Shown here piece by piece: positions 1 to 64,000 of a DNA stretch of 64,000 nt (its first letter is position 1; every line of letters begins with the position of its first letter). The notes under the pieces were generated by a model. That model saw nothing but the letters and a program-made list of their open reading frames with translations, did not search any database and was not told the DNA's origin. The translations under genes were made by a program, and so were the position numbers. Location of the stretch: assembly GCF_000156175.1 (NCBI RefSeq), contig NZ_GG692710.1:3428-67427 (forward strand), in the 5' to 3' direction. Source of the stretch: Collinsella intestinalis DSM 13280 (GTDB taxonomy: Bacteria > Actinomycetota > Coriobacteriia > Coriobacteriales > Coriobacteriaceae).

Positions 1-327
1 GCTCGAGGTGGCGAGCGCCGCGGCGAGCCCTCGCTCGCGCACCGCGGCGACCGCCTCGGCGGCCCCGGGCTTGAGTTCGAGCTCGTCTTCCCAGGTTGCG
101 TCGAAGATCTCGTGGCGGCGATTGAAGAGGCGCTCGGTGAATGCGGGATCGCCGAATTCGTCGTCGATCATATTCATGGCGTTGGGGATGCTGCATCCCA
201 CGAACGCGTGCAAGATATGCTCGGGGATTTCGATACGGAAATCCTGCGCGGCTCGCCGCCATGCGGCTTGGCTCACGCGCTCCGTGTCGATAAGGGTGCC
301 GTCCATGTCGAAGATGACTGCCTGCAT
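1..327 (-). CDS. HAD-superfamily phosphatase, N-terminal part (cut by window edge)
   Basis: The first 109 codons of a minus-strand gene run off the left edge. The protein opens with MQAVIFDMDGTLIDTE, the HAD motif I (DxDGTL) that carries the nucleophilic aspartate. It continues into a helical cap like that of beta-phosphoglucomutase/phosphoglycolate phosphatase-type hydrolases, with ELKPGAAEAVAAVRERGL leading towards motif II. A sugar or nucleotide phosphate substrate is likely but cannot be assigned. The start at 327 is the ATG directly before the HAD motif, and the upstream CGAAAGGACCCAC supplies a ribosome binding site. The remaining motifs lie outside the window. Confidence 0.85.
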   Translation of the reverse strand, partial: MQAVIFDMDGTLIDTERVSQAAWRRAAQDFRIEIPEHILHAFVGCSIPNAMNMIDDEFGDPAFTERLFNRRHEIFDATWEDELELKPGAAEAVAAVRERGLAAALATSS

Positions 328-435
328 ATGTGGGTCCTTTCGGGAAATTGTCTGGGCAGCATGGTATCAGGACGGGGTGCGGTCCACGTTTGGCGCGAAT
401 GCGCGGTTTCTGAGCGTTTCCGCAAGGGAGTCTTC

Positions 436-3324
436 CTACAGCAGCTCGCCGTGGGCGCGGACGTAGAGCGCTTTGGCGATGCTCGTGAGCAGCAGGTAAC
501 CGATCATCATCGCGGCGAGGACGCCGAAGAACGCACCCGGCAGCGGCACCAGGTCGAGAGCTGCGTTCACACCCGGAATGTAGGGCATGGCGGTTACCAG
601 GCCCACACCCAAAACCGTGAGGACGGTGAGCGATGCGGCGGGCTTGCTCTGCACAAAGGGCAGGCGCTCGGTGCGCAGCAGGTGGATCACGAGGGTCTGC
701 GTCCACATGGACTCGACGAACCAGCCGGTCTGGAAGACGAGCGCGAATAGGGCGCGCTGAGCGGGATCGGTGAGGGCGTCCCAGGGTGCGCCCACCACGA
801 GCGGGCACACGACCCAGAACATCGCCGCGAAGGTCAGGATGTCGAAGATGGAGCTTACGGGGCCGATTTTGAGCATGAAGCTCACGATGCCGCGTGCGTC
901 CCAGGTGCGCGGGCGGGCGAGGAACGACTCGTCGACGCGGTCCCAGGGCAGGGCGGCGCAGCTTACCGTGTAAGCCATGCCGAGCAGGAGCAGCTGCAGC
1001 GCGCTCATGGGCAAAAACGGCAGGAACGCGGCGGCGACGAGCACGGAGAGCACATTGCCGAAGTTGGAGCTCGCGGTGGTCTTGATGTACTTGATGGTGT
1101 TGCCGTAGGTGCGGCGCCCCTCGACGATGCCGTGGGCGAGTACGGTGAGATCCTTCTTGAGCAAGATGATGTCGGCGCTCTCCTTGGCGACGTCGACGGC
1201 GGTGTCGACGGAGATGCCGCAGTCGCTGGCGCGCATGGCGGCTGCGTCGTTGATGCCGTCGCCCATGAAGCCCACGGTGTGCTTGCCGTGCGTGCGCAGG
1301 ACTTCGACGATGCGGGCCTTCTGCAGCGGGGAGAGCTTGGCAAAGAGCCCCGTGTGCTCGGCGCGCTCGGCGAGCTCGTCGTCGCTGAGCAGGTCGACGT
1401 CGGCTCCGGTGAGCATATTGCGGGCGTCGATGCCGACCTGCTCGCAGACGGTCGCGGCAACGGCGGCGTTGTCGCCGGTGAGCACCTTCACTGCCACACC
1501 CAAATCGCCGAGCTCCTTCACAGCCGCCTTGGCGCTTGCCTTGGGCGGATCGAGGAAGGCGAGATAACCGATGAGCGTCATGCCATGCTCGTCGTCGGCG
1601 GTGAGGTCGCGGGCCGGCACGTCGTTTCGCTGGGCCACGCCGACCACGCGCATGCCGCGCTCGTTGAGGCCGCGGACGCGGTCGAGAATCTGATCGGCCC
1701 GTTCGTCGGTGAGCGGCAGGACCTCGGTCCCGACCTCGACCGTGCTGCATACGTCGATCATCTCCTCGACGGCTCCCTTGGTGATGAGTTGGCGCTTGCC
1801 AGCGGCGTCTTCGACCACCACGCTCATGCGGCGACGGTCGAAGTCGAAGGGAATCTCGTCCACCAGGCGCCAATGGTCGCGCGCACCGGCGATCGTTGCG
1901 GCCTCGGGGGAGGTCCGCACGCCGCCCTCGCCCGCTCGGGCGTCCATGCTGCGGCCGCCGGCGGCAAGGGCCTCGGCGCGCTCGATGATGGCCTCGTCCA
2001 TGAGGTTGCGCAGACCGGTCTGGAAGACGCTGTTGAGATATGCGTGACGGAGCACGCGGTCGCTGGGCGCGCCCAGCACGTCGAGATGGCGCTCGAGCAC
2101 GATCTTGTCGCGCGTGAGGGTCCCGGTCTTATCGCAGCACAGGACGTCCATGGCGCCCAGGTTCTGGATGGAGGAGATCTCCTTGACCACGACGTCCTTC
2201 GCGCGCATGGCCTCTGCGCCGCGCGCGAGGCAGGTCGTCACGATGACCGGAAGCATCTGCGGTGTGATGCCCACGGCGACGGAGATGGAGAACAGCAGCG
2301 CGTCGAGCCAATCGCCCTTGGTGAGGCCGCACAGAACGAACACGATGGGGCACATGATGAGCATGAACCCCACGAGCACGCGGGAGACCGACGCCACGCC
2401 GGCGTCGAAGCTCGTGGCGGTCGGGCGGGAGTCGAGCGCGCTTGCGATGCCGCCCAGGTAGGTGCGCGCACCGGTGGTCACGACGACACCCGTGCCCGAA
2501 CCGCTCTGCACGGTGGTGCCCGCGAAGGCGAAGTTCTCGCAATCGTCGATGAGCAGCGCCCGTCCGACGGGGTCCTCGATGGCGGCGGGGGTCTTCTCGA
2601 CGGGGTCGGATTCGCCGGTGAGGGCGGCCTGGGTGAGGAACAGGTTCTTGGCCGAGACGATGCGCAGGTCGGCGGGGATGATGTCGCCCGCGGCGAGCTC
2701 GATCAGGTCGCCGGGGACCACGTCCGCCAGCGGGATCTCTGCAGCTCCGGTGCCCTCACGCACGCAGCGGCAGGTGATGGAGACGAGGCCCTTCAGGGCG
2801 TCAGCCGCGGCGGCTCCGCGGGTGTCCTGCCAAAACGAGATGCCTCCGGAGATGAGGACCATGACGCCGATGATGATGGCGGTGGAGGGGTCGGCCTCTC
2901 CGGGTGCGGCGAGGTAGACGTTGGTGTACAGCGAGATTGCGGCGAGTGCGAGCAGGATGAGGGTGAACGGCGTGAGGAACGCACGGGAGAGGCGGGCGGA
3001 GAGCGGGTCGTGATGCTCGGGGGCGATGATGTTGGCACCGTGCACCGAGCGGATGCGATGGGCCTGCTGCTCGGTGAGGCCGTGCTCGCCGGTGCCGAGC
3101 AGGTCCATGACCTCAGCGGCATCCAGGCATCCGATGTGCGCGATCTCGGGGTCGAGCCCCAAGGTCCGCTTCGCCGCTGCAGCCGAGCTCACGTTGTGGC
3201 GAACATGCGAGCTCACGCTGCCGATGACGCGGTGGATACCGCCGCGCACGCGGCTTCCGGCCATGTGAAGGCCTGTTCCGATTCCGGTGGTCTTGATACG
3301 GTCTATGTGCTTCATCCAGGTCAT
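436..3324 (-). CDS. mgtA: Magnesium-translocating P-type ATPase (MgtA/MgtB family)
   Basis: A 962-residue P-type ATPase that would couple ATP hydrolysis to Mg2+ import across the cytoplasmic membrane. The phosphorylation motif DKTGTLT lies at about residue 398, preceded by a membrane segment ending in the MLPVIVTT region. TGES (ALTGESDPVEK) marks the actuator domain, and MTLIGYLAFLDPPK and GDGINDAAAMRASDCGISV match the MgtA hinge and P-domain. Length and C-terminal transmembrane block are normal for the family. I chose the ATG at 3324 because AAGGAGGTGCCTC precedes it; an upstream in-frame ATG at 3399 has no such site and lies in the hairpin-rich leader. It is transcribed alone from a promoter near 3642-3669. 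MgtA is favoured over Ca2+ ATPases by overall motif spacing, not by a unique residue. Confidence 0.93.
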   Translation of the reverse strand: MTWMKHIDRIKTTGIGTGLHMAGSRVRGGIHRVIGSVSSHVRHNVSSAAAAKRTLGLDPEIAHIGCLDAAEVMDLLGTGEHGLTEQQAHRIRSVHGANIIAPEHHDPLSARLSRAFLTPFTLILLALAAISLYTNVYLAAPGEADPSTAIIIGVMVLISGGISFWQDTRGAAAADALKGLVSITCRCVREGTGAAEIPLADVVPGDLIELAAGDIIPADLRIVSAKNLFLTQAALTGESDPVEKTPAAIEDPVGRALLIDDCENFAFAGTTVQSGSGTGVVVTTGARTYLGGIASALDSRPTATSFDAGVASVSRVLVGFMLIMCPIVFVLCGLTKGDWLDALLFSISVAVGITPQMLPVIVTTCLARGAEAMRAKDVVVKEISSIQNLGAMDVLCCDKTGTLTRDKIVLERHLDVLGAPSDRVLRHAYLNSVFQTGLRNLMDEAIIERAEALAAGGRSMDARAGEGGVRTSPEAATIAGARDHWRLVDEIPFDFDRRRMSVVVEDAAGKRQLITKGAVEEMIDVCSTVEVGTEVLPLTDERADQILDRVRGLNERGMRVVGVAQRNDVPARDLTADDEHGMTLIGYLAFLDPPKASAKAAVKELGDLGVAVKVLTGDNAAVAATVCEQVGIDARNMLTGADVDLLSDDELAERAEHTGLFAKLSPLQKARIVEVLRTHGKHTVGFMGDGINDAAAMRASDCGISVDTAVDVAKESADIILLKKDLTVLAHGIVEGRRTYGNTIKYIKTTASSNFGNVLSVLVAAAFLPFLPMSALQLLLLGMAYTVSCAALPWDRVDESFLARPRTWDARGIVSFMLKIGPVSSIFDILTFAAMFWVVCPLVVGAPWDALTDPAQRALFALVFQTGWFVESMWTQTLVIHLLRTERLPFVQSKPAASLTVLTVLGVGLVTAMPYIPGVNAALDLVPLPGAFFGVLAAMMIGYLLLTSIAKALYVRAHGELL

Positions 3325-3406
3325 GAGGCACCTCCTTGACGTTGCCCCGACGTTGCCGGGTGTGTGGTCGAATAGGGGGAGATGCGCCCATGCAGGCATG
3401 GGTCGA

Positions 3407-3424
3407 TCGCGGCGATCGCCGCGA
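3407..3424. repeat. Perfect 18-bp palindrome in the mgtA leader
   Basis: TCGCGGCGATCGCCGCGA equals its own reverse complement. It lies 83 bases upstream of the ATPase start, next to a second inverted repeat (3387-3402). Neither is followed by a T-run on the minus strand, so they are not simple terminators. They may be an operator or two leader hairpins. Confidence 0.7.
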
Positions 3425-3487
3425 GGACATCGATTCAGTTGCGTCGCGATGGCGGATGGCGTCCGTGCGTCCGTTATGCCTGGGGAC

Positions 3488-3589
3488 TTATCGTCCAGTC
3501 AGAAGGTGTGAAAGCGGTCCGCGGGCGCCGTCATGGCGCAATCGGGGTTTGCTAGCCTGCTGGGCACAGCTACTGGCAGGATGGTCCAT
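3488..3589 (-). CDS. Putative leader peptide upstream of mgtA (33 aa)
   Basis: This small ORF encodes MDHPASSCAQQ followed by a basic tail ending in LLTGR. Its ribosome binding site, AAAAGGAGGTGCGTC, is as strong as that of the ATPase gene. The ORF starts about 46 nt after the predicted transcription start and ends about 160 nt before the ATPase start. No known domain is present. Position and translation signals suggest an mgtL-like leader peptide whose translation could couple to folding of the downstream hairpins. It has three prolines (residues 4, 15, 25), fewer than in Salmonella MgtL. It could instead be a fortuitous ORF. Confidence 0.5.
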   Translation of the reverse strand: MDHPASSCAQQASKPRLRHDGARGPLSHLLTGR

Positions 3590-3641
3590 GACGCACCTCC
3601 TTTTCGGTCGCGGCCGGGGCCTTCTTCGAGATTCGCACGCT

Positions 3642-3669
3642 AGTGTAGACCGCCCGTTGGAGCTGTCAA
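3642..3669 (-). promoter_or_regulatory. Sigma70-type promoter for the leader ORF and mgtA
   Basis: On the minus strand, TTGACA (3664-3669, a perfect -35) is followed after 16 bp by TACACT (3642-3647). Transcription would start near 3635, giving the long leader described above. Confidence 0.7.
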
Positions 3670-3725
3670 GCGCGATCTCAGTCTAATCCACAAATTGGGT
3701 AGGTTTGTAAAGAAGGCGTTAAGTG

Positions 3726-3758
3726 CCTCAATTTGGGGAGACGGTCTCAAAATTGAGG
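3726..3758. repeat. Dispersed palindromic element, imperfect copy
   Basis: CCTCAATTT and AAATTGAGG form the outer arms and GAGAC/GTCTC the inner arms of an interrupted palindrome. It lies between the divergent mgtA promoter and the DUF1275 gene. The outer arms are identical to those of the palindrome at 18537-18567, so this is a small dispersed family. Like the other copy, it sits just upstream of a coding region. Confidence 0.65.
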
Positions 3759-3816
3759 TTCGGCATGGCATATGCTGTACAAGATTTCCATTGGCCGATG
3801 TGAGGGGGAAGGGCGC

Positions 3817-4500
3817 ATGGAGCGCGCGAAGCAAGTATCCGAGTCGATCGAGCTCGGCGTCATTCTGGCGTTGGTCGGTGGCTTCATGGACGTGTATTCC
3901 TACGTCGGTCGCGGCGGCGTGTTCGCCAACGCGCAGACGGGCAACATCTTGCTCGTGGGCGTGCACATCTCCGAGGGCAACATCCCCCTCGCCATGCATT
4001 TCCTCTTGCCGGTCCTGTGCTTTTCCGTCGGCATCATGATGAGCGACTTGGTGCATGAACGGTTTGTCAGCGTCTTGCATTGGCGCCAGCTCACCGTCTT
4101 GGTCGAGGCTCTCATCTTGCTCGGTGTCGGCCTGCTGCCCCCTGAGCACAACATGCTCGCCAACGGCCTCACCTCGCTCGCTTGCGGCATGCAGGTCGAG
4201 AGTTTTCGCAAGATCCGCGGGCGCGGCATCGCCACCACCATGTGCATCGGCAACTTGCGCAGCGCTCTGCAAAACGTCGACGACTACATCATCACGCATG
4301 AGCGCGGCTTCCTGGTCAACGGGCTTTTGTACTTCGGCGTGATCGCCGTGTTCGTATGCGGTGCCGTGCTCGGCAACTGGAGTCTCGAGCGATTCGGGCT
4401 CTCGGCCATCGGCATCTGCTCGCTACTGTTGCTCGCGGCGTTCTTCATGATGTTTTCCGACCGCGAGGCTGCGGGGGAGTGCGAGGCAGCGGGGAAGTAG
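3817..4500 (+). CDS. DUF1275 (YoaK-like) integral membrane protein
   Basis: A 227-residue polytopic membrane protein. The N-terminal stretch VGGFMDVYSYVGRGG followed by FANAQTGNILL is the hallmark of DUF1275/YoaK proteins. Further hydrophobic segments follow near residues 60-80, 95-115, 170-190 and 197-217. The family is widespread, but its molecular function is unknown; membrane transport is often assumed without proof. The ATG at 3817 is preferred because GAGGGGGAAGGGCGC precedes it and the conserved domain begins shortly after. An in-frame ATG 45 bases upstream lacks a ribosome binding site. The gene stands alone between the mgtA leader and the convergent mnmA gene, 23 bp away. Confidence 0.88.
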   Translation: MERAKQVSESIELGVILALVGGFMDVYSYVGRGGVFANAQTGNILLVGVHISEGNIPLAMHFLLPVLCFSVGIMMSDLVHERFVSVLHWRQLTVLVEALILLGVGLLPPEHNMLANGLTSLACGMQVESFRKIRGRGIATTMCIGNLRSALQNVDDYIITHERGFLVNGLLYFGVIAVFVCGAVLGNWSLERFGLSAIGICSLLLLAAFFMMFSDREAAGECEAAGK

Positions 4501-4523
4501 CGGTCGTTCGCCCGGTGTACGGG

Positions 4524-5753
4524 CTACTTGATCGCCCTCACCACGGTGCCGCCGCCCAAGACGATATCGCCGGCATATGCCACGACTGCCTGGCCGGGGG
4601 CGATGCCGCGTTCGGGCGAGTCGAAGATGAGCTCGAAGGCGTTCGCCGCGTTCTCGGCGATCGCGTTTGCTCCCGCCGACGATCCGGTCGTGCCGCACGT
4701 CGCCCTGCGCAGACGCGCGGGCTGTGCGGGGTGACGGTAGCGGATCTTGGCGCTCACGGGCAGGCCCGTCTCGCCTGCCTCGTCCAATAGCTCTTCCATG
4801 ACGTTTGCCGGCGCGCTCCAAATCCAGTCATCGGCCACGAGGCCGCTCGCCATGAGGTCGGCTACCTCTCCCAGAGTGACCGTGTTCGCCACGGCGTCGA
4901 TGCCCGTCACGTAGACGGGATGTGCGCAGGCCACGCCCAGCCCTTTGCGCTGGCCCACGGTGTAGCGAATCGCCCCGTGATGGCGTCCCAGCACGTGACC
5001 GCTCGTGTTCACGATATCGCCCTCCGGCAACGGCGCTCCGTTGCGCTTTTCGATGTAGGTGGCGAAGTCGTTGTCCGGGACGAAGCAGATGCCCTGGCTG
5101 TCTCGCTTGCCTGCATTCTCAAAGCCCTGCTCGCGGGCGATTCGGCGCACGTCGCGCTCCTTGAACAGTCCGCCGAGGGGCAACAGGGTGCGCGCAAGGC
5201 GTTCCTGCGTAAGCGAATACAGCACGTAGCTCTGGTCTTTTGAGGGGTCGAGCGCGCAGCTGAGGGTGTGGACGGCGTTTGATGCGCCCGTCCGCGCGGT
5301 GATTCTGGCCACGAACTCCTGCTCTTCGCCGCGCCGAACCGAGCCGCCTCCGCCCTCGGCGAGCGTGCCGATGCGCCCGTAATGGCCCGTGGCTATGAAA
5401 TCGCAATCGTGTTCACGGGCGTAGGAGAGCAGCGCGTCGAACTTGAGGTGGCGGTTGCAATCGATACAGGGATTGGGGGTGCGTCCTGTCTCATAGGTCC
5501 GGACGAATTTCTCCACCACATGGCGCTCGAAGGTCTCGCGCATGTCGATGACCTCGTGGGGGAAGCCCAGGCGTGCACAGATCGCGGCGGCGTCGTCGGC
5601 GTCCGACCCGCTGCCGCAGGCGCCGGGCGCGGCATCGCCGTGCAGCAACATGGTGGCGCCAAGGCAGTCGTACCCCTGCTGGGTGAGCAGGTAGGCGGTG
5701 ACGCTCGAATCGACGCCGCCGCTCATGGCGACGAGTACGCGCTTGCGGGTCAT
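4524..5753 (-). CDS. mnmA: tRNA-specific 2-thiouridylase MnmA
   Basis: MnmA adds sulfur to U34 of tRNAs for Lys, Glu and Gln, using ATP and sulfur relayed from a cysteine desulfurase. The N-terminus MSGGVDSS (residues 9-16) is the PP-loop that binds ATP. The catalytic cysteine pair is in TPNPCIDCNRHLKF and SQGICFVPDNDF. GQRKGLGVA marks the tRNA-binding middle part, and ERGIAPGQAVVAY the C-terminal beta barrel. At 409 residues it is longer than the usual 360-380. The excess appears to be an Ala/Gly-rich insertion (TTGSSAGANAIAENAANA) in the C-terminal domain. AAAGGAGACCC precedes the ATG. Its neighbours cysK and an Rrf2 regulator place it in a cysteine/sulfur-trafficking cluster. Confidence 0.95.
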   Translation of the reverse strand: MTRKRVLVAMSGGVDSSVTAYLLTQQGYDCLGATMLLHGDAAPGACGSGSDADDAAAICARLGFPHEVIDMRETFERHVVEKFVRTYETGRTPNPCIDCNRHLKFDALLSYAREHDCDFIATGHYGRIGTLAEGGGGSVRRGEEQEFVARITARTGASNAVHTLSCALDPSKDQSYVLYSLTQERLARTLLPLGGLFKERDVRRIAREQGFENAGKRDSQGICFVPDNDFATYIEKRNGAPLPEGDIVNTSGHVLGRHHGAIRYTVGQRKGLGVACAHPVYVTGIDAVANTVTLGEVADLMASGLVADDWIWSAPANVMEELLDEAGETGLPVSAKIRYRHPAQPARLRRATCGTTGSSAGANAIAENAANAFELIFDSPERGIAPGQAVVAYAGDIVLGGGTVVRAIK

Positions 5754-5792
5754 GGGTCTCCTTTGCGTAAGTGCTTGGCGTGGTGCGTGCGA

Positions 5793-6728
5793 CTAGGTGA
5801 AGAGGGCGGTGGAGAGGTAGCGCTCACCGGTATCGGGGAGCAGGGCAACGATGGTTTTTCCGGCGTTTTCGGGGCGCTTCGCCAGCTCGAGGGCTGCCCA
5901 GGTGGCGGCTCCCGATGAGATGCCGGCCAAAACGCCCGCCTGCCGTGCGAGGGCGCGGCCGCAGGCGAGTGCATCCTCGTCCTTCACGGGGATGACCTCA
6001 TCGTACACGTCGGTGTCGAGCACCTCGGGCACAAAGCCCGCGCCGATTCCCTGGATGGCGTGGGGCGCGGCCGATCCGCCTGAGAGCACGGGCGAGCCGG
6101 CGGGCTCGACGGCGACCACACGGATGCCCTCATTCATCTGCTTGAGATAGCGCCCCACTCCGGTGATGGTGCCGCCCGTCCCGACGCCCGCCACGAAGAT
6201 GTCGACGTCTCCTTCGGTGTCGCGCCAGATCTCGGGGCCGGTGGTCGCCATATGGGCCGCGGGGTTCGATGGATTGGTGAACTGGCCGGCGACCCAGCTC
6301 TTGGGGGTGCTCGCCGCGAGCTCCTCGGCTCGGGCGATCGCGCCCTTCATGCCCTCGGTGCCCGGGGTGAGTACGAGTTCGGCGCCATAGGCGGCGAGAA
6401 GGGCCCTCCGTTCGGCGCTCATCGTATCCGGCATGGTTATCACGAGTCGGTATCCGCGCGCCGCCGCCAGGGCTGCCAGACCGACGCCGGTGTTTCCGCT
6501 CGTCGGCTCGATGATGGTGTAGCCGGCGTCCGGCGCGATGACACCGGCGGCCTCCGCCTCGTTCAGCATGTTGAGGGCGACGCGGTCTTTGACCGAGCCG
6601 GCGGGGTTTTGACGCTCGAGCTTCACGAGCACGCGCGCCTTGAGGTCGAGTTGGCGCTCGAATCGGACGAGTTCAAGCAGGGGCGTGTTGCCCACGAGCT
6701 CGTCGAGGGAGGTGTGGATGCGGGTCAT
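5793..6728 (-). CDS. cysK: Cysteine synthase A (O-acetylserine sulfhydrylase)
   Basis: A PLP-dependent enzyme making L-cysteine from O-acetylserine and sulfide. [15 protein letters not shown] contains the PLP lysine, [11 protein letters not shown] the substrate/phosphate loop, and [14 protein letters not shown] a PLP-phosphate-binding loop. The 311-residue length is typical. The start at 6728 ([17 protein letters not shown]) follows AAAGGAGTAGAT. A longer reading to 6788 would cross the promoter region and lacks a binding site. The divergent gene is an Rrf2 regulator. A palindrome overlapping the cysK -35 box (6806-6820) suggests direct repression, as with CymR in Firmicutes, where CysK itself is the sensor partner. 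The close mnmA gene downstream may be co-transcribed. Confidence 0.95.
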
Positions 6729-6793
6729 ATCTACTCCTTTGCACGGTGTCGGTAATTGTAAGCCGTCGCTGTCGGTTTGTTTGCGCACACAAA

Positions 6794-6823
6794 ATCATAC
6801 CAAAAACATAGGAATTATGTCGG
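6794..6823 (-). promoter_or_regulatory. cysK promoter with overlapping candidate Rrf2/CymR operator
   Basis: On the minus strand, CCGACA (6818-6823) and TATGAT (6794-6799) are separated by 18 bp. The inverted repeat ACATA-N5-TATGT (6806-6820) covers the spacer and the edge of the -35 box. The central AGGAATT resembles the core of Bacillus CymR sites. A regulator bound here would block cysK transcription. Confidence 0.6.
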
Positions 6824-6949
6824 CTGGTGGGGTCGAGTTAAAATTCAGCAGCTCCCTTTCATCCGTTTACGAGAAATAACCCATATGCCGCAGGGGGTTG
6901 TCTGCTATGCTTTGGCCAGTGGAACAGACGAGACGGAGGTGCGGATATC

Positions 6950-7390
6950 ATGCTGGTGTCGACAAAAGGACGCTATGCGTTGCGCGTGATGATCGACCTC
7001 GCGGAGCATCGATCCGACGGGCGCACGCCTCTCAGGAAGATCGCCGCCCGCCAGGGGATCTCCGAGAAATACCTCGAGAACATCCTCACGACGTTGGTGC
7101 GCCATGGGTTGCTGTCCGGGCTGCGCGGCAAGGGGGGCGGTTATTGTCTCACGCGTGAACCCGAGGATTTCACCATCGGTGAGGTTTTGCGTCTGACGGA
7201 GGGCTCGCTGTGCCCGGTTGCCTGTTTGGAGCACGGCCATGACGGCTGCGACCGCGCGGAACACTGCCGGACCGTCCGTGTGTGGCGCGAGCTCGATTCC
7301 CTGATCGAGAATTACCTGAACGGAGTGACGTTGGCGGACCTGGTGCGCGACGAATCGTTCGAGGAGCCGTCGGGCCCCTGCATATCCTAG
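6950..7390 (+). CDS. Rrf2-family transcriptional regulator (CymR/IscR-like)
   Basis: A 146-residue regulator. The N-terminal winged helix (STKGRYALRVMIDLAEH, then ISEKYLENIL and LRGKGGGYCL) is diagnostic of the Rrf2 family. A cysteine-bearing loop follows at about residues 87-106, with spacing C-x3-C-x7-C-x5-C. IscR has three cysteines that hold an Fe-S cluster; the spacing differs here, so metal binding is possible but unproven. ACGGAGGTGCGGATATC precedes the ATG. It is divergent from cysK with a palindrome between them, so control of cysteine synthesis is the likely job. It could also regulate itself or iron-sulfur genes elsewhere. Confidence 0.9.
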   Translation: MLVSTKGRYALRVMIDLAEHRSDGRTPLRKIAARQGISEKYLENILTTLVRHGLLSGLRGKGGGYCLTREPEDFTIGEVLRLTEGSLCPVACLEHGHDGCDRAEHCRTVRVWRELDSLIENYLNGVTLADLVRDESFEEPSGPCIS

Positions 7391-7401
7391 GCTCTGAGCC
7401 C

Positions 7402-7767
7402 CTAGTCGTTGGTGGCGACCCCGAGCATCGTGCATACGATGCTCACGACGATGCTGCCGAACAGGGCGGCGCCAAAGCCGCTGATGGAGATGCCGGAACC
7501 AAGAAGGTTCACGGACAGCCAGCTGGCGAGTTCGAGCATGAAGCTGTTCACCACGAGTTGGAACAGGCCCACGGTGAGGCAGGTGAGCGGCAGGGAGATG
7601 ACCGTGATGAGCGGCTTCACCAGGGAGTTGACGAGCCCGAGGAACAGACCCACGAAGGCGAAGCTGAGCCAGGGGTCCGCGGTCCCGAAGGGCTGGATGC
7701 CGGGGACGATGAACGCGGCGACGGCGATGGCGATGGACGTCAGGAGCCAATTGAGGAAAAAGCGCAT
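7402..7767 (-). CDS. YvlD-type four-helix membrane protein (phage holin 4_2-like family)
   Basis: A 121-residue, very hydrophobic protein with four predicted membrane segments, near residues 4-24, 32-52, 55-80 and 93-116. The motif GLVNSLVKPLITVISLPLT is characteristic of the YvlD/phage_holin_4_2 family. Although the Pfam name mentions holin, chromosomal members such as Bacillus YvlD are linked to envelope stress, not lysis. Its C-terminus ends only 12 bp from the convergent Rrf2 gene. The start at 7767 follows AAAGGCCTCCC. There is no sign of prophage around it. Confidence 0.85.
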   Translation of the reverse strand: MRFFLNWLLTSIAIAVAAFIVPGIQPFGTADPWLSFAFVGLFLGLVNSLVKPLITVISLPLTCLTVGLFQLVVNSFMLELASWLSVNLLGSGISISGFGAALFGSIVVSIVCTMLGVATND

Positions 7768-7927
7768 GGGAGGCCTTTCGGGTAGGTTCGGTGCTGCGAG
7801 ACGGGGATCGCTCGTCGACTCGGCGCGCCGGGCGGGGGTATGATGGGCAAATCGGCGCCTGCGCCGGCTCGGCCACCTCGTTCATTCTACCCATACCACG
7901 CATGGGCCATCAGGCGTGAGGAGCGAC

Positions 7928-8989
7928 ATGCAACGCTATGAATACGGCGACGCCCGGGAGGCCGTCGCGGAGCGCGGGGACGATGCCTCTCGCGTCATCT
8001 CGTTTTTCATCTTTAACACCGAGGTTCATTTCCACGCCTATGCGTCCGATGGGCAATCCGTCTCGGACCCGGCGGTGAGCCGGCGGCTCGACACCGCCCT
8101 CGCCGCGTGCAGGGACCGCTGCCTGTATTTCGAGCACCGTCTGTCGCGCACGAGGCCCGAGTCCGACATCTGTCGTGCCCATTCCTGCGCGCCCGCGGAA
8201 GTCGGCATCGCGCCCGAGACGGCCGACCTCATCCGCCGATCTTTGGGGTATTGCGAACGCAGCCGCGGGACCTTCGACGTCACGATGGGGACGGTGACGC
8301 GTCTGTGGGATTTCCACGAGGGTGTGGTCCCCAGTCCGTTGTCCCTGTCACGCGCGCTGCCGCACCTGGGGTGCTCCCACATCCACCTCGGCGGTACCGC
8401 TGCCGCGCCGACGTTGTCGATAGACGACCCCGAGACGGTGCTCGATCTCGGGGGCGTGGCAAAGGGCTATATCGCCGATGACCTGGCTGGCATTCTCCTG
8501 GATCACGGCGTCGAGCGTTTCGTCATCAACCTGGGCGGCAATGTGCTCGTGCGAGGCGGAAGGCCTCGAGATGACGCGGCCCGCCCGCCCGTGCACGACG
8601 GCGCCCCTTGGAAGATCGGCATCGTCAACCCGCGCGACCCGGCTCATTACCGCGCCATCGTCGATGTCTCGGACGGGTCGGTCGTGACGAGCGGCCTGCA
8701 TGAGCGACGCTTCACGCGGGGAGGGCGGACGTACCACCATATCTTGAATCCCATGGACGGCATGCCCGCGCGCACCGACGTGGCGAGTGCGACCATCATC
8801 GCGTCCGCGTCGATCGACTGCGACGGCTATTCGACTGCGGCGCTTATGTTGGGCATGGACGAGGGCCCGGCGTTCGTCGAGGGGATCGACGGCGTCGAGG
8901 GCGTGTTCATCAGCGATGCGGACGAGGTGCGTTGGACGTCGGGCATTGCCGACAGGCTCTCTTTGGTGCCCACGCTCCCGCGCTGGTAG
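7928..8989 (+). CDS. apbE: FAD:protein FMN transferase (ApbE family)
   Basis: ApbE enzymes transfer FMN from FAD to a threonine of flavoproteins such as NqrB/RnfD or flavin reductases. The 353-residue protein shows TFDVTMGTVTRLWDF, the LDLGGVAKGYIADDLA core, NLGGNVLVRG and YHHILNPMDG-P, in the usual order. No signal peptide or lipobox is visible, so unlike many ApbE lipoproteins it should act in the cytoplasm. I use the ATG at 7928, with GAGGAG five bases upstream, rather than the in-frame GTG at 7916. It is monocistronic, and no target flavoprotein gene is in the window. Confidence 0.92.
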   Translation: MQRYEYGDAREAVAERGDDASRVISFFIFNTEVHFHAYASDGQSVSDPAVSRRLDTALAACRDRCLYFEHRLSRTRPESDICRAHSCAPAEVGIAPETADLIRRSLGYCERSRGTFDVTMGTVTRLWDFHEGVVPSPLSLSRALPHLGCSHIHLGGTAAAPTLSIDDPETVLDLGGVAKGYIADDLAGILLDHGVERFVINLGGNVLVRGGRPRDDAARPPVHDGAPWKIGIVNPRDPAHYRAIVDVSDGSVVTSGLHERRFTRGGRTYHHILNPMDGMPARTDVASATIIASASIDCDGYSTAALMLGMDEGPAFVEGIDGVEGVFISDADEVRWTSGIADRLSLVPTLPRW

Positions 8990-9166
8990 GATCCGGCGCA
9001 CCCTTCACCGACGGTGCGCCCCCGTCCGCCCGCATGGAGTGCTTTAGCGCGCTACTGTGATAAACTGTGCCAAGGTGGCGTGCGCGCTGCCATTTTTACG
9101 TTATGGATGCCCTCGGCGCATCGCCAGGGCGGTTATGTGCCCAATGCGGCAAGGTTGGTGGTTCCG

Positions 9167-9463
9167 TTGAATATCGAGAAGATGTTCGAGCGTCCCGATG
9201 TGGACCAGCTCGTCGAGGCGTTTCAACTCGTCGAGGGCCCCGATGAGATTCGCGCGTTCCTGACCGATCTGTGCACCCCGCGTGAGATCTGCGATTTCGC
9301 CCAGCGCCTGCAGGTCGCCCGGTACTTGGATGAGGGCGAGCCCTATGTCGAGGTCCAGGCCCGTACCGGCGCCTCCTCAACCACGGTGAGTCGCGTCTCC
9401 AAGTCGCTCAACGGCGAGTACGGCGGCTACCGCAAGGTGCTTGTCAAGTTCGGCGATCAGTAG
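9167..9463 (+). CDS. YerC/YecD-type TrpR-related regulator
   Basis: A protein of about 98 residues related to TrpR. It has the helical stretch DQLVEAFQLVEGPDEIRAFL, then LCTPREICDFAQRLQVARYL and the helix-turn-helix GASSTTVSRVSKSL. The SGASTATISRV-like segment is the hallmark of the YerC/YecD family (TIGR02531). Members bind DNA, but their ligand and targets are unknown; tryptophan is not implied. The start is uncertain: TTG at 9167 (with GGTTGGTGG upstream) or ATG at 9182. An efficient terminator follows immediately, so it is the last gene of its transcript. Confidence 0.82.
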   Translation: MNIEKMFERPDVDQLVEAFQLVEGPDEIRAFLTDLCTPREICDFAQRLQVARYLDEGEPYVEVQARTGASSTTVSRVSKSLNGEYGGYRKVLVKFGDQ

Positions 9464-9488
9464 CGCGGGCCAGCACGGTCAGAAGATT

Positions 9489-9530
9489 CCGCCCCTCGCG
9501 GCCATAAGGTTGCGGGGGGCGGTTTCTCTT
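9489..9530 (+). terminator. Rho-independent terminator after the YerC-like gene
   Basis: CCGCCCCTCGC (9489-9499) pairs with GCGGGGGGCGG (9512-9522), an 11-bp stem with one G-U pair, followed by TTTCTCTT. Confidence 0.88.
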
Positions 9531-9651
9531 GCGTGTCGGGAGGGCGCCCGCACTTTGGCGCGATTGCGCGGGAGCGTGTCCTTCGGAGCGCGATGGTGTC
9601 CGCGCGGGCGTGTAGGATAGGGCTATGCAACTTCTACCGAGGATGGGGAGC

Positions 9652-12600
9652 ATGGGGCTGAAAGTCTATACGACGCAATCCGTGACGGCACTCACGGGTG
9701 CCGAGATATCGCTGCTCGAGGATGCCGCACGCGCGTGCGGCCGTGCCACGCTGTTGGTGCCCTCGTTCGCCGAGCGCGACGTGTGCCGTCGCGCCTTGGC
9801 AGACGCGCGCGTCGGCACGGGCGTCGACGTGACAACGCCCGAGGCTTGGATCGAGGGGCTGTGGGAGCTCTTCGGCGATGGCCGTCGCGTGGTGTCTCCG
9901 CTCGAGCGCCGCATGCTCGTCTCGGCCCTCATGGACCGGCGAGATGCCGGCCAGATCGCCCCGCTGCGCGATAACCCGGGAACGGCGCGCCTCATTTCCC
10001 AGATCGCCGAGGCCCTGCTGCCCGAGATCGCCGCCCCCGCCGTGCTGGGGAGGAGGGAGGCCGAGCCCGACGGCGAATCGGAGCGGGTGGTGTTTTGCCT
10101 GGTGCGCGCTTACGCCGACATGCTCGCCGCGCGTGGCCTCGTCGAGGCTTCGGAGGCTGCGTCCGTCTTGGCGGGCCTTGTCGGGGATGGCGCCCCCGCG
10201 TGCGCGCGCTTCGTCGCCGTGCGCGATGTTCCCCGTCTGCCCGGTCACGTGATGCGCCTTTTGAGGGCCGTCGCCGGTGCGGGCGAGGTCGCCCTGCTCC
10301 TCAACCCCGACCAGCGTTCGCTCGCATCGGAGCTTGACGCCTCCATCGAGACGGTCGGGCTCGATGACGGCCACCCCGCGTCGCGCTTCCAGGGGGACCC
10401 CGAGTTCCTCGAGGTCGCAGGCCCGCATGCCCGCGGCGCCGCCTACGCGAGCGCCCTTGCCGATCTCGTGGGGGATGGGCGTGACGTGGTGGTGGCCGCA
10501 GCCCGCCCCTCCGAGGTGTTCGAAGAGGTCTCGCCCCGCCTGGCGGCTCGCGGAATCAGCTCGGAATGCACGTTGGCCGCCCGGTTCGGCCAGACCGCAG
10601 TCGGCCGTCAGTTCGCTGCCCTGTCCGATGTGGTTGCCCGCATGAAGGATGCGGGGGAGGACCCCGAGCGCGCGGCGACGTGGTGGCCTGCGCCGGAGCT
10701 CGCCGATTGGCTTTACTCGCCGCTTTCCGGCATGGATTCCAATTCCGCCCGGATGTTCGACAAGAAGATCCGATCCAACCGATCCCTGACGCCCGAGGCG
10801 GTCCTGCGCACGTTGCAGAGCTATCAGAGCCAAACGACGACCAAGCGTCAGCGCTCCGACCAGTCAAAACCCTATGCGCAGGTGCCCGCCGTGTGCGCGA
10901 GCGTCGTCTCTTATTTGTGGCAGGAGCGTCCAGTCTCGGCCCTCAAGGCCATATGTGCCGTCGCCGGCGCCCTGCCCCCCAGCGCATTCGGCTGGAGGGA
11001 CGGGTCAGTCCGCGCCGGAGTCGAGGTGTCCATGGCCGCCAAGGCCATCGAGACCTTGACCGATGTCGCTCACGAGCTGGACGTTTGCCAATCCGCCGCC
11101 GTCACGGTGTTGGATGGCCTGACCGTCTCCGCTCGCCGTCGCACGGAGTCGACCGACTTTGCGCACACGGGCTACGAGGGCGATGCGGATATGCCCTGCG
11201 TGCGGTTCATGACGCTCGCCGAAGCGGCCTTGCTGCCCGCCGGTTCCGTGGACGCCGTCTTCGTCGCCGACGTGGATGTCGACAACTTCCCGCTTTCGCA
11301 TGAGGAGGGCGCGCTTGCGACCCTCGCCGCCAAACTCGGAGCCGCGTCTATGGAGCTCGAGCCCGCCGCCCGTCTGCGCGACCTGTTCGACCGCGCGCTG
11401 GCGGCCGCTCGCAGCCGCGCGGTCCTGGCCCGTGTGACGCACGACCGTCAGGCCAAGGACCGCTATCCCGCAGCGATGTGGACGGAGCTCACCGCCGCCG
11501 TCCGCGCGGCGGGGCGTGTCGTGACCGTGACCTCGGTGGGCGAGGGCGACATCGCGGCCGATCTCGACACCGCCGCCGGCATGGGCCTGAAGCGTCGGCG
11601 TGTGGCGTGCCTTCCCCCGCAGGAGCTGGGCGAGGACGCCATCCGCCACCTGGTGCTCTACCAGCGTGATCCAAACGACCCATCGCGCCTTGTGCCGCGT
11701 CAGCTGTCCGCCTCCCAGATCGAGGGGTACGTGACCTGCCCTCTGTGCTGGTTTATGTCCTCACGAGTTCGTCCGCAGTCGCTTGATGCGGGATTCGGCA
11801 ATATGGAGAAGGGCAATTTCGTCCACGACGTCATGTATCGCCTGCACGCCGAGCTTACCGAGGAGGGTGTCCCCCGTGTCACGCCTGAGAATCTCGAGGT
11901 GTGTCTGGAAAAGCTCCGGGATGTGTTCGATTGTGTCCGTGCGGAGCACGCGCGCAACAAGACCTCGAGCTCCGCTGCGCTCGTCGCGCACTCGGCTCTC
12001 GAGCATGTGCAGGTGGACGAGATCTTGCCGCAGCTCGAGGCGGTGGTCCGTTACGAGGCGGGGGCGTTGGCGCCCTTCGCGCCCGCATACCTCGAGTACT
12101 CCTTCAACGGCCTTGGGGTCGAGTACGCCGGCCGTCCGCTCGGTGGGCGCATCGACCGCGTGGACGTCGACGTGGAGGGCCGCGCGATGGTCATCGACTA
12201 TAAGCACCGCATGGATGTCAACGCCTTCAAGCTGGCGGACCCAACGGTCGCCAAGCGTGACGGCGTCGTCCCCGCCGATGACCCCGACTGGCTGCCCGAG
12301 CACACGCAGTCGCTCATCTATGCCCAGGCGTTGCGCCATTCCGAGCTCGCGCTCGATGCCCGCGGCGCCCTCTATTTCTCGACCAAGGGCGGCGCTCCCG
12401 CCATGCGTGGCGCCGTTTCGGAGGAGTTCGTCGAGGTCGAGTCTGGTGACGGGCGCGTGCCGGGCTTGCGGGCGGGCTTCCCCGACGCCGAGCACGGAGG
12501 CACCATGGGCTTCGACGAGTTGCTCGAACGAGTCGAGCAGACCATCGCGCGCAAGTTGGACGCCCTCGAGGCGGGCGACGTCTCGGCGGCGGAGAAGCCG

Positions 12601-12654
12601 GGCGCGCGGTGCGCATTCAACCATGATCTTGGATTTGAGTGGAGGGACGCATAA
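9652..12654 (+). CDS. addB: AddB-like subunit of an AddAB-type helicase-nuclease
   Basis: A 1000-residue partner of the AddA-like protein directly downstream; together they would process double-strand DNA ends for recombination. The C-terminal PD-(D/E)XK nuclease is visible as GRIDRVDVDVEGRAMVIDYKHR at about residues 830-852. The preceding SASQIEGYVTCPLCWFM is the AddB-type entry to that domain. No Walker A motif is present, so this subunit should not be a motor. Canonical AddB ends with a CxxCxxxxxC iron-sulfur motif; here the C-terminus has a single cysteine (GARCAFNHDLGFEW), so the cluster may be absent. The start at 9652 follows GGATGGGGAGC. A -10-like TAGGAT at 9613-9618 sits just upstream. 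It is also compatible with actinobacterial AdnA-like annotation, but the missing motor favours AddB. Confidence 0.85.
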   Translation: MGLKVYTTQSVTALTGAEISLLEDAARACGRATLLVPSFAERDVCRRALADARVGTGVDVTTPEAWIEGLWELFGDGRRVVSPLERRMLVSALMDRRDAGQIAPLRDNPGTARLISQIAEALLPEIAAPAVLGRREAEPDGESERVVFCLVRAYADMLAARGLVEASEAASVLAGLVGDGAPACARFVAVRDVPRLPGHVMRLLRAVAGAGEVALLLNPDQRSLASELDASIETVGLDDGHPASRFQGDPEFLEVAGPHARGAAYASALADLVGDGRDVVVAAARPSEVFEEVSPRLAARGISSECTLAARFGQTAVGRQFAALSDVVARMKDAGEDPERAATWWPAPELADWLYSPLSGMDSNSARMFDKKIRSNRSLTPEAVLRTLQSYQSQTTTKRQRSDQSKPYAQVPAVCASVVSYLWQERPVSALKAICAVAGALPPSAFGWRDGSVRAGVEVSMAAKAIETLTDVAHELDVCQSAAVTVLDGLTVSARRRTESTDFAHTGYEGDADMPCVRFMTLAEAALLPAGSVDAVFVADVDVDNFPLSHEEGALATLAAKLGAASMELEPAARLRDLFDRALAAARSRAVLARVTHDRQAKDRYPAAMWTELTAAVRAAGRVVTVTSVGEGDIAADLDTAAGMGLKRRRVACLPPQELGEDAIRHLVLYQRDPNDPSRLVPRQLSASQIEGYVTCPLCWFMSSRVRPQSLDAGFGNMEKGNFVHDVMYRLHAELTEEGVPRVTPENLEVCLEKLRDVFDCVRAEHARNKTSSSAALVAHSALEHVQVDEILPQLEAVVRYEAGALAPFAPAYLEYSFNGLGVEYAGRPLGGRIDRVDVDVEGRAMVIDYKHRMDVNAFKLADPTVAKRDGVVPADDPDWLPEHTQSLIYAQALRHSELALDARGALYFSTKGGAPAMRGAVSEEFVEVESGDGRVPGLRAGFPDAEHGGTMGFDELLERVEQTIARKLDALEAGDVSAAEKPGARCAFNHDLGFEWRDA

Positions 12655-12657
12655 CCA

Positions 12658-15600
12658 ATGGACCTTTCCACCCTCATGCCGCAGCAGCGCGATATCGTGA
12701 CGACTCTCGATCGACCGCTTTTCGTCTCGGCGGGCGCCGGTTCCGGCAAGACCTTCACCCTGACGCGCAGGATCTTATGGGCGCTCTCGCCCGAGTCCGG
12801 CCCCTTCATCCGTAATCTCGACCGGGTGCTGGCCATCACGTTCACCAAAGACGCCGCCGCCGAGATTCGCGAGCGCGTCCGCGGGGCCCTCATCGAGGAG
12901 GGCATGGGCGACATCGCCCTGCAGGTCGACGACGCGTGGATCTCGACGATCCACGGTATGTGCTCGCGCATCCTGCGCGCTCATGCGCTCGAGCTCGGCC
13001 TCGACCCCGAATTCAGCGTTTTGGACGAGTCCGTCTCCGGTCCGCTTATGGACCGGGCAGTCGATGCCGTGATTGCGCGGGAGCGCGGCGGCTTGCGCGA
13101 GCTGCAGGAGTGGTACGCGCTGTCCGGTGAGTTGGACCCGAGCGGCTTTGAGGCGGGCACGAGCGCCAAGCGCCTGGTACGCACCCTGCTCGAGCGCGCA
13201 AGTGCCTCGCGTCACGGCTTCGACGACATGCACCTCATCCGCGGTTCGGTGGATTTCTCGGGCCTCATGGACGCCTATCGCCAATGTCTCGGCGCGAGTG
13301 CCAAGGCAGCCGAGACCGCGCGCATCGCGTTGGATGCCCTCGAGGCCTATGGATGCGGTCCGCAGACGCGCGGGGACCTCGCGGCGTGCATGCTCGCCTG
13401 CGGCATGCCCCGCCCGAGCAAGGCGTTTCCCAAGGAGCAGGTGGCTTTGCTCAAGGCAGAGGCCGCCGACGCCTTCATCAACGCCTATCTGGCTCTCGGA
13501 GGCTCCGCCCTCGACGAGTTGCTCGCCCTTGCCCGCGCCGTCGGCGACGAGTATGCCGCGCTCAAGGCGGAGCGCTCGGCGCTCGACAACAACGACCTGC
13601 TCCGCCTCACCTATGAGGCGCTGCGCGATCACCCCCGTATCCGCGATGCGTATGCGGGCAAATTCGCGATGGTCATGATCGACGAGTTCCAAGACACCGA
13701 TCAGCAACAGGTCGACCTCATCAACTTCCTGACGGGCGAGGGCGGTCGCGCGCTGTGCACCGTGGGCGACGCCCAGCAGTCCATCTACCGCTTTCGCGGC
13801 GCCGAGGTCGAGGTGTTCCGCCGCGCCCAGCGCCGCATCGAGCAGGGGGCCGCTGCGGGTTCCGAGGGGTCCGTGGTCAAGCTCGTCAAGAACTTCCGCA
13901 GCCACGCCGAGGTGCTCGAGTATGTCGCACGCGTCTTCGACGACGGACAGGGCGGCATCATGCCCAGCTTCCTCAACCTGCTCCCGCACGACGGGCGCGC
14001 CGACGGCCTGCGGGTCGCGGGCGCCTCGCGTCGTCAGGCCCTGCTTGTCGCGGGCGGCACCACCGAGGAGCGCACGGCGGCCAAGGCCGAGGCCATCGCC
14101 AAGCGGTTTCGCGCCCTCGCCGATGCCGGTCAACCCGCAGGCGACATGGTCCTGTTGTTGGGCGGCATGACCCGCGCGGGCGTCTATGCGGATGCCATTC
14201 GCGCACAGGGCCTCGACTGCGTGATCAGCGGCGGTTCGGTGTTCGCCTCCACGGAGGAGGCCAAGACCATCCGCGCGCTCGTGCATATGCTCGGCAACCT
14301 CGCCGACACCGCACAGGGCTTGGCCCCCGTGCTCGCCTCTCCGCTGTTCGCGTTGGGCGTCCAGGAATTCCTCGCGCTGGCAACGGCGTGGGACGCGCAG
14401 ACCGGCGAGACCCGCCGTCGCAATATCGAGCTCGGCATCCTGTTTGACGACGACGCCCCGGGCTTCGGCGACCTTCCGCTGCTCGCTCGTGCCCGCACGG
14501 TCCTGCGCCGTGCCCTTTCGCGCCTGGGGAAGGATCCGCTCGCTTCGATCGTGCGCGACGTGGTCAACGAGTCCGGCTGGATGGTCCGTCTCGCCGAGCG
14601 CGGGGCGGAGGGTCGCGCGCAGGCAGCGAACGTCCTCAAGGCCATCGACGCGGTCGCGGAGGCCGAGGCGGAACTGGGCAATGCACCGCGTCAGGTGGCG
14701 CTTGCCTACGATCGCTTCCTGACGGGCAAGCAGGCGCCGGGAGCCCTCAACGAGGAAGGCGGCAATGCGGTCCGCATCATGACGGTGCATGCGTCCAAGG
14801 GCCTCGAGTTCCCCGTGGTCGCGGTGTCCGAGTGCTTCGGCATCCGCTCCAATTCCGCGCGCATGCAGTCGGTGCGCCGCGACGACGGCACGCTCGACCT
14901 CGTCGCGCTGCCGGGCCGTTTCCCGGACTGCCGCGATTCGCTCGGGTCGCTGATAGAGGGCGCCGAGGTTGAGAAGCAGTTCAAGAGGTACCTGAGCGGC
15001 TCGGGCGCCACGGGTCCCTGGCTCGACGCGAGCCTGGTCGATGACGTGTGCGCGACCGGGTCGGCCGCCGAGGCATGGTTGTCCATGCGCGACGAGGAGG
15101 ACCGCCTCGCGCTCGAGGAGCGCGCTCGCCTCCTGTACGTCGCCATGACACGCGCCCGCGAGGTTTGCTTGCTCGCGATGGACGCCCCTGTCGGCCGCGG
15201 CAAGGGGTCGGCCCTCGCGCTCAAGCCCGAGCTGGACCTCACGCCCGCCGTGCTCGAGCGCATCCTGCCCGACGCCGGCGCCTCCCTCGCGTGCGATCGC
15301 CTCGTGTTCGACAACGCACAAGCGGGCGATTTCGAGCTGATCGCCCTTAGGGACTTCTCGTATGGTGGCGTCGTATATGAGGCGAATGCCGCGCTCGCCG
15401 ACGCGGAGGACCCGGTTGCGGATGTCCCCGTGTCCGAGCCGATGGACTCCTTCACGCTCGTGGAGCCCGCGAACGTGTACATGCGCGTCGTGCCCGCCGA
15501 ACGTGCCCCACGCGATTCCTACAGCTACTCGTCGGTCTCGGCGGAGCTGCACGAGGAAGCCGAGGACCATCCCGAGCCTACGGAGGCCCCTATTGAGGGG

Positions 15601-16197
15601 GCGTCGGGGGAGGCCGCGGTGTCGGGTGGAGTCGAGGCGCCGCGCGATGAGCGGGCCGTTCCGTCGCACGAGGGAGACCCGACGGCGCTCGGCAGCGCCT
15701 TCCATGCCGCTTGCCAGTGGCTGATCGAGCTCGACCGTGCCGATTTGCCCGTCGAGCGTGCCGACGCCCTATGCCGCTACTGGGGCTGCACGGCCGCCCA
15801 ACGCGAGCGTTTCGATGAGGCGGTTGCGCGCTGGCTTTCCAGCGACGTGCGCGCCGAGGCCCTTGCCTGGCCGTGCCGTCGTGCCGAGGTGCCGTTCTAC
15901 TCCCTCGGCATGGATGGACTTGTGGAGCGCTTCGGTCCTTATGCCGAGGGTGCCATCGACTTGCTGTGCACCGATGCCGCCCGTCCCGGTCGTGCTCTGC
16001 TGATCGACTACAAGACCGGTGGGAGCTCGCTCGAGACGCCCGAGCAGCTGCAGGAGAAGCACGCCCTTCAAGCGAGCGTCTACGCCGATGTCTTGCACAA
16101 GGCCGGGTACGAGCAAGTGACGCTCAAGTTCGTCCGTGTCGAGGTGCCCGACCCGTCCGACCCGACGCAGCCCCAGGTCGTCACGTACGAGCTATAA
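12658..16197 (+). CDS. addA: AddA-like UvrD/RecB helicase-nuclease
   Basis: An 1179-residue superfamily 1 helicase fused to a nuclease. SAGAGSGKT (residues 24-32) is Walker A, VMIDEFQDTDQQQ is motif II, VGDAQQSIYRFRGA motif III, VHASKGLEFPVVAVSE motif V and LLYVAMTRARE motif VI. The C-terminal RecB-like nuclease has GAIDLLC and ALLIDYKTGG. A stretch rich in Glu, Pro and Ala (about residues 960-1000) links the helicase to the nuclease. The gene starts 3 bp after addB, so the two are translationally linked. The complex would unwind and resect broken ends and hand 3' tails to RecA, consistent with ruvCAB nearby. Confidence 0.93.
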   Translation: MDLSTLMPQQRDIVTTLDRPLFVSAGAGSGKTFTLTRRILWALSPESGPFIRNLDRVLAITFTKDAAAEIRERVRGALIEEGMGDIALQVDDAWISTIHGMCSRILRAHALELGLDPEFSVLDESVSGPLMDRAVDAVIARERGGLRELQEWYALSGELDPSGFEAGTSAKRLVRTLLERASASRHGFDDMHLIRGSVDFSGLMDAYRQCLGASAKAAETARIALDALEAYGCGPQTRGDLAACMLACGMPRPSKAFPKEQVALLKAEAADAFINAYLALGGSALDELLALARAVGDEYAALKAERSALDNNDLLRLTYEALRDHPRIRDAYAGKFAMVMIDEFQDTDQQQVDLINFLTGEGGRALCTVGDAQQSIYRFRGAEVEVFRRAQRRIEQGAAAGSEGSVVKLVKNFRSHAEVLEYVARVFDDGQGGIMPSFLNLLPHDGRADGLRVAGASRRQALLVAGGTTEERTAAKAEAIAKRFRALADAGQPAGDMVLLLGGMTRAGVYADAIRAQGLDCVISGGSVFASTEEAKTIRALVHMLGNLADTAQGLAPVLASPLFALGVQEFLALATAWDAQTGETRRRNIELGILFDDDAPGFGDLPLLARARTVLRRALSRLGKDPLASIVRDVVNESGWMVRLAERGAEGRAQAANVLKAIDAVAEAEAELGNAPRQVALAYDRFLTGKQAPGALNEEGGNAVRIMTVHASKGLEFPVVAVSECFGIRSNSARMQSVRRDDGTLDLVALPGRFPDCRDSLGSLIEGAEVEKQFKRYLSGSGATGPWLDASLVDDVCATGSAAEAWLSMRDEEDRLALEERARLLYVAMTRAREVCLLAMDAPVGRGKGSALALKPELDLTPAVLERILPDAGASLACDRLVFDNAQAGDFELIALRDFSYGGVVYEANAALADAEDPVADVPVSEPMDSFTLVEPANVYMRVVPAERAPRDSYSYSSVSAELHEEAEDHPEPTEAPIEGASGEAAVSGGVEAPRDERAVPSHEGDPTALGSAFHAACQWLIELDRADLPVERADALCRYWGCTAAQRERFDEAVARWLSSDVRAEALAWPCRRAEVPFYSLGMDGLVERFGPYAEGAIDLLCTDAARPGRALLIDYKTGGSSLETPEQLQEKHALQASVYADVLHKAGYEQVTLKFVRVEVPDPSDPTQPQVVTYEL

Positions 16198-16233
16198 CTT
16201 CAATTGAGGGCCCGACGCAGGAAATCCCGATGT

Positions 16234-16279
16234 GGCGACTGCCCCGATGTAGGGGCGCCCCCACATCGGGGCAGTCGCC
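16234..16279. repeat. 17-bp perfect inverted repeat with palindromic loop
   Basis: GGCGACTGCCCCGATGT (16234-16250) is mirrored exactly at 16263-16279. The loop itself contains the palindrome GGGGCGCCCC. The 46-nt hairpin lies 36 bp after addA but has no T-run, so it is a repeat element or mRNA-stabilising hairpin rather than a standard terminator. Confidence 0.8.
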
Positions 16280-16293
16280 AATTGAGCCCAAGA

Positions 16294-16348
16294 TTGTCTA
16301 TGGTTATCTTCCCTTTGGCGGCTTCAGGGGGAAGAAAGTCATAGACAA
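16294..16348. repeat. Second inverted repeat downstream of addA
   Basis: TTGTCTATG (16294-16302) pairs with CATAGACAA (16340-16348), and inner arms CTTCCC (16308-16313) with GGGAAG (16329-16334). The element is of unknown role and adjoins the larger hairpin. Confidence 0.65.
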
Positions 16349-16460
16349 ATCCCCAGCTGCCATAGGCGGTCTCTGGTCACCATAGGTAATTCTTTGCTGC
16401 CAAAGGTAATCTTGCGCCGTGCGATGAGAGCGCCCATCGCTTCCAGGCAGCTGGGAGATG

Positions 16461-16504
16461 AAAAATTCAGCCCAAGTTCGCATGGTGTCGACCTTGGGCT
16501 GAAT
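16461..16504 (-). terminator. Rho-independent terminator of the three-gene accessory operon
   Basis: ATTCAGCCCAAG (16465-16476) and CTTGGGCTGAAT (16493-16504) form a perfect 12-bp stem. Read on the minus strand the stem runs into TTTTT. It lies 34 bp after the stop of the 80-residue gene. Confidence 0.88.
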
Positions 16505-16538
16505 CTAAATCACCCTGCGATGAGGGGGACTGGAATAA

Positions 16539-16781
16539 TCAGAGTCTGCGATATCGGGTGTGGTTGTTTTTGCCGCGCTCAATCTTTTCGATAGGGGGAA
16601 GCGCCCCACTCTGGTATTTCTTGGAGAAGAACACGCCAAAGCTGATTTTCTCTCCACGTTCCAGGTTGCTCCATGCGGTTCCCTTGAACAGGGACTTCAC
16701 TTCGAAGACTGTTCTAGGCTCAAGCTGATCAATCGCTTTTTGTGCCTCGTTGAACATTTCATCGAAATTTGCAGATCCCAT
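16539..16781 (-). CDS. Small DUF1413-like protein
   Basis: An 80-residue protein, last gene of a three-gene operon. The pattern TVFEVKSLFKGTAWSNLERGEKISFGVFF followed by a basic tail with NNHTRYRR fits the DUF1413 family of small proteins, whose members share F-x-V-x-x-LF and W-x-x-L-x-x-G-x-x-x-x-FG. Function is unknown. It starts 4 bp after the upstream gene stops, so it is co-translated. Its base composition is lower in GC than flanking housekeeping genes, consistent with acquisition. Confidence 0.7.
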   Translation of the reverse strand: MGSANFDEMFNEAQKAIDQLEPRTVFEVKSLFKGTAWSNLERGEKISFGVFFSKKYQSGALPPIEKIERGKNNHTRYRRL

Positions 16782-16785
16782 TTTG

Positions 16786-17913
16786 TCACCGCTTGGGGAG
16801 TCGTTTGAGTTGATCGAGGACTTTGTCGCGCTTCTCCCTGTGCCTCTTTGCGTCTTCAGTTGCTTTCTCGATGCCTTTTTCGAGCTCGTCCTTTTGTGCT
16901 TTTAGCGCTCCATTACCGAACAACTTGAAGCCAGGGAGTGAATCGAGCTCGTCCGCAAGACGTTTTGCTTCTCGGTCGTATGCGTTTGCCTCATTGGCAT
17001 ACTTCTCGGCTTTCTCATCCACAATTGCCTTGAGATCGGGGTTGGCTTCCCAGTAGGTTGCTATCACCTGCTTGATCGCGCTTCTGAAGGCGCCGGCGAT
17101 GAGTCCCGCTGCATCCGGGTGTTCGGCCTTCAGCTTCTCCTTGCACTCCTCGAGTTCAGCAGCGGAATTGATGCGGCCCTCCCTAGTCTCGTTGATTATC
17201 CATTTTTGGACCTCGCTTCTATGGCGATCGTAGTCCTCGGCCTCCTGTTTGCGCGTCCGTACGCACAGTGGAGTCATGCAGGGTATTTCGCCAATAAAAG
17301 GTTCTCCGCATGTGGGGCAAGTCACTTTGCGGCCGGCTTGGCGCAGGGAATCAAGATAATCCTTGATGGCGGGTTCTGGTTCATAGGAGTATTCAACCTG
17401 TTTGCCGATGGATTGGGAGATCGCCGTGATTCCGGCACCCCTGAAGTTGAGGGGCCAGATGTACGACTCGTTGTAACGGCAGTCATCGAAGGTGAAGACG
17501 GTGGTCCCCTCATCGCTGCCGTTCCTTAGCTCGAATGATAGGATGCGTGAGCCAAAGCATCCGCTTTTTCCACCGTGGGCAAGCTCTCTGTCGCTCAAAA
17601 TCACGTTTCGTATGGTGGAGGGATACAGGGAAGAGTTCAGTGCAATGATTTCAACGACGTCGTCCGGCAGCGTTGTGGGAATGAGGTTCGTTGTGATTTG
17701 GACTTCCAATTTCGTAGTCAAGCCATCTGGGAGCCAGGTATCAAGGACGCCCCCCATTTGAAAGCTCGAAGCATCTCTCAGGTATTTTTCATGATCATCT
17801 CCATCGCGAGAGGTGTACCGGAGCGAAACAACATCGAGTGCCGGCGTGGTTGCGAAATAGTCCAGCGCCGCCTGAAGCAATTCGCGGAGGGGGAGATCGA
17901 TGGCGACTTTCAT
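16786..17913 (-). CDS. Unknown protein with zinc-finger-like motif and C-terminal coiled coil
   Basis: A 375-residue protein that I do not recognise. The first 190 residues look like a mixed alpha/beta globular domain. A cysteine cluster follows at about 198-217 (CPTCGEPF...C-x4-C, spacing C-x2-C-x10-C-x4-C) that could bind zinc. Residues 225-375 are highly charged and helical, with two heptad-like stretches (KAEKYANEANAYDREAKRLA and KGIEKATEDAKRHREKRDK). There is no signal peptide and no membrane segment. It sits between a zinc-ribbon protein and a DUF1413-like protein, with 4-bp gaps on both sides, so the three are probably made together. The shared cysteine motifs suggest a zinc-dependent assembly. 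A defence or stress role would be a guess. Confidence 0.7.
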   Translation of the reverse strand: MKVAIDLPLRELLQAALDYFATTPALDVVSLRYTSRDGDDHEKYLRDASSFQMGGVLDTWLPDGLTTKLEVQITTNLIPTTLPDDVVEIIALNSSLYPSTIRNVILSDRELAHGGKSGCFGSRILSFELRNGSDEGTTVFTFDDCRYNESYIWPLNFRGAGITAISQSIGKQVEYSYEPEPAIKDYLDSLRQAGRKVTCPTCGEPFIGEIPCMTPLCVRTRKQEAEDYDRHRSEVQKWIINETREGRINSAAELEECKEKLKAEHPDAAGLIAGAFRSAIKQVIATYWEANPDLKAIVDEKAEKYANEANAYDREAKRLADELDSLPGFKLFGNGALKAQKDELEKGIEKATEDAKRHREKRDKVLDQLKRLPKR

Positions 17914-17917
17914 CTTC

Positions 17918-18133
17918 TTACCTCACATCGTAGGAGCGCGAGAAACCGCACTTGCCGCAATAGTAGGTGGACTTCTTCTTTCCTAAGGCTCCAGCGGCGA
18001 GGCCGAGTGGGCCAAAGGCGACGGCGCCAACCGCTGCCTTTCCAGCACTGAAGCCTTGCTTGTCGGAGCCGACATATTTCCAGTCATACATCTCGCCGCA
18101 GACTGGGCATTTGATGGGCGCGTATTCTTTCAT
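17918..18133 (-). CDS. Small zinc-ribbon protein with a glycine-rich hydrophobic middle
   Basis: A 71-residue protein. CPVCGEMYDWKY near the N-terminus and YYCGKCGFSRSYD near the C-terminus make a split zinc ribbon (CxxC...CxxC). Between them lies FSAGKAAVGAVAFGPLGLAAGALG, a Gly/Ala-rich hydrophobic hairpin like those seen in small phage and plasmid zinc-ribbon proteins. AAAGGAGCGTCC precedes the ATG at 18133. It is the first gene of the operon, and its promoter carries a homopolymeric tract (18170-18197). Function unknown. Confidence 0.72.
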   Translation of the reverse strand: MKEYAPIKCPVCGEMYDWKYVGSDKQGFSAGKAAVGAVAFGPLGLAAGALGKKKSTYYCGKCGFSRSYDVR

Positions 18134-18169
18134 GGACGCTCCTTTGCACGTGGATGGCTACATGGGGTC

Positions 18170-18197
18170 AAAGTACCTCGGGGGGGGGGATTGTCAA
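18170..18197 (-). promoter_or_regulatory. Promoter with a ten-base homopolymer in its spacer
   Basis: On the minus strand, a perfect TTGACA (18192-18197) and TACTTT (18170-18175) are separated by 16 bp. Ten of those are consecutive C residues (G on the plus strand, 18180-18189). Slippage in the tract would change the -35/-10 spacing, a classic arrangement for on/off switching. It drives the zinc-ribbon operon. Confidence 0.7.
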
Positions 18198-18536
18198 CGG
18201 CCATTCATGCGGGCCTGGGGCGTGTGCCGCTCATTCGGGCTCGCGTTTTGATGCCCGAGTGATGCTTGCGGCAACAATGGGTGTGGCCGTGTTGGTCTGA
18301 AAGTATGCGGCAAGGGGGGGACGGTGCCAGTGCCCATGAAGGTCATAATTGCGCAATTGCGTCGCATCGCGAAATTCGATGCAGAGGTCTGCGCGAGATA
18401 TGGGGGCTTATCGGCGAAGGTGAATCGAACACGCTGTGAACCTTTGCGTGAGGCATGTGCGCACATGCGTTCTGTCCGCGCACTCGGTTAGAATCGATAC
18501 CGTTCGAAAGGACCCCGTTCCGACGTGCATCTCAAG
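18198..18536. other. Gene-free stretch before dnaE
   Basis: I see no convincing ORF, repeat or RNA in this interval. It separates the divergently transcribed accessory operon and dnaE. The short palindrome AATTGCGCAATT at 18346-18357 is the only local structure. Confidence 0.5.
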
Positions 18537-18567
18537 CCTCAATTTAGGGACAGTCCCTAAATTGAGG
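18537..18567. repeat. Dispersed palindromic element, perfect copy
   Basis: CCTCAATTTAGGGAC and its exact reverse complement flank a single A: a 31-bp perfect palindrome about 55 bp upstream of the dnaE start. It shares its arms with the imperfect copy at 3726-3758. It could be an operator or a mobile palindromic repeat. Confidence 0.75.
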
Positions 18568-18622
18568 TTTTGGGCGGAGCGGGGTTGCGTATTCTTAGCA
18601 CATCACATTGGAGATCCAGCAC

Positions 18623-21600
18623 ATGGCATTCGTTCACCTGCACAACCACACCGTCTATTCCATGCTGGACGGCGCGACGCGCATCAAGGACATGGTGTCG
18701 CGCGCCGTCGAGCTGGGCATGCCCGCCGTGGCCATTACCGACCACGGCTACATGTACGGTGTCCCCGAGCTCGGCCTCGCCTGCGACGCCGTGAACCACG
18801 GCACGCCCGAGTACAAGGTCTGGAGCCACGACAAGTCCTTCTTGGAGAAGGGCCGTCGCGACGAGCTCGAGTGCCCCGATCAAGAGTCCGATCCGCGCGG
18901 TTACGAGCAGCACATGAAGGACCTCGCGATGTGGGACGAGAAGGGCAATATCGACGAGCTCAAGCCGCCGCTGGTCATCAAGCCCATCTTCGGTTGCGAG
19001 GTGTATTTCACCCCCGACGAGACCCTTGCGCGCGACCGCAAGCCCGAGCTCTACCACATGGTGCTCTTCGCCCAGAACGAGAAGGGCTACGTCAACCTCA
19101 TGCAGACGGTCTCCGAGGCCGCCGTGCAGGGCTTTTACTACAAGCCGCGCGTGACGCTGGACAACCTGCGCCGTCATCGCGAGGGCCTCATCGCCAGCTC
19201 CGCGTGCATCGCCGGCATCATCCCCAAGTGCATCGACCGCGGTGAGATGGCGACCGCCATCGAGTGGGCTGAGACCTTCCGCGACACGTTCGAGCCGGGC
19301 AATTTCTACATCGAGATCCAGGAGCACGGCATCACGACCGACTCCGGCATCACCGACGAGGAGCTTTCCCGTACCCTCATCCAAATCGCCGAGCAGGTGG
19401 GCGTCAAGGTCATCGCAACCAACGATTTCCACTACCTCACGCGCGAGGACGCGCCGGTCCAGGACGTCGTCATGTGTATCGGCACGAACTCCAAGATCGA
19501 CGACCCGAACCGCATCCGCATGGAGGGTTCGGAGTTCTACATGAAGACCGAGGAGGAGATGCGGGCTCTGTTCCCGTATTGCCCCGAGGCCTGCGACAAC
19601 ACCGTCGAGATCGCCGAGAAGTGCAACGTCGAGCTCGACTGGGACAGCATCATCCTGCCGAACTATCCTCTGCTCGACCCGGGCGAGACCCATGAGAGCC
19701 AGTTCCGTCGCGAGTGCGAGGAAGGCCTCGCCAAGCGCTACGGCGATGATTGGGACGGGCGTGAGATCGGCGGCGTCGACATCCGCGAGCGTTTCGAGTT
19801 CGAGTACAAGGTCATCTGCGACAAGGGCTTCGCCGCGTACTTCCTCATCGTCGCCGAGTACGTCCGCTGGGCCAAGCAAAACGGCATCGGCGTCGGCCCG
19901 GGCCGTGGCTCGGCTGCGGGCGCCTTGGTCGCCTACGCCATGGACATCACCACCTTCGACCCGCTATCGAACGGCCTCATGTTCGAGAGGTTCCTCTCTC
20001 CCGAACGTACCGAGATGCCCGATATCGATATGGACTTCGACGATGAGCGGCGCCTCGAGGTCATCGAGCATGTTCGACAGCTCTATGGCCCCGAGAAGGT
20101 CACCCACGTCATCACCTACTCCACCATCAAGGCCAAGCAGGCCATCAACGATGCTGCCCGTGTGCTGGACTATCCCGTCTACATGGGCCAGCGCCTGTCC
20201 AAGATGGTCTCCGCCGACCCGGGCGTGAAGCTCAAGCAGGTGCTCGAGAAGCAGCCGGGCAAGGAGGACCTGTACAGCCCCGATTTCGTCGAGGCGTATC
20301 AAAAGGACGAGGACGCCCGCCGCATCATCGACACGGCGCTGTCCATCGAGGGCCTCACGCGCGGCGAGGGCGTGCACGCCTGCGCCGTGCTCATCTGCCG
20401 CGATGCGGTCAACGAGCACGTGCCCACCAAGCTCGATACCAAGGGCGGCGTCGAGATCACCCAGTACGAAGGCCACACGGTCGCCGACATGGGCCTGCTC
20501 AAGATGGACTTCCTGGGCCTGCGCACCCTCACGGTCATTTCCAAGGCCAAGGCCAACATCAAGAAGAGCTTCGGCATCGATATCGACGTCGACGCCATCC
20601 CCTTCGACGACCCCAAGATCTTCGAGCTCATGAGCTCCGGCCGTACCGCCGGCGTGTTCCAGGTCGAGTCCGCCGGCATGACGGCCACGATCAAGAACAT
20701 GAAGCCCACCGAGTACAAGCACGTCGTCGCTCTGATCGCTCTCTACCGCCCGGGACCCTTGGGCGCCGGCATGGTCACGAGCTACATCAACCGCATGAAC
20801 GGCAAGGAGCCCGCGGTCTCCTACGATCCGCGCCTCGACGGCATCCTGGGCGAGACCTACGGCACCATGGTCTACCAGGAGCAGGTTATGCTCATCTCGG
20901 TCGAGATGTGCGGCTTCTCCAAGGGCGAGTCGGATTCGCGCATCCGCAAGCCCGTGGCCAAGAAGAAGATCAAGATGCTCACCGACCAGGTCTTCAAGTG
21001 GTCTGACGGCGAGGATGAGACGATCTACGACCACTGGATGAACGGAGCGGAGAAGAACGGGTACAAGCGCTCGGTCGCCCAGAAGATCTGGGACGACGTT
21101 CTCGAGTTCGCATCCTACGCGTTCAACAAGTCCCACTCCGCCGGCTATGCGATCCTGGTCATGCAGACCGCCTGGCTCAAGGCCCATTATCCCAACGAGT
21201 ACATGGCGGCCGTGCTTACCTCCTACACGGGCAAGACCGACAAGATCGTGCACTACGTCTCCGCTTGCCGTCACGACGGTATCGCCGTCCTGCCTCCGGA
21301 TATCAACGAGTCCGGCACCGAGTTCACGGCGACCCCGGAGGGCGTGCGCTTCGGCCTGGCCGGCATCCGCGGCGTGGGCGAGGGCGTTACCCAGGCGATC
21401 ATCGAGGAGCGCGAGAAGGGCGGCCCCTTCAAGAACCTGCACGACTTCGTCGAACGCGTGGATTCGAGCCAGGCCAACCGTCGCGTCATCGAGGCACTCA
21501 TCAAGGGCGGGGCCTTCGACTCGACGGGTTATCCGCGTCGTCAGCTCATGCACTTCGTCGACCGCGACAATCCCGAGAACATCATCGATGCCGCCGTGAA

Positions 21601-22426
21601 GCGCCAAAAGGACCGCGCCGCCGGCCAGACCTCGCTGTTCGACGTGTTCGGCGATGTCGAGGGCTCCGGTTTCGAGGTCATCGTCCCCGAGCCCGACGGG
21701 CAGGAGTGGGATCGACACATGAAGCTCTCCTTCGAGAAGGAGGTGCTGGGCATCTACGTCTCCGATCACCCCCTGCGCCCGTATGAGTACGCACTCGCCA
21801 AGGCCCGTGAGTTCACACTGTCCCAGATCGACACCGGCTTCGAGACCATGGGTCCCACCGGTAACGCGGTGAACCAGGAGATTCCCGAGGGCAAGCCCTA
21901 TTGGTGGGCCGGCATGGTCTCGGGCGTCGGCAAGCGCGTCACCAAGAACGGCGACCCCATGGCCATCGTGCAACTCGAGGACATGGAGGGCGAGGCGACG
22001 GTCGTCGTGTTCCCCAAGACATACAAGCAGTGCGAGGGCTACCTGTACGGCGAGGTCGACCCCGAGACGGGCGCGCAGCTCTCCGATGCCTTCATCCGCG
22101 TCAAGGGCAAGCTCGAACGCTCCGACCGCGGCGACCAGATCATCGCCCAGGAAATCGAGCCGCTCGTGCTGAGCGAGGAGAGCAATCGTCCCAAGGTCTT
22201 CGAGATCATGGTCCCGAGCTCGCGCTTCTCGCAGTCCAACATGGCGCGCTTGGCGACGGTCCTGAACACCAACCCCGGTGGCGACCGCGTGGAGCTGTTC
22301 ATCGAGCAGGCGGACGGCCAGACCATGCGTGCCGAGATCCCCACACGCGTCAACGCCCGCTCGATTCCATTGATCGCCGAGGTCAAGGGCATTGTGGGCA
22401 ATAAGGGTCGCGTGACGGTGATCTAG
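18623..22426 (+). CDS. dnaE: DNA polymerase III subunit alpha
   Basis: The 1267-residue replicative polymerase. The N-terminal PHP domain starts FVHLHNHTVYSMLDG and has TDHGYMYG. The palm contains VGPGRGSAAGALVAYAMDI and PDIDMDFDD with the catalytic aspartates, and GRTAGVFQVESAGM follows. Helix-hairpin-helix and OB-fold regions are at the C-terminus (KNGDPMAIVQLEDMEG). The length is slightly above E. coli DnaE. The ATG at 18623 follows GGAGATCCAGC; an in-frame TTG at 18608 has no ribosome binding site. It is a single gene, preceded by a palindromic repeat and followed by the superoxide reductase gene. Confidence 0.97.
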   Translation: MAFVHLHNHTVYSMLDGATRIKDMVSRAVELGMPAVAITDHGYMYGVPELGLACDAVNHGTPEYKVWSHDKSFLEKGRRDELECPDQESDPRGYEQHMKDLAMWDEKGNIDELKPPLVIKPIFGCEVYFTPDETLARDRKPELYHMVLFAQNEKGYVNLMQTVSEAAVQGFYYKPRVTLDNLRRHREGLIASSACIAGIIPKCIDRGEMATAIEWAETFRDTFEPGNFYIEIQEHGITTDSGITDEELSRTLIQIAEQVGVKVIATNDFHYLTREDAPVQDVVMCIGTNSKIDDPNRIRMEGSEFYMKTEEEMRALFPYCPEACDNTVEIAEKCNVELDWDSIILPNYPLLDPGETHESQFRRECEEGLAKRYGDDWDGREIGGVDIRERFEFEYKVICDKGFAAYFLIVAEYVRWAKQNGIGVGPGRGSAAGALVAYAMDITTFDPLSNGLMFERFLSPERTEMPDIDMDFDDERRLEVIEHVRQLYGPEKVTHVITYSTIKAKQAINDAARVLDYPVYMGQRLSKMVSADPGVKLKQVLEKQPGKEDLYSPDFVEAYQKDEDARRIIDTALSIEGLTRGEGVHACAVLICRDAVNEHVPTKLDTKGGVEITQYEGHTVADMGLLKMDFLGLRTLTVISKAKANIKKSFGIDIDVDAIPFDDPKIFELMSSGRTAGVFQVESAGMTATIKNMKPTEYKHVVALIALYRPGPLGAGMVTSYINRMNGKEPAVSYDPRLDGILGETYGTMVYQEQVMLISVEMCGFSKGESDSRIRKPVAKKKIKMLTDQVFKWSDGEDETIYDHWMNGAEKNGYKRSVAQKIWDDVLEFASYAFNKSHSAGYAILVMQTAWLKAHYPNEYMAAVLTSYTGKTDKIVHYVSACRHDGIAVLPPDINESGTEFTATPEGVRFGLAGIRGVGEGVTQAIIEEREKGGPFKNLHDFVERVDSSQANRRVIEALIKGGAFDSTGYPRRQLMHFVDRDNPENIIDAAVKRQKDRAAGQTSLFDVFGDVEGSGFEVIVPEPDGQEWDRHMKLSFEKEVLGIYVSDHPLRPYEYALAKAREFTLSQIDTGFETMGPTGNAVNQEIPEGKPYWWAGMVSGVGKRVTKNGDPMAIVQLEDMEGEATVVVFPKTYKQCEGYLYGEVDPETGAQLSDAFIRVKGKLERSDRGDQIIAQEIEPLVLSEESNRPKVFEIMVPSSRFSQSNMARLATVLNTNPGGDRVELFIEQADGQTMRAEIPTRVNARSIPLIAEVKGIVGNKGRVTVI

Positions 22427-22548
22427 CCTCGCCGGCCCGAAGTCGGGGAATGTGTACCGTGGACGCGCGTCTCGTGTAAGATGCGCGTCCATTCGGGCAT
22501 ACTAGGAAATAGTTGCATCTGCAGCGAAGTCTGAAAGGATTGATACAT

Positions 22549-22914
22549 ATGGCTACGTTTTTCAAGAATGACGAGACGGGCAAGTTCCTCGCCGCTGTCG
22601 ACGCCGACATGTTCGCCCCGGCCGGCTACACCGAGGTTGCCGCCAACTCCGTCGACGCCGCCGTCGAGAAGCACGTTCCCGTCGTCGAGCTCCAGCGCGA
22701 GGGCCACGTCCTGAACGTTACCGTGGGCGAGGTCGAGCATCCTATGGAGGACGCCCACTACATCGAGTGGATCGCCCTCGAGGCCGCCGGCCGCCTGGAG
22801 ATCCATTACCTCAAACCCGGCCAGGCCCCGACCACGTTCTTCGCGGGCGGCGTCAAGACCGGCATCGTCTACGCCTACTGCAACCTCCATGGCCTGTGGA
22901 AGGCGGAGTTCTAA
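22549..22914 (+). CDS. Superoxide reductase (desulfoferrodoxin-type, vestigial N-domain)
   Basis: A 121-residue cytoplasmic enzyme that reduces superoxide to peroxide without making oxygen, typical of anaerobes. The catalytic iron ligands are all visible: His42 in EKHVP, His64 in EHPM, His70 in HYIEW, and Cys111 and His114 in CNLHGLW. Lys41 is the conserved active-site lysine. The first 38 residues align with the desulforedoxin-like domain of two-iron enzymes but contain no cysteine, so the second iron site is lost, as in class III enzymes such as that of Treponema. GAAAGGATTGATACAT precedes the ATG, and a strong terminator follows. Electrons must come from a separate rubredoxin-like donor. 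Confidence 0.94.
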   Translation: MATFFKNDETGKFLAAVDADMFAPAGYTEVAANSVDAAVEKHVPVVELQREGHVLNVTVGEVEHPMEDAHYIEWIALEAAGRLEIHYLKPGQAPTTFFAGGVKTGIVYAYCNLHGLWKAEF

Positions 22915-22966
22915 GATTCCGCCAAGGGCCGTGTGGCCCGTGCCTTGTGGTGCGAACGTATCTACG

Positions 22967-23009
22967 CGGGTGGCGAGGGGCGTAACGGCTCCTCGCCACC
23001 CGTTATTTG
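22967..23009 (+). terminator. Rho-independent terminator after the superoxide reductase gene
   Basis: CGGGTGGCGAGG (22967-22978) pairs with CCTCGCCACCCG (22991-23002), a perfect 12-bp stem, followed by TTATTTG. Confidence 0.85.
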
Positions 23010-23073
23010 CATCATCTCCCGACGTGACGGCTGTCGCATGGTGCAATGTGAGCAAGAAAGGTTGACCCCACCG

Positions 23074-25071
23074 ATGAGAATCGCCCTGGCCCAGATCGGC
23101 GCCCGCCTTGGAGATTTCGACGGCATCTGCTCTCGAGTCGAGCAGCAGGTGTACCTGGCACAAGATGCCGGGGCCGACCTTTTGTGCGTACCCGCGCCCC
23201 TGATGTGCGGTGTCACGCCGGGGGCACTGGTTGACTATCCGAACTACGAACATGACCTGCTGAGGGCCCTCGATCGGCTCGCGGCGATCTGCGATGCGGC
23301 CGGTGTGGCGTGCATCGTCCCCGCCGTGCTCTCCTTGGAGGTCGGCCAGCTGTTCGAGGCGTTTTTGCTGCGCCGCGGACGTGTGGTGCCGCTGCGTCTG
23401 ACCATGATCCGGCATCAGGAGGGCGTTCCCGTCTCACCGTGGTCACCGCCGGTGTTCGACATTGCGGGCACACGCATCGCGGTGACGTTCGACGCCCAGC
23501 GCGATCTTGCGTCCCTTCCCGGTGGTTGCGACCTGCTGCTGCATTTCCCCGTCAACGGTTTGGATGTGACGGATTGCGATTCTGCGGCGGCCGCCGCGCT
23601 TCCTACGGGTCAGATGACGGAGCGGGTCGCGCGTGCCGGGATTTGGATGGCATGCATGGCGCCTGTCGGCGGTTATGACGATGCAGTCTATACGGGTGGT
23701 TCCTATGTGCTGGACGACGGGGGACGTGTCGTGGCCCTTGCACCGTGTTTCGAGGAGTCCCTGCTGGTGCAGGATGTGGTGCGCGGGGTGCCCTGCGAGG
23801 CGGTTGAGGATCGCAAGATCCCGCACTTCGATCGCGGCACCTGGATGTGGAACGGCCTGCGCCTGCATCTGCGGGATTCGGTCGCAGCGCAGGGCGCCGG
23901 GCGCGTGCTCGTCGCCTTGGACGGTGGGCTGGCGAGCAGCCTGCTCGCATGTTTGGCCGTCGATGCCCTGGGGTCTCGGTCCGTCATCGCGCTGCATGTC
24001 GAGCATGATGGGGCATCCGATGGCACCTCTCAGGAGCTCCATGCCTTGCGCTCCCGCCTCGCGCGGGAGGTGGCCTCGCGTCTTCACATTCGCATGGTCG
24101 AGCGCGTCGCCCCCGATATTCGCCCGTTGTTGGATAGCGATGAGCCCGGCAACCCCGGCATCTCCGTCCCAACCGCACAGGCGCGCGTCGACGCTCTGAT
24201 GATGGAGGACGTCGCCCAAATCGAGCATGCAATGCCACTCAGCGCCCTCACCAAGACCGATTACGCGTTGCGCCCGCGGGTCGGCGCGCGTGCGAATGTG
24301 GCGACGCTCGCGCCTTTCGGCGATGTGTACCTGACGTCGTTGGAGTGGCTCGCTCGCGCGCGGAATCGCATTTCAGCGGTCCTTCCGGAGGAACTGCTCG
24401 GTCTCAACGCCGTCGCCGGCGATATGGCCGCCGTCCTGCGGGATGCGGTGTGTCAGCTCGGCGCCGACGGCGATATCGCCGTTCGAGCGCTTTCCTTGCT
24501 GCTCGCGCTCGATCCCTCTCAGATCGACGGTGCGCTCGAGGCGCATGTCGACCGCAATGCCGTTCTGGACGATCTGCCACTGTTCGCAAGCGATCCGGAG
24601 TCGGCGGCCCTCATCCTGATGATCGTCCGATCGGGAGAGACGTCGCGGCGCCTTCTGCCATCGTGCCCGATCGTGTCGTCCCGCTCATTTGTGGAGCGTG
24701 CCTGGCCGTCGATGCTCGGCTGGTCGGACATGGGCAGGCATGGGCAGGAGCGGCTTCGTGCGGCGGATTTGGCCGATGCGGAATTCCATCGTCTCGAGAA
24801 GCGCGGTGCCGCTCGCGCCGAACGTGCCCGGGGCGAGATCATGGACATGCTGGCCGACTTGCTCGGCATCACGCCGGAACAACGCCGCGAGCTCATGGGC
24901 GAGGAAGGGCTCGAGCGCATGGGCGAGCAGCTCAAGGATGCCGAGCAGTCCGTCCGGGAAGCGCTGGGGCGGATGGCCTCCGAGGGGCTCGGACCCGAGG
25001 CGTTCGGGCTCGGGTCGCAAGATGGAGACGCTGGTGCTTCCGGACGCGCGGGCTTCTTCTCCCTGAACTAA
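23074..25071 (+). CDS. Degenerate NadE-like protein (glutamine-dependent NAD+ synthetase fold)
   Basis: A 665-residue protein with the two-domain plan of glutaminase-linked NAD+ synthetase: an N-terminal nitrilase-like half (MRIALAQIGARLGDFDG, later GGSYVLDDGGRVVALAPCFEE) and an ammonia-ligase half. The catalytic residues look lost. The nitrilase glutamate position reads VPAPLMCG instead of FPE-LxG, the cysteine position reads VTFDAQRDL instead of xxCED, and the PP-loop SGGxDS reads LDGGLASS. The later NKSE motif reads TKTDYALR. The last 110 residues form a charged helical extension absent from standard NadE. Activity as an NAD+ synthetase is therefore doubtful; a regulatory or scaffolding role is possible. 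The ATG at 23074 is preferred, with AAAGG 12 bases upstream. It lies just before ruvCAB. Confidence 0.8.
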   Translation: MRIALAQIGARLGDFDGICSRVEQQVYLAQDAGADLLCVPAPLMCGVTPGALVDYPNYEHDLLRALDRLAAICDAAGVACIVPAVLSLEVGQLFEAFLLRRGRVVPLRLTMIRHQEGVPVSPWSPPVFDIAGTRIAVTFDAQRDLASLPGGCDLLLHFPVNGLDVTDCDSAAAAALPTGQMTERVARAGIWMACMAPVGGYDDAVYTGGSYVLDDGGRVVALAPCFEESLLVQDVVRGVPCEAVEDRKIPHFDRGTWMWNGLRLHLRDSVAAQGAGRVLVALDGGLASSLLACLAVDALGSRSVIALHVEHDGASDGTSQELHALRSRLAREVASRLHIRMVERVAPDIRPLLDSDEPGNPGISVPTAQARVDALMMEDVAQIEHAMPLSALTKTDYALRPRVGARANVATLAPFGDVYLTSLEWLARARNRISAVLPEELLGLNAVAGDMAAVLRDAVCQLGADGDIAVRALSLLLALDPSQIDGALEAHVDRNAVLDDLPLFASDPESAALILMIVRSGETSRRLLPSCPIVSSRSFVERAWPSMLGWSDMGRHGQERLRAADLADAEFHRLEKRGAARAERARGEIMDMLADLLGITPEQRRELMGEEGLERMGEQLKDAEQSVREALGRMASEGLGPEAFGLGSQDGDAGASGRAGFFSLN

Positions 25072-25101
25072 AATCGCTTCTCCTCCTGTCCGCATGCATG
25101 G

Positions 25102-25120
25102 TATAGTAGAACAAACGTTC
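25102..25120 (+). promoter_or_regulatory. ruvCAB promoter with SOS (LexA) box
   Basis: GAAC-AAAC-GTTC (25109-25120) followed by G fits the Gram-positive/actinobacterial LexA consensus GAACRNRYGTTY. It abuts an extended -10, TGGTATAGT (-10 hexamer 25102-25107), so LexA would block the ruv promoter. The site is 20 bp before the ruvC start. Confidence 0.8.
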
Positions 25121-25139
25121 GAGATATCAAGGAGACGGA

Positions 25140-25664
25140 TTGGTCATATTGGGGATCGACCCGGGTTTGGCTAACACCGGGTGGGGCATCGTCGAGGAAC
25201 GTCGCGGCGAGGTGCGTTGCCGGGCATACGGTTGCATCGAGACCTCGTCCGGCTCTGACTTGGCGGCGCGCTTGCGGCGCATCGCCGACGAGCTCACCGC
25301 CGTGGTCGATCGCTATCGCCCGCAGGAGGCGGCTGTGGAGGGCATCTATTTCGGCGCGAATGTCCGTTCCGCCATACCCACCGCCCATGCCCGCGGCGCT
25401 GCTCTCGTCGCGTGCTCCCTGTGCGGGGTCGAGGTGGGGGAGTACACCCCCATGCAGATCAAGCAGGCCGTTGTTGGCACGGGCGCCGCCGATAAGACGC
25501 AGGTCACCTATATGGTTCGCACGTTGCTCCATCTCGATCACGACCCAAAGCCCGACCATGCCGCGGACGCGCTGGCGTGCGCGGTGTGCCATGCGCACCT
25601 GCATCGGACGCGGGAATTGAGCGGTGGTACTTACACGCAAGAGAAGGGAAACCCCTACGCATGA
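25140..25664 (+). CDS. ruvC: Holliday junction resolvase RuvC
   Basis: A 174-residue endonuclease that cuts four-way junctions made during recombination. LGIDPGLANTGWG carries Asp7, EAAVEGIYFG carries Glu67, and the HAADAL motif near the C-terminus carries His139 and Asp142; these are the metal-binding active-site residues. The start is TTG at 25140, supported by AAGGAGACGGA directly upstream and by the position of the first beta strand. Its stop overlaps the ruvA start by four bases (ATGA). The SOS box upstream means induction by DNA damage. Confidence 0.96.
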   Translation: MVILGIDPGLANTGWGIVEERRGEVRCRAYGCIETSSGSDLAARLRRIADELTAVVDRYRPQEAAVEGIYFGANVRSAIPTAHARGAALVACSLCGVEVGEYTPMQIKQAVVGTGAADKTQVTYMVRTLLHLDHDPKPDHAADALACAVCHAHLHRTRELSGGTYTQEKGNPYA

Positions 25665-26284
25665 TCTCGATATTGAATGGCACGCTCATTGAGGCGACCG
25701 CGGGATCGGCCGTCATCGATGTGAACGGCATAGGCTTCGAACTCGGCATCTCTGCAACCACCGCCTCGAGCCTCGCGCAGGTCGGCTCGCCCACTCGCCT
25801 GTACACACGCATGGTTGTGCGTGAGGATTCGTGCACCCTGTTCGGGTTCGCCACAAAGGACGAGCGCACGATGTTCGACAAGCTGGTCTCGGTAAGTGGC
25901 GTGGGTGCCAAGCTCGCCCTCGCGATTCTGTCCTCATTTACGGTGCCCGAGCTGTATACGCTGGTGATGATGGAGGACGACAAGGGAATGGCGACCGTGC
26001 CGGGCGTGGGCAAAAAGACCGCACAGCGCCTGATCCTCGAACTCAAGGGCGTTTTCGAGAAGGACCGTTCGCTCGCCGGTTCGGCTGCCCCCACCGTGCC
26101 GCTGCCGTTTGCCCCCGCCGCGGCCGCGGCTCCTTCGGCGATTGAGGATGCCACGGCGGCCCTGCTCTCCATGGGCTTCACCGCCGCGGAGGTCACGCTG
26201 GCACTCGATGGGTATGATGGCAAGGATATGCGCGTCGAGGAGCTCTTGGCTCTGGCGCTCAGGCGGCTGGGAATGGAATCGTGA
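25661..26284 (+). CDS. ruvA: Holliday junction branch-migration subunit RuvA
   Basis: A 207-residue tetrameric protein that holds the four-way junction for Ruv[13 protein letters not shown] opens the OB fold. [13 protein letters not shown] and [18 protein letters not shown] are the two helix-hairpin-helix motifs of domain II. The C-terminal domain III ([19 protein letters not shown]) contacts RuvB and follows an Ala/Pro-rich linker. The ATG at 25661 overlaps the ruvC stop; the longer upstream reading would lie inside ruvC. Part of the ruvCAB operon. Confidence 0.97.
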
Positions 26285-27351
26285 TGTGGGAAGTAGACGA
26301 GTCGACTGACCTGTGGGGCGATGCGCCGTCCCGCCATGCGGCGGGAGGCGAGACGGAGCGGTTCGTGACGGGGGAGCTCACCTCCGACGATCTCGACGTC
26401 GAGCGCGGCCTGCGCCCGCAGCGCCTTGAGGACTATTGCGGTCAGGAGCACATCAAGCAAAGCCTGCGCATCCTCATCGAGGCCGCGCAGAGCCGAGGGG
26501 AGAGCCTCGATCATGTGATCTTCTCCGGGCCCCCGGGCTTGGGTAAGACCACGCTGGCCGCGGTCGTTGCAAACGAGATGGGCGCTCAGATCAAGACCAC
26601 CTCGGGCCCCGCCATCGCACGCACGGGCGATCTCGCGGCGATCCTCACCAACCTGCAGCCGGGCGACGTCCTGTTCATCGATGAGATTCATCGCCTCAAC
26701 CGTCAGGTCGAGGAGATCCTGTACCCGGCGATGGAGGACTTCTCTCTCGATATCGTGATCGGCAAGGGGCCCGCTGCCCGATCGATTCGCCTGGATATCC
26801 CTCGTTTCACACTTGTGGGCGCAACCACGCGCTCCGGCATGCTCACGGGTCCGCTGCGCGATCGTTTCGGCATCTCGTATCGCTTGGATTACTACGGCAT
26901 CGAGGACCTGGCCGATATCGTCTGCCGCTCTTCGAGCATCCTCGGTGTGTCGATCGACCGAGAGTCCGCAAAGGAGATCGCCTCGCGTTCCCGCGGTACG
27001 CCTCGCCTTGCGAATCGCCTACTCAAGCGCGTGCGTGATTACGCCCAGGTTCGCGGTGAGGGGTCCATCGAACTCGGTATCGCTCAAGAGGCGATGCGTT
27101 TCTTCGAAATCGATGAGCTCGGCTTGGATTGGATGGACATCCGCATCCTCGAGACGCTGTGTAAGACGTTCCGCGGCCGCGCCGTCGGCCTGTCCACCCT
27201 GGCGAGCGCAACGGGTGAGGACGCCAACACGCTCGAGGACGTCTACGAGCCCTATCTGCTGCAATGCGGCCTCATCGTCCGCACGCCCCAGGGCCGCATG
27301 GCAACGCCCGCGGCCTTTGAGCATCTTGGAATGGAGCCGGCGGCGCGGTAG
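26284..27351 (+). CDS. ruvB: Holliday junction branch-migration ATPase RuvB
   Basis: A 355-residue AAA+ motor that drives branch migration with Ruv[12 protein letters not shown] is Walker [12 protein letters not shown] Walker [19 protein letters not shown] the sensor 1 and arginine-finger region, and [18 protein letters not shown] sensor 2. A C-terminal winged helix completes the protein. The N-terminus is about 20 residues longer than in E. coli. The ATG at 26284 overlaps the ruvA stop in TGATG. It converges on brxL with only 3 bp between the stop codons. Confidence 0.97.
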
Positions 27352-27354
27352 GCC

Positions 27355-29538
27355 CTACAGCCCAAGGGCCCGCCGCGCCGCAGCCACGGCATCGCCGGTC
27401 TCGTAGAACTCAGGACTCACGGCGCCGATCAGCTCGGGTGCCACGTTCTGCAGGTCCGCGATGGAGCTCATCGGAAGCAGGATGCGCTTCGCGCCCGCGT
27501 TCTTCGCAACGCGCAAGACATCCGCTAAGTTGCCCACAGGCTCCAGTGACCCAGAGAGGCGCAGGATGCCGGGAATCACCAGTCCCGCTATCACGGGGCG
27601 CCCCGATGCGGCGGAGCACAGACCGATGAACTCCGCGAGCGAAATCTCCGCAGATGGTCCCTTCGCCTGCAGGTCGTTGCAAAAGAGCAGGTAGTCTTTG
27701 CTTGTTACGTGCATGCCAGCCGCCAGTCGCGGGGCGCAGTTCTTGAATTGCTCGAACGCGGCATTCAATGCGTCGCGTACCTCACGGTTCGATCCAGCGC
27801 CCTCCATCCTAAATGCGGCGTTGCCGTTCACGGCCTTGTTTTCGAGCTTGTATACAGCCATCTCGTCGGCAACCGAGCGGCCCACGCCAAAGACGTGGCC
27901 AGCTTGCGGCGTGGTATCGGGAATGAGCGAGTCGTCGGTTTGTTCCAATACGCTGACCAGGTGCATCTCCACAGGGTTTTCCATATCCGTATATCCCAGC
28001 TTCACATCGATGAATTCGATGCCCGCCATGGTCTTGAGCTGTTCCTTAACGCGTCTGCGCCCCTCGATGGCGTATTCCAGCAGCATGCGCACGTCTTCGC
28101 GACTCATCTTTCCGTCGGGGAAGATGAGCTTGGCGAGTCCACTGAAAGTCTTTCGCACGCCGATTTCATCGCGACGGTTGAAGTCGCTGTTCAGGCGGAA
28201 GTATCGGTCGATGTGGTGCGTGAAGTCGCGCCTGCGCATGGCGTGGAGGAATTCGCCCAGGCAATCGGTGATGAGGCTGTAGCGCTCGCAGATGAGGTCC
28301 GAGCGCATCTTGGGCACCTCCCAGCCGGGTAGGTAGCAGTGGATGCGGTCGAAGAACGCGCTGTCGTTGTTGAACTCGGGCGGGAACGGGTCGAACAGGT
28401 GTGTGGTCTTGAGCATGTTTGACACGGAGTCGTTGATGTTGCCCTCGAACACCATGGACGCCTCGGCGTTAAACGATTCGGTGCCGCGGCCGAAGGTACC
28501 GTTCGCCATGTAGCCCTTCATGATTTGGATGGCGTTTTGATCGCGGAAGTTCATGCCCGCGACTTCGTCGAACGCGATGCAATCCCAATGTCCCACGAGA
28601 CCAATACGCTGCCCCGCCCGCGCCGCGTTGTTGGCGAAGAGCTTGGCTGTGGTGGTCTGCCCGCCCGATAACAGATAGGAATAGGGCGAGACCTCGGTGT
28701 AGATGTGTGACTTGCCCGTCCCGCGGGGCCCTAACTCGCACAGGTTGTAGTTGAGCTCAACGAGCGGCACCATGCGCGTGAGGAAGTGCAGGCGCTCGCG
28801 CGGCGTCAGGGCGGAGGGCTCGTAGCCGGCCGACCGCAGCAGCAGTGCGATCCACTCGTCGGTCGTGAAGTCCTCTCGATGGCTCACAAGCTCGGACAGG
28901 TCGAGGCTGGGCATCTGGATGGGGGTGAGGCTTGCGATTTTGAAAGGGGAGTCCTCGGGCCCGCGCTTGCCCTTGCCCGAGGTTCGCCCTTTGCGCGCCC
29001 GCCCGCGCTGTTCGGCGGGGTCATCGCCGAAGATATCGGCAAGCGGGTCTTCCGCGATGTCCTCGGGCCGCAGGTATTGGATGCGCATGATGCACCATAT
29101 GCCACCCGTGAGGATTTTGGTGTGCTGACGGACGTATTCGTCGGGCATGACGAACGGCTCGATGTTGAGGTTGGTGAATTGCGCGACGTACAGGTCGCGG
29201 TATTCGTCCAGGCGGGCGCCCACCTTATCGATCACGGTGTACTGCCCTAGCTCGCGGATGCGGCTCTTGATCTTCTCGCTCTCCTCGGGGCGCACGTAGT
29301 TCTCGGCGAGGATTTTTCGGATGCGCGCCATGCCGTCGGCGATCGCCGCCTCGTCATCGGTGGCGCAGTACATGCCGAGCAGGTACTCCAGCACGTAGGT
29401 GGGGATGCCCGCCCCGCGCTTCATGAGGGAGGTGAGGTCCTTGCGCACAATCTTGCCGGGGAAGTGCTCGATGATCTTGCGGTCGAGGTCATCCTTTTCA
29501 TACGCGGGCACGCCGCAGGCGTCGAGATTCGAATCCAT
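27355..29538 (-). CDS. brxL: BREX protein BrxL (Lon-like AAA+ protease-type protein)
   Basis: A 727-residue last gene of the BREX operon. The N-terminal domain (KIIEHFPGKIVRKDLT) leads to an AAA+ core with Walker A-like ELGPRGTGKSHIYTE and Walker B-like CIAFDEVAGM, and then to a Lon-protease-like C-terminal domain (SAEISLAEFIGLCSAASGRPV, RLSGSLEPVGNL). A basic linker with RGRARKGRTSGKGKRG lies near residue 185. BrxL is a type 1 BREX component; homologues form DNA-binding AAA+ rings needed for phage exclusion. It starts 3 bp after pglZ stops. The catalytic serine of active Lon is not clear in the C-terminal domain, so proteolysis should not be assumed. Confidence 0.94.
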   Translation of the reverse strand: MDSNLDACGVPAYEKDDLDRKIIEHFPGKIVRKDLTSLMKRGAGIPTYVLEYLLGMYCATDDEAAIADGMARIRKILAENYVRPEESEKIKSRIRELGQYTVIDKVGARLDEYRDLYVAQFTNLNIEPFVMPDEYVRQHTKILTGGIWCIMRIQYLRPEDIAEDPLADIFGDDPAEQRGRARKGRTSGKGKRGPEDSPFKIASLTPIQMPSLDLSELVSHREDFTTDEWIALLLRSAGYEPSALTPRERLHFLTRMVPLVELNYNLCELGPRGTGKSHIYTEVSPYSYLLSGGQTTTAKLFANNAARAGQRIGLVGHWDCIAFDEVAGMNFRDQNAIQIMKGYMANGTFGRGTESFNAEASMVFEGNINDSVSNMLKTTHLFDPFPPEFNNDSAFFDRIHCYLPGWEVPKMRSDLICERYSLITDCLGEFLHAMRRRDFTHHIDRYFRLNSDFNRRDEIGVRKTFSGLAKLIFPDGKMSREDVRMLLEYAIEGRRRVKEQLKTMAGIEFIDVKLGYTDMENPVEMHLVSVLEQTDDSLIPDTTPQAGHVFGVGRSVADEMAVYKLENKAVNGNAAFRMEGAGSNREVRDALNAAFEQFKNCAPRLAAGMHVTSKDYLLFCNDLQAKGPSAEISLAEFIGLCSAASGRPVIAGLVIPGILRLSGSLEPVGNLADVLRVAKNAGAKRILLPMSSIADLQNVAPELIGAVSPEFYETGDAVAAARRALGL

Positions 29539-29541
29539 GGG

Positions 29542-32136
29542 TTACCATCCAAAATCAAACGAAGGGGCAAAGGCGATGCGCATGCGCAGCTCGCGCAAAG
29601 CGTCCACGGCGCGGGTATCGCAGTTGCGCGCGTAGAGGAAATACGGCTCCTGCTCGCTCACGGCGACGCCCGGAGTGATATTGAGCGTGATGGGGATGAT
29701 GCGCTCGTCTGCCGAGTCCTGCGTGCGGTCGGCCGCGACGTGCGCGACGTCCGTCACGGGCTCGTGCGATGCGCTCCCCACGAACACGTCGTACGAGGCG
29801 GGGAGGACCTTCCCGCCCACGGGCTTGTCCTGCAACAGGTCCAGCTTGAAGATGCTGTTCGAGATCGTGTCGACGGTGGTGATGAGCGAGAGCGTTGCTT
29901 GCTCGCTTTCCACATATCCCTTGCTGCCCGCGCGCCTGTTGGTGAACGTGAGCACGGGGATGCAGAGCTCCTGCAGGGAGATGCCCCCGTGCACGTAGTT
30001 CTCACCCGCCCCCGCCCGGGAGATGCGCGTGCAGCGCCGCGGGGCGAAGCCCTTGAGCCCACCTTCCGCGTACGGCAGCGCGATGGGCATGAGCACGTCG
30101 GAGCGCGTGCCGTCGCCGGCGATGGCGTAGCGGCGCCCGATGACGAGCGGGTCTCCGTCGATCTCGGCCGCGACGGTGTGCTCCGAGACGCCGAGCGGCT
30201 CGTCGGTATAGAGAAAGCCGTGGTCGGCGGTGACGACGACTTGGCTTGCGATTCGCTCGCGACAGATGAGCTGCACCAGGCCGAAGATCTCCTCGATTGC
30301 ATCGCCGCAGGCGGAGAACACCTTGCGCTCGGTGGGCGCTTTGTCGCCCATCGCATCGATGGCGTTGTGGTAGATGTAGACGACTTGCGCGTCCTTGACG
30401 AGGTCCTTGCGTTGGCTCGTGCTCAGCTCGTTGACGAGTGAGTCGTAGGTGATGGCGACGGCGTGCGGGTCGCTGCGGCGCAGTTGCTCTTGGCGCGCGG
30501 CGGTCGTAGCCACCTCCGAGCCGTCGAGCAGCACGCGCAGCCGCCCGGGCTCGCCCGCGTCCATGGTGAGGTTCCCGCAGGGCAGCAGGGACGCCATGCC
30601 GCACGAGGTTATGCTGGGGAATATGGCCTGCATGGAGGCGAGCTCGCATGTTCCCTTGGTGTTTTGCTCGAGAGTTTCCGCCAGCTCCGCGGCGACTTCG
30701 TAGCGCAAGGCATCGGAGACGACGACGCAGGCGCGTTTGCCCGTGCGAACGATTGGCTCGACGGAGCTCATAAAGAAGTCGAGCTGTCGGGGGATGCCGT
30801 CAACATATCCGTTGCGAGTTAGCTCGTTCTCGGCGGCATCTTCCCACCGGCGCGAAACGCCGGCGAAAAACCAGTTCTTGTAGAGGTTCTCGATCTGATC
30901 ACTACATGCGCGGAAGTCCTCATCGAGCCCGTATGGCGCACTGATGAGGACACGCCCGAGTGCGAGATGCATCTGGCGGTACCACGTGTCGAGGCGGTAT
31001 AGCTCGTCGGTGTAGAGTCCCCAGACGCTCTCTGCGGAAAGAGCGTCGATGCCGACCGGGTGCTCATTGCGGAATCGCTGCATGCGTGCGGCTGCTTCAA
31101 GCCCGTCATAGCAAAGGGAGAATTCCCGATACCAGGCCGTGCTGTGGCGTGCTTGGGCGAGTGAAAGCGCAGCGGGTGCGCTTTCGGGTGACGCCGCGAC
31201 GTCATGGAACAGGCGGCGCAAAATGAGTGCATCGATGCAGGGGAATACATCGATATCGCCCAGGGTTTCGAGCGGCACCTGGGCAAGCATCTGCTCGACG
31301 GGTGTGACCTCCTCCACGAGCTGCGCGAGTTCGAACAGGGAGTCCCGCTCGGCGCTCTGACACCAGCCACGCACGATATCCTGACAGAGCGCGGTGGTGC
31401 CCGAGGTCACGTCTGCGGGCAGCGCCGAGGCGGCGTCGTTGGGTAAGGCGCCGGCGAGCGCACACAGGAGCACGTGCCGTCCGAGCGCGATGAAGTCGCT
31501 CGCGTCGCCCGTATAGCCAATCCATGCGGAGATTGCCGCCTGGAACTCGTTGGTACAGCCCATGCGCTCAACCCGGGCGAGCGCCTCGGCGCCATCTGCG
31601 GCCAACGCCGCGACGAGGTGCGCGCGCACGATGGCCTGCGCGTCCAGTGATGGCGCGTCCAGGGCGATGGCCATGAGGCCGCAGGCGAGCTGCTGCGGCT
31701 GTTCGTACGAGGGGCTCAACCGCGTGAGTTTGCGTAGCACGGTCTTCTTGGCGAGTTGCGCCTTGTGGGTGGCGAGCATCTCACGCATCTCGCGCGTATC
31801 GGCCGCGTTGAGCTCGCGCAGCTGCATGGAGGTGTAGTCGGCGGCGAAGCTCGCGGACCGGGCCTCGATGTCGGCGAGCCAATCGCCCTCCAGGCGGCGC
31901 GGGCGCGGTCGGTAGAGCAGGATGCGCTGTCCCGCGAGGTCGCCGTTCAGCGTGCGCTTGAGCGAGAACAGCCCGTGCTCCTCCTCGCGCATCACGTCGA
32001 CGCCCGGCAGATCGAGCGCGTCGAGGGATTCGGCGAACGCGCCGTCCGGGTCGTGCCACACCACGACGGCGCCCGCTGCGGCATCTTGCTCGTCGAAGAG
32101 CCTGCGCAGCTCCTGCTGAATATCGGATAGCTTCAT
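29542..32136 (-). CDS. pglZ: BREX phosphatase-like protein PglZ (type A)
   Basis: An 864-residue alkaline-phosphatase-superfamily protein essential in BREX systems. Metal-binding and nucleophile motifs are visible: VVVSDALRYEVAAEL (first aspartate), AIFPSITSCGMASLLP (nucleophile region) and VVVTADHGFLYTDEP (Asp-His pair). The N-terminal 400 residues are the helical region typical of type 1 PglZ. Homologues have nuclease activity in vitro. The start at 32136 follows a weak GAGTGAGAC. The gap to pglX-C is 44 bp, and only 3 bp separate it from brxL, so all three are probably one transcript. Confidence 0.94.
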   Translation of the reverse strand: MKLSDIQQELRRLFDEQDAAAGAVVVWHDPDGAFAESLDALDLPGVDVMREEEHGLFSLKRTLNGDLAGQRILLYRPRPRRLEGDWLADIEARSASFAADYTSMQLRELNAADTREMREMLATHKAQLAKKTVLRKLTRLSPSYEQPQQLACGLMAIALDAPSLDAQAIVRAHLVAALAADGAEALARVERMGCTNEFQAAISAWIGYTGDASDFIALGRHVLLCALAGALPNDAASALPADVTSGTTALCQDIVRGWCQSAERDSLFELAQLVEEVTPVEQMLAQVPLETLGDIDVFPCIDALILRRLFHDVAASPESAPAALSLAQARHSTAWYREFSLCYDGLEAAARMQRFRNEHPVGIDALSAESVWGLYTDELYRLDTWYRQMHLALGRVLISAPYGLDEDFRACSDQIENLYKNWFFAGVSRRWEDAAENELTRNGYVDGIPRQLDFFMSSVEPIVRTGKRACVVVSDALRYEVAAELAETLEQNTKGTCELASMQAIFPSITSCGMASLLPCGNLTMDAGEPGRLRVLLDGSEVATTAARQEQLRRSDPHAVAITYDSLVNELSTSQRKDLVKDAQVVYIYHNAIDAMGDKAPTERKVFSACGDAIEEIFGLVQLICRERIASQVVVTADHGFLYTDEPLGVSEHTVAAEIDGDPLVIGRRYAIAGDGTRSDVLMPIALPYAEGGLKGFAPRRCTRISRAGAGENYVHGGISLQELCIPVLTFTNRRAGSKGYVESEQATLSLITTVDTISNSIFKLDLLQDKPVGGKVLPASYDVFVGSASHEPVTDVAHVAADRTQDSADERIIPITLNITPGVAVSEQEPYFLYARNCDTRAVDALRELRMRIAFAPSFDFGW

Positions 32137-32180
32137 GTCTCACTCATTCATATCGTCGGGGAACCGGCCAAAGAACATGG

Positions 32181-33155
32181 CTACTTGACCTTCGCGAGTA
32201 CGTCTTGGAAGGTGGCGTAGTTGGTCTTCACGCCGTCGTCCAGGTCGATGGCGATCATTTGGTCGGCGAAGCGGTGGATCTTCTCCTCATACGCGATGAG
32301 CTCAGTTTCCTGGTCGCGCAGCTGCTTGAGCTTCTTGTTGAGCGCGGCCTTGCGGCGCGGCTCGCAATGGGCGAGTTCCTCCTCGGCGTCGGCGATGCGC
32401 CCGCGCAGGCGCTCCTGCTGCGGGTGCACATAGTCCGTGCGGATGCAGGCCATGAGGTCGGGTCGGTAGCGGTGCATGTAGAAGAGCGCTTTGAAGCTGT
32501 TCTTCTTGCCGGCATCGAGCAGCCAGTAGATGGGGCGCTTCTTGTAGGTGGAGCAGTGGTCGGCGTAGAACTCCTTGAGGAAGTACGCTCGGATCACCTC
32601 GAGCGGGGCCGCCTTGGCGGCGGGGGAGAGGGCGTCGGCGATGAAGGCGAGGTTATCGTTGAGCGTCTCGGAGCCGTAGACGGTGCGGATGAAGTCCACC
32701 AGGCGCGCCACGATGTCGTCCTTGAAGTACTCGTCGTCGGTGATGGGCAGCACGTTGTCGGCGTCGGGCATGAAAGTCACATGTGCCGGGTCGGGCATCT
32801 TGGCGAGGTAGTCCTCCACCGTGTCGCCCGCGTCGGCCAGCACCAGACCTTCGACATCGAGCGAGTAACGGCCGAACATGCAGCCCGCGGCGTAGGAGAT
32901 GAGCGAGATGATCTCGTCGCGCTTGGTGCGCACGTAGCGGTTGCCCTTAAACGACTCGGGAATCTCCTCGGCGGTGTCGAAGATGCGCGCAACCGAGACG
33001 TACTTGTCCTCGACCTCGATGGGCACCTCGCCCTCCATGTCGTAGATCTCGGCGAAGATGCGGTTGAGCTCCTCCTCGTTTGCCCGGAGTTGGTCGAATC
33101 GCGCGTTGACCTCGGCTTTGTGCGCCTCGTACTTGTCGCTGATGAGGGTTGCCAT
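32181..33155 (-). CDS. pglX: C-terminal part of BREX methyltransferase PglX, encoded as a separate ORF
   Basis: A 324-residue protein equal to the C-terminal third of PglX. HKAEVNARFDQLRANEEELNRIFAEIYDM is the start of the conserved PglX C-terminal domain, and ISYAAGCMFGRYSLDVEGL is its most conserved stretch. Standard PglX is one polypeptide of about 1,200 residues. The 851-residue ORF at 35357-37912 plus this one add up to 1,175, and the first ends (ETSWDFKRNPLI) where this one begins. It has its own ATG with AAAGGCGG upstream and no frameshift, so it may be made as a stable separate subunit. About 2.2 kb with three other genes intervenes. High GC here contrasts with the intervening DNA. 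Confidence 0.9.
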   Translation of the reverse strand: MATLISDKYEAHKAEVNARFDQLRANEEELNRIFAEIYDMEGEVPIEVEDKYVSVARIFDTAEEIPESFKGNRYVRTKRDEIISLISYAAGCMFGRYSLDVEGLVLADAGDTVEDYLAKMPDPAHVTFMPDADNVLPITDDEYFKDDIVARLVDFIRTVYGSETLNDNLAFIADALSPAAKAAPLEVIRAYFLKEFYADHCSTYKKRPIYWLLDAGKKNSFKALFYMHRYRPDLMACIRTDYVHPQQERLRGRIADAEEELAHCEPRRKAALNKKLKQLRDQETELIAYEEKIHRFADQMIAIDLDDGVKTNYATFQDVLAKVK

Positions 33156-33168
33156 GTTAAGCCGCCTT

Positions 33169-33197
33169 TCTATATGAAGAACACATGTTCGTATCAA
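33169..33197 (-). promoter_or_regulatory. Candidate promoter for pglX-C, pglZ and brxL
   Basis: On the minus strand TTGATA (33192-33197) and TATAGA (33169-33174) are spaced by 17 bp. The start point would be within the ribosome binding site region, so a nearly leaderless transcript or a second promoter upstream is possible. One SOS-type box lies in its spacer. Confidence 0.45.
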
Positions 33198-33217
33198 TAG
33201 TGTAGAACATGTGTTCT
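33178..33217. promoter_or_regulatory. Two SOS-type (LexA) boxes as a 13-bp inverted repeat
   Basis: AGAACACATGTTC (33178-33190) and its exact complement GAACATGTGTTCT (33205-33217) are 14 bp apart. Each half contains GAAC-N4-GTTC and fits the same GAACRNRYGTTY pattern found before ruvC. They lie between the divergent pglX-C and the small RNA/DUF3800 promoter, so either or both could be DNA-damage controlled. Confidence 0.65.
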
Positions 33218-33230
33218 ACTTTGGGTAGAA

Positions 33231-33260
33231 TTGAATAGACGTTCCGGTTCGTGGTATAAA
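33231..33260 (+). promoter_or_regulatory. Promoter of the first small structured RNA
   Basis: TTGAAT (33231-33236) and TATAAA (33255-33260) with an 18-bp spacer. Transcription would begin about at the first base of the GGATCCTCC hairpin. Confidence 0.6.
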
Positions 33261-33266
33261 GTAAAT

Positions 33267-33322
33267 GGATCCTCCGAATAGGAGGTCCTCCAAGAGCCGG
33301 GGGGTTTCCCCCGGCATTTTTT
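33267..33322 (+). ncRNA. Small structured RNA, copy A, upstream of the DUF3800 gene
   Basis: The RNA has two hairpins. The first pairs CCTCC (33271-33275) with GGAGG (33281-33285), extended by GGA (33267-33269) with TCC (33286-33288). The conserved linker CTCCAAGA leads to a terminator: GCCGGGGG (33296-33303) with CCCCCGGC (33308-33315), then six T. The whole unit, from TATA box to terminator, aligns without gaps to a second copy at 34047-34113, with compensating changes in the first stem. DUF3800 genes are known to be preceded by conserved RNA motifs (the DUF3800 RNA motif series); membership in a specific motif needs a covariance search. It is either a free-standing RNA of about 56 nt or a leader/attenuator for the gene 33 bp downstream. 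Confidence 0.7.
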
Positions 33323-33354
33323 ATATCTCGACAAGCTACGGCGGGGAGGGGTAT

Positions 33355-34029
33355 ATGAAAGAGCTGTCTATTTTCATAGACGAGTCGGGAGACGTTGGAA
33401 TTGTCTCCGATTTCTATCTCGTGGGGCTTGTGTTTCATGAGCAGAAATTCGATATTGGGCACGATATAGGGCTGCATGAAGCTTCGGTTAAGAATAGTAA
33501 TCTTGACCGAACGCCGTTCCATTTCAATCCGCTGATTAACGGAAATGATGAATACCGATGGAAGCACGTCGAGGTGCGCAAAAAGCACCTGCATACTTTT
33601 AGGATTTTTGTCGAGCACCTTCCGGTGAAGTACAGGGTCTTCATTTATGACAAGAAGGAGGCTTTCGGATCTGAGTCCCTCGCGGATGTCATAGAGAAAG
33701 ACCTCAAGGTTTTCTTGTTCGATCATCTCTCCTATTTGCAGCAGTTTGATTCCGTCAAGATTTACTACGACGGCGGGCAAAGCGTTGTGACCAAAGCGGT
33801 TCATCGGGCGATTACATCGTGCATCTCCCGCGAGGCGATTGTCTATAAGGATGCCGCTGCAAGCCGTTATCGTCTTTCCCAGGTTGCAGACTACGTTTGC
33901 GGAATCGAGCTGACCAACTTGAAGTTCGAGCGGCATTTGGAGACTAAGACTGATGTGGCGTTCTTTGGCGCTTTCGGCAACTTTAAGAAGAACTTCCTCA
34001 AGAAGCTCCGGAAGAAGCGCCTCCAGTAG
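33355..34029 (+). CDS. DUF3800 family protein
   Basis: A 224-residue protein starting MKELSIFIDESGDVG, the N-terminal hallmark of DUF3800. Further acidic positions (YYDGGQS, and YKDAAASRYRLSQVADYVCG near residue 180) fit the family's proposed RNase H-like arrangement, with the last motif D-x-x-SxxRLSQVADYVCG highly typical. DUF3800 proteins occur in mobile and defence contexts, but no biochemical role is settled. GCGGGGAGGGG precedes the ATG. It is inserted, in opposite orientation, between the two pglX parts, with a copy of the same structured RNA on each side. Its GC content is low compared with the BREX genes. Nuclease or toxin activity is an inference from fold only. Confidence 0.9.
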   Translation: MKELSIFIDESGDVGIVSDFYLVGLVFHEQKFDIGHDIGLHEASVKNSNLDRTPFHFNPLINGNDEYRWKHVEVRKKHLHTFRIFVEHLPVKYRVFIYDKKEAFGSESLADVIEKDLKVFLFDHLSYLQQFDSVKIYYDGGQSVVTKAVHRAITSCISREAIVYKDAAASRYRLSQVADYVCGIELTNLKFERHLETKTDVAFFGAFGNFKKNFLKKLRKKRLQ

Positions 34030-34058
34030 CCTGCAGGAGGCTGCGGTATAATCCACTT

Positions 34059-34113
34059 GAGTATCCCAATTGGGAGATTCGCCAAGGGCCGGGGGATGCC
34101 CCCCGGCATTTTT
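34059..34113 (+). ncRNA. Small structured RNA, copy B, downstream of the DUF3800 gene
   Basis: A second copy of the RNA element. TATAAT at 34047-34052 is its -10; no good -35 is visible. The first hairpin is TCCC-AATT-GGGA (34064-34075), different in sequence but equivalent in position to copy A. The shared linker CGCCAAGG follows, then the terminator GCCGGGGG (34088-34095) with CCCCCGGC (34100-34107) and TTTTT (34109-34113). No gene lies behind it on this strand, so copy B is most easily explained as an independent small RNA. Confidence 0.65.
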
Positions 34114-34365
34114 GTGTTCAGGTTGATTGGTTCCCCAACGCGTCTGTACGACGCAAGCGGTAGCAAAGTCTCGCCCACGCGCCGGGGTGAGATGTTGTAC
34201 GCTCGGTTCATCGGGGCATGTTTTGATGCAACAGGGGGTCGGAACCCCTCTATCAAACGGCATCGTCGATGTTTTGGCGATGCGCTCGGCGTATTTTTCC
34301 GGTTGAGGGTAATGCATAGTTGCCGACTTCATTGTGATATCAGGCGGATATTTCCATTCGACGCG
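34114..34365. other. Gene-free remainder between copy B and the small unknown gene
   Basis: No supported coding region. A small hairpin AGGGG-GTCGGAA-CCCCT lies near 34234-34252, but it has no T-run and is not a tRNA arm in any credible cloverleaf. Confidence 0.5.
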
Positions 34366-34785
34366 TTATCCAAGAAATTTCCAGTCAAGGACGGCGTCAT
34401 CGATTAATGGTTTTTCGTATGTCCAAATCTCTGAGTACTTGTCTAATGCGTTGCAAGCAAGTGTGAGGTTGCAGTCCAAAAGTACCCAAAACGGCTTGCG
34501 CCTTTGGAGAGCAATAAAACTCTTTCCCCTAACAGTGTTCTCATCTATATGGAAAACAAGCCGTGCTTTATTTCCTTCTACGGATGTTCGGCCGCTTTGC
34601 CGCGCGGAGATCTCAGGCGCACCGTCAATGATGGGAGCAATCGTTAACGTGCAACCAGATAGGTGATTGAGCGCAGTTTCATCGTTGCTGACGATGTCGA
34701 TTATCACCGTGAGGACTTCTCGTGTTTCGTCCCAATTTGCATTTTCCGTTCTAATGCGCTGAGGGAAAAAGACAGGTTGTTGCAT
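34366..34785 (-). CDS. Unknown small protein within the split pglX locus (139 aa)
   Basis: I do not recognise this protein. It starts MQQPVFFPQRIRTENANWD and appears mostly beta-stranded (EVLTVIIDIVSN, GCTLTIAPIIDG, KARLVFHIDENTV, FWVLLDCNLTLAC), with no membrane segment, signal peptide or cysteine motif. TAGGAGCCAAT precedes the ATG. It follows the 173-residue gene by 29 bp and pglX-N further upstream, on the same strand, so it is probably the last gene of the brxA-brxB-brxC-pglX-N transcript. GC content is low. An accessory role with the methyltransferase specificity region is possible but unsupported. Confidence 0.65.
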   Translation of the reverse strand: MQQPVFFPQRIRTENANWDETREVLTVIIDIVSNDETALNHLSGCTLTIAPIIDGAPEISARQSGRTSVEGNKARLVFHIDENTVRGKSFIALQRRKPFWVLLDCNLTLACNALDKYSEIWTYEKPLIDDAVLDWKFLG

Positions 34786-34814
34786 ATTGGCTCCTACATT
34801 CGCTTCGTTTTACA

Positions 34815-35336
34815 TCAGATATTCGAATCGTTGTTGAGGGGATTGGTTTCATTCCTCAATCCCCTTGCTTCACGGTTCGGCCCATGAAACTTTGGACCTG
34901 CTTTTTCGATAAAGTACCAATCGAGTCGTCCGGTCAGCGGCCATTCGCTGTGGTATTCGAAATGTTCCTTTACTCGGCGGTTTGGGAATATGACGTCATA
35001 CGAAAGATGGGCGCACCCGAGCAACTCAATGAGATTTTTGGAATTGTGTATCGAGTGCAATTCTGGTTTGGTGAGGATGTGCGTTGACGCGAGGAAGGAT
35101 AGCTTGAAACGGCTGTCATTTCGTTTTGATATGCCTGTGGTGAGCATACGGACGGAATGGGGTTCAATCCCGTGTATCAAGTCCAAGCTGAGGGTTGCAT
35201 TCTCAATAGTCAACATGTCATTTACTTGTTCGCCAATTGGCTCCAAGGTAATGGCGAGCGTTGAGGAACGATCAAAAATGACCCTCCGAGCCTCTTTGCA
35301 GTCACTCCAAGATGGTTTGAATAGTTGTTTGCACAT
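34815..35336 (-). CDS. Unknown small protein directly downstream of pglX-N (173 aa)
   Basis: Unrecognised. The ATG at 35336 (MCKQLFKPSWSDCKEARRV) follows AGAAGGAAATGTC and lies 20 bp after the pglX-N stop, so translation is likely coupled. The protein mixes beta strands (STLAITLEPIG, MLTIENATLSLDLI, SRFKLSFLAST) with a basic, polar C-terminus ending in NPLNNDSNI. No known motif or membrane segment. Like its neighbour it is low in GC. Being fixed next to the exchanged specificity part of PglX, it may have arrived with it. Confidence 0.65.
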   Translation of the reverse strand: MCKQLFKPSWSDCKEARRVIFDRSSTLAITLEPIGEQVNDMLTIENATLSLDLIHGIEPHSVRMLTTGISKRNDSRFKLSFLASTHILTKPELHSIHNSKNLIELLGCAHLSYDVIFPNRRVKEHFEYHSEWPLTGRLDWYFIEKAGPKFHGPNREARGLRNETNPLNNDSNI

Positions 35337-35356
35337 GACATTTCCTTCTATTGTTG

Positions 35357-37912
35357 CTATATAAGCGGGTTGCGTTTGAAGTCCCAAGAGGTTTCTTGGG
35401 TGTTCCAGTCGGCCTTCGCCAAATTGACGTTTGCATTCGCAATTGCCGAGGAACGCTCGATGTTTAAATGTGGATCGGGGATTTTTGCGACATCCCCTAC
35501 TTGATATGTGAGGGTGGGCGCTAAAAACTCAAGAAATTTGAGCGCGATATTGGAGTTGAGGAGGGCGAGGGCGTAAAGGTTCTCTTGATGAGATTTTGCA
35601 AACCCCTTTGCACCTCGACCATCAAAAAGTGAACCATACTCAGATAGCCGCAGATGGATATTGCCCGATGAGACATCTGACCAGGTTATTCCTTCTTTAA
35701 ATGAATAATTGCCGTTATAGTTGTGTGACCGAATTCTCCCTGTTCGCGGATCTGCATTGTTCTTGATCGCCTCACCATCATTCTTCCAGTCAACTACCAG
35801 GTCATTGTTTCCAAACCACTTTCGATAGTCGCCTCCTTTTTGATAGGGGAACCATCGGAGCCCGCATTCCTGCGCTTCAGAGCTGCACCTGATGCCAAAG
35901 GCGATTGTGCAGTAGGAAGGCTCCCACCATTCACGTAGGAAACGATCGTTGTCGGCGGTCGACATACCTTGACGGGTTATTAACCAGGATCCAATTGGGG
36001 AATTACATTGAAATGCATCATGCAATGCAGAGGTTGCCCAGTAGGCGATAGGCGTTCCTGGAAGATCGAAGAATACGGATGAATCGGTTTTGTAGGACCA
36101 TTTGCATGAGGGGTCATTGATCGCGCAGATTGTTTTCTCCGCCTGAAGAGCTGGGCTTCTAAAATCACACAATCGAATATATGTGCCCCTGCGGGGCGCG
36201 TCACATCGATTTGCAAGAATGAAAGCAAACACTTGTGCGGCGATGCCTTTAAAACCTCCTTGCGCGAGTTGAACCAGAGTAATGATGTTGCATTCTTCGA
36301 GGACCTTTCGTCTCGATTGTTCTGAGGAGGATAAAAACATCCAGCTATTGCTCGCGGCTATTCCAGCATATCCAAGGTGCTTCCTTTGGTTTTTGATTCG
36401 CTCTATAAACATGTAGCAAAGATCGCTTTTCTCTGACGAGTAATTCTCTTTCGACCACTTGCTCATAAACGGATTGAAGTTTCCGCTTCCCATGTAGGGC
36501 GGGTTGGCCACCACCACATCGAAGGTGCGAGAGAGCGTTTCACAGCAATTCGCAGCGCGCTCGATGTTGGTTTGGGTGTGGGAGACGAAGAGGTCTCCGG
36601 AGAGGTTGCGCATGAGTTCGCTCTTGAGGGCGCCCAGGTCTTCGGGGGAGGGGCTGAGCAGGCTGCCGATCTCGCTCAGATGAGCAAGCGCTTCGATGAG
36701 CTGTGGGCGTTGACGCAGGGCGCTGGCGGGATCGAGGGCATCGACATCAATCTCGATGTTGCTCAACACTTGGATGTCCGCCGTCACGCCGCGCGTGAAG
36801 AACCGGCGGTCGTGCTCGCGGGCGCACATGGCGAGCACGAGGCTCGCGATCTGGGCGGCGCGCTCGTCGATCTCCATGCCGGAGAGGTTCTTCGTGAGGA
36901 TGAGCCGCGGGACGTCGCGTTCGCGATAGCCGCGCTCGGCGTACATTTTGAACAGCAGGGAAAAGGCGTAGACCAGGATGTGGCCGCTTCCGCACGCCGG
37001 GTCGCAGAAGGTGATGTCCTCGGGCCCCTCGATGCGGATGAAATCCTCGTGCTGGGCATCAGGCTCGATGAAGTACGCCATGTCCTCGCGCAGGCGGCTG
37101 CCGGGGTTGTTCAGCATCCACAGGCGCCCGAGCGAGTTCTCCACCATGTAGCGCACGATCCAGTCGGGCGTGAACAGCTGCGTGGCGGGCGCCAGGTCCT
37201 CCGCCGCGGCCTTTCGCTTGGATTTGAAAAACGCGTCCTTGAGCTCGGAATTGTAAAACTGGTACATCCAGCCCAGGGCCTCGACGTCGCCCCAGGTCTC
37301 CTCGGGGATATCCGCAACCAGATGGAACAGCACGTCATGCTCGCCGTGGGCGAGGAGGTTGTCGGGCAGGGTGAGGGCGTCGGCGTCGTCCACGTGGCCG
37401 AACACGGTGGGCAGGCAGTCGGCGAGCTCGTTCATCTGCGCCACGAGGATGCGGCGGAAGAGCACCTCGTCGTCGCCTGCGGTGATGAGGTCGAGCACCT
37501 CCGCGAGCTCGAGTCCGGGCAGGTCGAGCTCGCTTGCCATGCGCAGGCATTCGGGTTCAAACGCCCCGCTGCCCGCGGAGAGCATGCGCACGTTGTTGCT
37601 CAGGTACCCGTGCAGCTCCATGAAGCGGATGGCGGCGAAGCGGTTGAACCAGCTGTACGCCTGCTGCTCGCAAAACGCGGCGTAGCCCTTGCCGCCGCGC
37701 TCCTCGTTCAGGCGCTCGATGCGCTCGAACAGCGCGGCGCGCTGCGCTTTCTCGGAAGGGGCCAACACGGTGCCGGCGACCACGTCCGCATCGGCGGGGT
37801 GGGCGGCGCGGCCGGCGTCGTCCAGTGCGTAGCGCACGCAGCGCAGACGCACGGCGTCGATGAGCTCGACGCGCGCCCAGGGGCAGAACTTCTCAAGTGC
37901 CTTGGTGTCCAT
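35357..37912 (-). CDS. pglX: BREX adenine-specific methyltransferase PglX, N-terminal and specificity part
   Basis: An 851-residue protein equal to the first two thirds of PglX, the N6-adenine methyltransferase that marks host DNA in BREX type 1. Motif I DPACGSGHIL starts at residue 304 and the catalytic NPPY at residues 470-473. The region after about residue 475 is the target-recognition part, ending SWDFKRNPLI. Base composition changes sharply just after the NPPY codons, near 36490: a hand-counted 60-base line at 37381 has 42 G/C, one at 35701 has 26. The recognition part was therefore probably exchanged by recombination. The conserved C-terminal domain is missing here and encoded at 32181-33155. 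AGGAGACGCATC precedes the ATG, overlapping the brxC stop. Confidence 0.93.
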   Translation of the reverse strand: MDTKALEKFCPWARVELIDAVRLRCVRYALDDAGRAAHPADADVVAGTVLAPSEKAQRAALFERIERLNEERGGKGYAAFCEQQAYSWFNRFAAIRFMELHGYLSNNVRMLSAGSGAFEPECLRMASELDLPGLELAEVLDLITAGDDEVLFRRILVAQMNELADCLPTVFGHVDDADALTLPDNLLAHGEHDVLFHLVADIPEETWGDVEALGWMYQFYNSELKDAFFKSKRKAAAEDLAPATQLFTPDWIVRYMVENSLGRLWMLNNPGSRLREDMAYFIEPDAQHEDFIRIEGPEDITFCDPACGSGHILVYAFSLLFKMYAERGYRERDVPRLILTKNLSGMEIDERAAQIASLVLAMCAREHDRRFFTRGVTADIQVLSNIEIDVDALDPASALRQRPQLIEALAHLSEIGSLLSPSPEDLGALKSELMRNLSGDLFVSHTQTNIERAANCCETLSRTFDVVVANPPYMGSGNFNPFMSKWSKENYSSEKSDLCYMFIERIKNQRKHLGYAGIAASNSWMFLSSSEQSRRKVLEECNIITLVQLAQGGFKGIAAQVFAFILANRCDAPRRGTYIRLCDFRSPALQAEKTICAINDPSCKWSYKTDSSVFFDLPGTPIAYWATSALHDAFQCNSPIGSWLITRQGMSTADNDRFLREWWEPSYCTIAFGIRCSSEAQECGLRWFPYQKGGDYRKWFGNNDLVVDWKNDGEAIKNNADPRTGRIRSHNYNGNYSFKEGITWSDVSSGNIHLRLSEYGSLFDGRGAKGFAKSHQENLYALALLNSNIALKFLEFLAPTLTYQVGDVAKIPDPHLNIERSSAIANANVNLAKADWNTQETSWDFKRNPLI

Positions 37913-37922
37913 GATGCGTCTC

Positions 37923-40900
37923 CTAGTTCAACTTGATGGCGTCGTTATGGGAAAGCTCGCTCACCAGGCGCTTGCGGGCGTCGGCGAGATAGGCGTCGAT
38001 TTCGGCCTCGCTGTGTAAGGTCTTGGGCAAAAACGCGGTTGAGCGTTGGAGCTCGCGCACTTTGCGCGGGCGCTCGGGCGCGATGGGGGCGTGGCTGGTG
38101 GTGACGACCTGCCCGGTGCTTGCCGGCGCGGGGCGGTGGATGCGCTCGTGTTCGCGGTCGAGGTCCCCAAACAGGCGCGCCTGATCGCCTGTGAGCTGTG
38201 CGCTCACGGCGTCGAGCTGGGTGAGCGTGGCGGCGTCGCGCACCGCGCCGGTGCGGGCGCGTTCTCGCTCGCCCACGCTGCTCAAGGTGACACCGAGTTC
38301 CTCGCCATGCTGCCTCACGCTGGCGAAGATGTCCTCGATCTGCGCCTTAACTTCCTCGCGCTTGCCCTCGAGCAGTTTTGCGTGAGCGTTTTCGATCGTC
38401 TGCATGGCGGGGACGAGGTCGGTGATCTGGCTATAGGGCCTCTCGCTGCCCAAAATGCGCTCGATGTTCTCGATCGCCTTGGTCGCCCCCTCGTGGGCGG
38501 CAAGGTAACTGCGGTCTTGATCGAGGCGCTTGAGCAGGTTGGAGGCGTTGTCGTAGATGCGCTGCATGTCGGGGAAGAACCCGTCGACGTCCTCCAGGTC
38601 CTCGCCTGCGTCGCACAGGTCGTTTTCCGCCTTGGCGATGGCGCGCAGCAAATCGCCGGAGTCGCCGCGGATGGCGAGCAGGTCCTTGATGAGGGCGGCG
38701 GCGTCTGCCACCGTGCCAAAGCCCGGGTAGTTGCGGTTGCGGCTGTACGCTCCGGTGATGAGCTCGTTCAGTCCGTCCTGGCGTTCTTGCAGGGCGTTGC
38801 GGCACGCCGTGGCTAGCGGCTCCTCCTCGGTGGGGAGGTCGTGAACGCGGCAGAGCGTCTCGATCGCGCGGCGGGCGCGGGTCATGTCTCCTGCCGAGGC
38901 GCGCACGCGCATCTCCACCACGGCGCGCTGCGTCATACTCAGCTTGCGAAGGTAGTCGATCATCTTGGCGTCACGCGCGTCCACGACCTGCCCGGCGTAG
39001 CTCACACGTGCCTCGCCGGCGGCGATGAGCTCGGCGACCACGGCGGCGATGTCGCGCTCGCGCCATCCATAAGGGGCCGCCTGGTAGCGCTTCTGCAGGT
39101 CGTCCATGGACACGCTCACCGCGCGCATGGCCTGGGCGCCAAGGAACGTGCGCACGTCGTCGATGGCGCGCTTGTTGGGCTCGATGCCCTCGAGCGCAGG
39201 CGCGGCCCCGTTCAGGACCTGCCTGATTTGGGCATCGTCGTCGTAATTGCGGTCGATGTAGCCGAGCTTGGTGTAGACGGCGTCCACCAGCTTTGCCGTG
39301 CATTGCTCGATGAGCTTCTTGGCGGAGTTGGTACCCGTGATGGTGACCTGGGACCCGCCGGCGTAGAACTCGCCGCGGCGCACCGCCTCTTCCATGAGCG
39401 CCTGCGCCTTGGTCTCGAGTGCGGTGCGCTCCTGCTGCTTGGCGCGGATCACGTCCTGCTGGTTGGCGGGCAGGTTGGCGATGATGGTCGCGCTCGCGAA
39501 CTGCTGGATGCGCGCCGCCTCCATAAGGCAGCTGTAAAAATCGATCTCGCTGGAGAGCAGCACGATCGCCTCACCGCGGCTCGAGCGCAAGATGAGCTCG
39601 TCGCGGCTGGGGGCGTCGCTGCCGTCCATGCGGGCGAGCACGCGCAGGGTGAGGCCGCCCGCGTTGTTCACGCGGGTCTCGTCCAGCCACTCCGCCACGG
39701 GGAAGTTGTTCTTGCCCACGGTGATCTTGGGCGTCTCGAAGATCTGGCCGAACACGATCTCGGCCGCCTTCCTGGTGAGCTTGGCCGCATCCACCTGGGT
39801 GCGCGCGATCTGGCGGGCGATCTCCTGCTCGTCATCGGTGAGGAACAGGTAGCACTCGCCGTTGCGCGTGATGTAGTTCTCGCGCTCCAGGCGCTCGAGC
39901 GCGGCCTGCACCTGCTCGCGCACCTCGGCGCGGTTGGCGCGCAGGTCGTCGGCCATGAGGGTGGCGATGTTGTCCACGTTGCCCGGCATCTCCTGGCTCA
40001 CCCATTTGATGAGGAACAGCAGCTTGAGCACGGCGACGTCGTATTCCTCAAGGCCCGCGCCGTCGCGCGCGGCGGCCGCGGCGCGGTCGATCACACGGCG
40101 ATGGTAGCCCTCGAGAAAGGATTGCACGGTGTTGTAGAACATCCACAGGGGGGCCAGGGCGTGCTCGTCGCGGTCCTCGAGCGCCTGGGCGACTTCCTGG
40201 AAGCCCGAGAGCATCGAACGCTCGGCGCTCAGGTGCTTGCCCGAGCTGCCCTGGTTGCGCAGGCCGTTGATGACGTCCTGCATGAGCTTGAACTGGTAGC
40301 CCACGAATGGGAACGCGTCCGCGAAGCTCTTCGCGCCGTCATAGCCGCCAAGGTCGTTGCGCGCTCCCTTGAAGGTGAACAGGTTCTTGAGCACGGTGGC
40401 GTTCTTGCCGTACTCCACGGTGAGCAAGTCATGCGCGTGCTCGTTCTTGGAGAGGATGCGCCGGCGGATGACCTCGCCCGCGCCGGTGCTCGAAAGCGAC
40501 AGGCGGGTGTTGAACCGCCCCTGGATCTTGGAGAAGTCCTGCCCCGCCACGGTGGTGATTTCGTCGATGGCCTCCTGGCTCGTCACGACCACCCACACGC
40601 GGCCGGCGCACTGCGCGCCCAGGTCCTCCACGATGGTCTGGAGGTTGAGCATGAGGCTCGTGTCGGTGCCGATGTACTGGCCCACCTCGTCGACCATGAA
40701 CAGCAGACGAAACTCGCCGCCCTCCTGCTCGGCGCGCTCGGTCACGTATTGATTGATCTGGCGCACGAGCCAATCGATGGTGAACTCGAACTCCTCGGTG
40801 TTGTCGAACCAGCGCTCCGCTGCCTCGCGGCTCTTGGCCCCCGCCTGCTCGAGCGCGTCGATGACGGCGTCGCTGTTGAGGTCATAGGCATCGCGCTCGT

Positions 40901-41477
40901 CGAGCCATTCGGTGCCCGTGATCTGGCGGTACGCTGCGCGGAACGCCTCGGTCTTGCCCTTCTGGTCGATGTCGCGCTCCAGGCGCGCAAGCTTGAGGTC
41001 CTCGCCGTAGAACCCGAGGTGCTCGAAGAACACGCGGGCGAAGATGCGCAGGATGGCGGTCTTGTCCTTGTTAGACGGGCCCTTGGAGTCGATGTTGAAC
41101 AGGATAGTCTCGGTGGGGACGTCCACGGCACGCTTTGCCTTCGCCTCGATCATGGGGTCTTCGAAGCGCGGCGCAATGATGTCGATGGCCGGGTGCCCGT
41201 TTGCCGTCTGCCCCGAGAGCAGGTACGAGAGCATCTTGAGGAAGTGCGATTTACCGGAACCAAAGAAGCCCGAGATCCATACACCGATCTTGTCGGTGGG
41301 GGCGTCGAGCGCGCGCTCGTAGGCGTCGAAGAACGTTGAGAAGTGCCCGCGCAGCTCGTTGGTCACGACGTATTCGGCGAGCTCCTGCTCGATGACCTCC
41401 TCGTCGTTCTGCTCGATCTTGATGACGCCGTTGATGTTGCGGTCGATGTCGCGTTCGAACATGTCCTGGATGCGCAT
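37923..41477 (-). CDS. brxC: BREX P-loop ATPase BrxC
   Basis: An 1184-residue P-loop protein, the normal size for BrxC. MFERDIDRNINGVIKIEQ at the N-terminus is a family signature, and GFFGSGKS (residues 70-77) is Walker A. LLFMVDEVGQYIG is the Walker B region. Long helical segments follow to the C-terminus. BrxC is thought to be an ORC-like ATPase that powers or assembles the BREX complex with PglX, PglZ and BrxB. AAAGGACTCCCC precedes the ATG. It lies 54 bp after brxB and 10 bp before pglX-N. Confidence 0.95.
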   Translation of the reverse strand: MRIQDMFERDIDRNINGVIKIEQNDEEVIEQELAEYVVTNELRGHFSTFFDAYERALDAPTDKIGVWISGFFGSGKSHFLKMLSYLLSGQTANGHPAIDIIAPRFEDPMIEAKAKRAVDVPTETILFNIDSKGPSNKDKTAILRIFARVFFEHLGFYGEDLKLARLERDIDQKGKTEAFRAAYRQITGTEWLDERDAYDLNSDAVIDALEQAGAKSREAAERWFDNTEEFEFTIDWLVRQINQYVTERAEQEGGEFRLLFMVDEVGQYIGTDTSLMLNLQTIVEDLGAQCAGRVWVVVTSQEAIDEITTVAGQDFSKIQGRFNTRLSLSSTGAGEVIRRRILSKNEHAHDLLTVEYGKNATVLKNLFTFKGARNDLGGYDGAKSFADAFPFVGYQFKLMQDVINGLRNQGSSGKHLSAERSMLSGFQEVAQALEDRDEHALAPLWMFYNTVQSFLEGYHRRVIDRAAAAARDGAGLEEYDVAVLKLLFLIKWVSQEMPGNVDNIATLMADDLRANRAEVREQVQAALERLERENYITRNGECYLFLTDDEQEIARQIARTQVDAAKLTRKAAEIVFGQIFETPKITVGKNNFPVAEWLDETRVNNAGGLTLRVLARMDGSDAPSRDELILRSSRGEAIVLLSSEIDFYSCLMEAARIQQFASATIIANLPANQQDVIRAKQQERTALETKAQALMEEAVRRGEFYAGGSQVTITGTNSAKKLIEQCTAKLVDAVYTKLGYIDRNYDDDAQIRQVLNGAAPALEGIEPNKRAIDDVRTFLGAQAMRAVSVSMDDLQKRYQAAPYGWRERDIAAVVAELIAAGEARVSYAGQVVDARDAKMIDYLRKLSMTQRAVVEMRVRASAGDMTRARRAIETLCRVHDLPTEEEPLATACRNALQERQDGLNELITGAYSRNRNYPGFGTVADAAALIKDLLAIRGDSGDLLRAIAKAENDLCDAGEDLEDVDGFFPDMQRIYDNASNLLKRLDQDRSYLAAHEGATKAIENIERILGSERPYSQITDLVPAMQTIENAHAKLLEGKREEVKAQIEDIFASVRQHGEELGVTLSSVGERERARTGAVRDAATLTQLDAVSAQLTGDQARLFGDLDREHERIHRPAPASTGQVVTTSHAPIAPERPRKVRELQRSTAFLPKTLHSEAEIDAYLADARKRLVSELSHNDAIKLN

Positions 41478-41531
41478 GGGGAGTCCTTTCTGGAGCGTTT
41501 CTGATGGTGCGATGTACGGAATGAGGGTGGG

Positions 41532-42134
41532 TTACAAAATGTTGAATGCTCGGTAATAGTTGCCGTCGTTTATCGAGCCGAAGAGCCTGAGCGTCTGCCC
41601 GTCGTATACGCCCGGGTAGAACAGGACGACGGGGATGTGGGAGAAGATGGGCTGCGCGCACTCGAGGATCTGGTGCGCCCGCGTGATGGGGTAGGCGCGT
41701 CCCACACCCGAGATGAGCAGCACGTCGCGACCGGGTTGGGGGTCGCCGTGTGCCGCCGCGAAGCGCTCGCGCATGTGCTCTACGAGCTTTGCCGGCGAGG
41801 CGATGGTCTGCAGGCGTACGAGCAGGGCGTCCGATCCGCGCTTGCGCTCGAAGGCGGGGAGCTTTTCCATGAGTCCTCGTTGCTCGCACAGGTCGCAGAT
41901 GAGCTCCCACAGGTCGATGTGGGTGATGCGGCCGGGCGCGAGGCCTGCGGGATCCTCGCTCAAAAGGTCGCGCAGGAGGGCTCGGACTTCCAGCTCGGAG
42001 CCGGCGTCGTAGGGGAAGACGTGGAAGGGGACCTCGTTGCCCAGTCCGTGGCAGGCGAGGAATTCGGGGTCGCGGAGTTTGGACCGGATGACCTCGAAGC
42101 TTTGGGTGAGGGTGGGGGAGTCGATTGCGTTCAT
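41532..42134 (-). CDS. brxB: BREX protein BrxB (DUF1788)
   Basis: A 200-residue DUF1788 protein. IRSKLRDPEFLACHGLGNEVPFHVFPYDAG and HIDLWELICDLCEQRGL, with LISGVGRAYPITRAHQIL and PVVLFYPGVYDG near the C-terminus, are typical of BrxB. It is a core BREX component thought to bridge BrxC and PglZ-PglX. Its ribosome binding site is a run of eight G (42140-42147 on the minus strand) that begins inside the brxA stop codon, so expression may depend on the exact tract length. Confidence 0.93.
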   Translation of the reverse strand: MNAIDSPTLTQSFEVIRSKLRDPEFLACHGLGNEVPFHVFPYDAGSELEVRALLRDLLSEDPAGLAPGRITHIDLWELICDLCEQRGLMEKLPAFERKRGSDALLVRLQTIASPAKLVEHMRERFAAAHGDPQPGRDVLLISGVGRAYPITRAHQILECAQPIFSHIPVVLFYPGVYDGQTLRLFGSINDGNYYRAFNIL

Positions 42135-42139
42135 GTGTA

Positions 42140-42147
42140 CCCCCCCC
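42140..42147 (-). promoter_or_regulatory. G8 homopolymer serving as the brxB ribosome binding site
   Basis: Eight consecutive G on the minus strand follow TA of the brxA stop and end 5 bases before the brxB ATG. Slipped-strand changes would alter Shine-Dalgarno spacing. Confidence 0.6.
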
Positions 42148-42773
42148 TATAGCGCGAGGCCGAACGCGGGCAGGATGCCGGCGTCGCCGTTCTCGCGTAT
42201 GAGGTTTTCCAGGTCGTAGTCGAGCAAGAGCGTGCTTAGCTGCTCCGTCTTGCGCTCGTACATCCCGCATTGTTCGAGGCATTGGGCGAGCACCTGGCGG
42301 ATCTTGTTGAGGGTGGCGGGGCTCCAGGTGGCCACGCGCTCGTCTTGGGCGCGCAGGCCCTCGAGGAACGTGGCGATCTCGGTTTTGCCCAGGTGCATGT
42401 CGAGTAGGGAGAATTTACTTTCCACGACGCACGTCATGAAGTCCCAAACCAGGCGGTTGTCGCGCATGAGGGCGTAGAGGTTAGCCTGCCTGAGCTGCTC
42501 GGTGGTGCCGTGCGCGATGAGGCCGGTCAGACGGTCGCGCCGATCCGGGTCGCTCGAGAGCGCGTCGAGCCTGCGCGCGCAGGCGCGCGCGATGGAGCCG
42601 ACCTCACGCTCGGTGGGGTATTGGAATAGATTGTTTTCGAGGATGTGCGCGGCAAGGGCGCGGGTGTCGAGGAAGGCACGATCCTCGAGGCGCAGGCGGG
42701 CGACCGTGCGGGTCTCGTCGACGAGCCACTGCTCGCGCGTGATGGAGCCGCGATAGGTGGTGGGGGCGCTCAT
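42147..42773 (-). CDS. brxA: BREX protein BrxA (DUF1819)
   Basis: A 208-residue DUF1819 protein, first gene of the BREX operon. ITREQWLVDETRTVARL, LENNLFQYPTEREVGSIARAC, YALMRDNRLVWDFM and the C-terminal LLDYDLENLIRENGDAG match BrxA. Homologues are small helical DNA-binding proteins. I chose the ATG at 42773 (GCGGGGG upstream); an in-frame ATG at 42794 is equally weak in binding site, so the first seven residues are uncertain. No brxR/WYL regulator precedes it. An 11-base homopolymer lies about 95 bp upstream. Confidence 0.92.
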   Translation of the reverse strand: MSAPTTYRGSITREQWLVDETRTVARLRLEDRAFLDTRALAAHILENNLFQYPTEREVGSIARACARRLDALSSDPDRRDRLTGLIAHGTTEQLRQANLYALMRDNRLVWDFMTCVVESKFSLLDMHLGKTEIATFLEGLRAQDERVATWSPATLNKIRQVLAQCLEQCGMYERKTEQLSTLLLDYDLENLIRENGDAGILPAFGLAL

Positions 42774-43157
42774 GGACGGCCCCCGCTCGTGCATGCCGCA
42801 CCGCGGGCGCGAAGGGTCCTGCCTGCGGGAGGCGTGCCGCCCGCCGCAGCGCTAGTTAGGCGTGGCCGGGGGGGGGGGTTCTCAGAAACGAGGTATCAAA
42901 CGTTCGCATGATGATGGTCACGCTGCGCACCCCAATCGTGGATCGTCGACATACATGGGTATCAGTGTAGCCCAAACGGCATCCGTTCCGGCCCTGCTGC
43001 TCACGGCAAGAGGGTAGCGGTCCGTCCGGACAAATTATCGACTCGCACCCCGGATGTTCCCATGCGGACAATTGATTGACCGTTCGCGGGGTGCGTCGGG
43101 GCTTTCTGCGCACGTGCTATCCTTGATTGGTTACACCTCAACACGAAGGGACCCGCC
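42774..43157. other. Divergent intergenic region between brxA and fhs
   Basis: This 384-bp stretch has no supported gene. It holds the G11 tract (42868-42878), the presumed BREX promoter upstream of it (not recognisable to me), and the fhs promoter. AAGGGACCCGCC at 43146-43157 is the fhs ribosome binding site. Confidence 0.6.
42868..42878. repeat. Eleven-base G homopolymer upstream of brxA
   Basis: Eleven G on the plus strand (C on the brxA strand) lie in the region where the brxA promoter or leader must be. Tracts of this length are prone to slippage. Confidence 0.75.
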
Positions 43158-44825
43158 ATGCCGACTGATATCGAAATCGCCCACTCCGTCGAGCCGTGGC
43201 CGATCCAGCAGGTGGCCGAGACCGCCGGCGTGGACGCCAAACACCTGATTCCCTATGGCTTCGACAAGGCCAAGGTGGATTACTCGCTGCTCAACGAGCC
43301 GAGCGACCACGAGGCCAAGCTCGTCCTCGTCACTGCCATCAACCCAACGCCCGCGGGCGAGGGCAAGACCACGACGACCATCGGTCTGGCCGACGCTCTG
43401 CGTCGCCGCGGCGTCAAGAGCGCTGTCGCGCTGCGCGAGCCCTCGCTCGGCCCGGTCTTCGGTGTCAAGGGCGGTGCCGCCGGCGGCGGATACGCCCAGG
43501 TCATCCCCATGGAGGATATCAACCTTCATTTCACCGGCGACTTCCATGCCATCGGTGCTGCCAACAACCTGCTCGCTGCCATGCTGGATAACCACATCCA
43601 GCAGGGCAACGCGCTCGGCATCGACGTCAAGCGCATCACTTGGAAGCGCGTCGTCGACATGAACGACCGTCAGCTCCGCCATGTCATCGACGGCATCGGC
43701 GGCAAGGCCCAGGGCGTCCCACGCGAGGATGGATTCGACATCACCGTCGCGTCTGAGGTCATGGCGATCCTGTGCCTGTCGACCTCCATCTCCGACCTCA
43801 AGCAGCGCCTCGGGGAGATCGTGGTCGGCTACACCTACGACGGCGAGCCCGTTCGCGCCAGCCAGCTCAAGGCCCAGGGCGCCATGGCGGCTCTGCTGAA
43901 GGACGCGCTCAAGCCCAATCTCGTGCAGACGCTCGAACACACGCCGGCGTTCGTGCACGGCGGTCCGTTCGCCAACATCGCGCATGGCTGCAACTCCGTC
44001 ATGGCCACGAGGATGGCCATGCGCTTCGGCGATGTTGCCATTACCGAGGCAGGCTTCGGCGCGGACCTCGGAGCCGAGAAGTTCCTCGACATCAAGTGCC
44101 GCATGACCGGGATTCGCCCGAGCGCCGTCGTGGTGGTCGCTACCGCCCGCGCCCTCAAGTACAACGGCGGTGTGGCCAAGGCCGATCTCAACACCGAGAA
44201 TCTCGAGGCCCTCAAGGCCGGTATGCCCAACCTGCTCCGTCATGTCGAGAACATCCAGAGCGTCTTCGGTCTGCCCTGCGTCGTCGCGATCAACCGATTC
44301 CCGACCGACACCGAGGCCGAACTCGACCTCATTGCATCCGAGTGCGAGAAGGTTGGTGTGAACGTTCGTCTCTCCGAGGTCTGGGCCAAGGGTGGCGAGG
44401 GCGCACTCGAGCTGGCCGACGAGGTCATGCGCCTTATCGAGGAGCCTCACGAGTTTAAGTTCGCCTATGAGGACGGTACGGATGTAGCAGACGCCCTCGA
44501 GGCGATTGCCACCAAGGTCTATCATGCCGACGGCGTCGACTTCGCGCCTGCGGCCAAGCGCCAGCTCGCTGAGCTGCGCGCAAACGGCTTCGGTAACCTG
44601 CCGGTGTGCGTCGCCAAGACCCAGTACTCCTTCTCCGATCAGGCGAGCGCGCTTGGCGCCCCCGAGAATTTCCGCATCACCGTGCGCGAGCTCAAGGTGA
44701 GCGCTGGCGCCCACTTTGTCGTCGCTCTCACGGGCAACGTGCTCACGATGCCGGGCCTTCCCAAGGTTCCCGCGGCCGAGAACATCGACGTCGACGACAA
44801 CGGCGTCATTACCGGTCTGTTCTAA
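43158..44825 (+). CDS. fhs: Formate-tetrahydrofolate ligase
   Basis: A 555-residue enzyme making 10-formyl-THF from formate, THF and [21 protein letters not shown] is its P-loop, and [21 protein letters not shown] is a family signature. The N-terminal [19 protein letters not shown] is also typical. AAGGGACCCGCC precedes the ATG. It is followed after 8 bp by folD, so formate carbon can be taken to methylene-THF by one operon. In acetogens the pair belongs to the methyl branch of the Wood-Ljungdahl pathway. No other genes of that pathway are in the window, so purine and methionine supply is the safer reading. Confidence 0.97.
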
Positions 44826-44833
44826 GGATCGGT

Positions 44834-45706
44834 ATGGCTACGATTATCGACGGCAAGAAACTCGCTGCCGAGGTTCGCGGTCGCGCTGCCGAGCGCGCTG
44901 CGCGACTGATGGCGCGGGATATCCCGTGTGGTCTGGCGGTTGTGCTGGTCGGCGACGACCAGGGCTCCGCCACGTATGTTCGCGCCAAGTTGCGTGACTG
45001 CCAGGAGTGCGGCATCCCGTCCCAGGATTTCAAGCTCTCCGAGGATACGACGCAAAGTGAGCTCATGTCGCTCATCGAGCGGCTGAACGCCGATCCCTCC
45101 ATCGCGGGCATCCTGGTGCAGATGCCCTTGCCGGCTCATCTCGATGCCGAGCAGGTTGTCGCCGCGATCGATCCCAAGAAGGACGTCGACGGCTTTCATC
45201 CGGAGAATCTGGGCAAGCTCGTCCGAGGCCTTCCGGGGCTTCGCCCTTGCACGCCCGCCGGCATCATGGAGATGCTCGACGCTTATGGTATCGACCCGGC
45301 AGGCAAGAACGCGGTGATCATGGGGCGTTCGTCCATCGTGGGCAAGCCCATGTCGCTCATGTTGCTTGCGCGCAATGCCACGATTTCTGTCGCGCATTCC
45401 CATACCGACCCGTGCGAGCTCGCTCGGATCTGCCAGAGCGCCGATATCCTCGTGGTCGCGTGTGGCATTCCAAAGATGGTCAAGGGCCCCTGGATCAAAC
45501 CGGGTGCCGCTGTCATCGACGTCGGCATGGACCGTGACGAGGCCGGTAAGCTCTGCGGCGATGTTGACTTTGCATCTGCCGAGCTCGTTGCGGGTTCCAT
45601 CACGCCGGTGCCGGGCGGCGTGGGCCCCATGACGCGCGCCATGCTGATGAGCAACGTGTGCCTGGCGGCCGAGCTTCAGCACCCCGAAGCTGCCAAGCTC
45701 GCGTAG
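44834..45706 (+). CDS. folD: Bifunctional methylene-THF dehydrogenase/cyclohydrolase FolD
   Basis: A 290-residue enzyme interconverting 10-formyl-, methenyl- and methylene-THF with NADP(H). VGDDQGSATYVRAKLRDCQECGI holds the catalytic Tyr and Lys (YVRAK). ILVQMPLPAHLD and DPKKDVDGFHPENLG are substrate loops. VIMGRSSIVGKPMSLMLL is the cofactor-binding motif, and SITPVPGGVGPMTRAML ends the protein. The ATG at 44834 follows AAGGATCGGT. It directly continues the fhs product. Confidence 0.97.
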   Translation: MATIIDGKKLAAEVRGRAAERAARLMARDIPCGLAVVLVGDDQGSATYVRAKLRDCQECGIPSQDFKLSEDTTQSELMSLIERLNADPSIAGILVQMPLPAHLDAEQVVAAIDPKKDVDGFHPENLGKLVRGLPGLRPCTPAGIMEMLDAYGIDPAGKNAVIMGRSSIVGKPMSLMLLARNATISVAHSHTDPCELARICQSADILVVACGIPKMVKGPWIKPGAAVIDVGMDRDEAGKLCGDVDFASAELVAGSITPVPGGVGPMTRAMLMSNVCLAAELQHPEAAKLA

Positions 45707-45732
45707 CGTCTGCTCTCGCGCTTTTCTCTGCA

Positions 45733-45762
45733 GCGTGCCCGTGGCACGCCCCCGTTTTCTTT
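45733..45762 (+). terminator. Likely terminator after folD
   Basis: GCGTGCC-CGT-GGCACGC (45733-45749) is followed by CCCC and a T-rich stretch GTTTTCTTTG. Confidence 0.6.
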
Positions 45763-45766
45763 GTTG

Positions 45767-45814
45767 AGCCCCCACCGTGTTCGATGTCCCGGCACCGTTC
45801 ATGGTGGGGGCTTT
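45767..45814 (+). terminator. Second hairpin with T-run after folD
   Basis: AGCCCCCACC (45767-45776) pairs with GGTGGGGGCT (45803-45812) across a 26-nt loop, then TTT. It may back up the first terminator. Confidence 0.5.
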
Positions 45815-45902
45815 GCCGTGCCGCTCGTCAGTTCATCGGCGTAGCCTTGCGTTGCCGAGGGTACACTGTGGCCAATGACCGCACAGACCCCAAGGAGGAT
45901 TC

Positions 45903-47555
45903 ATGGCATGCACCACGATCTTGGTCGGTAAGCACGCGAGCTACGACGGGTCGACCATCGTCGCCCGCAATGAGGATTCGCCCAACGGCAAGTTCGAGCC
46001 TCAGAAGATGATGGTAATCCATCCCGAGGACCAGCCGCGCACCTATACGAGCGTGCTCTCTCACCTGAGCTTCGAGCTTCCGGACAACCCCATGCGCTAC
46101 TCCAGCGTTCCCGATGTCATTCAGGGTCATGGTGTTTGGGCCGCCGCCGGTTTCAATGAGGCGAACGTCGGCATGAGCGCCACTGAGACCATCACGTCAA
46201 ATGAGCGAGTGCTCGGTGCCGACCCGCTCGTCGAGTATGTTCCCGCCCATGGTGAGCCCGGCGATCCCGACTATACGCCCGAGGTGCCCGGCGGCCTCTC
46301 CGAGGAGGACTTCGTTACCGTCGTCCTGCCTTATATCCACTCCGCCCGCGAGGGCGTTCAGCGCCTGGGTGCGCTTCTCGAGCAATACGGAACCTACGAG
46401 ATGAACGGCATCGCATTTTCCGATGCCGATGAGATCTGGTGGCTCGAGACGATCGGCGGCCATCACTGGATTGCCAAGCGCGTTCCCGACGACGCCTATG
46501 TGACCATGCCCAACCAGCTTGGCATCGACTACTTCGATCTGTTGGACGCCGAGGGCGAGCAGGTCGAGCACATGGCCAGCCCCGATCTGCGCGAGTGGAT
46601 GGCGGAGAACCACCTCAACCTCACCAATACGAATCGCCTCGAGCCCGAGGACATCCTGGACGAGGAGTACTTCACGGATGATCTCGACGATCTTGAGGGC
46701 GAGGAGGCCGATGCGTACGAGGAGTATCTCGCCGACCTCATGGATTTGATTGCGGATGTCCGTGAGGGCATGCGCTCGGGTGAGATTTTCAACCCGCGTG
46801 AGGCCTTTGGCTCTCATTCCGATTCCGACCATGTCTATAACACTCCGCGCGCTTGGTATATGCAGCGTTGCCTGAACCCGCACGACGGCTGGGACGGCCC
46901 GGATGCCGCGTTCACGCCCGAATCGGACGACATCCCCTGGAGCCGTGTGCCTGAGCGCAAGGTGACCATCGAGGATGTGAAGTATGTCCTGTCCTCCCAC
47001 TACCAGGGAACCGAATACGATTGCTACGGCAACAAGGGCACGCATGCCACGCGTAACGCGTATCGTCCCATCGGTATCAACCGCAACAGCCAGCTCGCCG
47101 TTCTGCAGATCCGCCCGTATGTTCCCGAGCCGCTTCAGTGCATCCAGTGGATGGCCTTTGGTTCGAATGCGTTCAACTCCCTGGTCGCGCTGTACGCGAA
47201 CGTCGACGAGATGCCCGCGTACCTGTCCGACACCACCGAGCGCGTGACGACCGAGAGCTTCTACTGGGCAAATCGCGTCATCGCCGCCCTTGCCGACGCC
47301 CGATTCAACGAGACTTCCGCGAAGATCGAGTCCTACCAGGAGAAGATCGGCTCTCTCGGTCACAAGATGCTGCGTGAGACGGATAAGGCCGCTGCCGATC
47401 TTGCCGACGAGCAGATTCCCGCCCTGCTTGCAAAGGCCAACGATGCGCTGTGCGCCGATCTCAAGGTCGCAACGGACAAGCTGCTCGGGCAGGTGCTCTA
47501 CATCACGAGCTGCGCGATGAAGAACGGCTTCGCGATGTCCGACAACGAGCGCTAA
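45903..47555 (+). CDS. C69-family dipeptidase
   Basis: A 550-residue peptidase. The N-terminus MACTTILVGKHASYDGSTIVARNEDS carries Cys3, the Ntn-type nucleophile exposed after removal of the first residues; the following YDGSTIVARNED motif is typical of family C69 (PepD). NGIAFSDADEIWWLETIGGHHWIAKRVPDD is the second conserved block. Such enzymes cleave a broad set of dipeptides, feeding amino-acid fermentation. There is no true signal peptide, so it is probably cytoplasmic. AAGGAGGATTC precedes the ATG. A strong terminator follows, so the gene is monocistronic. Confidence 0.94.
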   Translation: MACTTILVGKHASYDGSTIVARNEDSPNGKFEPQKMMVIHPEDQPRTYTSVLSHLSFELPDNPMRYSSVPDVIQGHGVWAAAGFNEANVGMSATETITSNERVLGADPLVEYVPAHGEPGDPDYTPEVPGGLSEEDFVTVVLPYIHSAREGVQRLGALLEQYGTYEMNGIAFSDADEIWWLETIGGHHWIAKRVPDDAYVTMPNQLGIDYFDLLDAEGEQVEHMASPDLREWMAENHLNLTNTNRLEPEDILDEEYFTDDLDDLEGEEADAYEEYLADLMDLIADVREGMRSGEIFNPREAFGSHSDSDHVYNTPRAWYMQRCLNPHDGWDGPDAAFTPESDDIPWSRVPERKVTIEDVKYVLSSHYQGTEYDCYGNKGTHATRNAYRPIGINRNSQLAVLQIRPYVPEPLQCIQWMAFGSNAFNSLVALYANVDEMPAYLSDTTERVTTESFYWANRVIAALADARFNETSAKIESYQEKIGSLGHKMLRETDKAAADLADEQIPALLAKANDALCADLKVATDKLLGQVLYITSCAMKNGFAMSDNER

Positions 47556-47580
47556 GCTCCAGCTAACCCGATATTCATCG

Positions 47581-47624
47581 CGACGGCGGCGAGGTTGCAA
47601 AACCGTTCGCCGCCGTCGGCTTTT
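47581..47624 (+). terminator. Rho-independent terminator after the C69 dipeptidase gene
   Basis: CGACGGCGGCGA (47581-47592) pairs with TCGCCGCCGTCG (47607-47618), followed by GCTTTT. Confidence 0.82.
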
Positions 47625-47700
47625 CAGGAGCGGTGATGGGTACAAGTGTTTCTACGGGAGCGCGCGCAACGGGCGCGCGGTGAATGTCTAGGAGGCTTCC

Positions 47701-48183
47701 ATGGCCACGAAATTCGAAGAGCTCGTCAACGGTATGGTCAACGTCGGCTTCGGTGCCGCGGCGGTGACCGCGGAGAAGGGCAAGGAGCTCCTTGATGGGC
47801 TGAACGCGCGCGGCGAGGAGGTCCTGCGCGATCTTAACGACCGCGGGGAGCAGGCACGTCACGACAGCCGTTCGTCCGATTTCACGCGCTCCATGTCCGA
47901 TATCTTCATGGATGCCGGCGGCACGTTCTCCGAGGTGACCGAGCGTCTGAGCGAGCGTGGGGCCACTGCCGCCGAGCGCATCCTCGACGAGCTCATTCTC
48001 GCCCGTGTGCGTTTGCTGACCAAGTCCGAGCGCGTCGCGTTCATGGCTCATGTGCGCGACCTGGTCGATTCGGTCGATGACGGCACGGTGACCGTCGAGG
48101 TCGAAGAGACTGTGGTCGTCGACGCCGAGCCCGCCGCCCCTGTGGACGCCGAGCCCGTCGAGGACGGTCAGGCGGTCGAGTAA
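47701..48183 (+). CDS. Phasin-like small helical protein paired with an ABC1 kinase
   Basis: A 160-residue, mostly helical protein. The N-terminal region (VNGMVNVGFGAAAVTAEKGKELLDGL) resembles the phasin/PhaI-like family; the C-terminus is a very acidic tail of Val, Glu, Ala and Pro. In many Gram-positive genomes a protein of this type precedes an AarF/UbiB kinase, as here with 6 bp between the genes. Storage-granule function is unlikely, since no PHA genes are seen; a role with the kinase at the membrane is more plausible. CTAGGAGGCTTCC precedes the ATG. Confidence 0.72.
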   Translation: MATKFEELVNGMVNVGFGAAAVTAEKGKELLDGLNARGEEVLRDLNDRGEQARHDSRSSDFTRSMSDIFMDAGGTFSEVTERLSERGATAAERILDELILARVRLLTKSERVAFMAHVRDLVDSVDDGTVTVEVEETVVVDAEPAAPVDAEPVEDGQAVE

Positions 48184-48189
48184 CCGCTC

Positions 48190-49989
48190 ATGATCATCGA
48201 CGCAGAGGACAAGCGCGCTGCGACACCGAGCGCGCACGATGGGGCGAATGCCGCCCGCAAACCGCTGAGCCCCGAGGACACGGTCAACCTCGAAGGGGTT
48301 GAGGAGGCGCTCCGCTCATCATGGCGTATGCCGCGCGCCGTCGACGTCTTCCCGGAGGAGCCGGAGGCCATGGCTCCCTCCGAGGAGGTCAAGCTCACCT
48401 CGCGCGGCCGTCGCCAGCGCATCGCTGAGATCCTGTCGATCGTGCGCAAGTACGAGGCATGGCATAATCTTACGCCGCGTCGACTGCGGCGTATGCTCGA
48501 GGATTTGGGTCCCATGTTCGTCAAGATGGGGCAGATCCTCGCCAATCGCTCCGAGATCCTGCCGCAGGAGTACTGCAATGAGCTGCGTCGTCTTCGCTCG
48601 AACGTGGAGCCCGTTCCGTTCGCCGTGGTGAACGATTGCCTCGTCGCCGAATACGGCAGGCCACTCGGCGAGATATTCTCGCATATCGACCGCAAGCCTC
48701 TGGGAAGCGCGTCGCTCGCGCAAGTGCATCGAGCCACGCTGCTTACGGGCGGGGATGTGGCCATCAAAGTGCAGCGCCCCGGCGCCCAGCAGGTCATGGC
48801 GCAAGACATCGACATCATGCGCTCCATCGTGGCCCAGGCGTCCCATTTTGTGAAAACCGACCAGTTCATCGATCTCAAGGGCGTTGTCGAGGAGCTGTGG
48901 CAGTCGTTTCGCGAGGAGACGAACTTCCTCATGGAGGCTCGCAACCTTGACGAGTTCCATCGGTTGCACGAGGATGACGGGGCGATTTCCTGCCCGCGCT
49001 CATATTTGGCGTATTGCACCGAGCACATCGTTGTCATGGACTACGTCGACGGCATCTCCATCGCCGATCCCGAGCGTCTGGTCGAGGCGGGGTACGATCT
49101 TGAGAAGGTTGGGTCGTCCATTGTCGACGACTATGCGACCCAGGTGCTTCAGGATGGCTTTTTCCATGCCGACCCGCATGCGGGGAACATCATCGTGAGA
49201 GACGGCATCGTTTATTTCATTGATATGGGTATGGTGGGGCGTATGTCCAGCCATGACCGCGGTATCGTCAAGGATATGATTTACGCGGTCGCGACGGGCG
49301 ATGTTCCCAAGCTCAAGGACTCACTCATGCGCTTCGCCGTGACGAGGGGCGATTCCGCCGAGCTCGACCACTCCACGTTCCTCAGCGACCTCGACTTCAT
49401 CATCGCCGATTTTGCCGGCCTAGATTTGAAGGACCTCGACATCGGCGAGTTCCTGACCTCCCTCATCAGCCTGGCGCGCAAGAACGATGTCGAATTGCCC
49501 AGCGTGGTGACGATGTTCGCCCGCGGCATGGTGACGCTCGAGGGCCTGCTCGCCGAGTATATGCCCGACGTCAACATGATTGAGATCATCACCGAGCATA
49601 TCAAGCATGAGAAAAGCTCGTATCGCCGTGCCCGCGAGGCCGCCGATGAACTGACGCACGCGTCGTACCGCGCCCTCAAGGGTCATCTGGAGATGGCCGA
49701 GCAGCTCGGCTTGGCTTCCAGGATGCTCACGCGCGGTCAGCTCAAGATGAACATGCAGGTGCTCGGCAGCGAGCAGGTGCTCCGACATGTCGGCGGCATC
49801 GTGGACCGCTTGTCGATGGCGATCGTCATCGCGGGCCTTTTCATCGGCTCATCCGTCGTGTACTACGCCAAGATCGAGCCGGTCATCTTCGGCATTCCCG
49901 TTATCGGCTTTTTGGGTTATGCGAGCGCCTTGTTCCTGGCTCTTGGCCTGGGACGAGAGATTTGGCGCAACAGTCACGGCGGAAAGTGA
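48190..49989 (+). CDS. ABC1/AarF/UbiB-family protein kinase-like protein
   Basis: A 599-residue atypical kinase. LEDLGPMFVKMGQILANRSEILP is the KxGQ motif of the family, PLGSASLAQVHRATL the Ala-rich nucleotide loop, and FHADPHAGNIIV plus YFIDMGMVGRMS the catalytic Asp-containing motifs. Two membrane helices close the C-terminus (MAIVIAGLFIGSSVVYYA and VIGFLGYASALFLALGLG). UbiB proteins support quinone or lipid metabolism; in an anaerobe without visible ubiquinone genes the substrate is unknown. Its last 89 bases overlap the convergent rlmA gene. Confidence 0.92.
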   Translation: MIIDAEDKRAATPSAHDGANAARKPLSPEDTVNLEGVEEALRSSWRMPRAVDVFPEEPEAMAPSEEVKLTSRGRRQRIAEILSIVRKYEAWHNLTPRRLRRMLEDLGPMFVKMGQILANRSEILPQEYCNELRRLRSNVEPVPFAVVNDCLVAEYGRPLGEIFSHIDRKPLGSASLAQVHRATLLTGGDVAIKVQRPGAQQVMAQDIDIMRSIVAQASHFVKTDQFIDLKGVVEELWQSFREETNFLMEARNLDEFHRLHEDDGAISCPRSYLAYCTEHIVVMDYVDGISIADPERLVEAGYDLEKVGSSIVDDYATQVLQDGFFHADPHAGNIIVRDGIVYFIDMGMVGRMSSHDRGIVKDMIYAVATGDVPKLKDSLMRFAVTRGDSAELDHSTFLSDLDFIIADFAGLDLKDLDIGEFLTSLISLARKNDVELPSVVTMFARGMVTLEGLLAEYMPDVNMIEIITEHIKHEKSSYRRAREAADELTHASYRALKGHLEMAEQLGLASRMLTRGQLKMNMQVLGSEQVLRHVGGIVDRLSMAIVIAGLFIGSSVVYYAKIEPVIFGIPVIGFLGYASALFLALGLGREIWRNSHGGK

Positions 49990-50818
49990 ACTGAGCGCAG
50001 ATGATTTCGGCGTCGACGGTGATGTGCGTCAGAGAGTCGAGATCGAGGGCGTGTTCCTCGATGCTGAAGGCCACGGGGCTCATGCGCACCAGGTCGAGTG
50101 CGTCTTCCGCCTGAACGGGAGACATCTGGGTCACGCGGGCCCGACCCACGACGTTCATGTGGCGCATCAGGTGCTCGGAAACGCCGTGGTCGACGAAATC
50201 GGCATCGGACAGCTGCTCACCTGCAAGCTCGCGCAGCTCGTGCATATGCTGCGGGGCGGGAATGACCTTGACGAGCATGCCGCCCGGTTTGAGGACGCGT
50301 TTGAATTCGTCGTAGTTGGCGGGTGTGAACACGTTGAGGATCGCGTCGACCGTGGAATCGGAGAGCGGGATGTTCGCAAGGTCGGCGACGAGCCAGCGCA
50401 CCGGACCGCCACCTCGCGCAGCGACGCGAATCGCGTCCTTTGCGATGTCGAGGCCCAAGACGGTCGAGTGGGGGAGCGCGCGAGCCACGTCCTTGGCGTA
50501 TGATCCTTCGCCGCACCCGGCATCGATGACGGTCGCCGTGCTTGCGAGCTCGTTTAGAGAGGCGGCGACGGCCTGATGCACTTCGCGATAGTAACCATGC
50601 TCCATGATGCGCTGGCGGCTCGCGAAGAACGTTTCGTCGTAGCCCTTGAGGGGTTTCTGATGCGGGATGAGGTTCAAAAAGCCCTTCGCCGAGATGGCGA
50701 AATCGTGGCCGCTTTTACAGGCGACTGAGGATTGCCGCGCATGCATTTCTGCTCCGCATAAAGGGCAGCGAAGGAGCTCGGCGATGTCGAGGTGCTTTTG
50801 AACGCCCGGGCGCGCCAT
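49901..50818 (-). CDS. rlmA: 23S rRNA (guanine-N1) methyltransferase, RlmA family
   Basis: A 305-residue SAM-dependent methyltransferase. An N-terminal zinc finger (LRCPLCGAEM...VACKSGHDF, ligands C, C, C, H) is diagnostic of RlmA enzymes, which modify G745 or G748 of 23S rRNA. VIDAGCGEGSYAKDVA is motif I, and LNVFTPANYDEFKRVLKPGGMLVKVIP is motif IV and beyond. The last about 30 residues are encoded inside the convergent ABC1 gene; they are absent from most homologues and probably dispensable. The start at 50818 is 3 bp after the GNAT gene stops, so both form an operon. Some members confer tylosin or mycinamicin resistance. Confidence 0.9.
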   Translation of the reverse strand: MARPGVQKHLDIAELLRCPLCGAEMHARQSSVACKSGHDFAISAKGFLNLIPHQKPLKGYDETFFASRQRIMEHGYYREVHQAVAASLNELASTATVIDAGCGEGSYAKDVARALPHSTVLGLDIAKDAIRVAARGGGPVRWLVADLANIPLSDSTVDAILNVFTPANYDEFKRVLKPGGMLVKVIPAPQHMHELRELAGEQLSDADFVDHGVSEHLMRHMNVVGRARVTQMSPVQAEDALDLVRMSPVAFSIEEHALDLDSLTHITVDAEIICAQFTFRRDCCAKSLVPGQEPGTRRSHNPKSR

Positions 50819-50821
50819 AGG

Positions 50822-51358
50822 TTAGAGGACCTTCTCGAATGCGATGCGCAAAGGATCGACTTCGCCGGGATAGGGAAGCGTGATGGTGCCGCAGTGGGTG
50901 TAGCCGAGCTTACTTACGAGTCCCTGCACGGGGATGTTGCGCTCGTGGGTGTCGACGCGGATGCTCTGAGATCCGTGTTCGCGCGCGATGCGCTCGCCCT
51001 CCTCGAACATGAGCGTCATGATGCCGCGGCGGGCGGCGGCGGCGCTGATGGCGCAGCGATGGATGACGGCATAGCGGGGTTCGCGCGAATCCGATTCGGT
51101 CAGCCAGGCCCCGTCGATTTGGTCGTAGGTCTCCTCACCCGAGAAGGAAAGCGCCATCACGGCGAGCACGGTGCCGTCCTCGCCGACCGCCACATATGAG
51201 GCATCTTCGGTCATGTCGGCCTCGATATCGAGATGATTGGGGTAGTCGCCCAGCCACTGGGGGATGTCCAGCGCCGCAAGCGCCGCCTTGCCGTCCACGA
51301 GGCACTTTTCAGCCGCTTCAACGTCGGCGGCAACGGTTTTGCGAATCGCGACTCTCAT
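50822..51358 (-). CDS. GNAT-family N-acetyltransferase
   Basis: A 178-residue protein with the GNAT fold. YVAVGEDGTVLAVMALSF is the central strand pair, and VIHRCAISAAAARRGIMTLMFEEGERIAREHG contains the acetyl-CoA loop (R/Q-x-x-G-x: AARRG). SIRVDTHERNIPVQGLVSKLGYTHCGTI is the C-terminal half. The substrate is unknown. AAGGAACTCGTGC precedes the ATG at 51358. Longer upstream readings would run into the large inverted repeat. It is followed directly by rlmA, so it may act on ribosomal protein or a drug, but this is only context. Confidence 0.88.
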   Translation of the reverse strand: MRVAIRKTVAADVEAAEKCLVDGKAALAALDIPQWLGDYPNHLDIEADMTEDASYVAVGEDGTVLAVMALSFSGEETYDQIDGAWLTESDSREPRYAVIHRCAISAAAARRGIMTLMFEEGERIAREHGSQSIRVDTHERNIPVQGLVSKLGYTHCGTITLPYPGEVDPLRIAFEKVL

Positions 51359-51418
51359 GCACGAGTTCCTTCCAGTCAAATTCGTCCTGAGCGAATCTCC
51401 CGACCATTCTTCTGCGCA

Positions 51419-51539
51419 GCCAGGTCCCGGGGCGGGGCGAAGGTTTTTGTAGATTCCGCACGAACAGAAAGCCCAGTGAGCTTTCGTCGTGAGCAGGACT
51501 TGACCGAGCAAAAACCTTCGCCCCGCCCCGGGACCTGGC
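51419..51539. repeat. Perfect 31-bp inverted repeat between metG and the GNAT gene
   Basis: Arms at 51419-51449 and 51509-51539 are exact complements; they begin GCCAGGTCCCGGGGCGGGG and continue to GGTTTTTG. The 59-nt loop holds another hairpin (GAAAGC/GCTTTC). On each strand the first arm can fold a small GC hairpin before TTTTT, so it may act as a two-way terminator. It resembles a MITE or REP-pair remnant. Confidence 0.85.
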
Positions 51540-51549
51540 GGGCGGTCCG

Positions 51550-53706
51550 TTAGAACTGCGACGGGTGCTTCGCGAAGAAATCGAAGCGCGGCGGCAGCGC
51601 CTTGATGGCGTGCGTGCCGGGCTGCTCGCCCAACTCGGCCGTGAGCTCGTCATTCGTCTTGAAGATGTTGTCCCAGGAGAAGAAGGCGACGGGGTCGATG
51701 GCGAAGTGCTCGCAGATCAGCTCGCAGCCCGTGGGCACGATGCCGTGCATGAGGACGGTCGCCACGCGCAGCCCGTGGAACGCGTCGACGAGCGCCTGGT
51801 TCATGGCGGTGTCGTCCCCGCTGTTCTTCGCGGCCTTGGAGGCGTCGCTCCAGCGCTTGTTGGCGGCGCGCAGGAACTCATCGCACACGCCGAGGGCGTG
51901 GTGCAGCTCGAAGGCGTGCATGGCCTGCTCGAACGCGATCGCTGCCTGTTCGGCTGCGTTGCGCGCGGCTTCGGAAGGCTCGCCCGCGGGGATGCGCCCG
52001 GTGCGGTAGGCGGCCTCGTCGCCCTCCTTGACGGCCACGCCGTAGAAGGCCGAGCGGGCCAGGCGGTTGAAAACACCGGTGAGCAGCGCGCCCTCCTTGA
52101 GGGCGGGGTCGATCACGCGCTTGTCATCGCGGGCGAGGACGGGGTTGCCTTGGCTGTCCTTGCCGGTCTCGCGCAGGTCGAAGGCCTTCGGGGAGAAGCT
52201 GACGGGCTTCTCGCCCAGGCCGAGCGACAGCCAGTGCGCGCGCAGCTGTTCGGGGGTGTAGTGCTCGAGCATCTCATGCGCCAGCGGCGGGGGAGTCTGG
52301 GAGCTGGAGCTCGCCTTCTTGCCCATGTACAGGATGTGGTAGTTGGCGGCCACGCAGGACTGTTGCATGTTCCACCTCAGCGCCTCCCACATGCCGGATT
52401 GCGCGATGCAGTAGAAGTAGATGTTGTCCTGGCCGATGAATTGGTAGGCGCGGGCATCCTCGCTGGCCCACCAGTCGTGCCAGTCGAGGCTGGCGTGCGT
52501 GTAGGTGGGCTCGTCCATGATCATGGCCGGGGCATCGTCCACGAGCTGGGCGTCGGCGACGGCGCACTCGGCGAGCTCGGCGGCAGGCGTGCCCGTGGCC
52601 TCGAGCTTGGCGGCGTCGCGCGCGAGGACGGCGCGGGTGAAGCTGATGGGCGCCCACAGGCTCTCGGGCCAGACCCAGGCCGTGAGGTCACGGCAACCCT
52701 CGACCTCGGGCAGGGGCACGCCCCACTCGACGTTGCCCGAGATACGGAACGGCACGAGCGCCTTGCCGGAGCGGAAGCGCACGCCGGCTCGGTTGAGGAC
52801 CTCGTGGGCCTCGTCGCGCTCGCGCCAGGTGGGGAAGACCACCGTGAAGGAGCCCTTGTTGCCCTCGGCCTCGATGACCTCGTGCGCGGGCAGCTCGCCG
52901 CGGACGGCCTCGAATTCATCGCGGAACTTCACCTGGATGAACAGGCGCGGGGCGTCGAGCCACTCCTGCATGGTCTTTGACACCACGGAGCGCACGGTGG
53001 GATCGGCGGCCAGGCGCTCGGTGTGCTCCCGCATGTACTCGGTGTAGGAGGGTAGGTCGAAGTACAGGTTGTCCACCGGCACGAGCTCGGGCGTCTCGCC
53101 GGTGAGCGCGCTCTTGGGGGCGATGAGCTCCTCGGGCTCGAACTGGTGGCCGAGGTCGCACTCGTCGGCGTAGGCCTTCTCGGACTTGCAGCCCTGGATG
53201 GGGCAGCGGCCGAGGACCTGGCGGCCGTTCAGGAACTGCCCGGCGGCCGGGTCAAAGAACTGCTTGGTGCTCATCTTGGTGAGCTTGCCCTGCTCGTGCA
53301 GGCGCTCGACGATTTCGGCGGTCATGCGCTCGTGGATGTGCACGGCGGGCTCCAGCGCGCTGCCGGCATACAGGTCGCAGGACACGCCGAAGCTGGCCAG
53401 GTCAGCTTCCTGGCTGTCGTGGTTCTCGCGCACGTAATCGGAGATGTGCTTGGTGTAGCCGTCTGCCTCACGGCGCTTGCGGAAGCCCTCCATGATGGGG
53501 GAGCCGTAGCAGTCGGTACCGGAGACGAAGATCACGTTCTCGCGGCCCAAACGGTCGCGCAGGAAGCGAGCGTAGAAGTCCGCCGGGACGAAGACGCCTC
53601 CCACGTGGCCGAAGTGCAGACCCTTGTTGCCGTAGGGCATGCCGGCGGTGACGACGGCGCGACGCGGCCAGGAGGGGCGGTCGGCGGGAGTGAGGTGTGC
53701 GGTCAT
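51550..53706 (-). CDS. metG: Methionyl-tRNA synthetase, divergent
   Basis: A 718-residue class I tRNA synthetase. RRAVVTAGMPYGNKGLHFGHVGG contains the HIGH-type motif (HFGH), CPIQGCKSEKAYADECDLGH is a MetRS-like zinc knuckle, and FIGQDNIYFYCIAQSGMWEALRWN is the region before the second signature. The KMSKS loop is unusual: it reads MGKKASSSSQT. The C-terminal helical anticodon-binding domain follows. I chose ATG 53706 (AGAAGGACGCAC upstream) over an in-frame ATG at 53730. It could be annotated only as class I tRNA ligase family; MetRS is my best assignment. Confidence 0.82.
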   Translation of the reverse strand: MTAHLTPADRPSWPRRAVVTAGMPYGNKGLHFGHVGGVFVPADFYARFLRDRLGRENVIFVSGTDCYGSPIMEGFRKRREADGYTKHISDYVRENHDSQEADLASFGVSCDLYAGSALEPAVHIHERMTAEIVERLHEQGKLTKMSTKQFFDPAAGQFLNGRQVLGRCPIQGCKSEKAYADECDLGHQFEPEELIAPKSALTGETPELVPVDNLYFDLPSYTEYMREHTERLAADPTVRSVVSKTMQEWLDAPRLFIQVKFRDEFEAVRGELPAHEVIEAEGNKGSFTVVFPTWRERDEAHEVLNRAGVRFRSGKALVPFRISGNVEWGVPLPEVEGCRDLTAWVWPESLWAPISFTRAVLARDAAKLEATGTPAAELAECAVADAQLVDDAPAMIMDEPTYTHASLDWHDWWASEDARAYQFIGQDNIYFYCIAQSGMWEALRWNMQQSCVAANYHILYMGKKASSSSQTPPPLAHEMLEHYTPEQLRAHWLSLGLGEKPVSFSPKAFDLRETGKDSQGNPVLARDDKRVIDPALKEGALLTGVFNRLARSAFYGVAVKEGDEAAYRTGRIPAGEPSEAARNAAEQAAIAFEQAMHAFELHHALGVCDEFLRAANKRWSDASKAAKNSGDDTAMNQALVDAFHGLRVATVLMHGIVPTGCELICEHFAIDPVAFFSWDNIFKTNDELTAELGEQPGTHAIKALPPRFDFFAKHPSQF

Positions 53707-53857
53707 GTGCGTCCTTCTTCCGAGTTTCATGGTGAATAAGATGGTGCGAGGCGACGCGGCGCCGCATTCGGGCGCGGCGTCGCGTCATCTCGATCATTGT
53801 CCGAAGTAATCCCACATTATCGCACAGGTGTCCGCATGAGACGCTACACTTGGTCGC

Positions 53858-54658
53858 ATGAGGAAAATAGCCGACATACATGTTTTCGAGGACGAGGGCT
53901 TCCTGGCTCGCATGCGCTCCTTGTCGGCCACGGTGCTGGTGGCCGGGGTTCTCGCTGCGATCCTGTGGGCGCTTTCCATGGTGGCGTTGCGCGAGTTCTT
54001 CGACGCCCCGGTGACTCCTTTCGAGCTTGGTGCCGTCCTGGGCTCGTTGGGCGACCGTCTCATGGGCGTCGAGGGCACCGGACGTGGCGTCGATATCCGC
54101 TGGTGGATCTCCCTTGTCGCTGCCATTCCCGCAACGTTTGTCATCCACGAACTCGTGCACGCGTTGTTTTTCAGGCATTACGCGCCGCCTGGGGCTCAGA
54201 TCACGTTCGGCTCGAATCTCAAGATGGGCATGATCTACGCGAGCGCCGAAGGGGTTGTGTACCCGCGTGACGCCTACCTTGTCATAGCGTTGGCGCCTTC
54301 CGTCATCGTGCCGCTGCTGGTCGTCGTTCTCGGCATCGGTTTTAGGTGGCCGTTGTGGACCATCGTCGTCGCGACTGCCCATCTCTCGGGGTGCACCGGG
54401 GATTGGGGGTATGTACGCGCCATTCGTTCCGACCCGACCATTGCCTATTGCGAGGACACCGCGTGGGGCGTCTCCTTCTATGGCGCCCCCTGCCGCCTTC
54501 AGCCGCGCCGTGTTTCTCCGTCCGATGCCCGCGCGACGCCTCGGGCGGCGGATGCGGACGGTTCCCACGGGCTTGGTTCGCCGGCTTTGCCCCGTCCGGC
54601 GAAATCCGATCGGGGGACATCCGGTTTCAGCGTCGTCGAGGGAGGAAAGCGCCTATGA
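53858..54658 (+). CDS. DUF3267 membrane zinc-peptidase-like protein
   Basis: A 266-residue integral membrane protein. FVIHELVHALFFRHY carries the HExxH zinc motif inside a membrane region, the signature of DUF3267. Hydrophobic segments lie near residues 24-44, 85-105, 135-160 and 168-185. The C-terminal 60 residues are polar and Pro/Arg/Ser-rich and probably cytoplasmic, of low complexity. Family members are thought to be intramembrane metalloproteases, but substrates are unknown. Its stop overlaps the queH start (ATGA), so the two are co-transcribed. Confidence 0.85.
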   Translation: MRKIADIHVFEDEGFLARMRSLSATVLVAGVLAAILWALSMVALREFFDAPVTPFELGAVLGSLGDRLMGVEGTGRGVDIRWWISLVAAIPATFVIHELVHALFFRHYAPPGAQITFGSNLKMGMIYASAEGVVYPRDAYLVIALAPSVIVPLLVVVLGIGFRWPLWTIVVATAHLSGCTGDWGYVRAIRSDPTIAYCEDTAWGVSFYGAPCRLQPRRVSPSDARATPRAADADGSHGLGSPALPRPAKSDRGTSGFSVVEGGKRL

Positions 54659-55251
54659 CCCCGTTACTGTTGCATGCATGCTGCGCCCCCTGTTCGCTTG
54701 AGCCGGTGCGCTTGCTCGTGGAGGAGGGCTTTGAGCCCACGATATGCTGGACCAATCCGAATATCCAGCCCGTGTCAGAGCATGGCAAGCGTCTTGAGGA
54801 GCTCCGTCGCTGGAGTTCCGATAACGGTATTCGCCTGATCGAGGCGGCGGATGACCGCGACCGCTGGGATGCGTCGGTGGCGCGGCTCGGCGCGGATCGA
54901 GAGCGCCGCTGCCGCGCGTGCTACGCCTTGCGCCTCGCCGAGGCCTGTCGGGTCGCCGAGCGGGAGGGGTTCTCGCACATCGCCACGACGCTCGCGGTCT
55001 CTCCATACCAGTTGTTCGACACGTGCAATGACGTGTTGGAAAAACTCGCGTCGGCGCATGGACTGACCCCGGTTATCCGAGATTTCCGGCCGTGGTACCC
55101 GCAGGCGACCGTGCGCTCGCGCGAACTGGGTATGTACCGCCAGAATTACTGCGGTTGCCGTTTTTCGGCCGCCGAGGCCGCGCTCGACCGTGCGCGCATG
55201 CGCGATGAACGCAAGGCGGAGAAGGCCCGCCGGGCCGCCCTCAAGGACTGA
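54655..55251 (+). CDS. queH: Epoxyqueuosine reductase QueH
   Basis: A 198-residue enzyme for the last step of queuosine synthesis, reducing epoxyqueuosine in tRNA. LLLHACCAPCS (Cys9, Cys10, Cys13) and later RRCRACYALR supply cysteines for the iron-sulfur cluster and metal site, as in the DUF208/QueH family, the non-homologous replacement of QueG. ATTLAVSPYQLFD and YRQNYCGCRFS are also typical. GGAGGAAAGCGCCT precedes the ATG, which overlaps the upstream stop. queA follows 61 bp later, so the operon unites two queuosine steps. Confidence 0.94.
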   Translation: MTPLLLHACCAPCSLEPVRLLVEEGFEPTICWTNPNIQPVSEHGKRLEELRRWSSDNGIRLIEAADDRDRWDASVARLGADRERRCRACYALRLAEACRVAEREGFSHIATTLAVSPYQLFDTCNDVLEKLASAHGLTPVIRDFRPWYPQATVRSRELGMYRQNYCGCRFSAAEAALDRARMRDERKAEKARRAALKD

Positions 55252-55312
55252 TGCCTCACCGCGCCTGCGCTATCATGGACGGCTGTCGAACTCTCAAGTG
55301 AAAGGTGGCGCC

Positions 55313-56539
55313 ATGCGCACCGATGATTTTGATTACAACCTGCCCGATGAGCTGATCGCTCAAGCTCCCGCCGAGCCGCGTGATTCCTGCCGCCTCTTGG
55401 TGGTGAACCGCGAGCTTCCGGGCGGTCCCGTCCGTGCTGCGGATGCCGTTGCGCTCGAGCATGGCGGCTCCGTCGAGCATCGTCATTTTTACGATATCGT
55501 CGACTACCTCGAGTCCGGTGATCTGCTGGTCGCCAATCAGACGCGCGTCATGCCCGCGCGCCTCATCGGCAAGAAGCCGACGGGCGGTGTGGCCGAGACG
55601 TTGCTGCTTCGTCGCCGCGAGGACGTCGATCCCCTCGGGCATGTGTGGGAGTGCCTGGTAAACCCCGGCAAGCGCCTCAAGCCGGGCAACGTTGTCGAGT
55701 ATCGCGCCGGCGGCCTGCTCGCGCCGGAGGGCGCGCCCGTGGTGCTCACCGCCGAGATCCTCGATTTCATCGACGACTCGAAGGGCGGCCGTCTTGTGCG
55801 CTTCGAGCCCGTGGGCGAGAACGAGGGCGGCGTGCCGCGCACGCTTGACGAGGCCATTCACGCCGCTGGCCATGTTCCGCTGCCGCCTTATATCACCGGC
55901 TATGAGGGGGACCCGGAGAAGTACCAGACCGTGTATGCCATGAGCGAGGAGCATTCCGCCGCTGCCCCGACTGCCGGCCTGCACTTTACCCCGGAGCTCA
56001 TCCAGCGCATCAAGGACAAGGGCTGCGGTTGGGCGACGGTCGAGCTCGAGGTGGGTATCGACACCTTCCGCCTGGTGGAGGAGGACGATCCCACCGAGCA
56101 TGTCATGCACACCGAGCGATATCACGTTCCTGCCGAGGTTGTGGAAGCCGTGCACGCCACCAAGGCGGCCGGTCATCGCGTGATCGCCGTGGGCACCACC
56201 GCCGTGCGCTCCCTCGAGAGCGCGTGGGACGCCGCGGCACCCGCGAGCGATCCAGCGGTTACGGCGCGCGGCTTCGAGGGGCGCGAGGATGGTGCGGATG
56301 TGCGCGGGGAGGGCGATATCACCGTGCGCGAAGACGCCACCACCAACTTGTATCTCATGCCGGGGTCGACCTTCCACGTGGTGGACGCGCTCATCACGAA
56401 CTTCCATGTGCCGCGCTCCACGCTCATGATGCTCGTTTCCGCCCTCGCCACGCGCGATCAGATCATCGACGCATACGAGGAGGCCGTGCGAGAGAAGTAC
56501 CGGTTCTTCAGCTTCGGCGACGCGATGCTCATCGAGTAA
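55313..56539 (+). CDS. queA: S-adenosylmethionine:tRNA ribosyltransferase-isomerase QueA
   Basis: A 408-residue enzyme that adds the cyclopentane ring precursor from SAM to preQ1 in tRNA. FDYNLPDELIAQAPAEPRDSCRL opens the protein as in all QueA, ESGDLLVANQTRVMPARL and EHSAAAPTAGLHFTPELI are core motifs, and LMLVSALATRDQII is near the end. It is about 50 residues longer than E. coli QueA, owing to insertions near residues 300-340 (a Gly/Asp/Glu-rich loop). AAAGGTGGCGCC precedes the ATG. It works after Tgt, encoded at 60023, and before QueH. Confidence 0.95.
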   Translation: MRTDDFDYNLPDELIAQAPAEPRDSCRLLVVNRELPGGPVRAADAVALEHGGSVEHRHFYDIVDYLESGDLLVANQTRVMPARLIGKKPTGGVAETLLLRRREDVDPLGHVWECLVNPGKRLKPGNVVEYRAGGLLAPEGAPVVLTAEILDFIDDSKGGRLVRFEPVGENEGGVPRTLDEAIHAAGHVPLPPYITGYEGDPEKYQTVYAMSEEHSAAAPTAGLHFTPELIQRIKDKGCGWATVELEVGIDTFRLVEEDDPTEHVMHTERYHVPAEVVEAVHATKAAGHRVIAVGTTAVRSLESAWDAAAPASDPAVTARGFEGREDGADVRGEGDITVREDATTNLYLMPGSTFHVVDALITNFHVPRSTLMMLVSALATRDQIIDAYEEAVREKYRFFSFGDAMLIE

Positions 56540-56564
56540 AACCTCAATGCCGTTCGCCGGCGAT

Positions 56565-56930
56565 AACGTACCGTTCACTGGGTATTGGCATTCGATGTGC
56601 AATACCACTGGTCCCCGGGGCATAAACAGGATGTACCAAAAGAGTCGCAACGTTACCGCGACCGAGACGGGAGGTGTGTCCGATGGGTTTTGAAGATATA
56701 GCAGCTTTCGGGCCCGCCGCCTGCGATACCGAGATCGGGTAGATGCAAAAGCGAGCGCACGTGCCGTTCTTAGTTCCACCGGTTGGTTGGTAGGACGATC
56801 GAAGAGGAAACGCGTCGGCGGGCTCGATGAATTGGATAGCCCCATTCCTTCGGTAAAAGAAAGTGGGCGAGTCCACCGTAGGATGTAAGAGAGGCGGCGG
56901 CATCGCGAGAAGCGGTGTCGCCGCCTTTGT
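56565..56930 (+). ncRNA. Candidate structured RNA between queA and the coiled-coil gene
   Basis: No coding region is supported in this stretch. It contains many helices: GGTATTG-GCA...TGCAATACC near 56579-56604, and CCTTCGG (56847-56853) with CCGTAGG (56876-56882) enclosing GTGG/CCAC. It ends in a 14-bp terminator hairpin (56893-56906 with 56912-56925), then TTTGT. Unpaired A-rich joints such as GGTAAAAGAAAG are conspicuous. The start is a guess from a -10-like GATAAC near 56559. I could not match it to RNase P, tmRNA, 6S, SRP or a T-box. Alternatively it is only the 3' untranslated end of queA. Confidence 0.45.
56893..56929 (+). terminator. Terminator of the candidate RNA / queA transcript
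   Basis: GGCGGCGGCATCGC pairs with GCGGTGTCGCCGCC (two G-U pairs), followed by TTTGT. From here to 57056 I see only short direct repeats (GGTTATAGGA twice). Confidence 0.75.
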
Positions 56931-57056
56931 CGTGCGTGGGGGGCTAAGGTTATAGGAGGGCTATAGGGCGGGTTAGGGTTATAGGACAAATAGTGTGTCC
57001 AACATCGGGTCGTCTACGCAGGTAGGCGGCCCAGAATCAATCACGCAAACCCCAGG

Positions 57057-58463
57057 CTACAGGAGCATCCAGATCGCCAGGATGGCCAGCAGGGCGATGC
57101 CTGTGATCGCGGCGATGAACCGAATGCGCGAGGCGCGCGTTTGCTCGCGCACATCGCGTTCGGTGTTCGCAAGTTCCTCGACCTCCGCCACGCGGTCGCC
57201 GTGCTCGGCGCGGTCGGCCTCGAGGGCATGGGCGATCGCCTCGGTCACCTCCGGATGGGCGATGACATCCTCGGCTTCATCTATGACGGCCTGCGCCGCC
57301 GACGCCTCGTCGAGCTTGTCCGTTATAGAGCGATCCTGTGACTTGAGGGACTTCTCCTCGTCCCCAATGCGCTTCCGCAGCTCCTTTTGCCGCGCCTCAG
57401 CGGCCTCTTTTGCATCGCTGTATGCGTCACGGGCCTTGTCGGATGCGGCCGCCGCCTCATCGAAAGCGGTCTTTGCGGCTGCGATGGGTTTCTCGGCCGC
57501 TGCGACGGCGGCGATCGCCTCATCGATGGCGCGTTGCGTCTCCCGGTCGGTCTGCGGCAGGTCCTCCCGAGCGCTGCGAAGCGCGGCGGCTGCGTCGGAG
57601 ATCTCGAACTCGAGCTCGCGCGTCCTGACCGAGTACTCTGCGGAGTTGGCGGAGGGGTTGCGCTGGAGTTCTGCGTATTCGGCGTTGAGTGTGGCGAGAC
57701 GCTTCTCAGCGCTTGCGATGGCCTGTTCGGATGCGATCAGGCTGGCGCGCCGCTCCTCGTTAAGGCGTTCGAGGTCGCTTTTCGCGTCGTCGAGGCGGTT
57801 CTGGAGGCGCCGTCCGGACTCTCGCGCGGATTGCTCTTTGTCGGTCGCGGCGTCGAGGGTGACCTTGAGGCGCTTCTCCGTGGTCGTATCCTCCTCGCGC
57901 ATCTGCTCGAGCTTGCGCTTGAGCTGGCTTACGCGGTCGGCCGTTGCATCTCGTTGAGCTTTCAGGTCTTCGGCTGCCTGCTCGGCATCGCTCTTGCGGG
58001 CGCGCTCCCGTTCGATGATCTCGTCGTAGTTCGCCTCAATATTGCGGCGGTGCTCGAGTTCGGCCTCGCGGGCGGCGATGGTGTTCTGAAGTCGCTCGAG
58101 TTCGTCGCGTGCCTCGGCATGTGCGCGCCGCGCGCTGCTCATGGCCTTCATGCTCGCAACGCCCTCGGAGAACAGGCCGCTGGGACCGGATGTCTCGACG
58201 GCCTCCGTGCCTTCGGGCTCGGTGGGCTCGGTGGCCCCGGGCTCACCGCCATCGGCGTCTGCGGTGTCGCGAGCGTTTTCACCTGCAGACTCGTCTGGGG
58301 TCTCGGCTGCATGAGTGGCCGCCATCTGGTTCTGGGCGAGGAATGCCGGGATTTGGCCCGACGGTTCATCCTCGGCGCCCTCGACATCGTCGGAAGGCGT
58401 GGCAAGAGGTTCGGCTGCGGTGACGCCTACCGGCTGGTCTTGCAATTCGTCCTGGTCACACAT
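57057..58463 (-). CDS. Tail-anchored coiled-coil membrane protein
   Basis: A 468-residue protein with three regions. Residues 1-95 are acidic and disordered (rich in Glu, Ala, Pro, Thr). Residues 105-440 form long coiled coils (for example ARDELERLQNTIAAREAELEHRR and LNAEYAELQRN). A single membrane helix ends the chain (FIAAITGIALLAILAIWMLL), with almost nothing after it, so the protein is tail-anchored with its bulk in the cytoplasm. Related architectures are called chromosome segregation ATPase-like, but no ATPase motif is present. GGGGAGGCGC precedes the ATG. Function unknown; a cell-envelope or septum scaffold is possible. Confidence 0.8.
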   Translation of the reverse strand: MCDQDELQDQPVGVTAAEPLATPSDDVEGAEDEPSGQIPAFLAQNQMAATHAAETPDESAGENARDTADADGGEPGATEPTEPEGTEAVETSGPSGLFSEGVASMKAMSSARRAHAEARDELERLQNTIAAREAELEHRRNIEANYDEIIERERARKSDAEQAAEDLKAQRDATADRVSQLKRKLEQMREEDTTTEKRLKVTLDAATDKEQSARESGRRLQNRLDDAKSDLERLNEERRASLIASEQAIASAEKRLATLNAEYAELQRNPSANSAEYSVRTRELEFEISDAAAALRSAREDLPQTDRETQRAIDEAIAAVAAAEKPIAAAKTAFDEAAAASDKARDAYSDAKEAAEARQKELRKRIGDEEKSLKSQDRSITDKLDEASAAQAVIDEAEDVIAHPEVTEAIAHALEADRAEHGDRVAEVEELANTERDVREQTRASRIRFIAAITGIALLAILAIWMLL

Positions 58464-58598
58464 GGTGCGCCTCCCCGTGGTCGTCCGATTCGTCTACCTT
58501 ATGATAGGGCTTCTGTCGCTGCGGTTGCGCGGTGGTCTCGGTGCACTTTTCACGGTAGAATCACGCGGAAGCAAACGAAAGCGGACGGGGGGACCGAC

Positions 58599-59057
58599 AT
58601 GGCTCAGCGGGAGATCGAGATCGACGAGGCCCTTGCGGCGGTCGAGGATGCGCTGGATTGCCTCGACGCTGCCGCGCGAGATCTCAAGAGCGCGCGGAAC
58701 TGGGGTCTTCTCGACATGCTCGGCGGAGGGTTTTGGATTTCCGCGTTCAAGCAGGGCAGGATGCAGGCCGCACAGGAGCACCTCAACGCGGCGCAGCGCG
58801 CGCTTTCCCGCCTGGCGGACGAGCTGAACGATGTCCAGGGATTCTCGGGCATCGGTCCCGACGTGGGCGACTTCCTGCTCGCCGCCGATTGGCTGTTCGA
58901 CAACGTTTTCATGGACGCCATGGTCCAGCAGCGCATCGCCGAATCGCGTGAGCGCGTCGCCCAGGCAATTGCCCAGTGCGAAGACGTGCGCGATCAGCTG
59001 CTTGCCCTCAGGCGTTCCAATCGCGGTGCGGGCAACGGTTTGCCCGGGGCCGAGTAG
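58599..59057 (+). CDS. Conserved small helical protein of unknown function
   Basis: A 152-residue soluble helical protein. DLKSARNWGLLDMLGGGFWISAFKQGRMQAAQEHL is a stretch I recall from conserved, unnamed Gram-positive proteins (SARNWG-x-DMLGGG). The rest is amphipathic helix with no cysteine or membrane segment. GGACGGGGGGACCGAC precedes the ATG. It is divergent from the coiled-coil gene with about 135 bp between them, and the regulator at 59213 follows on the same strand. No function can be assigned. Confidence 0.75.
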   Translation: MAQREIEIDEALAAVEDALDCLDAAARDLKSARNWGLLDMLGGGFWISAFKQGRMQAAQEHLNAAQRALSRLADELNDVQGFSGIGPDVGDFLLAADWLFDNVFMDAMVQQRIAESRERVAQAIAQCEDVRDQLLALRRSNRGAGNGLPGAE

Positions 59058-59212
59058 GGGACGAGGCAATTTCTTCGATGGTCTCGTACGCCAATCTTGT
59101 CGATCGGCGTTTGGCGCGTCGCGTATTTCTCCGATGTAAAGGACTTTTGACAGACAAGCCACCTCTTCTTCGTTACTGTGAAGGCAGGCAATTCGCTTAT
59201 GAGGGAGGGGCC

Positions 59213-59866
59213 ATGGAGGGCACTGGAATCGGCACCGGTATTCGGATACAGCGCGAGCGGCTCGGTATGTCTCAGCAAGACCTTGCCCAGGCGTGTATGG
59301 TGTCGCGTCAAACCATATCGAACTGGGAGACGGGCAAGACCCTTCCGGATATCCAGAGCATGGCGTATCTTGCCGAGGTCTTTGGCGTTACGGTGGATGA
59401 CTTGGTCAATCAAGTCGCTCCTGAGCTCGGTAAGCGGGTTTCCGTCGATAAGCGAGAGCTGCTGCTTTTGACCCTTGGCATCATTTTTATCGGCGTGCTC
59501 TACATACCGCTGGAAATGGTGCTGGAGCGGTCGGACGTCCCCGCTCCGGATATTCCCGCTGCCGCGGTCGACTCGGTTTTGCTTGTCGGAATCGTCGCGA
59601 TCATAGTTCGCATGGGGATGATCTTTCGCAAGCACAATTTGAGTACCGACCGGGAGATCGCCGAGTACCTGGTTGGCAACATCCATTCGGCGCCTCAAAA
59701 GAAGGGCTTCCTCCGTCGGCATCGCTTCGAGCTGTCTATACTCCTGAGCGTCGTCGCGTGCCTTGCCCTCATGGTTTTCGCAGGGGAGCATTGGAAGGTT
59801 GCGTTTTGGATCTTGGCCGCCGTCGCGATTGTACTCCAGGTGGGATTCCAGCTCATTTCCCGCTGA
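59213..59866 (+). CDS. Membrane-anchored XRE-type helix-turn-helix regulator
   Basis: A 217-residue protein. Residues 5-60 are an HTH_3 domain (IRIQRERLGMSQQDLAQACMVSRQTISNWETGK). Four hydrophobic helices follow: LLLLTLGIIFIGVLYIPLEM, VDSVLLVGIVAIIVRMGMIF, a segment near 170-188 and one near 193-214. This plan, an XRE domain on a multi-spanning membrane tail, is common in Gram-positive bacteria; ligands are unknown. GAGGGAGGGGCC precedes the ATG. TTGACA at 59147-59152 may be its -35, but I see no good -10. Confidence 0.85.
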   Translation: MEGTGIGTGIRIQRERLGMSQQDLAQACMVSRQTISNWETGKTLPDIQSMAYLAEVFGVTVDDLVNQVAPELGKRVSVDKRELLLLTLGIIFIGVLYIPLEMVLERSDVPAPDIPAAAVDSVLLVGIVAIIVRMGMIFRKHNLSTDREIAEYLVGNIHSAPQKKGFLRRHRFELSILLSVVACLALMVFAGEHWKVAFWILAAVAIVLQVGFQLISR

Positions 59867-60022
59867 ATGGCGCGGGGCGCGGTGCGCGATAGTACAATAA
59901 ACGGCTGAAATTGCATGGCGCCGGCGGCATGTGAATGCGAGGCCTGCGCGCGGGAGAGTCCCCACGCGCTGGACCGATTGATTCCACGCCCGCCTGGCGC
60001 CGAATAACCGAGGAGCCGTTTC

Positions 60023-61162
60023 ATGGACCAATCCCTGTTCAAATACGAGATCGTCGCCGAGGATCCCAAGACGCATGCGCGCGCCGGCATTCTCCACACG
60101 CCGCATGGCGATATCGAGACCCCGATCTTCATGCCCGTGGGCACCAAGGCCAACGTCAAGGGCATTCCCACCGAGACCGTGAAGGACCTGGGCGCCCAGA
60201 TCGTTCTCGCCAACACCTATCACCTTGCCATGCGCCCGGGCGCCGATACGGTGGCCGAGCTCGGCGGCTTGCACGACTTCATGAACTGGCACGGTCCCAT
60301 CCTCACGGACTCGGGCGGCTTCCAGATCTTCTCCCATTCCGACGCGGTCAAGCTCACCGATGAGGGCGTGCGCTTCATCGCCACCGATTACGACGGCAGC
60401 CATGTGTTCTGGACGCCCGAGGACAACATGGAGATCGCCATGAAGCTCGGCAGCGACATCTGCATGCAGCTCGACCAGTGCCCAGGTTATCCCGCCACGT
60501 GCAAGTTCGTGGAGCGCGCCGTCGAGCTCTCCAGCATGTGGGCCGAGCGTTGCTACAAGGCCCACACTCGCGATGACCAGGCGTTGTTCGGCATCGTGCA
60601 GGGCGGCATGCATTTGGACCTGCGCCTGCGCTCCCTCAAGCACCTCGAGGAGATCGGCGACTTCCCCGGCTACGGCATCGGTGGCTACTCGGTGGGCGAG
60701 CCCCACGAGGTCATGTTCGAGACCCTCGAGCCGCTTGTGTCCGAGCACATGCCGCGTCACAAGCCCCGTTACCTCATGGGCGTGGGCAATCCCACCACGC
60801 TCGTGCGCGGCGTTGGCTGTGGCGTCGACATGTTCGACTGCGTGCTGCCCACCCGCACCGGCCGCATGGGCACCGCGTTCTCGAGCACCGGCCGCATGAA
60901 CCTCAAGAACGCCAAGTTCGCCCGCGACCCGCGCCCCATCGACGAGAAGTGCACCTGCCCGGTGTGCACCGGCGGCTACTCCCGTGCGCTCATTCGCCAC
61001 ATGGTCACGCAGAAGGAGATGCTCGGCGGTATCCTGCTGTCGCAGCACAACATCTATTTCCTGCTCGACCTCATGCGTCGCGCCCGCCAGGCCATCATCG
61101 ATGGCCGCTACGCCGAGTTCCAGGCCGAGTGGCTGGCCGGCGAGGGGGCCGTGGACTTCTAA
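60023..61162 (+). CDS. tgt: tRNA-guanine transglycosylase
   Basis: A 379-residue enzyme exchanging G34 for preQ1 in tRNAs with GUN anticodons. LTDSGGFQIFSHSDAVKLTDEGV has the preQ1-binding aspartate, GIGGYSVGEP is the conserved loop, and DCVLPTRTGRMGTAF holds the nucleophile region. The zinc site is CTCPVCTGGYSRALIRHM. CCGAGGAGCCGTTTC precedes the ATG. It acts before QueA and QueH, encoded 4-5 kb upstream on the same strand. A clean terminator follows. Confidence 0.97.
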   Translation: MDQSLFKYEIVAEDPKTHARAGILHTPHGDIETPIFMPVGTKANVKGIPTETVKDLGAQIVLANTYHLAMRPGADTVAELGGLHDFMNWHGPILTDSGGFQIFSHSDAVKLTDEGVRFIATDYDGSHVFWTPEDNMEIAMKLGSDICMQLDQCPGYPATCKFVERAVELSSMWAERCYKAHTRDDQALFGIVQGGMHLDLRLRSLKHLEEIGDFPGYGIGGYSVGEPHEVMFETLEPLVSEHMPRHKPRYLMGVGNPTTLVRGVGCGVDMFDCVLPTRTGRMGTAFSSTGRMNLKNAKFARDPRPIDEKCTCPVCTGGYSRALIRHMVTQKEMLGGILLSQHNIYFLLDLMRRARQAIIDGRYAEFQAEWLAGEGAVDF

Positions 61163-61190
61163 AGCCGCGCGTATCACATCTGTGCGAAGG

Positions 61191-61223
61191 CGCCCCGACT
61201 TGGAAAGTCGGGGCGTTCTTTTT
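61191..61223 (+). terminator. Rho-independent terminator after tgt
   Basis: CGCCCCGACTT (61191-61201) pairs with AAGTCGGGGCG (61205-61215) over a 3-nt loop, followed by TTCTTTTT. Confidence 0.93.
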
Positions 61224-61268
61224 GGGTACAAGGTCCCACATGTGCACATAGCATCTGAAAGGATTCCC

Positions 61269-61973
61269 ATGCCCTACTACGGCTATTACGGCTTTGGATA
61301 CGACCCGCTCTATCTGATCATCGTGCTGGTCACGACGGTGGTCGGCCTCATGGCTCAGAGTTATATCAACTCCACGTACCGTCGTTGGTCCCGCGTTCCC
61401 TCGGACGGGGAGACCGGTGAGCAGGTTGCCCGCCGTATGCTCGACGCATCCGGTTGCGGCCGCGTGGGAATCCTTGGAACCCCCGGCCATCTGAGCGACC
61501 ATTACGACCCGCGTGACAACAACCTCTACCTCTCGCGCGAGAACCTCTCCGGCGGCTCGGTCGCCAGTGTTGCGGTCGCCTGCCACGAGGCGGGCCATGC
61601 GGCCCAGCGTGAGAGCGGCTATTTCATGATGAAGGTGCGCCACGCCCTCGTGCCCGTCGTCAATTTCACCCAGAACATCTGGACCATCGTGTTCCTGCTC
61701 GGCTTCATGATGGACATGGCGGGCCTGACGTCGCTCGCCATTGCCATGTTCGCGTTCTCCGTGGTGTTCCAGCTGGTCACGTTGCCCGTCGAAATCAACG
61801 CGAGCCGCCGGGCTGTGGCCTACATCGAGGGCTCTGGCATGAGCGAGGTGAATGTGCGCGGCGCCCGCAAGGTGCTCACCGCCGCGGCGCTCACGTACGT
61901 GGCGGCGGCGCTCTCCAGCGTCCTCCAGCTGCTGTACCTCCTCGCCCGCACGCATCGTGACGACGATAACTAG
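61269..61973 (+). CDS. YugP-like membrane zinc metallopeptidase
   Basis: A 234-residue membrane protein of the Zn_peptidase_2 (YugP) family. After a Tyr/Gly-rich start and a first membrane helix (YLIIVLVTTVVGLMAQSY), the motif ACHEAGHAAQRE carries HExxH. NNLYLSRENLSG precedes it as in homologues. Three further helices follow, near residues 118-150, 150-175 and 200-222. Substrates are unknown. GAAAGGATTCCC precedes the ATG. The gene lies between the tgt terminator and xseA, and has no clear terminator of its own. Confidence 0.92.
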   Translation: MPYYGYYGFGYDPLYLIIVLVTTVVGLMAQSYINSTYRRWSRVPSDGETGEQVARRMLDASGCGRVGILGTPGHLSDHYDPRDNNLYLSRENLSGGSVASVAVACHEAGHAAQRESGYFMMKVRHALVPVVNFTQNIWTIVFLLGFMMDMAGLTSLAIAMFAFSVVFQLVTLPVEINASRRAVAYIEGSGMSEVNVRGARKVLTAAALTYVAAALSSVLQLLYLLARTHRDDDN

Positions 61974-62031
61974 TTTTGTCCGCACGGCGCGTTACGGTGC
62001 CGTTGGGTAGACGAGAAGAGGAGGTGTTCGC

Positions 62032-63510
62032 ATGAGTGCCTGGAGTTTGACGGGGTCCACGCCCGACCAGCCGGTGGTGGCCGATATGGGCGAGTCCGAT
62101 TCGGATGCCCTGTCGGTTTCGCAAGCTGCCGAGTTGGCGGCGGGCGCCCTGCACGGCGTCCCCAAGATCACCGTTTTGGGCGAGGTGACCGGGTTTCGCG
62201 GTCCGAACGCCCGTAGCGGCCATTGCTATTTTCAGATCAAGGACGAGTCGGCCGCGCTCGAGTGCATCGTGTGGAAGGGCACCTACGACAAGCGCGCGTT
62301 CGATTTGCGCGACGGTCTGCAGGTGCTGTTTACCGGTACGTTCGACCTGTACAAGCCCACGGGCAAGATGAGCTTCAAGGCGAGCTCCTTCACCCTGGCG
62401 GGGGAGGGGCTGCTGCGCCAACAGGTCGCGCAGCTCGCGGAGAAGCTCCGTCGCGAGGGGCTCATGGAGCCCGAGCGCAAGCGCCGCATCCCCGTGTTCT
62501 GCACCCGCGTCGCCGTCGTGACCTCGCTGTCCGGTGCGGTCATCAACGATGTGAAGCGCACCCTGCGCCGCCGCAACCCCATGGTCGAGGTTGTGTGCGT
62601 GGGTGCCAAGGTGCAGGGCGAGGGAGCTCCGGCGGAGCTCGTGGAGGGCCTGCGCCGCGCCGCTGCGATTGCGCCGGCGCCCGACTGCATCCTGCTCGTG
62701 CGAGGCGGCGGTTCCTTCGAGGACCTCATGACCTTCAACGACGAGGGCCTGGCGCGCGCGGTGGCCGCGTGCCCCGTGCCGGTGGTCACGGGCATCGGGC
62801 ATGAACCCGATAACTCGATCTGCGACATGGTGAGCGATCGCCGCTGCTCCACGCCCACCGCGGCGGCGGAGTCCGTCGCTCCGGAGTTCTCCGAGCTGGT
62901 GAGCGCCTTGGACGGTCGCGAGCAACGCTTGCAGCGCGTGTTCGAGGGCAAGATCGTCCGCGCCGCCTCCGCTTGCGACGGACTGGGCGGCCGGCTTGGC
63001 CGGGCCATGGACGTGCGGCTCGAGCGCGAGCGCCGGTCACTGGATGCGTTCGCAACGCGTCCCTGCCTAACCAGCCCCGCGAACATCGTGGACCGCCGCG
63101 AGGTGGAGCTCGCGCAGACCGTCGACCGCTTTTGCACCGCGTGCGAGCGCGCGCAGGGTCGCTTCGCCATGGAGCTCGATCGCCTGGCGCCCCGGCTGCG
63201 TTCGAGCACGGCGCAGATGGACCGCATGGGCCATGCCCTCGAGCTCGCGGCCTCTCGCCTGAGGTCCAAAGGCGCACAGCTGTTGAGCGCCCCTGTTGCC
63301 GAGCTTGGCCGCTCGGCTGCCGCGCTCGATGCGCTTTCGCCGCTCAAGGTCCTGGGCCGAGGCTATTCGATCGCGTATGACGGAGGCGGCTCGGTCGCCA
63401 CGCGTGCCGATTCGTTCCATGTGGGCGATGCTTTGCGTCTGCGCATGGCCGACGGCGATGTGCTGGCAACGGTCGATGCCGTCGAGTGTGTCGCGGCACC
63501 GCGGGAATAG
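62032..63510 (+). CDS. xseA: Exodeoxyribonuclease VII large subunit
   Basis: A 492-residue subunit that degrades single-stranded DNA with XseB. The N-terminal OB fold holds KITVLGEVTGFRG and GHCYFQIKDESAALECIVWKG. The catalytic core has VAVVTSLSGAVINDV, LLVRGGGSFEDLMTFNDEGLARAV and GIGHEPDNSICDMVSDRRCSTPTAAAE, and SPLKVLGRGYSIAYD is the C-terminal signature. Coiled coil lies between residues 290 and 420. GAGGAGGTGTTCGC precedes the ATG. The first 30 residues are an unusual low-similarity extension. xseB follows after 69 bp. Confidence 0.96.
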   Translation: MSAWSLTGSTPDQPVVADMGESDSDALSVSQAAELAAGALHGVPKITVLGEVTGFRGPNARSGHCYFQIKDESAALECIVWKGTYDKRAFDLRDGLQVLFTGTFDLYKPTGKMSFKASSFTLAGEGLLRQQVAQLAEKLRREGLMEPERKRRIPVFCTRVAVVTSLSGAVINDVKRTLRRRNPMVEVVCVGAKVQGEGAPAELVEGLRRAAAIAPAPDCILLVRGGGSFEDLMTFNDEGLARAVAACPVPVVTGIGHEPDNSICDMVSDRRCSTPTAAAESVAPEFSELVSALDGREQRLQRVFEGKIVRAASACDGLGGRLGRAMDVRLERERRSLDAFATRPCLTSPANIVDRREVELAQTVDRFCTACERAQGRFAMELDRLAPRLRSSTAQMDRMGHALELAASRLRSKGAQLLSAPVAELGRSAAALDALSPLKVLGRGYSIAYDGGGSVATRADSFHVGDALRLRMADGDVLATVDAVECVAAPRE

Positions 63511-63579
63511 CGCGCGCCGCTGCACGTTGAATCATGAGATCTTGCCGCGCGTGCGCGGCGACGTGAAAGGATGAAGAAC

Positions 63580-63846
63580 ATGGCTGAGTACAAGAACGTC
63601 GAGGAGCTCACGTACAAGGAGGCATCCACCGAGTTGGAGCTCATTATCCGTAGCCTCGAGTCGGGCGACATGGAGCTCGAGGAATCGCTCGAGAGCTACA
63701 CGCGCGGCGTGGAGCTGCTCAAGAGCCTGCGCGCCCGTCTTGCCGGCGCCGAGCAGAAGGTCTCGGTGCTTCTCAAGGATATCGACGGCAACGATGAGCT
63801 CGTAGCGGGTTCCCCGGCCGACGACTCCGACGCCCTCAACCTGTAA
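63580..63846 (+). CDS. xseB: Exodeoxyribonuclease VII small subunit
   Basis: An 88-residue helical protein. LTYKEASTELELIIRSLESGDMELEESLESYTRGVELL is the full XseB signature, followed by an acidic tail. The start at 63580 is chosen because GAAAGGATGAAGAAC gives proper spacing; the in-frame ATG at 63571 lies too close to AAAGG. Several XseB chains wrap the coiled coil of XseA. Confidence 0.96.
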   Translation: MAEYKNVEELTYKEASTELELIIRSLESGDMELEESLESYTRGVELLKSLRARLAGAEQKVSVLLKDIDGNDELVAGSPADDSDALNL

Positions 63847-63855
63847 ATTCGCTAC

Positions 63856-63968
63856 GATGTGTCAAGAGGGGACGGGTGCGTTTTGCACATCCGATGCGCC
63901 CTTGCGCTCACCGCACGCAGTTTGTCGCGTGCAGATGTGTAAAACGCACCCGTCCCCTTTTACACATC
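63856..63968. repeat. REP-like imperfect inverted repeat of 113 bp
   Basis: The arms, about 35 bp each, both carry GGGGACGGGTGCGTTTT (63869-63885) and its complement (63939-63955), bordered by GATGTGT and ACACATC. Inner GCACATC/GATGTGT continue the pairing. Similar GGGACGG-type palindromes occur in many copies in some Gram-positive genomes and are linked to RAYT transposases; none is encoded here. Confidence 0.8.
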
Positions 63969-63988
63969 AAGACGATTGGAGCCTTCCC

Positions 63989-64000
63989 ATGTCCGACTGC
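63989..64000 (+). CDS. First four codons of a gene continuing beyond the window
   Basis: ATGTCCGACTGC is preceded by TTGGAGCCTTCCC, a good ribosome binding site. Too little is present to name the product (MSDC...). Confidence 0.5.

Follow-up and report, generated by a model that had tools for sequence, protein, structure and literature searches.

In the stretch of Collinsella intestinalis DSM 13280 analyzed here (64,000 nucleotides, hereafter the window), a homopolymer of ten C lies between a perfect −35 box and a weaker −10-like box upstream of an accessory three-gene operon. This layout is real and is unlikely to be a product of chance. We suggest that it might constitute a length-tunable promoter of the fetA/porA type, which would drive the operon and switch by slippage of the tract; we regard this reading as evenly balanced between right and wrong.

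Read 5′ to 3′ on the minus strand, the region consists of TTGACA, AT, ten C, GAGG, TACTTT, a further 36 nt and the ATG of the first gene of the operon. The initial annotation had placed TTGACA and TACTTT 16 bp apart with ten C inside, and direct reading of the minus strand reproduces this exactly. The elements are located as follows.

18192..18197, minus strand: predicted −35 box TTGACA, read directly, matching the consensus at six of six positions
18180..18189, minus strand: C10 homopolymer in the spacer (G10 on the plus strand), exactly ten bases
18176..18191, minus strand: 16-bp spacer AT-C10-GAGG, the spacing favored in the genus
18170..18175, minus strand: predicted −10 box TACTTT, matching the consensus at three of six positions (T, A, and the final T) and thus having A2 and T6
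18139..18145, minus strand: ribosome-binding site AAAGGAG, read directly, 5 nt 5′ of the ATG

In promoters of the fetA/porA/opc type, a homopolymer at least about eight bases long separates −35 from −10, and the present spacer contains C10 within its 16 bp. The GC content of this organism is 63%, and exact TTGACA occurs nine times on both strands of the window, the −35 box being one of these occurrences.

The operon downstream of these boxes is compact, with gaps of 4 bp between its three genes, and it lies with the predicted promoter in a segment between addA and dnaE.

17918..18133, minus strand: gene 1, a 71-aa split zinc ribbon with a glycine-rich hydrophobic middle, in which C8, C11, C58, and C61 are invariant in 17 relatives
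16786..17913, minus strand: gene 2, a 375-aa protein with a CPxC motif and a C-terminal coiled coil, without detectable relatives
16539..16781, minus strand: gene 3, an 80-aa DUF1413 protein, by PF07205 profile match
16199..18376, no strand assigned: accessory addA–dnaE segment that holds the operon and the predicted promoter, defined by alignment to the sibling species G028

The contents of the operon agree with its earlier description as encoding zinc-ribbon, 375-aa, and DUF1413 proteins, given the four invariant cysteines of gene 1 and the match of gene 3 to PF07205 (E 1.1e-13; 51.5 bits at a gathering cut-off of 25; profile positions 2–69 of 69), which places gene 3 in the DUF1413 family. 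No solved relative was found for DUF1413. Relatives of gene 2 were absent from the genus genomes (n = 45), GTDB contigs, plasmids, phages, and viral contigs, and a phage or plasmid origin was rejected on the lack of matches to this 375-aa protein in the last three collections. Gene 2 shows a weak SbcC-like coiled-coil match; its predicted structure, with a mean pLDDT of 46, is too poor for a fold search, and the C-terminus is helical in this low-confidence model. The relatives of gene 1 are mostly from Clostridia, with one in Gordonibacter. Several of them have a promoter of the TTGAC(A/T)-17-TATAAT type at −68 to −117, and the pair described here is at −64. Inheritance of the tract along with gene 1 was rejected, as no G/C run of at least 7 occurs in the readable 400 bp upstream among the 17 relatives (L057 has no upstream sequence).

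The operon is missing from 44 of 44 congeners, with one weak gene 1 match in G026. The closest sibling species, G028 (DnaE N-terminus 99%), aligns up to 16198 and resumes at 18377, and only about 65 bp joins its addA end and dnaE upstream region; therefore, 16199–18376 is an accessory segment that was either gained here or lost in G028. Between the operon and dnaE, a perfect palindrome, AATTTAGGGACAGTCCCTAAATT (18541–18563), and the element GGGGGGGACGGTGCCAGTGCCC (18311–18334) look like REP-type repeats, and the palindrome is also present beside addA and dnaE in G039. An apparent 3′ remnant of a gene occupies 18371–18440, and a longer version lies upstream of dnaE in G039; we presume that this gene might have encoded a nucleotidyltransferase-substrate-binding HEPN protein. 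Because of the remnant, the addA–dnaE gap appears to be a hotspot for gaining and losing genes.

Scored with a hand-made sigma-70 matrix across both strands of the 64-kb window, the promoter-like site ranked 4th among 127,920 positions, and its score of 15.0 was twice that of the second-ranking site upstream of the operon (7.5). When the flanks were shuffled and the run was kept, equally good bracketing boxes arose in 2 of 5000 shuffles. A stricter promoter scan, which needs at least four of six matches per hexamer, listed no site at the TTGACA/TACTTT pair because the −10 box has only three. The run itself is also improbable: Markov models of order 1–5 predict 0.05–0.15 G/C runs of at least 10 per 64 kb, and two were observed, one of length 10 at 18180 and one of length 11 at 42868 (for this genome, tract statistics draw on the window and on searches by pattern). 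Across 45 whole genus genomes, the pattern TTGACA-N0..6-C7+-TANNNT matched once, at the 18180 tract, and the reversed control pattern gave no match. With this single occurrence of the C design, a TTGACA–polyC cassette recurring across the genus was rejected. Apart from a 7-G site in G038, the G version of the TTGACA–tract design was restricted to G021, where it has a 20-bp spacer and precedes a secreted protein. In viral contigs, TTGACANNC8 gave 57 matches; matches of this kind, exact over 14 bases, are to be expected by chance in a collection so large.

To judge the effect of a change in tract length, the preferred spacing must be considered. A 17-bp optimum is the E. coli rule, and the initial annotation had applied it to this site. 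In this genome, 6 of 16 TTGACA-N14..20-TANNNT pairs have a 16-bp spacer; the reversed control gave 11 matches in total, so part of these pairs is due to chance. With the stricter TTGACA...TANAAT pattern, for which the control gave few matches, 16 bp was found in 13 of 27 distinct genus promoters and 17 bp in 2, among the matches listed and with orthologues merged by hand. An optimum of 17 bp appears doubtful for this organism, and we replace it with 16 bp, the mode of the genus pairs among the matches listed. Given this mode, ten C is probably the best length already, and the sequenced length probably corresponds to ON; both gain and loss of a C should weaken the promoter and lower expression. 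The earlier interpretation is thus corrected in its optimum and otherwise supported in part, namely with regard to the bracketing promoter-like pair, its placement before AAAGGAG and the ATG, an operon that is accessory, and a design like that of fetA/porA/opc.

For the favored mechanism, we infer that the pair is used as a promoter, that slippage of the tract is frequent, and that expression depends on tract length. The boxes would form a weak-to-moderate sigma-70-type promoter driving all three genes of the accessory operon. In C10, slipped-strand mispairing would add or remove a single C and yield spacers of 15, 16, 17, or 18 bp, which would alter the contact with the sigma factor and, with it, transcription. 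The outcome might be graded or on/off expression of the operon in a fraction of cells; the sequenced state would be ON, and tracts of at most 9 C or at least 12 C would be low or off. Frameshift control of gene 1 was rejected: its open frame starts at 18157, and an in-frame stop separates the tract from the ATG.

Several features count for such a switch: the perfect −35 box, the best score among the upstream sites, the rarity of comparable boxes in the shuffles, and the right distance to the ribosome-binding site and ATG. Moreover, the promoters of several gene 1 relatives lie at a similar distance, and tract lengths differ between orthologues at other loci of the genus. In contrast, the poor −10 box and the uniqueness of the TTGACA and poly-C design among 45 genomes count against it, as do an operon that is not a known type of surface or defense gene and the many tracts of at least 9 that lie outside promoter spacers in this genome. 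In addition, most near-gene tracts of the congeners have G on the coding strand, whereas the present tract is C. A literature search for Collinsella with phase variation returned passing mentions only.

Alternatively, the promoter would be real and the tract a passive, near-neutral run that may slip slowly and shift promoter strength slightly and is not maintained as a switch. We give this explanation considerable weight, short of preferring it, since spacer sequence is weakly constrained, the genome has 11 runs of at least 9, several of them without a promoter or gene 5′ end nearby, and the favored 16 bp makes the present state look like a stable optimum. However, any one-base change of the spacer would alter the promoter, the lengths of other genus tracts do change, and a high mutation rate is expected for C10 runs in most bacteria. 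For a poly-A tract, mutation about 1000-fold above point mutation has been reported (PMC2831843).

We consider it unlikely that the pair matches by chance and that the tract plays no part, with the operon transcribed from elsewhere, either by another sigma factor or from a start inside 18134–18400. The three of six matches of the −10 box and the empty result of the strict scan would agree with this, whereas the 2 of 5000 shuffles, the rank of 4 of 127,920, and the lack of any other upstream site above half the score of the pair argue otherwise. An erroneous run length from sequencing or assembly is highly improbable. Homopolymers are error-prone, and four congener assemblies (G008, G032, G033, and G034) hold artefact-like hundreds of G/C 10-mers or runs of 20–40. 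These assemblies have 78 to 868 C10 positions, with the runs of 20–40 in G008, and their C10 excess probably represents assembly artefacts. However, the present genome has only five runs of at least 10 in 1.81 Mb, in three contigs, so there is no general artefact in it, and the other window tract (42868) has an orthologous counterpart in G039.

That second tract accompanies a BREX operon. The BREX genes of the window occupy 37923–42794 on the minus strand (PADLOC matches: BrxA, 2.2e-41; BrxB, 1.1e-52; BrxC, E 0), and the G11 run at 42868–42878, read as C11 on the strand of the genes, is located 73 bp upstream of the first brxA ATG. This upstream tract is C11 here versus C9 in the sister species G039, with conserved flanks. 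A second brxA type, present in eight congeners (L203–L210), has a coding G run just after the start codon. In four species (G002, G005, G008, and G036), the run is G9 and the frame is 227 aa; in the other four (G001, G007, G032, and G035), the run is G10 and the frame is truncated to 21 aa. G9 and G10 species may differ at only 4 of 600 flanking bases, and the state does not track flank similarity. Based on these alleles, the coding tract of brxA is likely a frameshift switch of BREX.

Similar tracts of at least 10 are found in congeners at genes for Flp pilin, SpaA and VWA tip-pilin adhesins, a sugar transferase, a LuxR regulator, and a CAP-domain protein, as well as at the BREX genes. This list corresponds to the spectrum of genes usual for contingency loci. 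In several congeners, a G10 tract lies near codon 7 of the reading frame for the Flp-type pilin with DUF6273 (L186, L166, L167, L026, L024, and L177), and the adhesin, tip pilin, sugar transferase, LuxR, and CAP-domain genes have tracts of 10–12 before or at the start (L028, L037, L051, L038, L044, L192, L170, L187, L175, L184, and L045). The LuxR gene tract is G12 in one species and G11 in another. Furthermore, RVT_1 reverse transcriptase genes carry a tract of 10–13 near the 3′ end in this genome (L011, 367–1536, plus strand) and in three congeners (L027, L181, and L185). Another locus of this genome, L009, has a G9 run at codon 183 of a 408-aa open reading frame of ParB/DNA-methyltransferase-type appearance and is a candidate frameshift switch. 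Among 69 tracts, which form one listed set rather than a full census and were annotated with a crude gene caller, the bracketing promoter score reached p < 0.05 versus shuffled flanks in 12, where 3–4 were expected; one of the 12 is a masked-stretch artefact. Collectively, we tentatively propose, as something a little short of an even prospect, that G/C tracts provide genus-wide contingency, by frameshift for pili, adhesins, sugar transferases, and BREX and by promoter spacing for accessory operons such as this one.

Should the tract switch, a commensal-type actinobacterium would hold an accessory operon under reversible control at a high rate. The Neisseria-type spacer mechanism would thereby be extended to Coriobacteriia, and the operon would join the genes of conditional benefit. 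The tracts at pilin, adhesin, and sugar transferase genes, together with those of brxA and its G9/G10 alleles, make genus-wide switching directly testable from existing read sets.

The initial annotation had linked this design to on/off control in pathogens, and the layout is indeed that of the phase-variable fetA, porA, and opc promoters (PMC5320596, PMC2791445). No feature seen here points to a pathogen. In the fetA (frpB) promoter of Neisseria gonorrhoeae, a poly-C of 10–14 lies between −35 and −10, and slippage changes the spacing and transcription, according to the account in PMC5320596, which cites Carson 2000. The present poly-C is likewise placed between the predicted −35 and −10 boxes. 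However, fetA is the iron-transport outer-membrane receptor of a pathogen, with variation measured among strains and in vitro, whereas this operon is accessory and known from the sequence of one genome. Similarly, the porA and opc promoters of Neisseria meningitidis have a G or C homopolymer between −35 and −10, which is thought to alter sigma-factor binding (PMC2791445, PMC3960869). These drive surface antigens with measured variation, in contrast to the present operon, for which the favored spacing appears to be 16 bp. In Gardnerella, about 70% of G/C tracts of at least 8 lie within 300 bp upstream of an open reading frame (PMC11287997). Gardnerella and the present organism are both host-associated actinobacteria with upstream homopolymer tracts, but Gardnerella belongs to a different actinobacterial class, and within-strain variants were compared there, whereas one genome per species was compared here. 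Finally, Pgl/BREX systems undergo phase variation via pglX (reviewed in PMC9122589). As suggested for the brxA tracts of this genus, BREX defense is there under reversible genetic control; the switching gene is pglX in those systems, whereas brxA is the gene that contains or follows the tract here.
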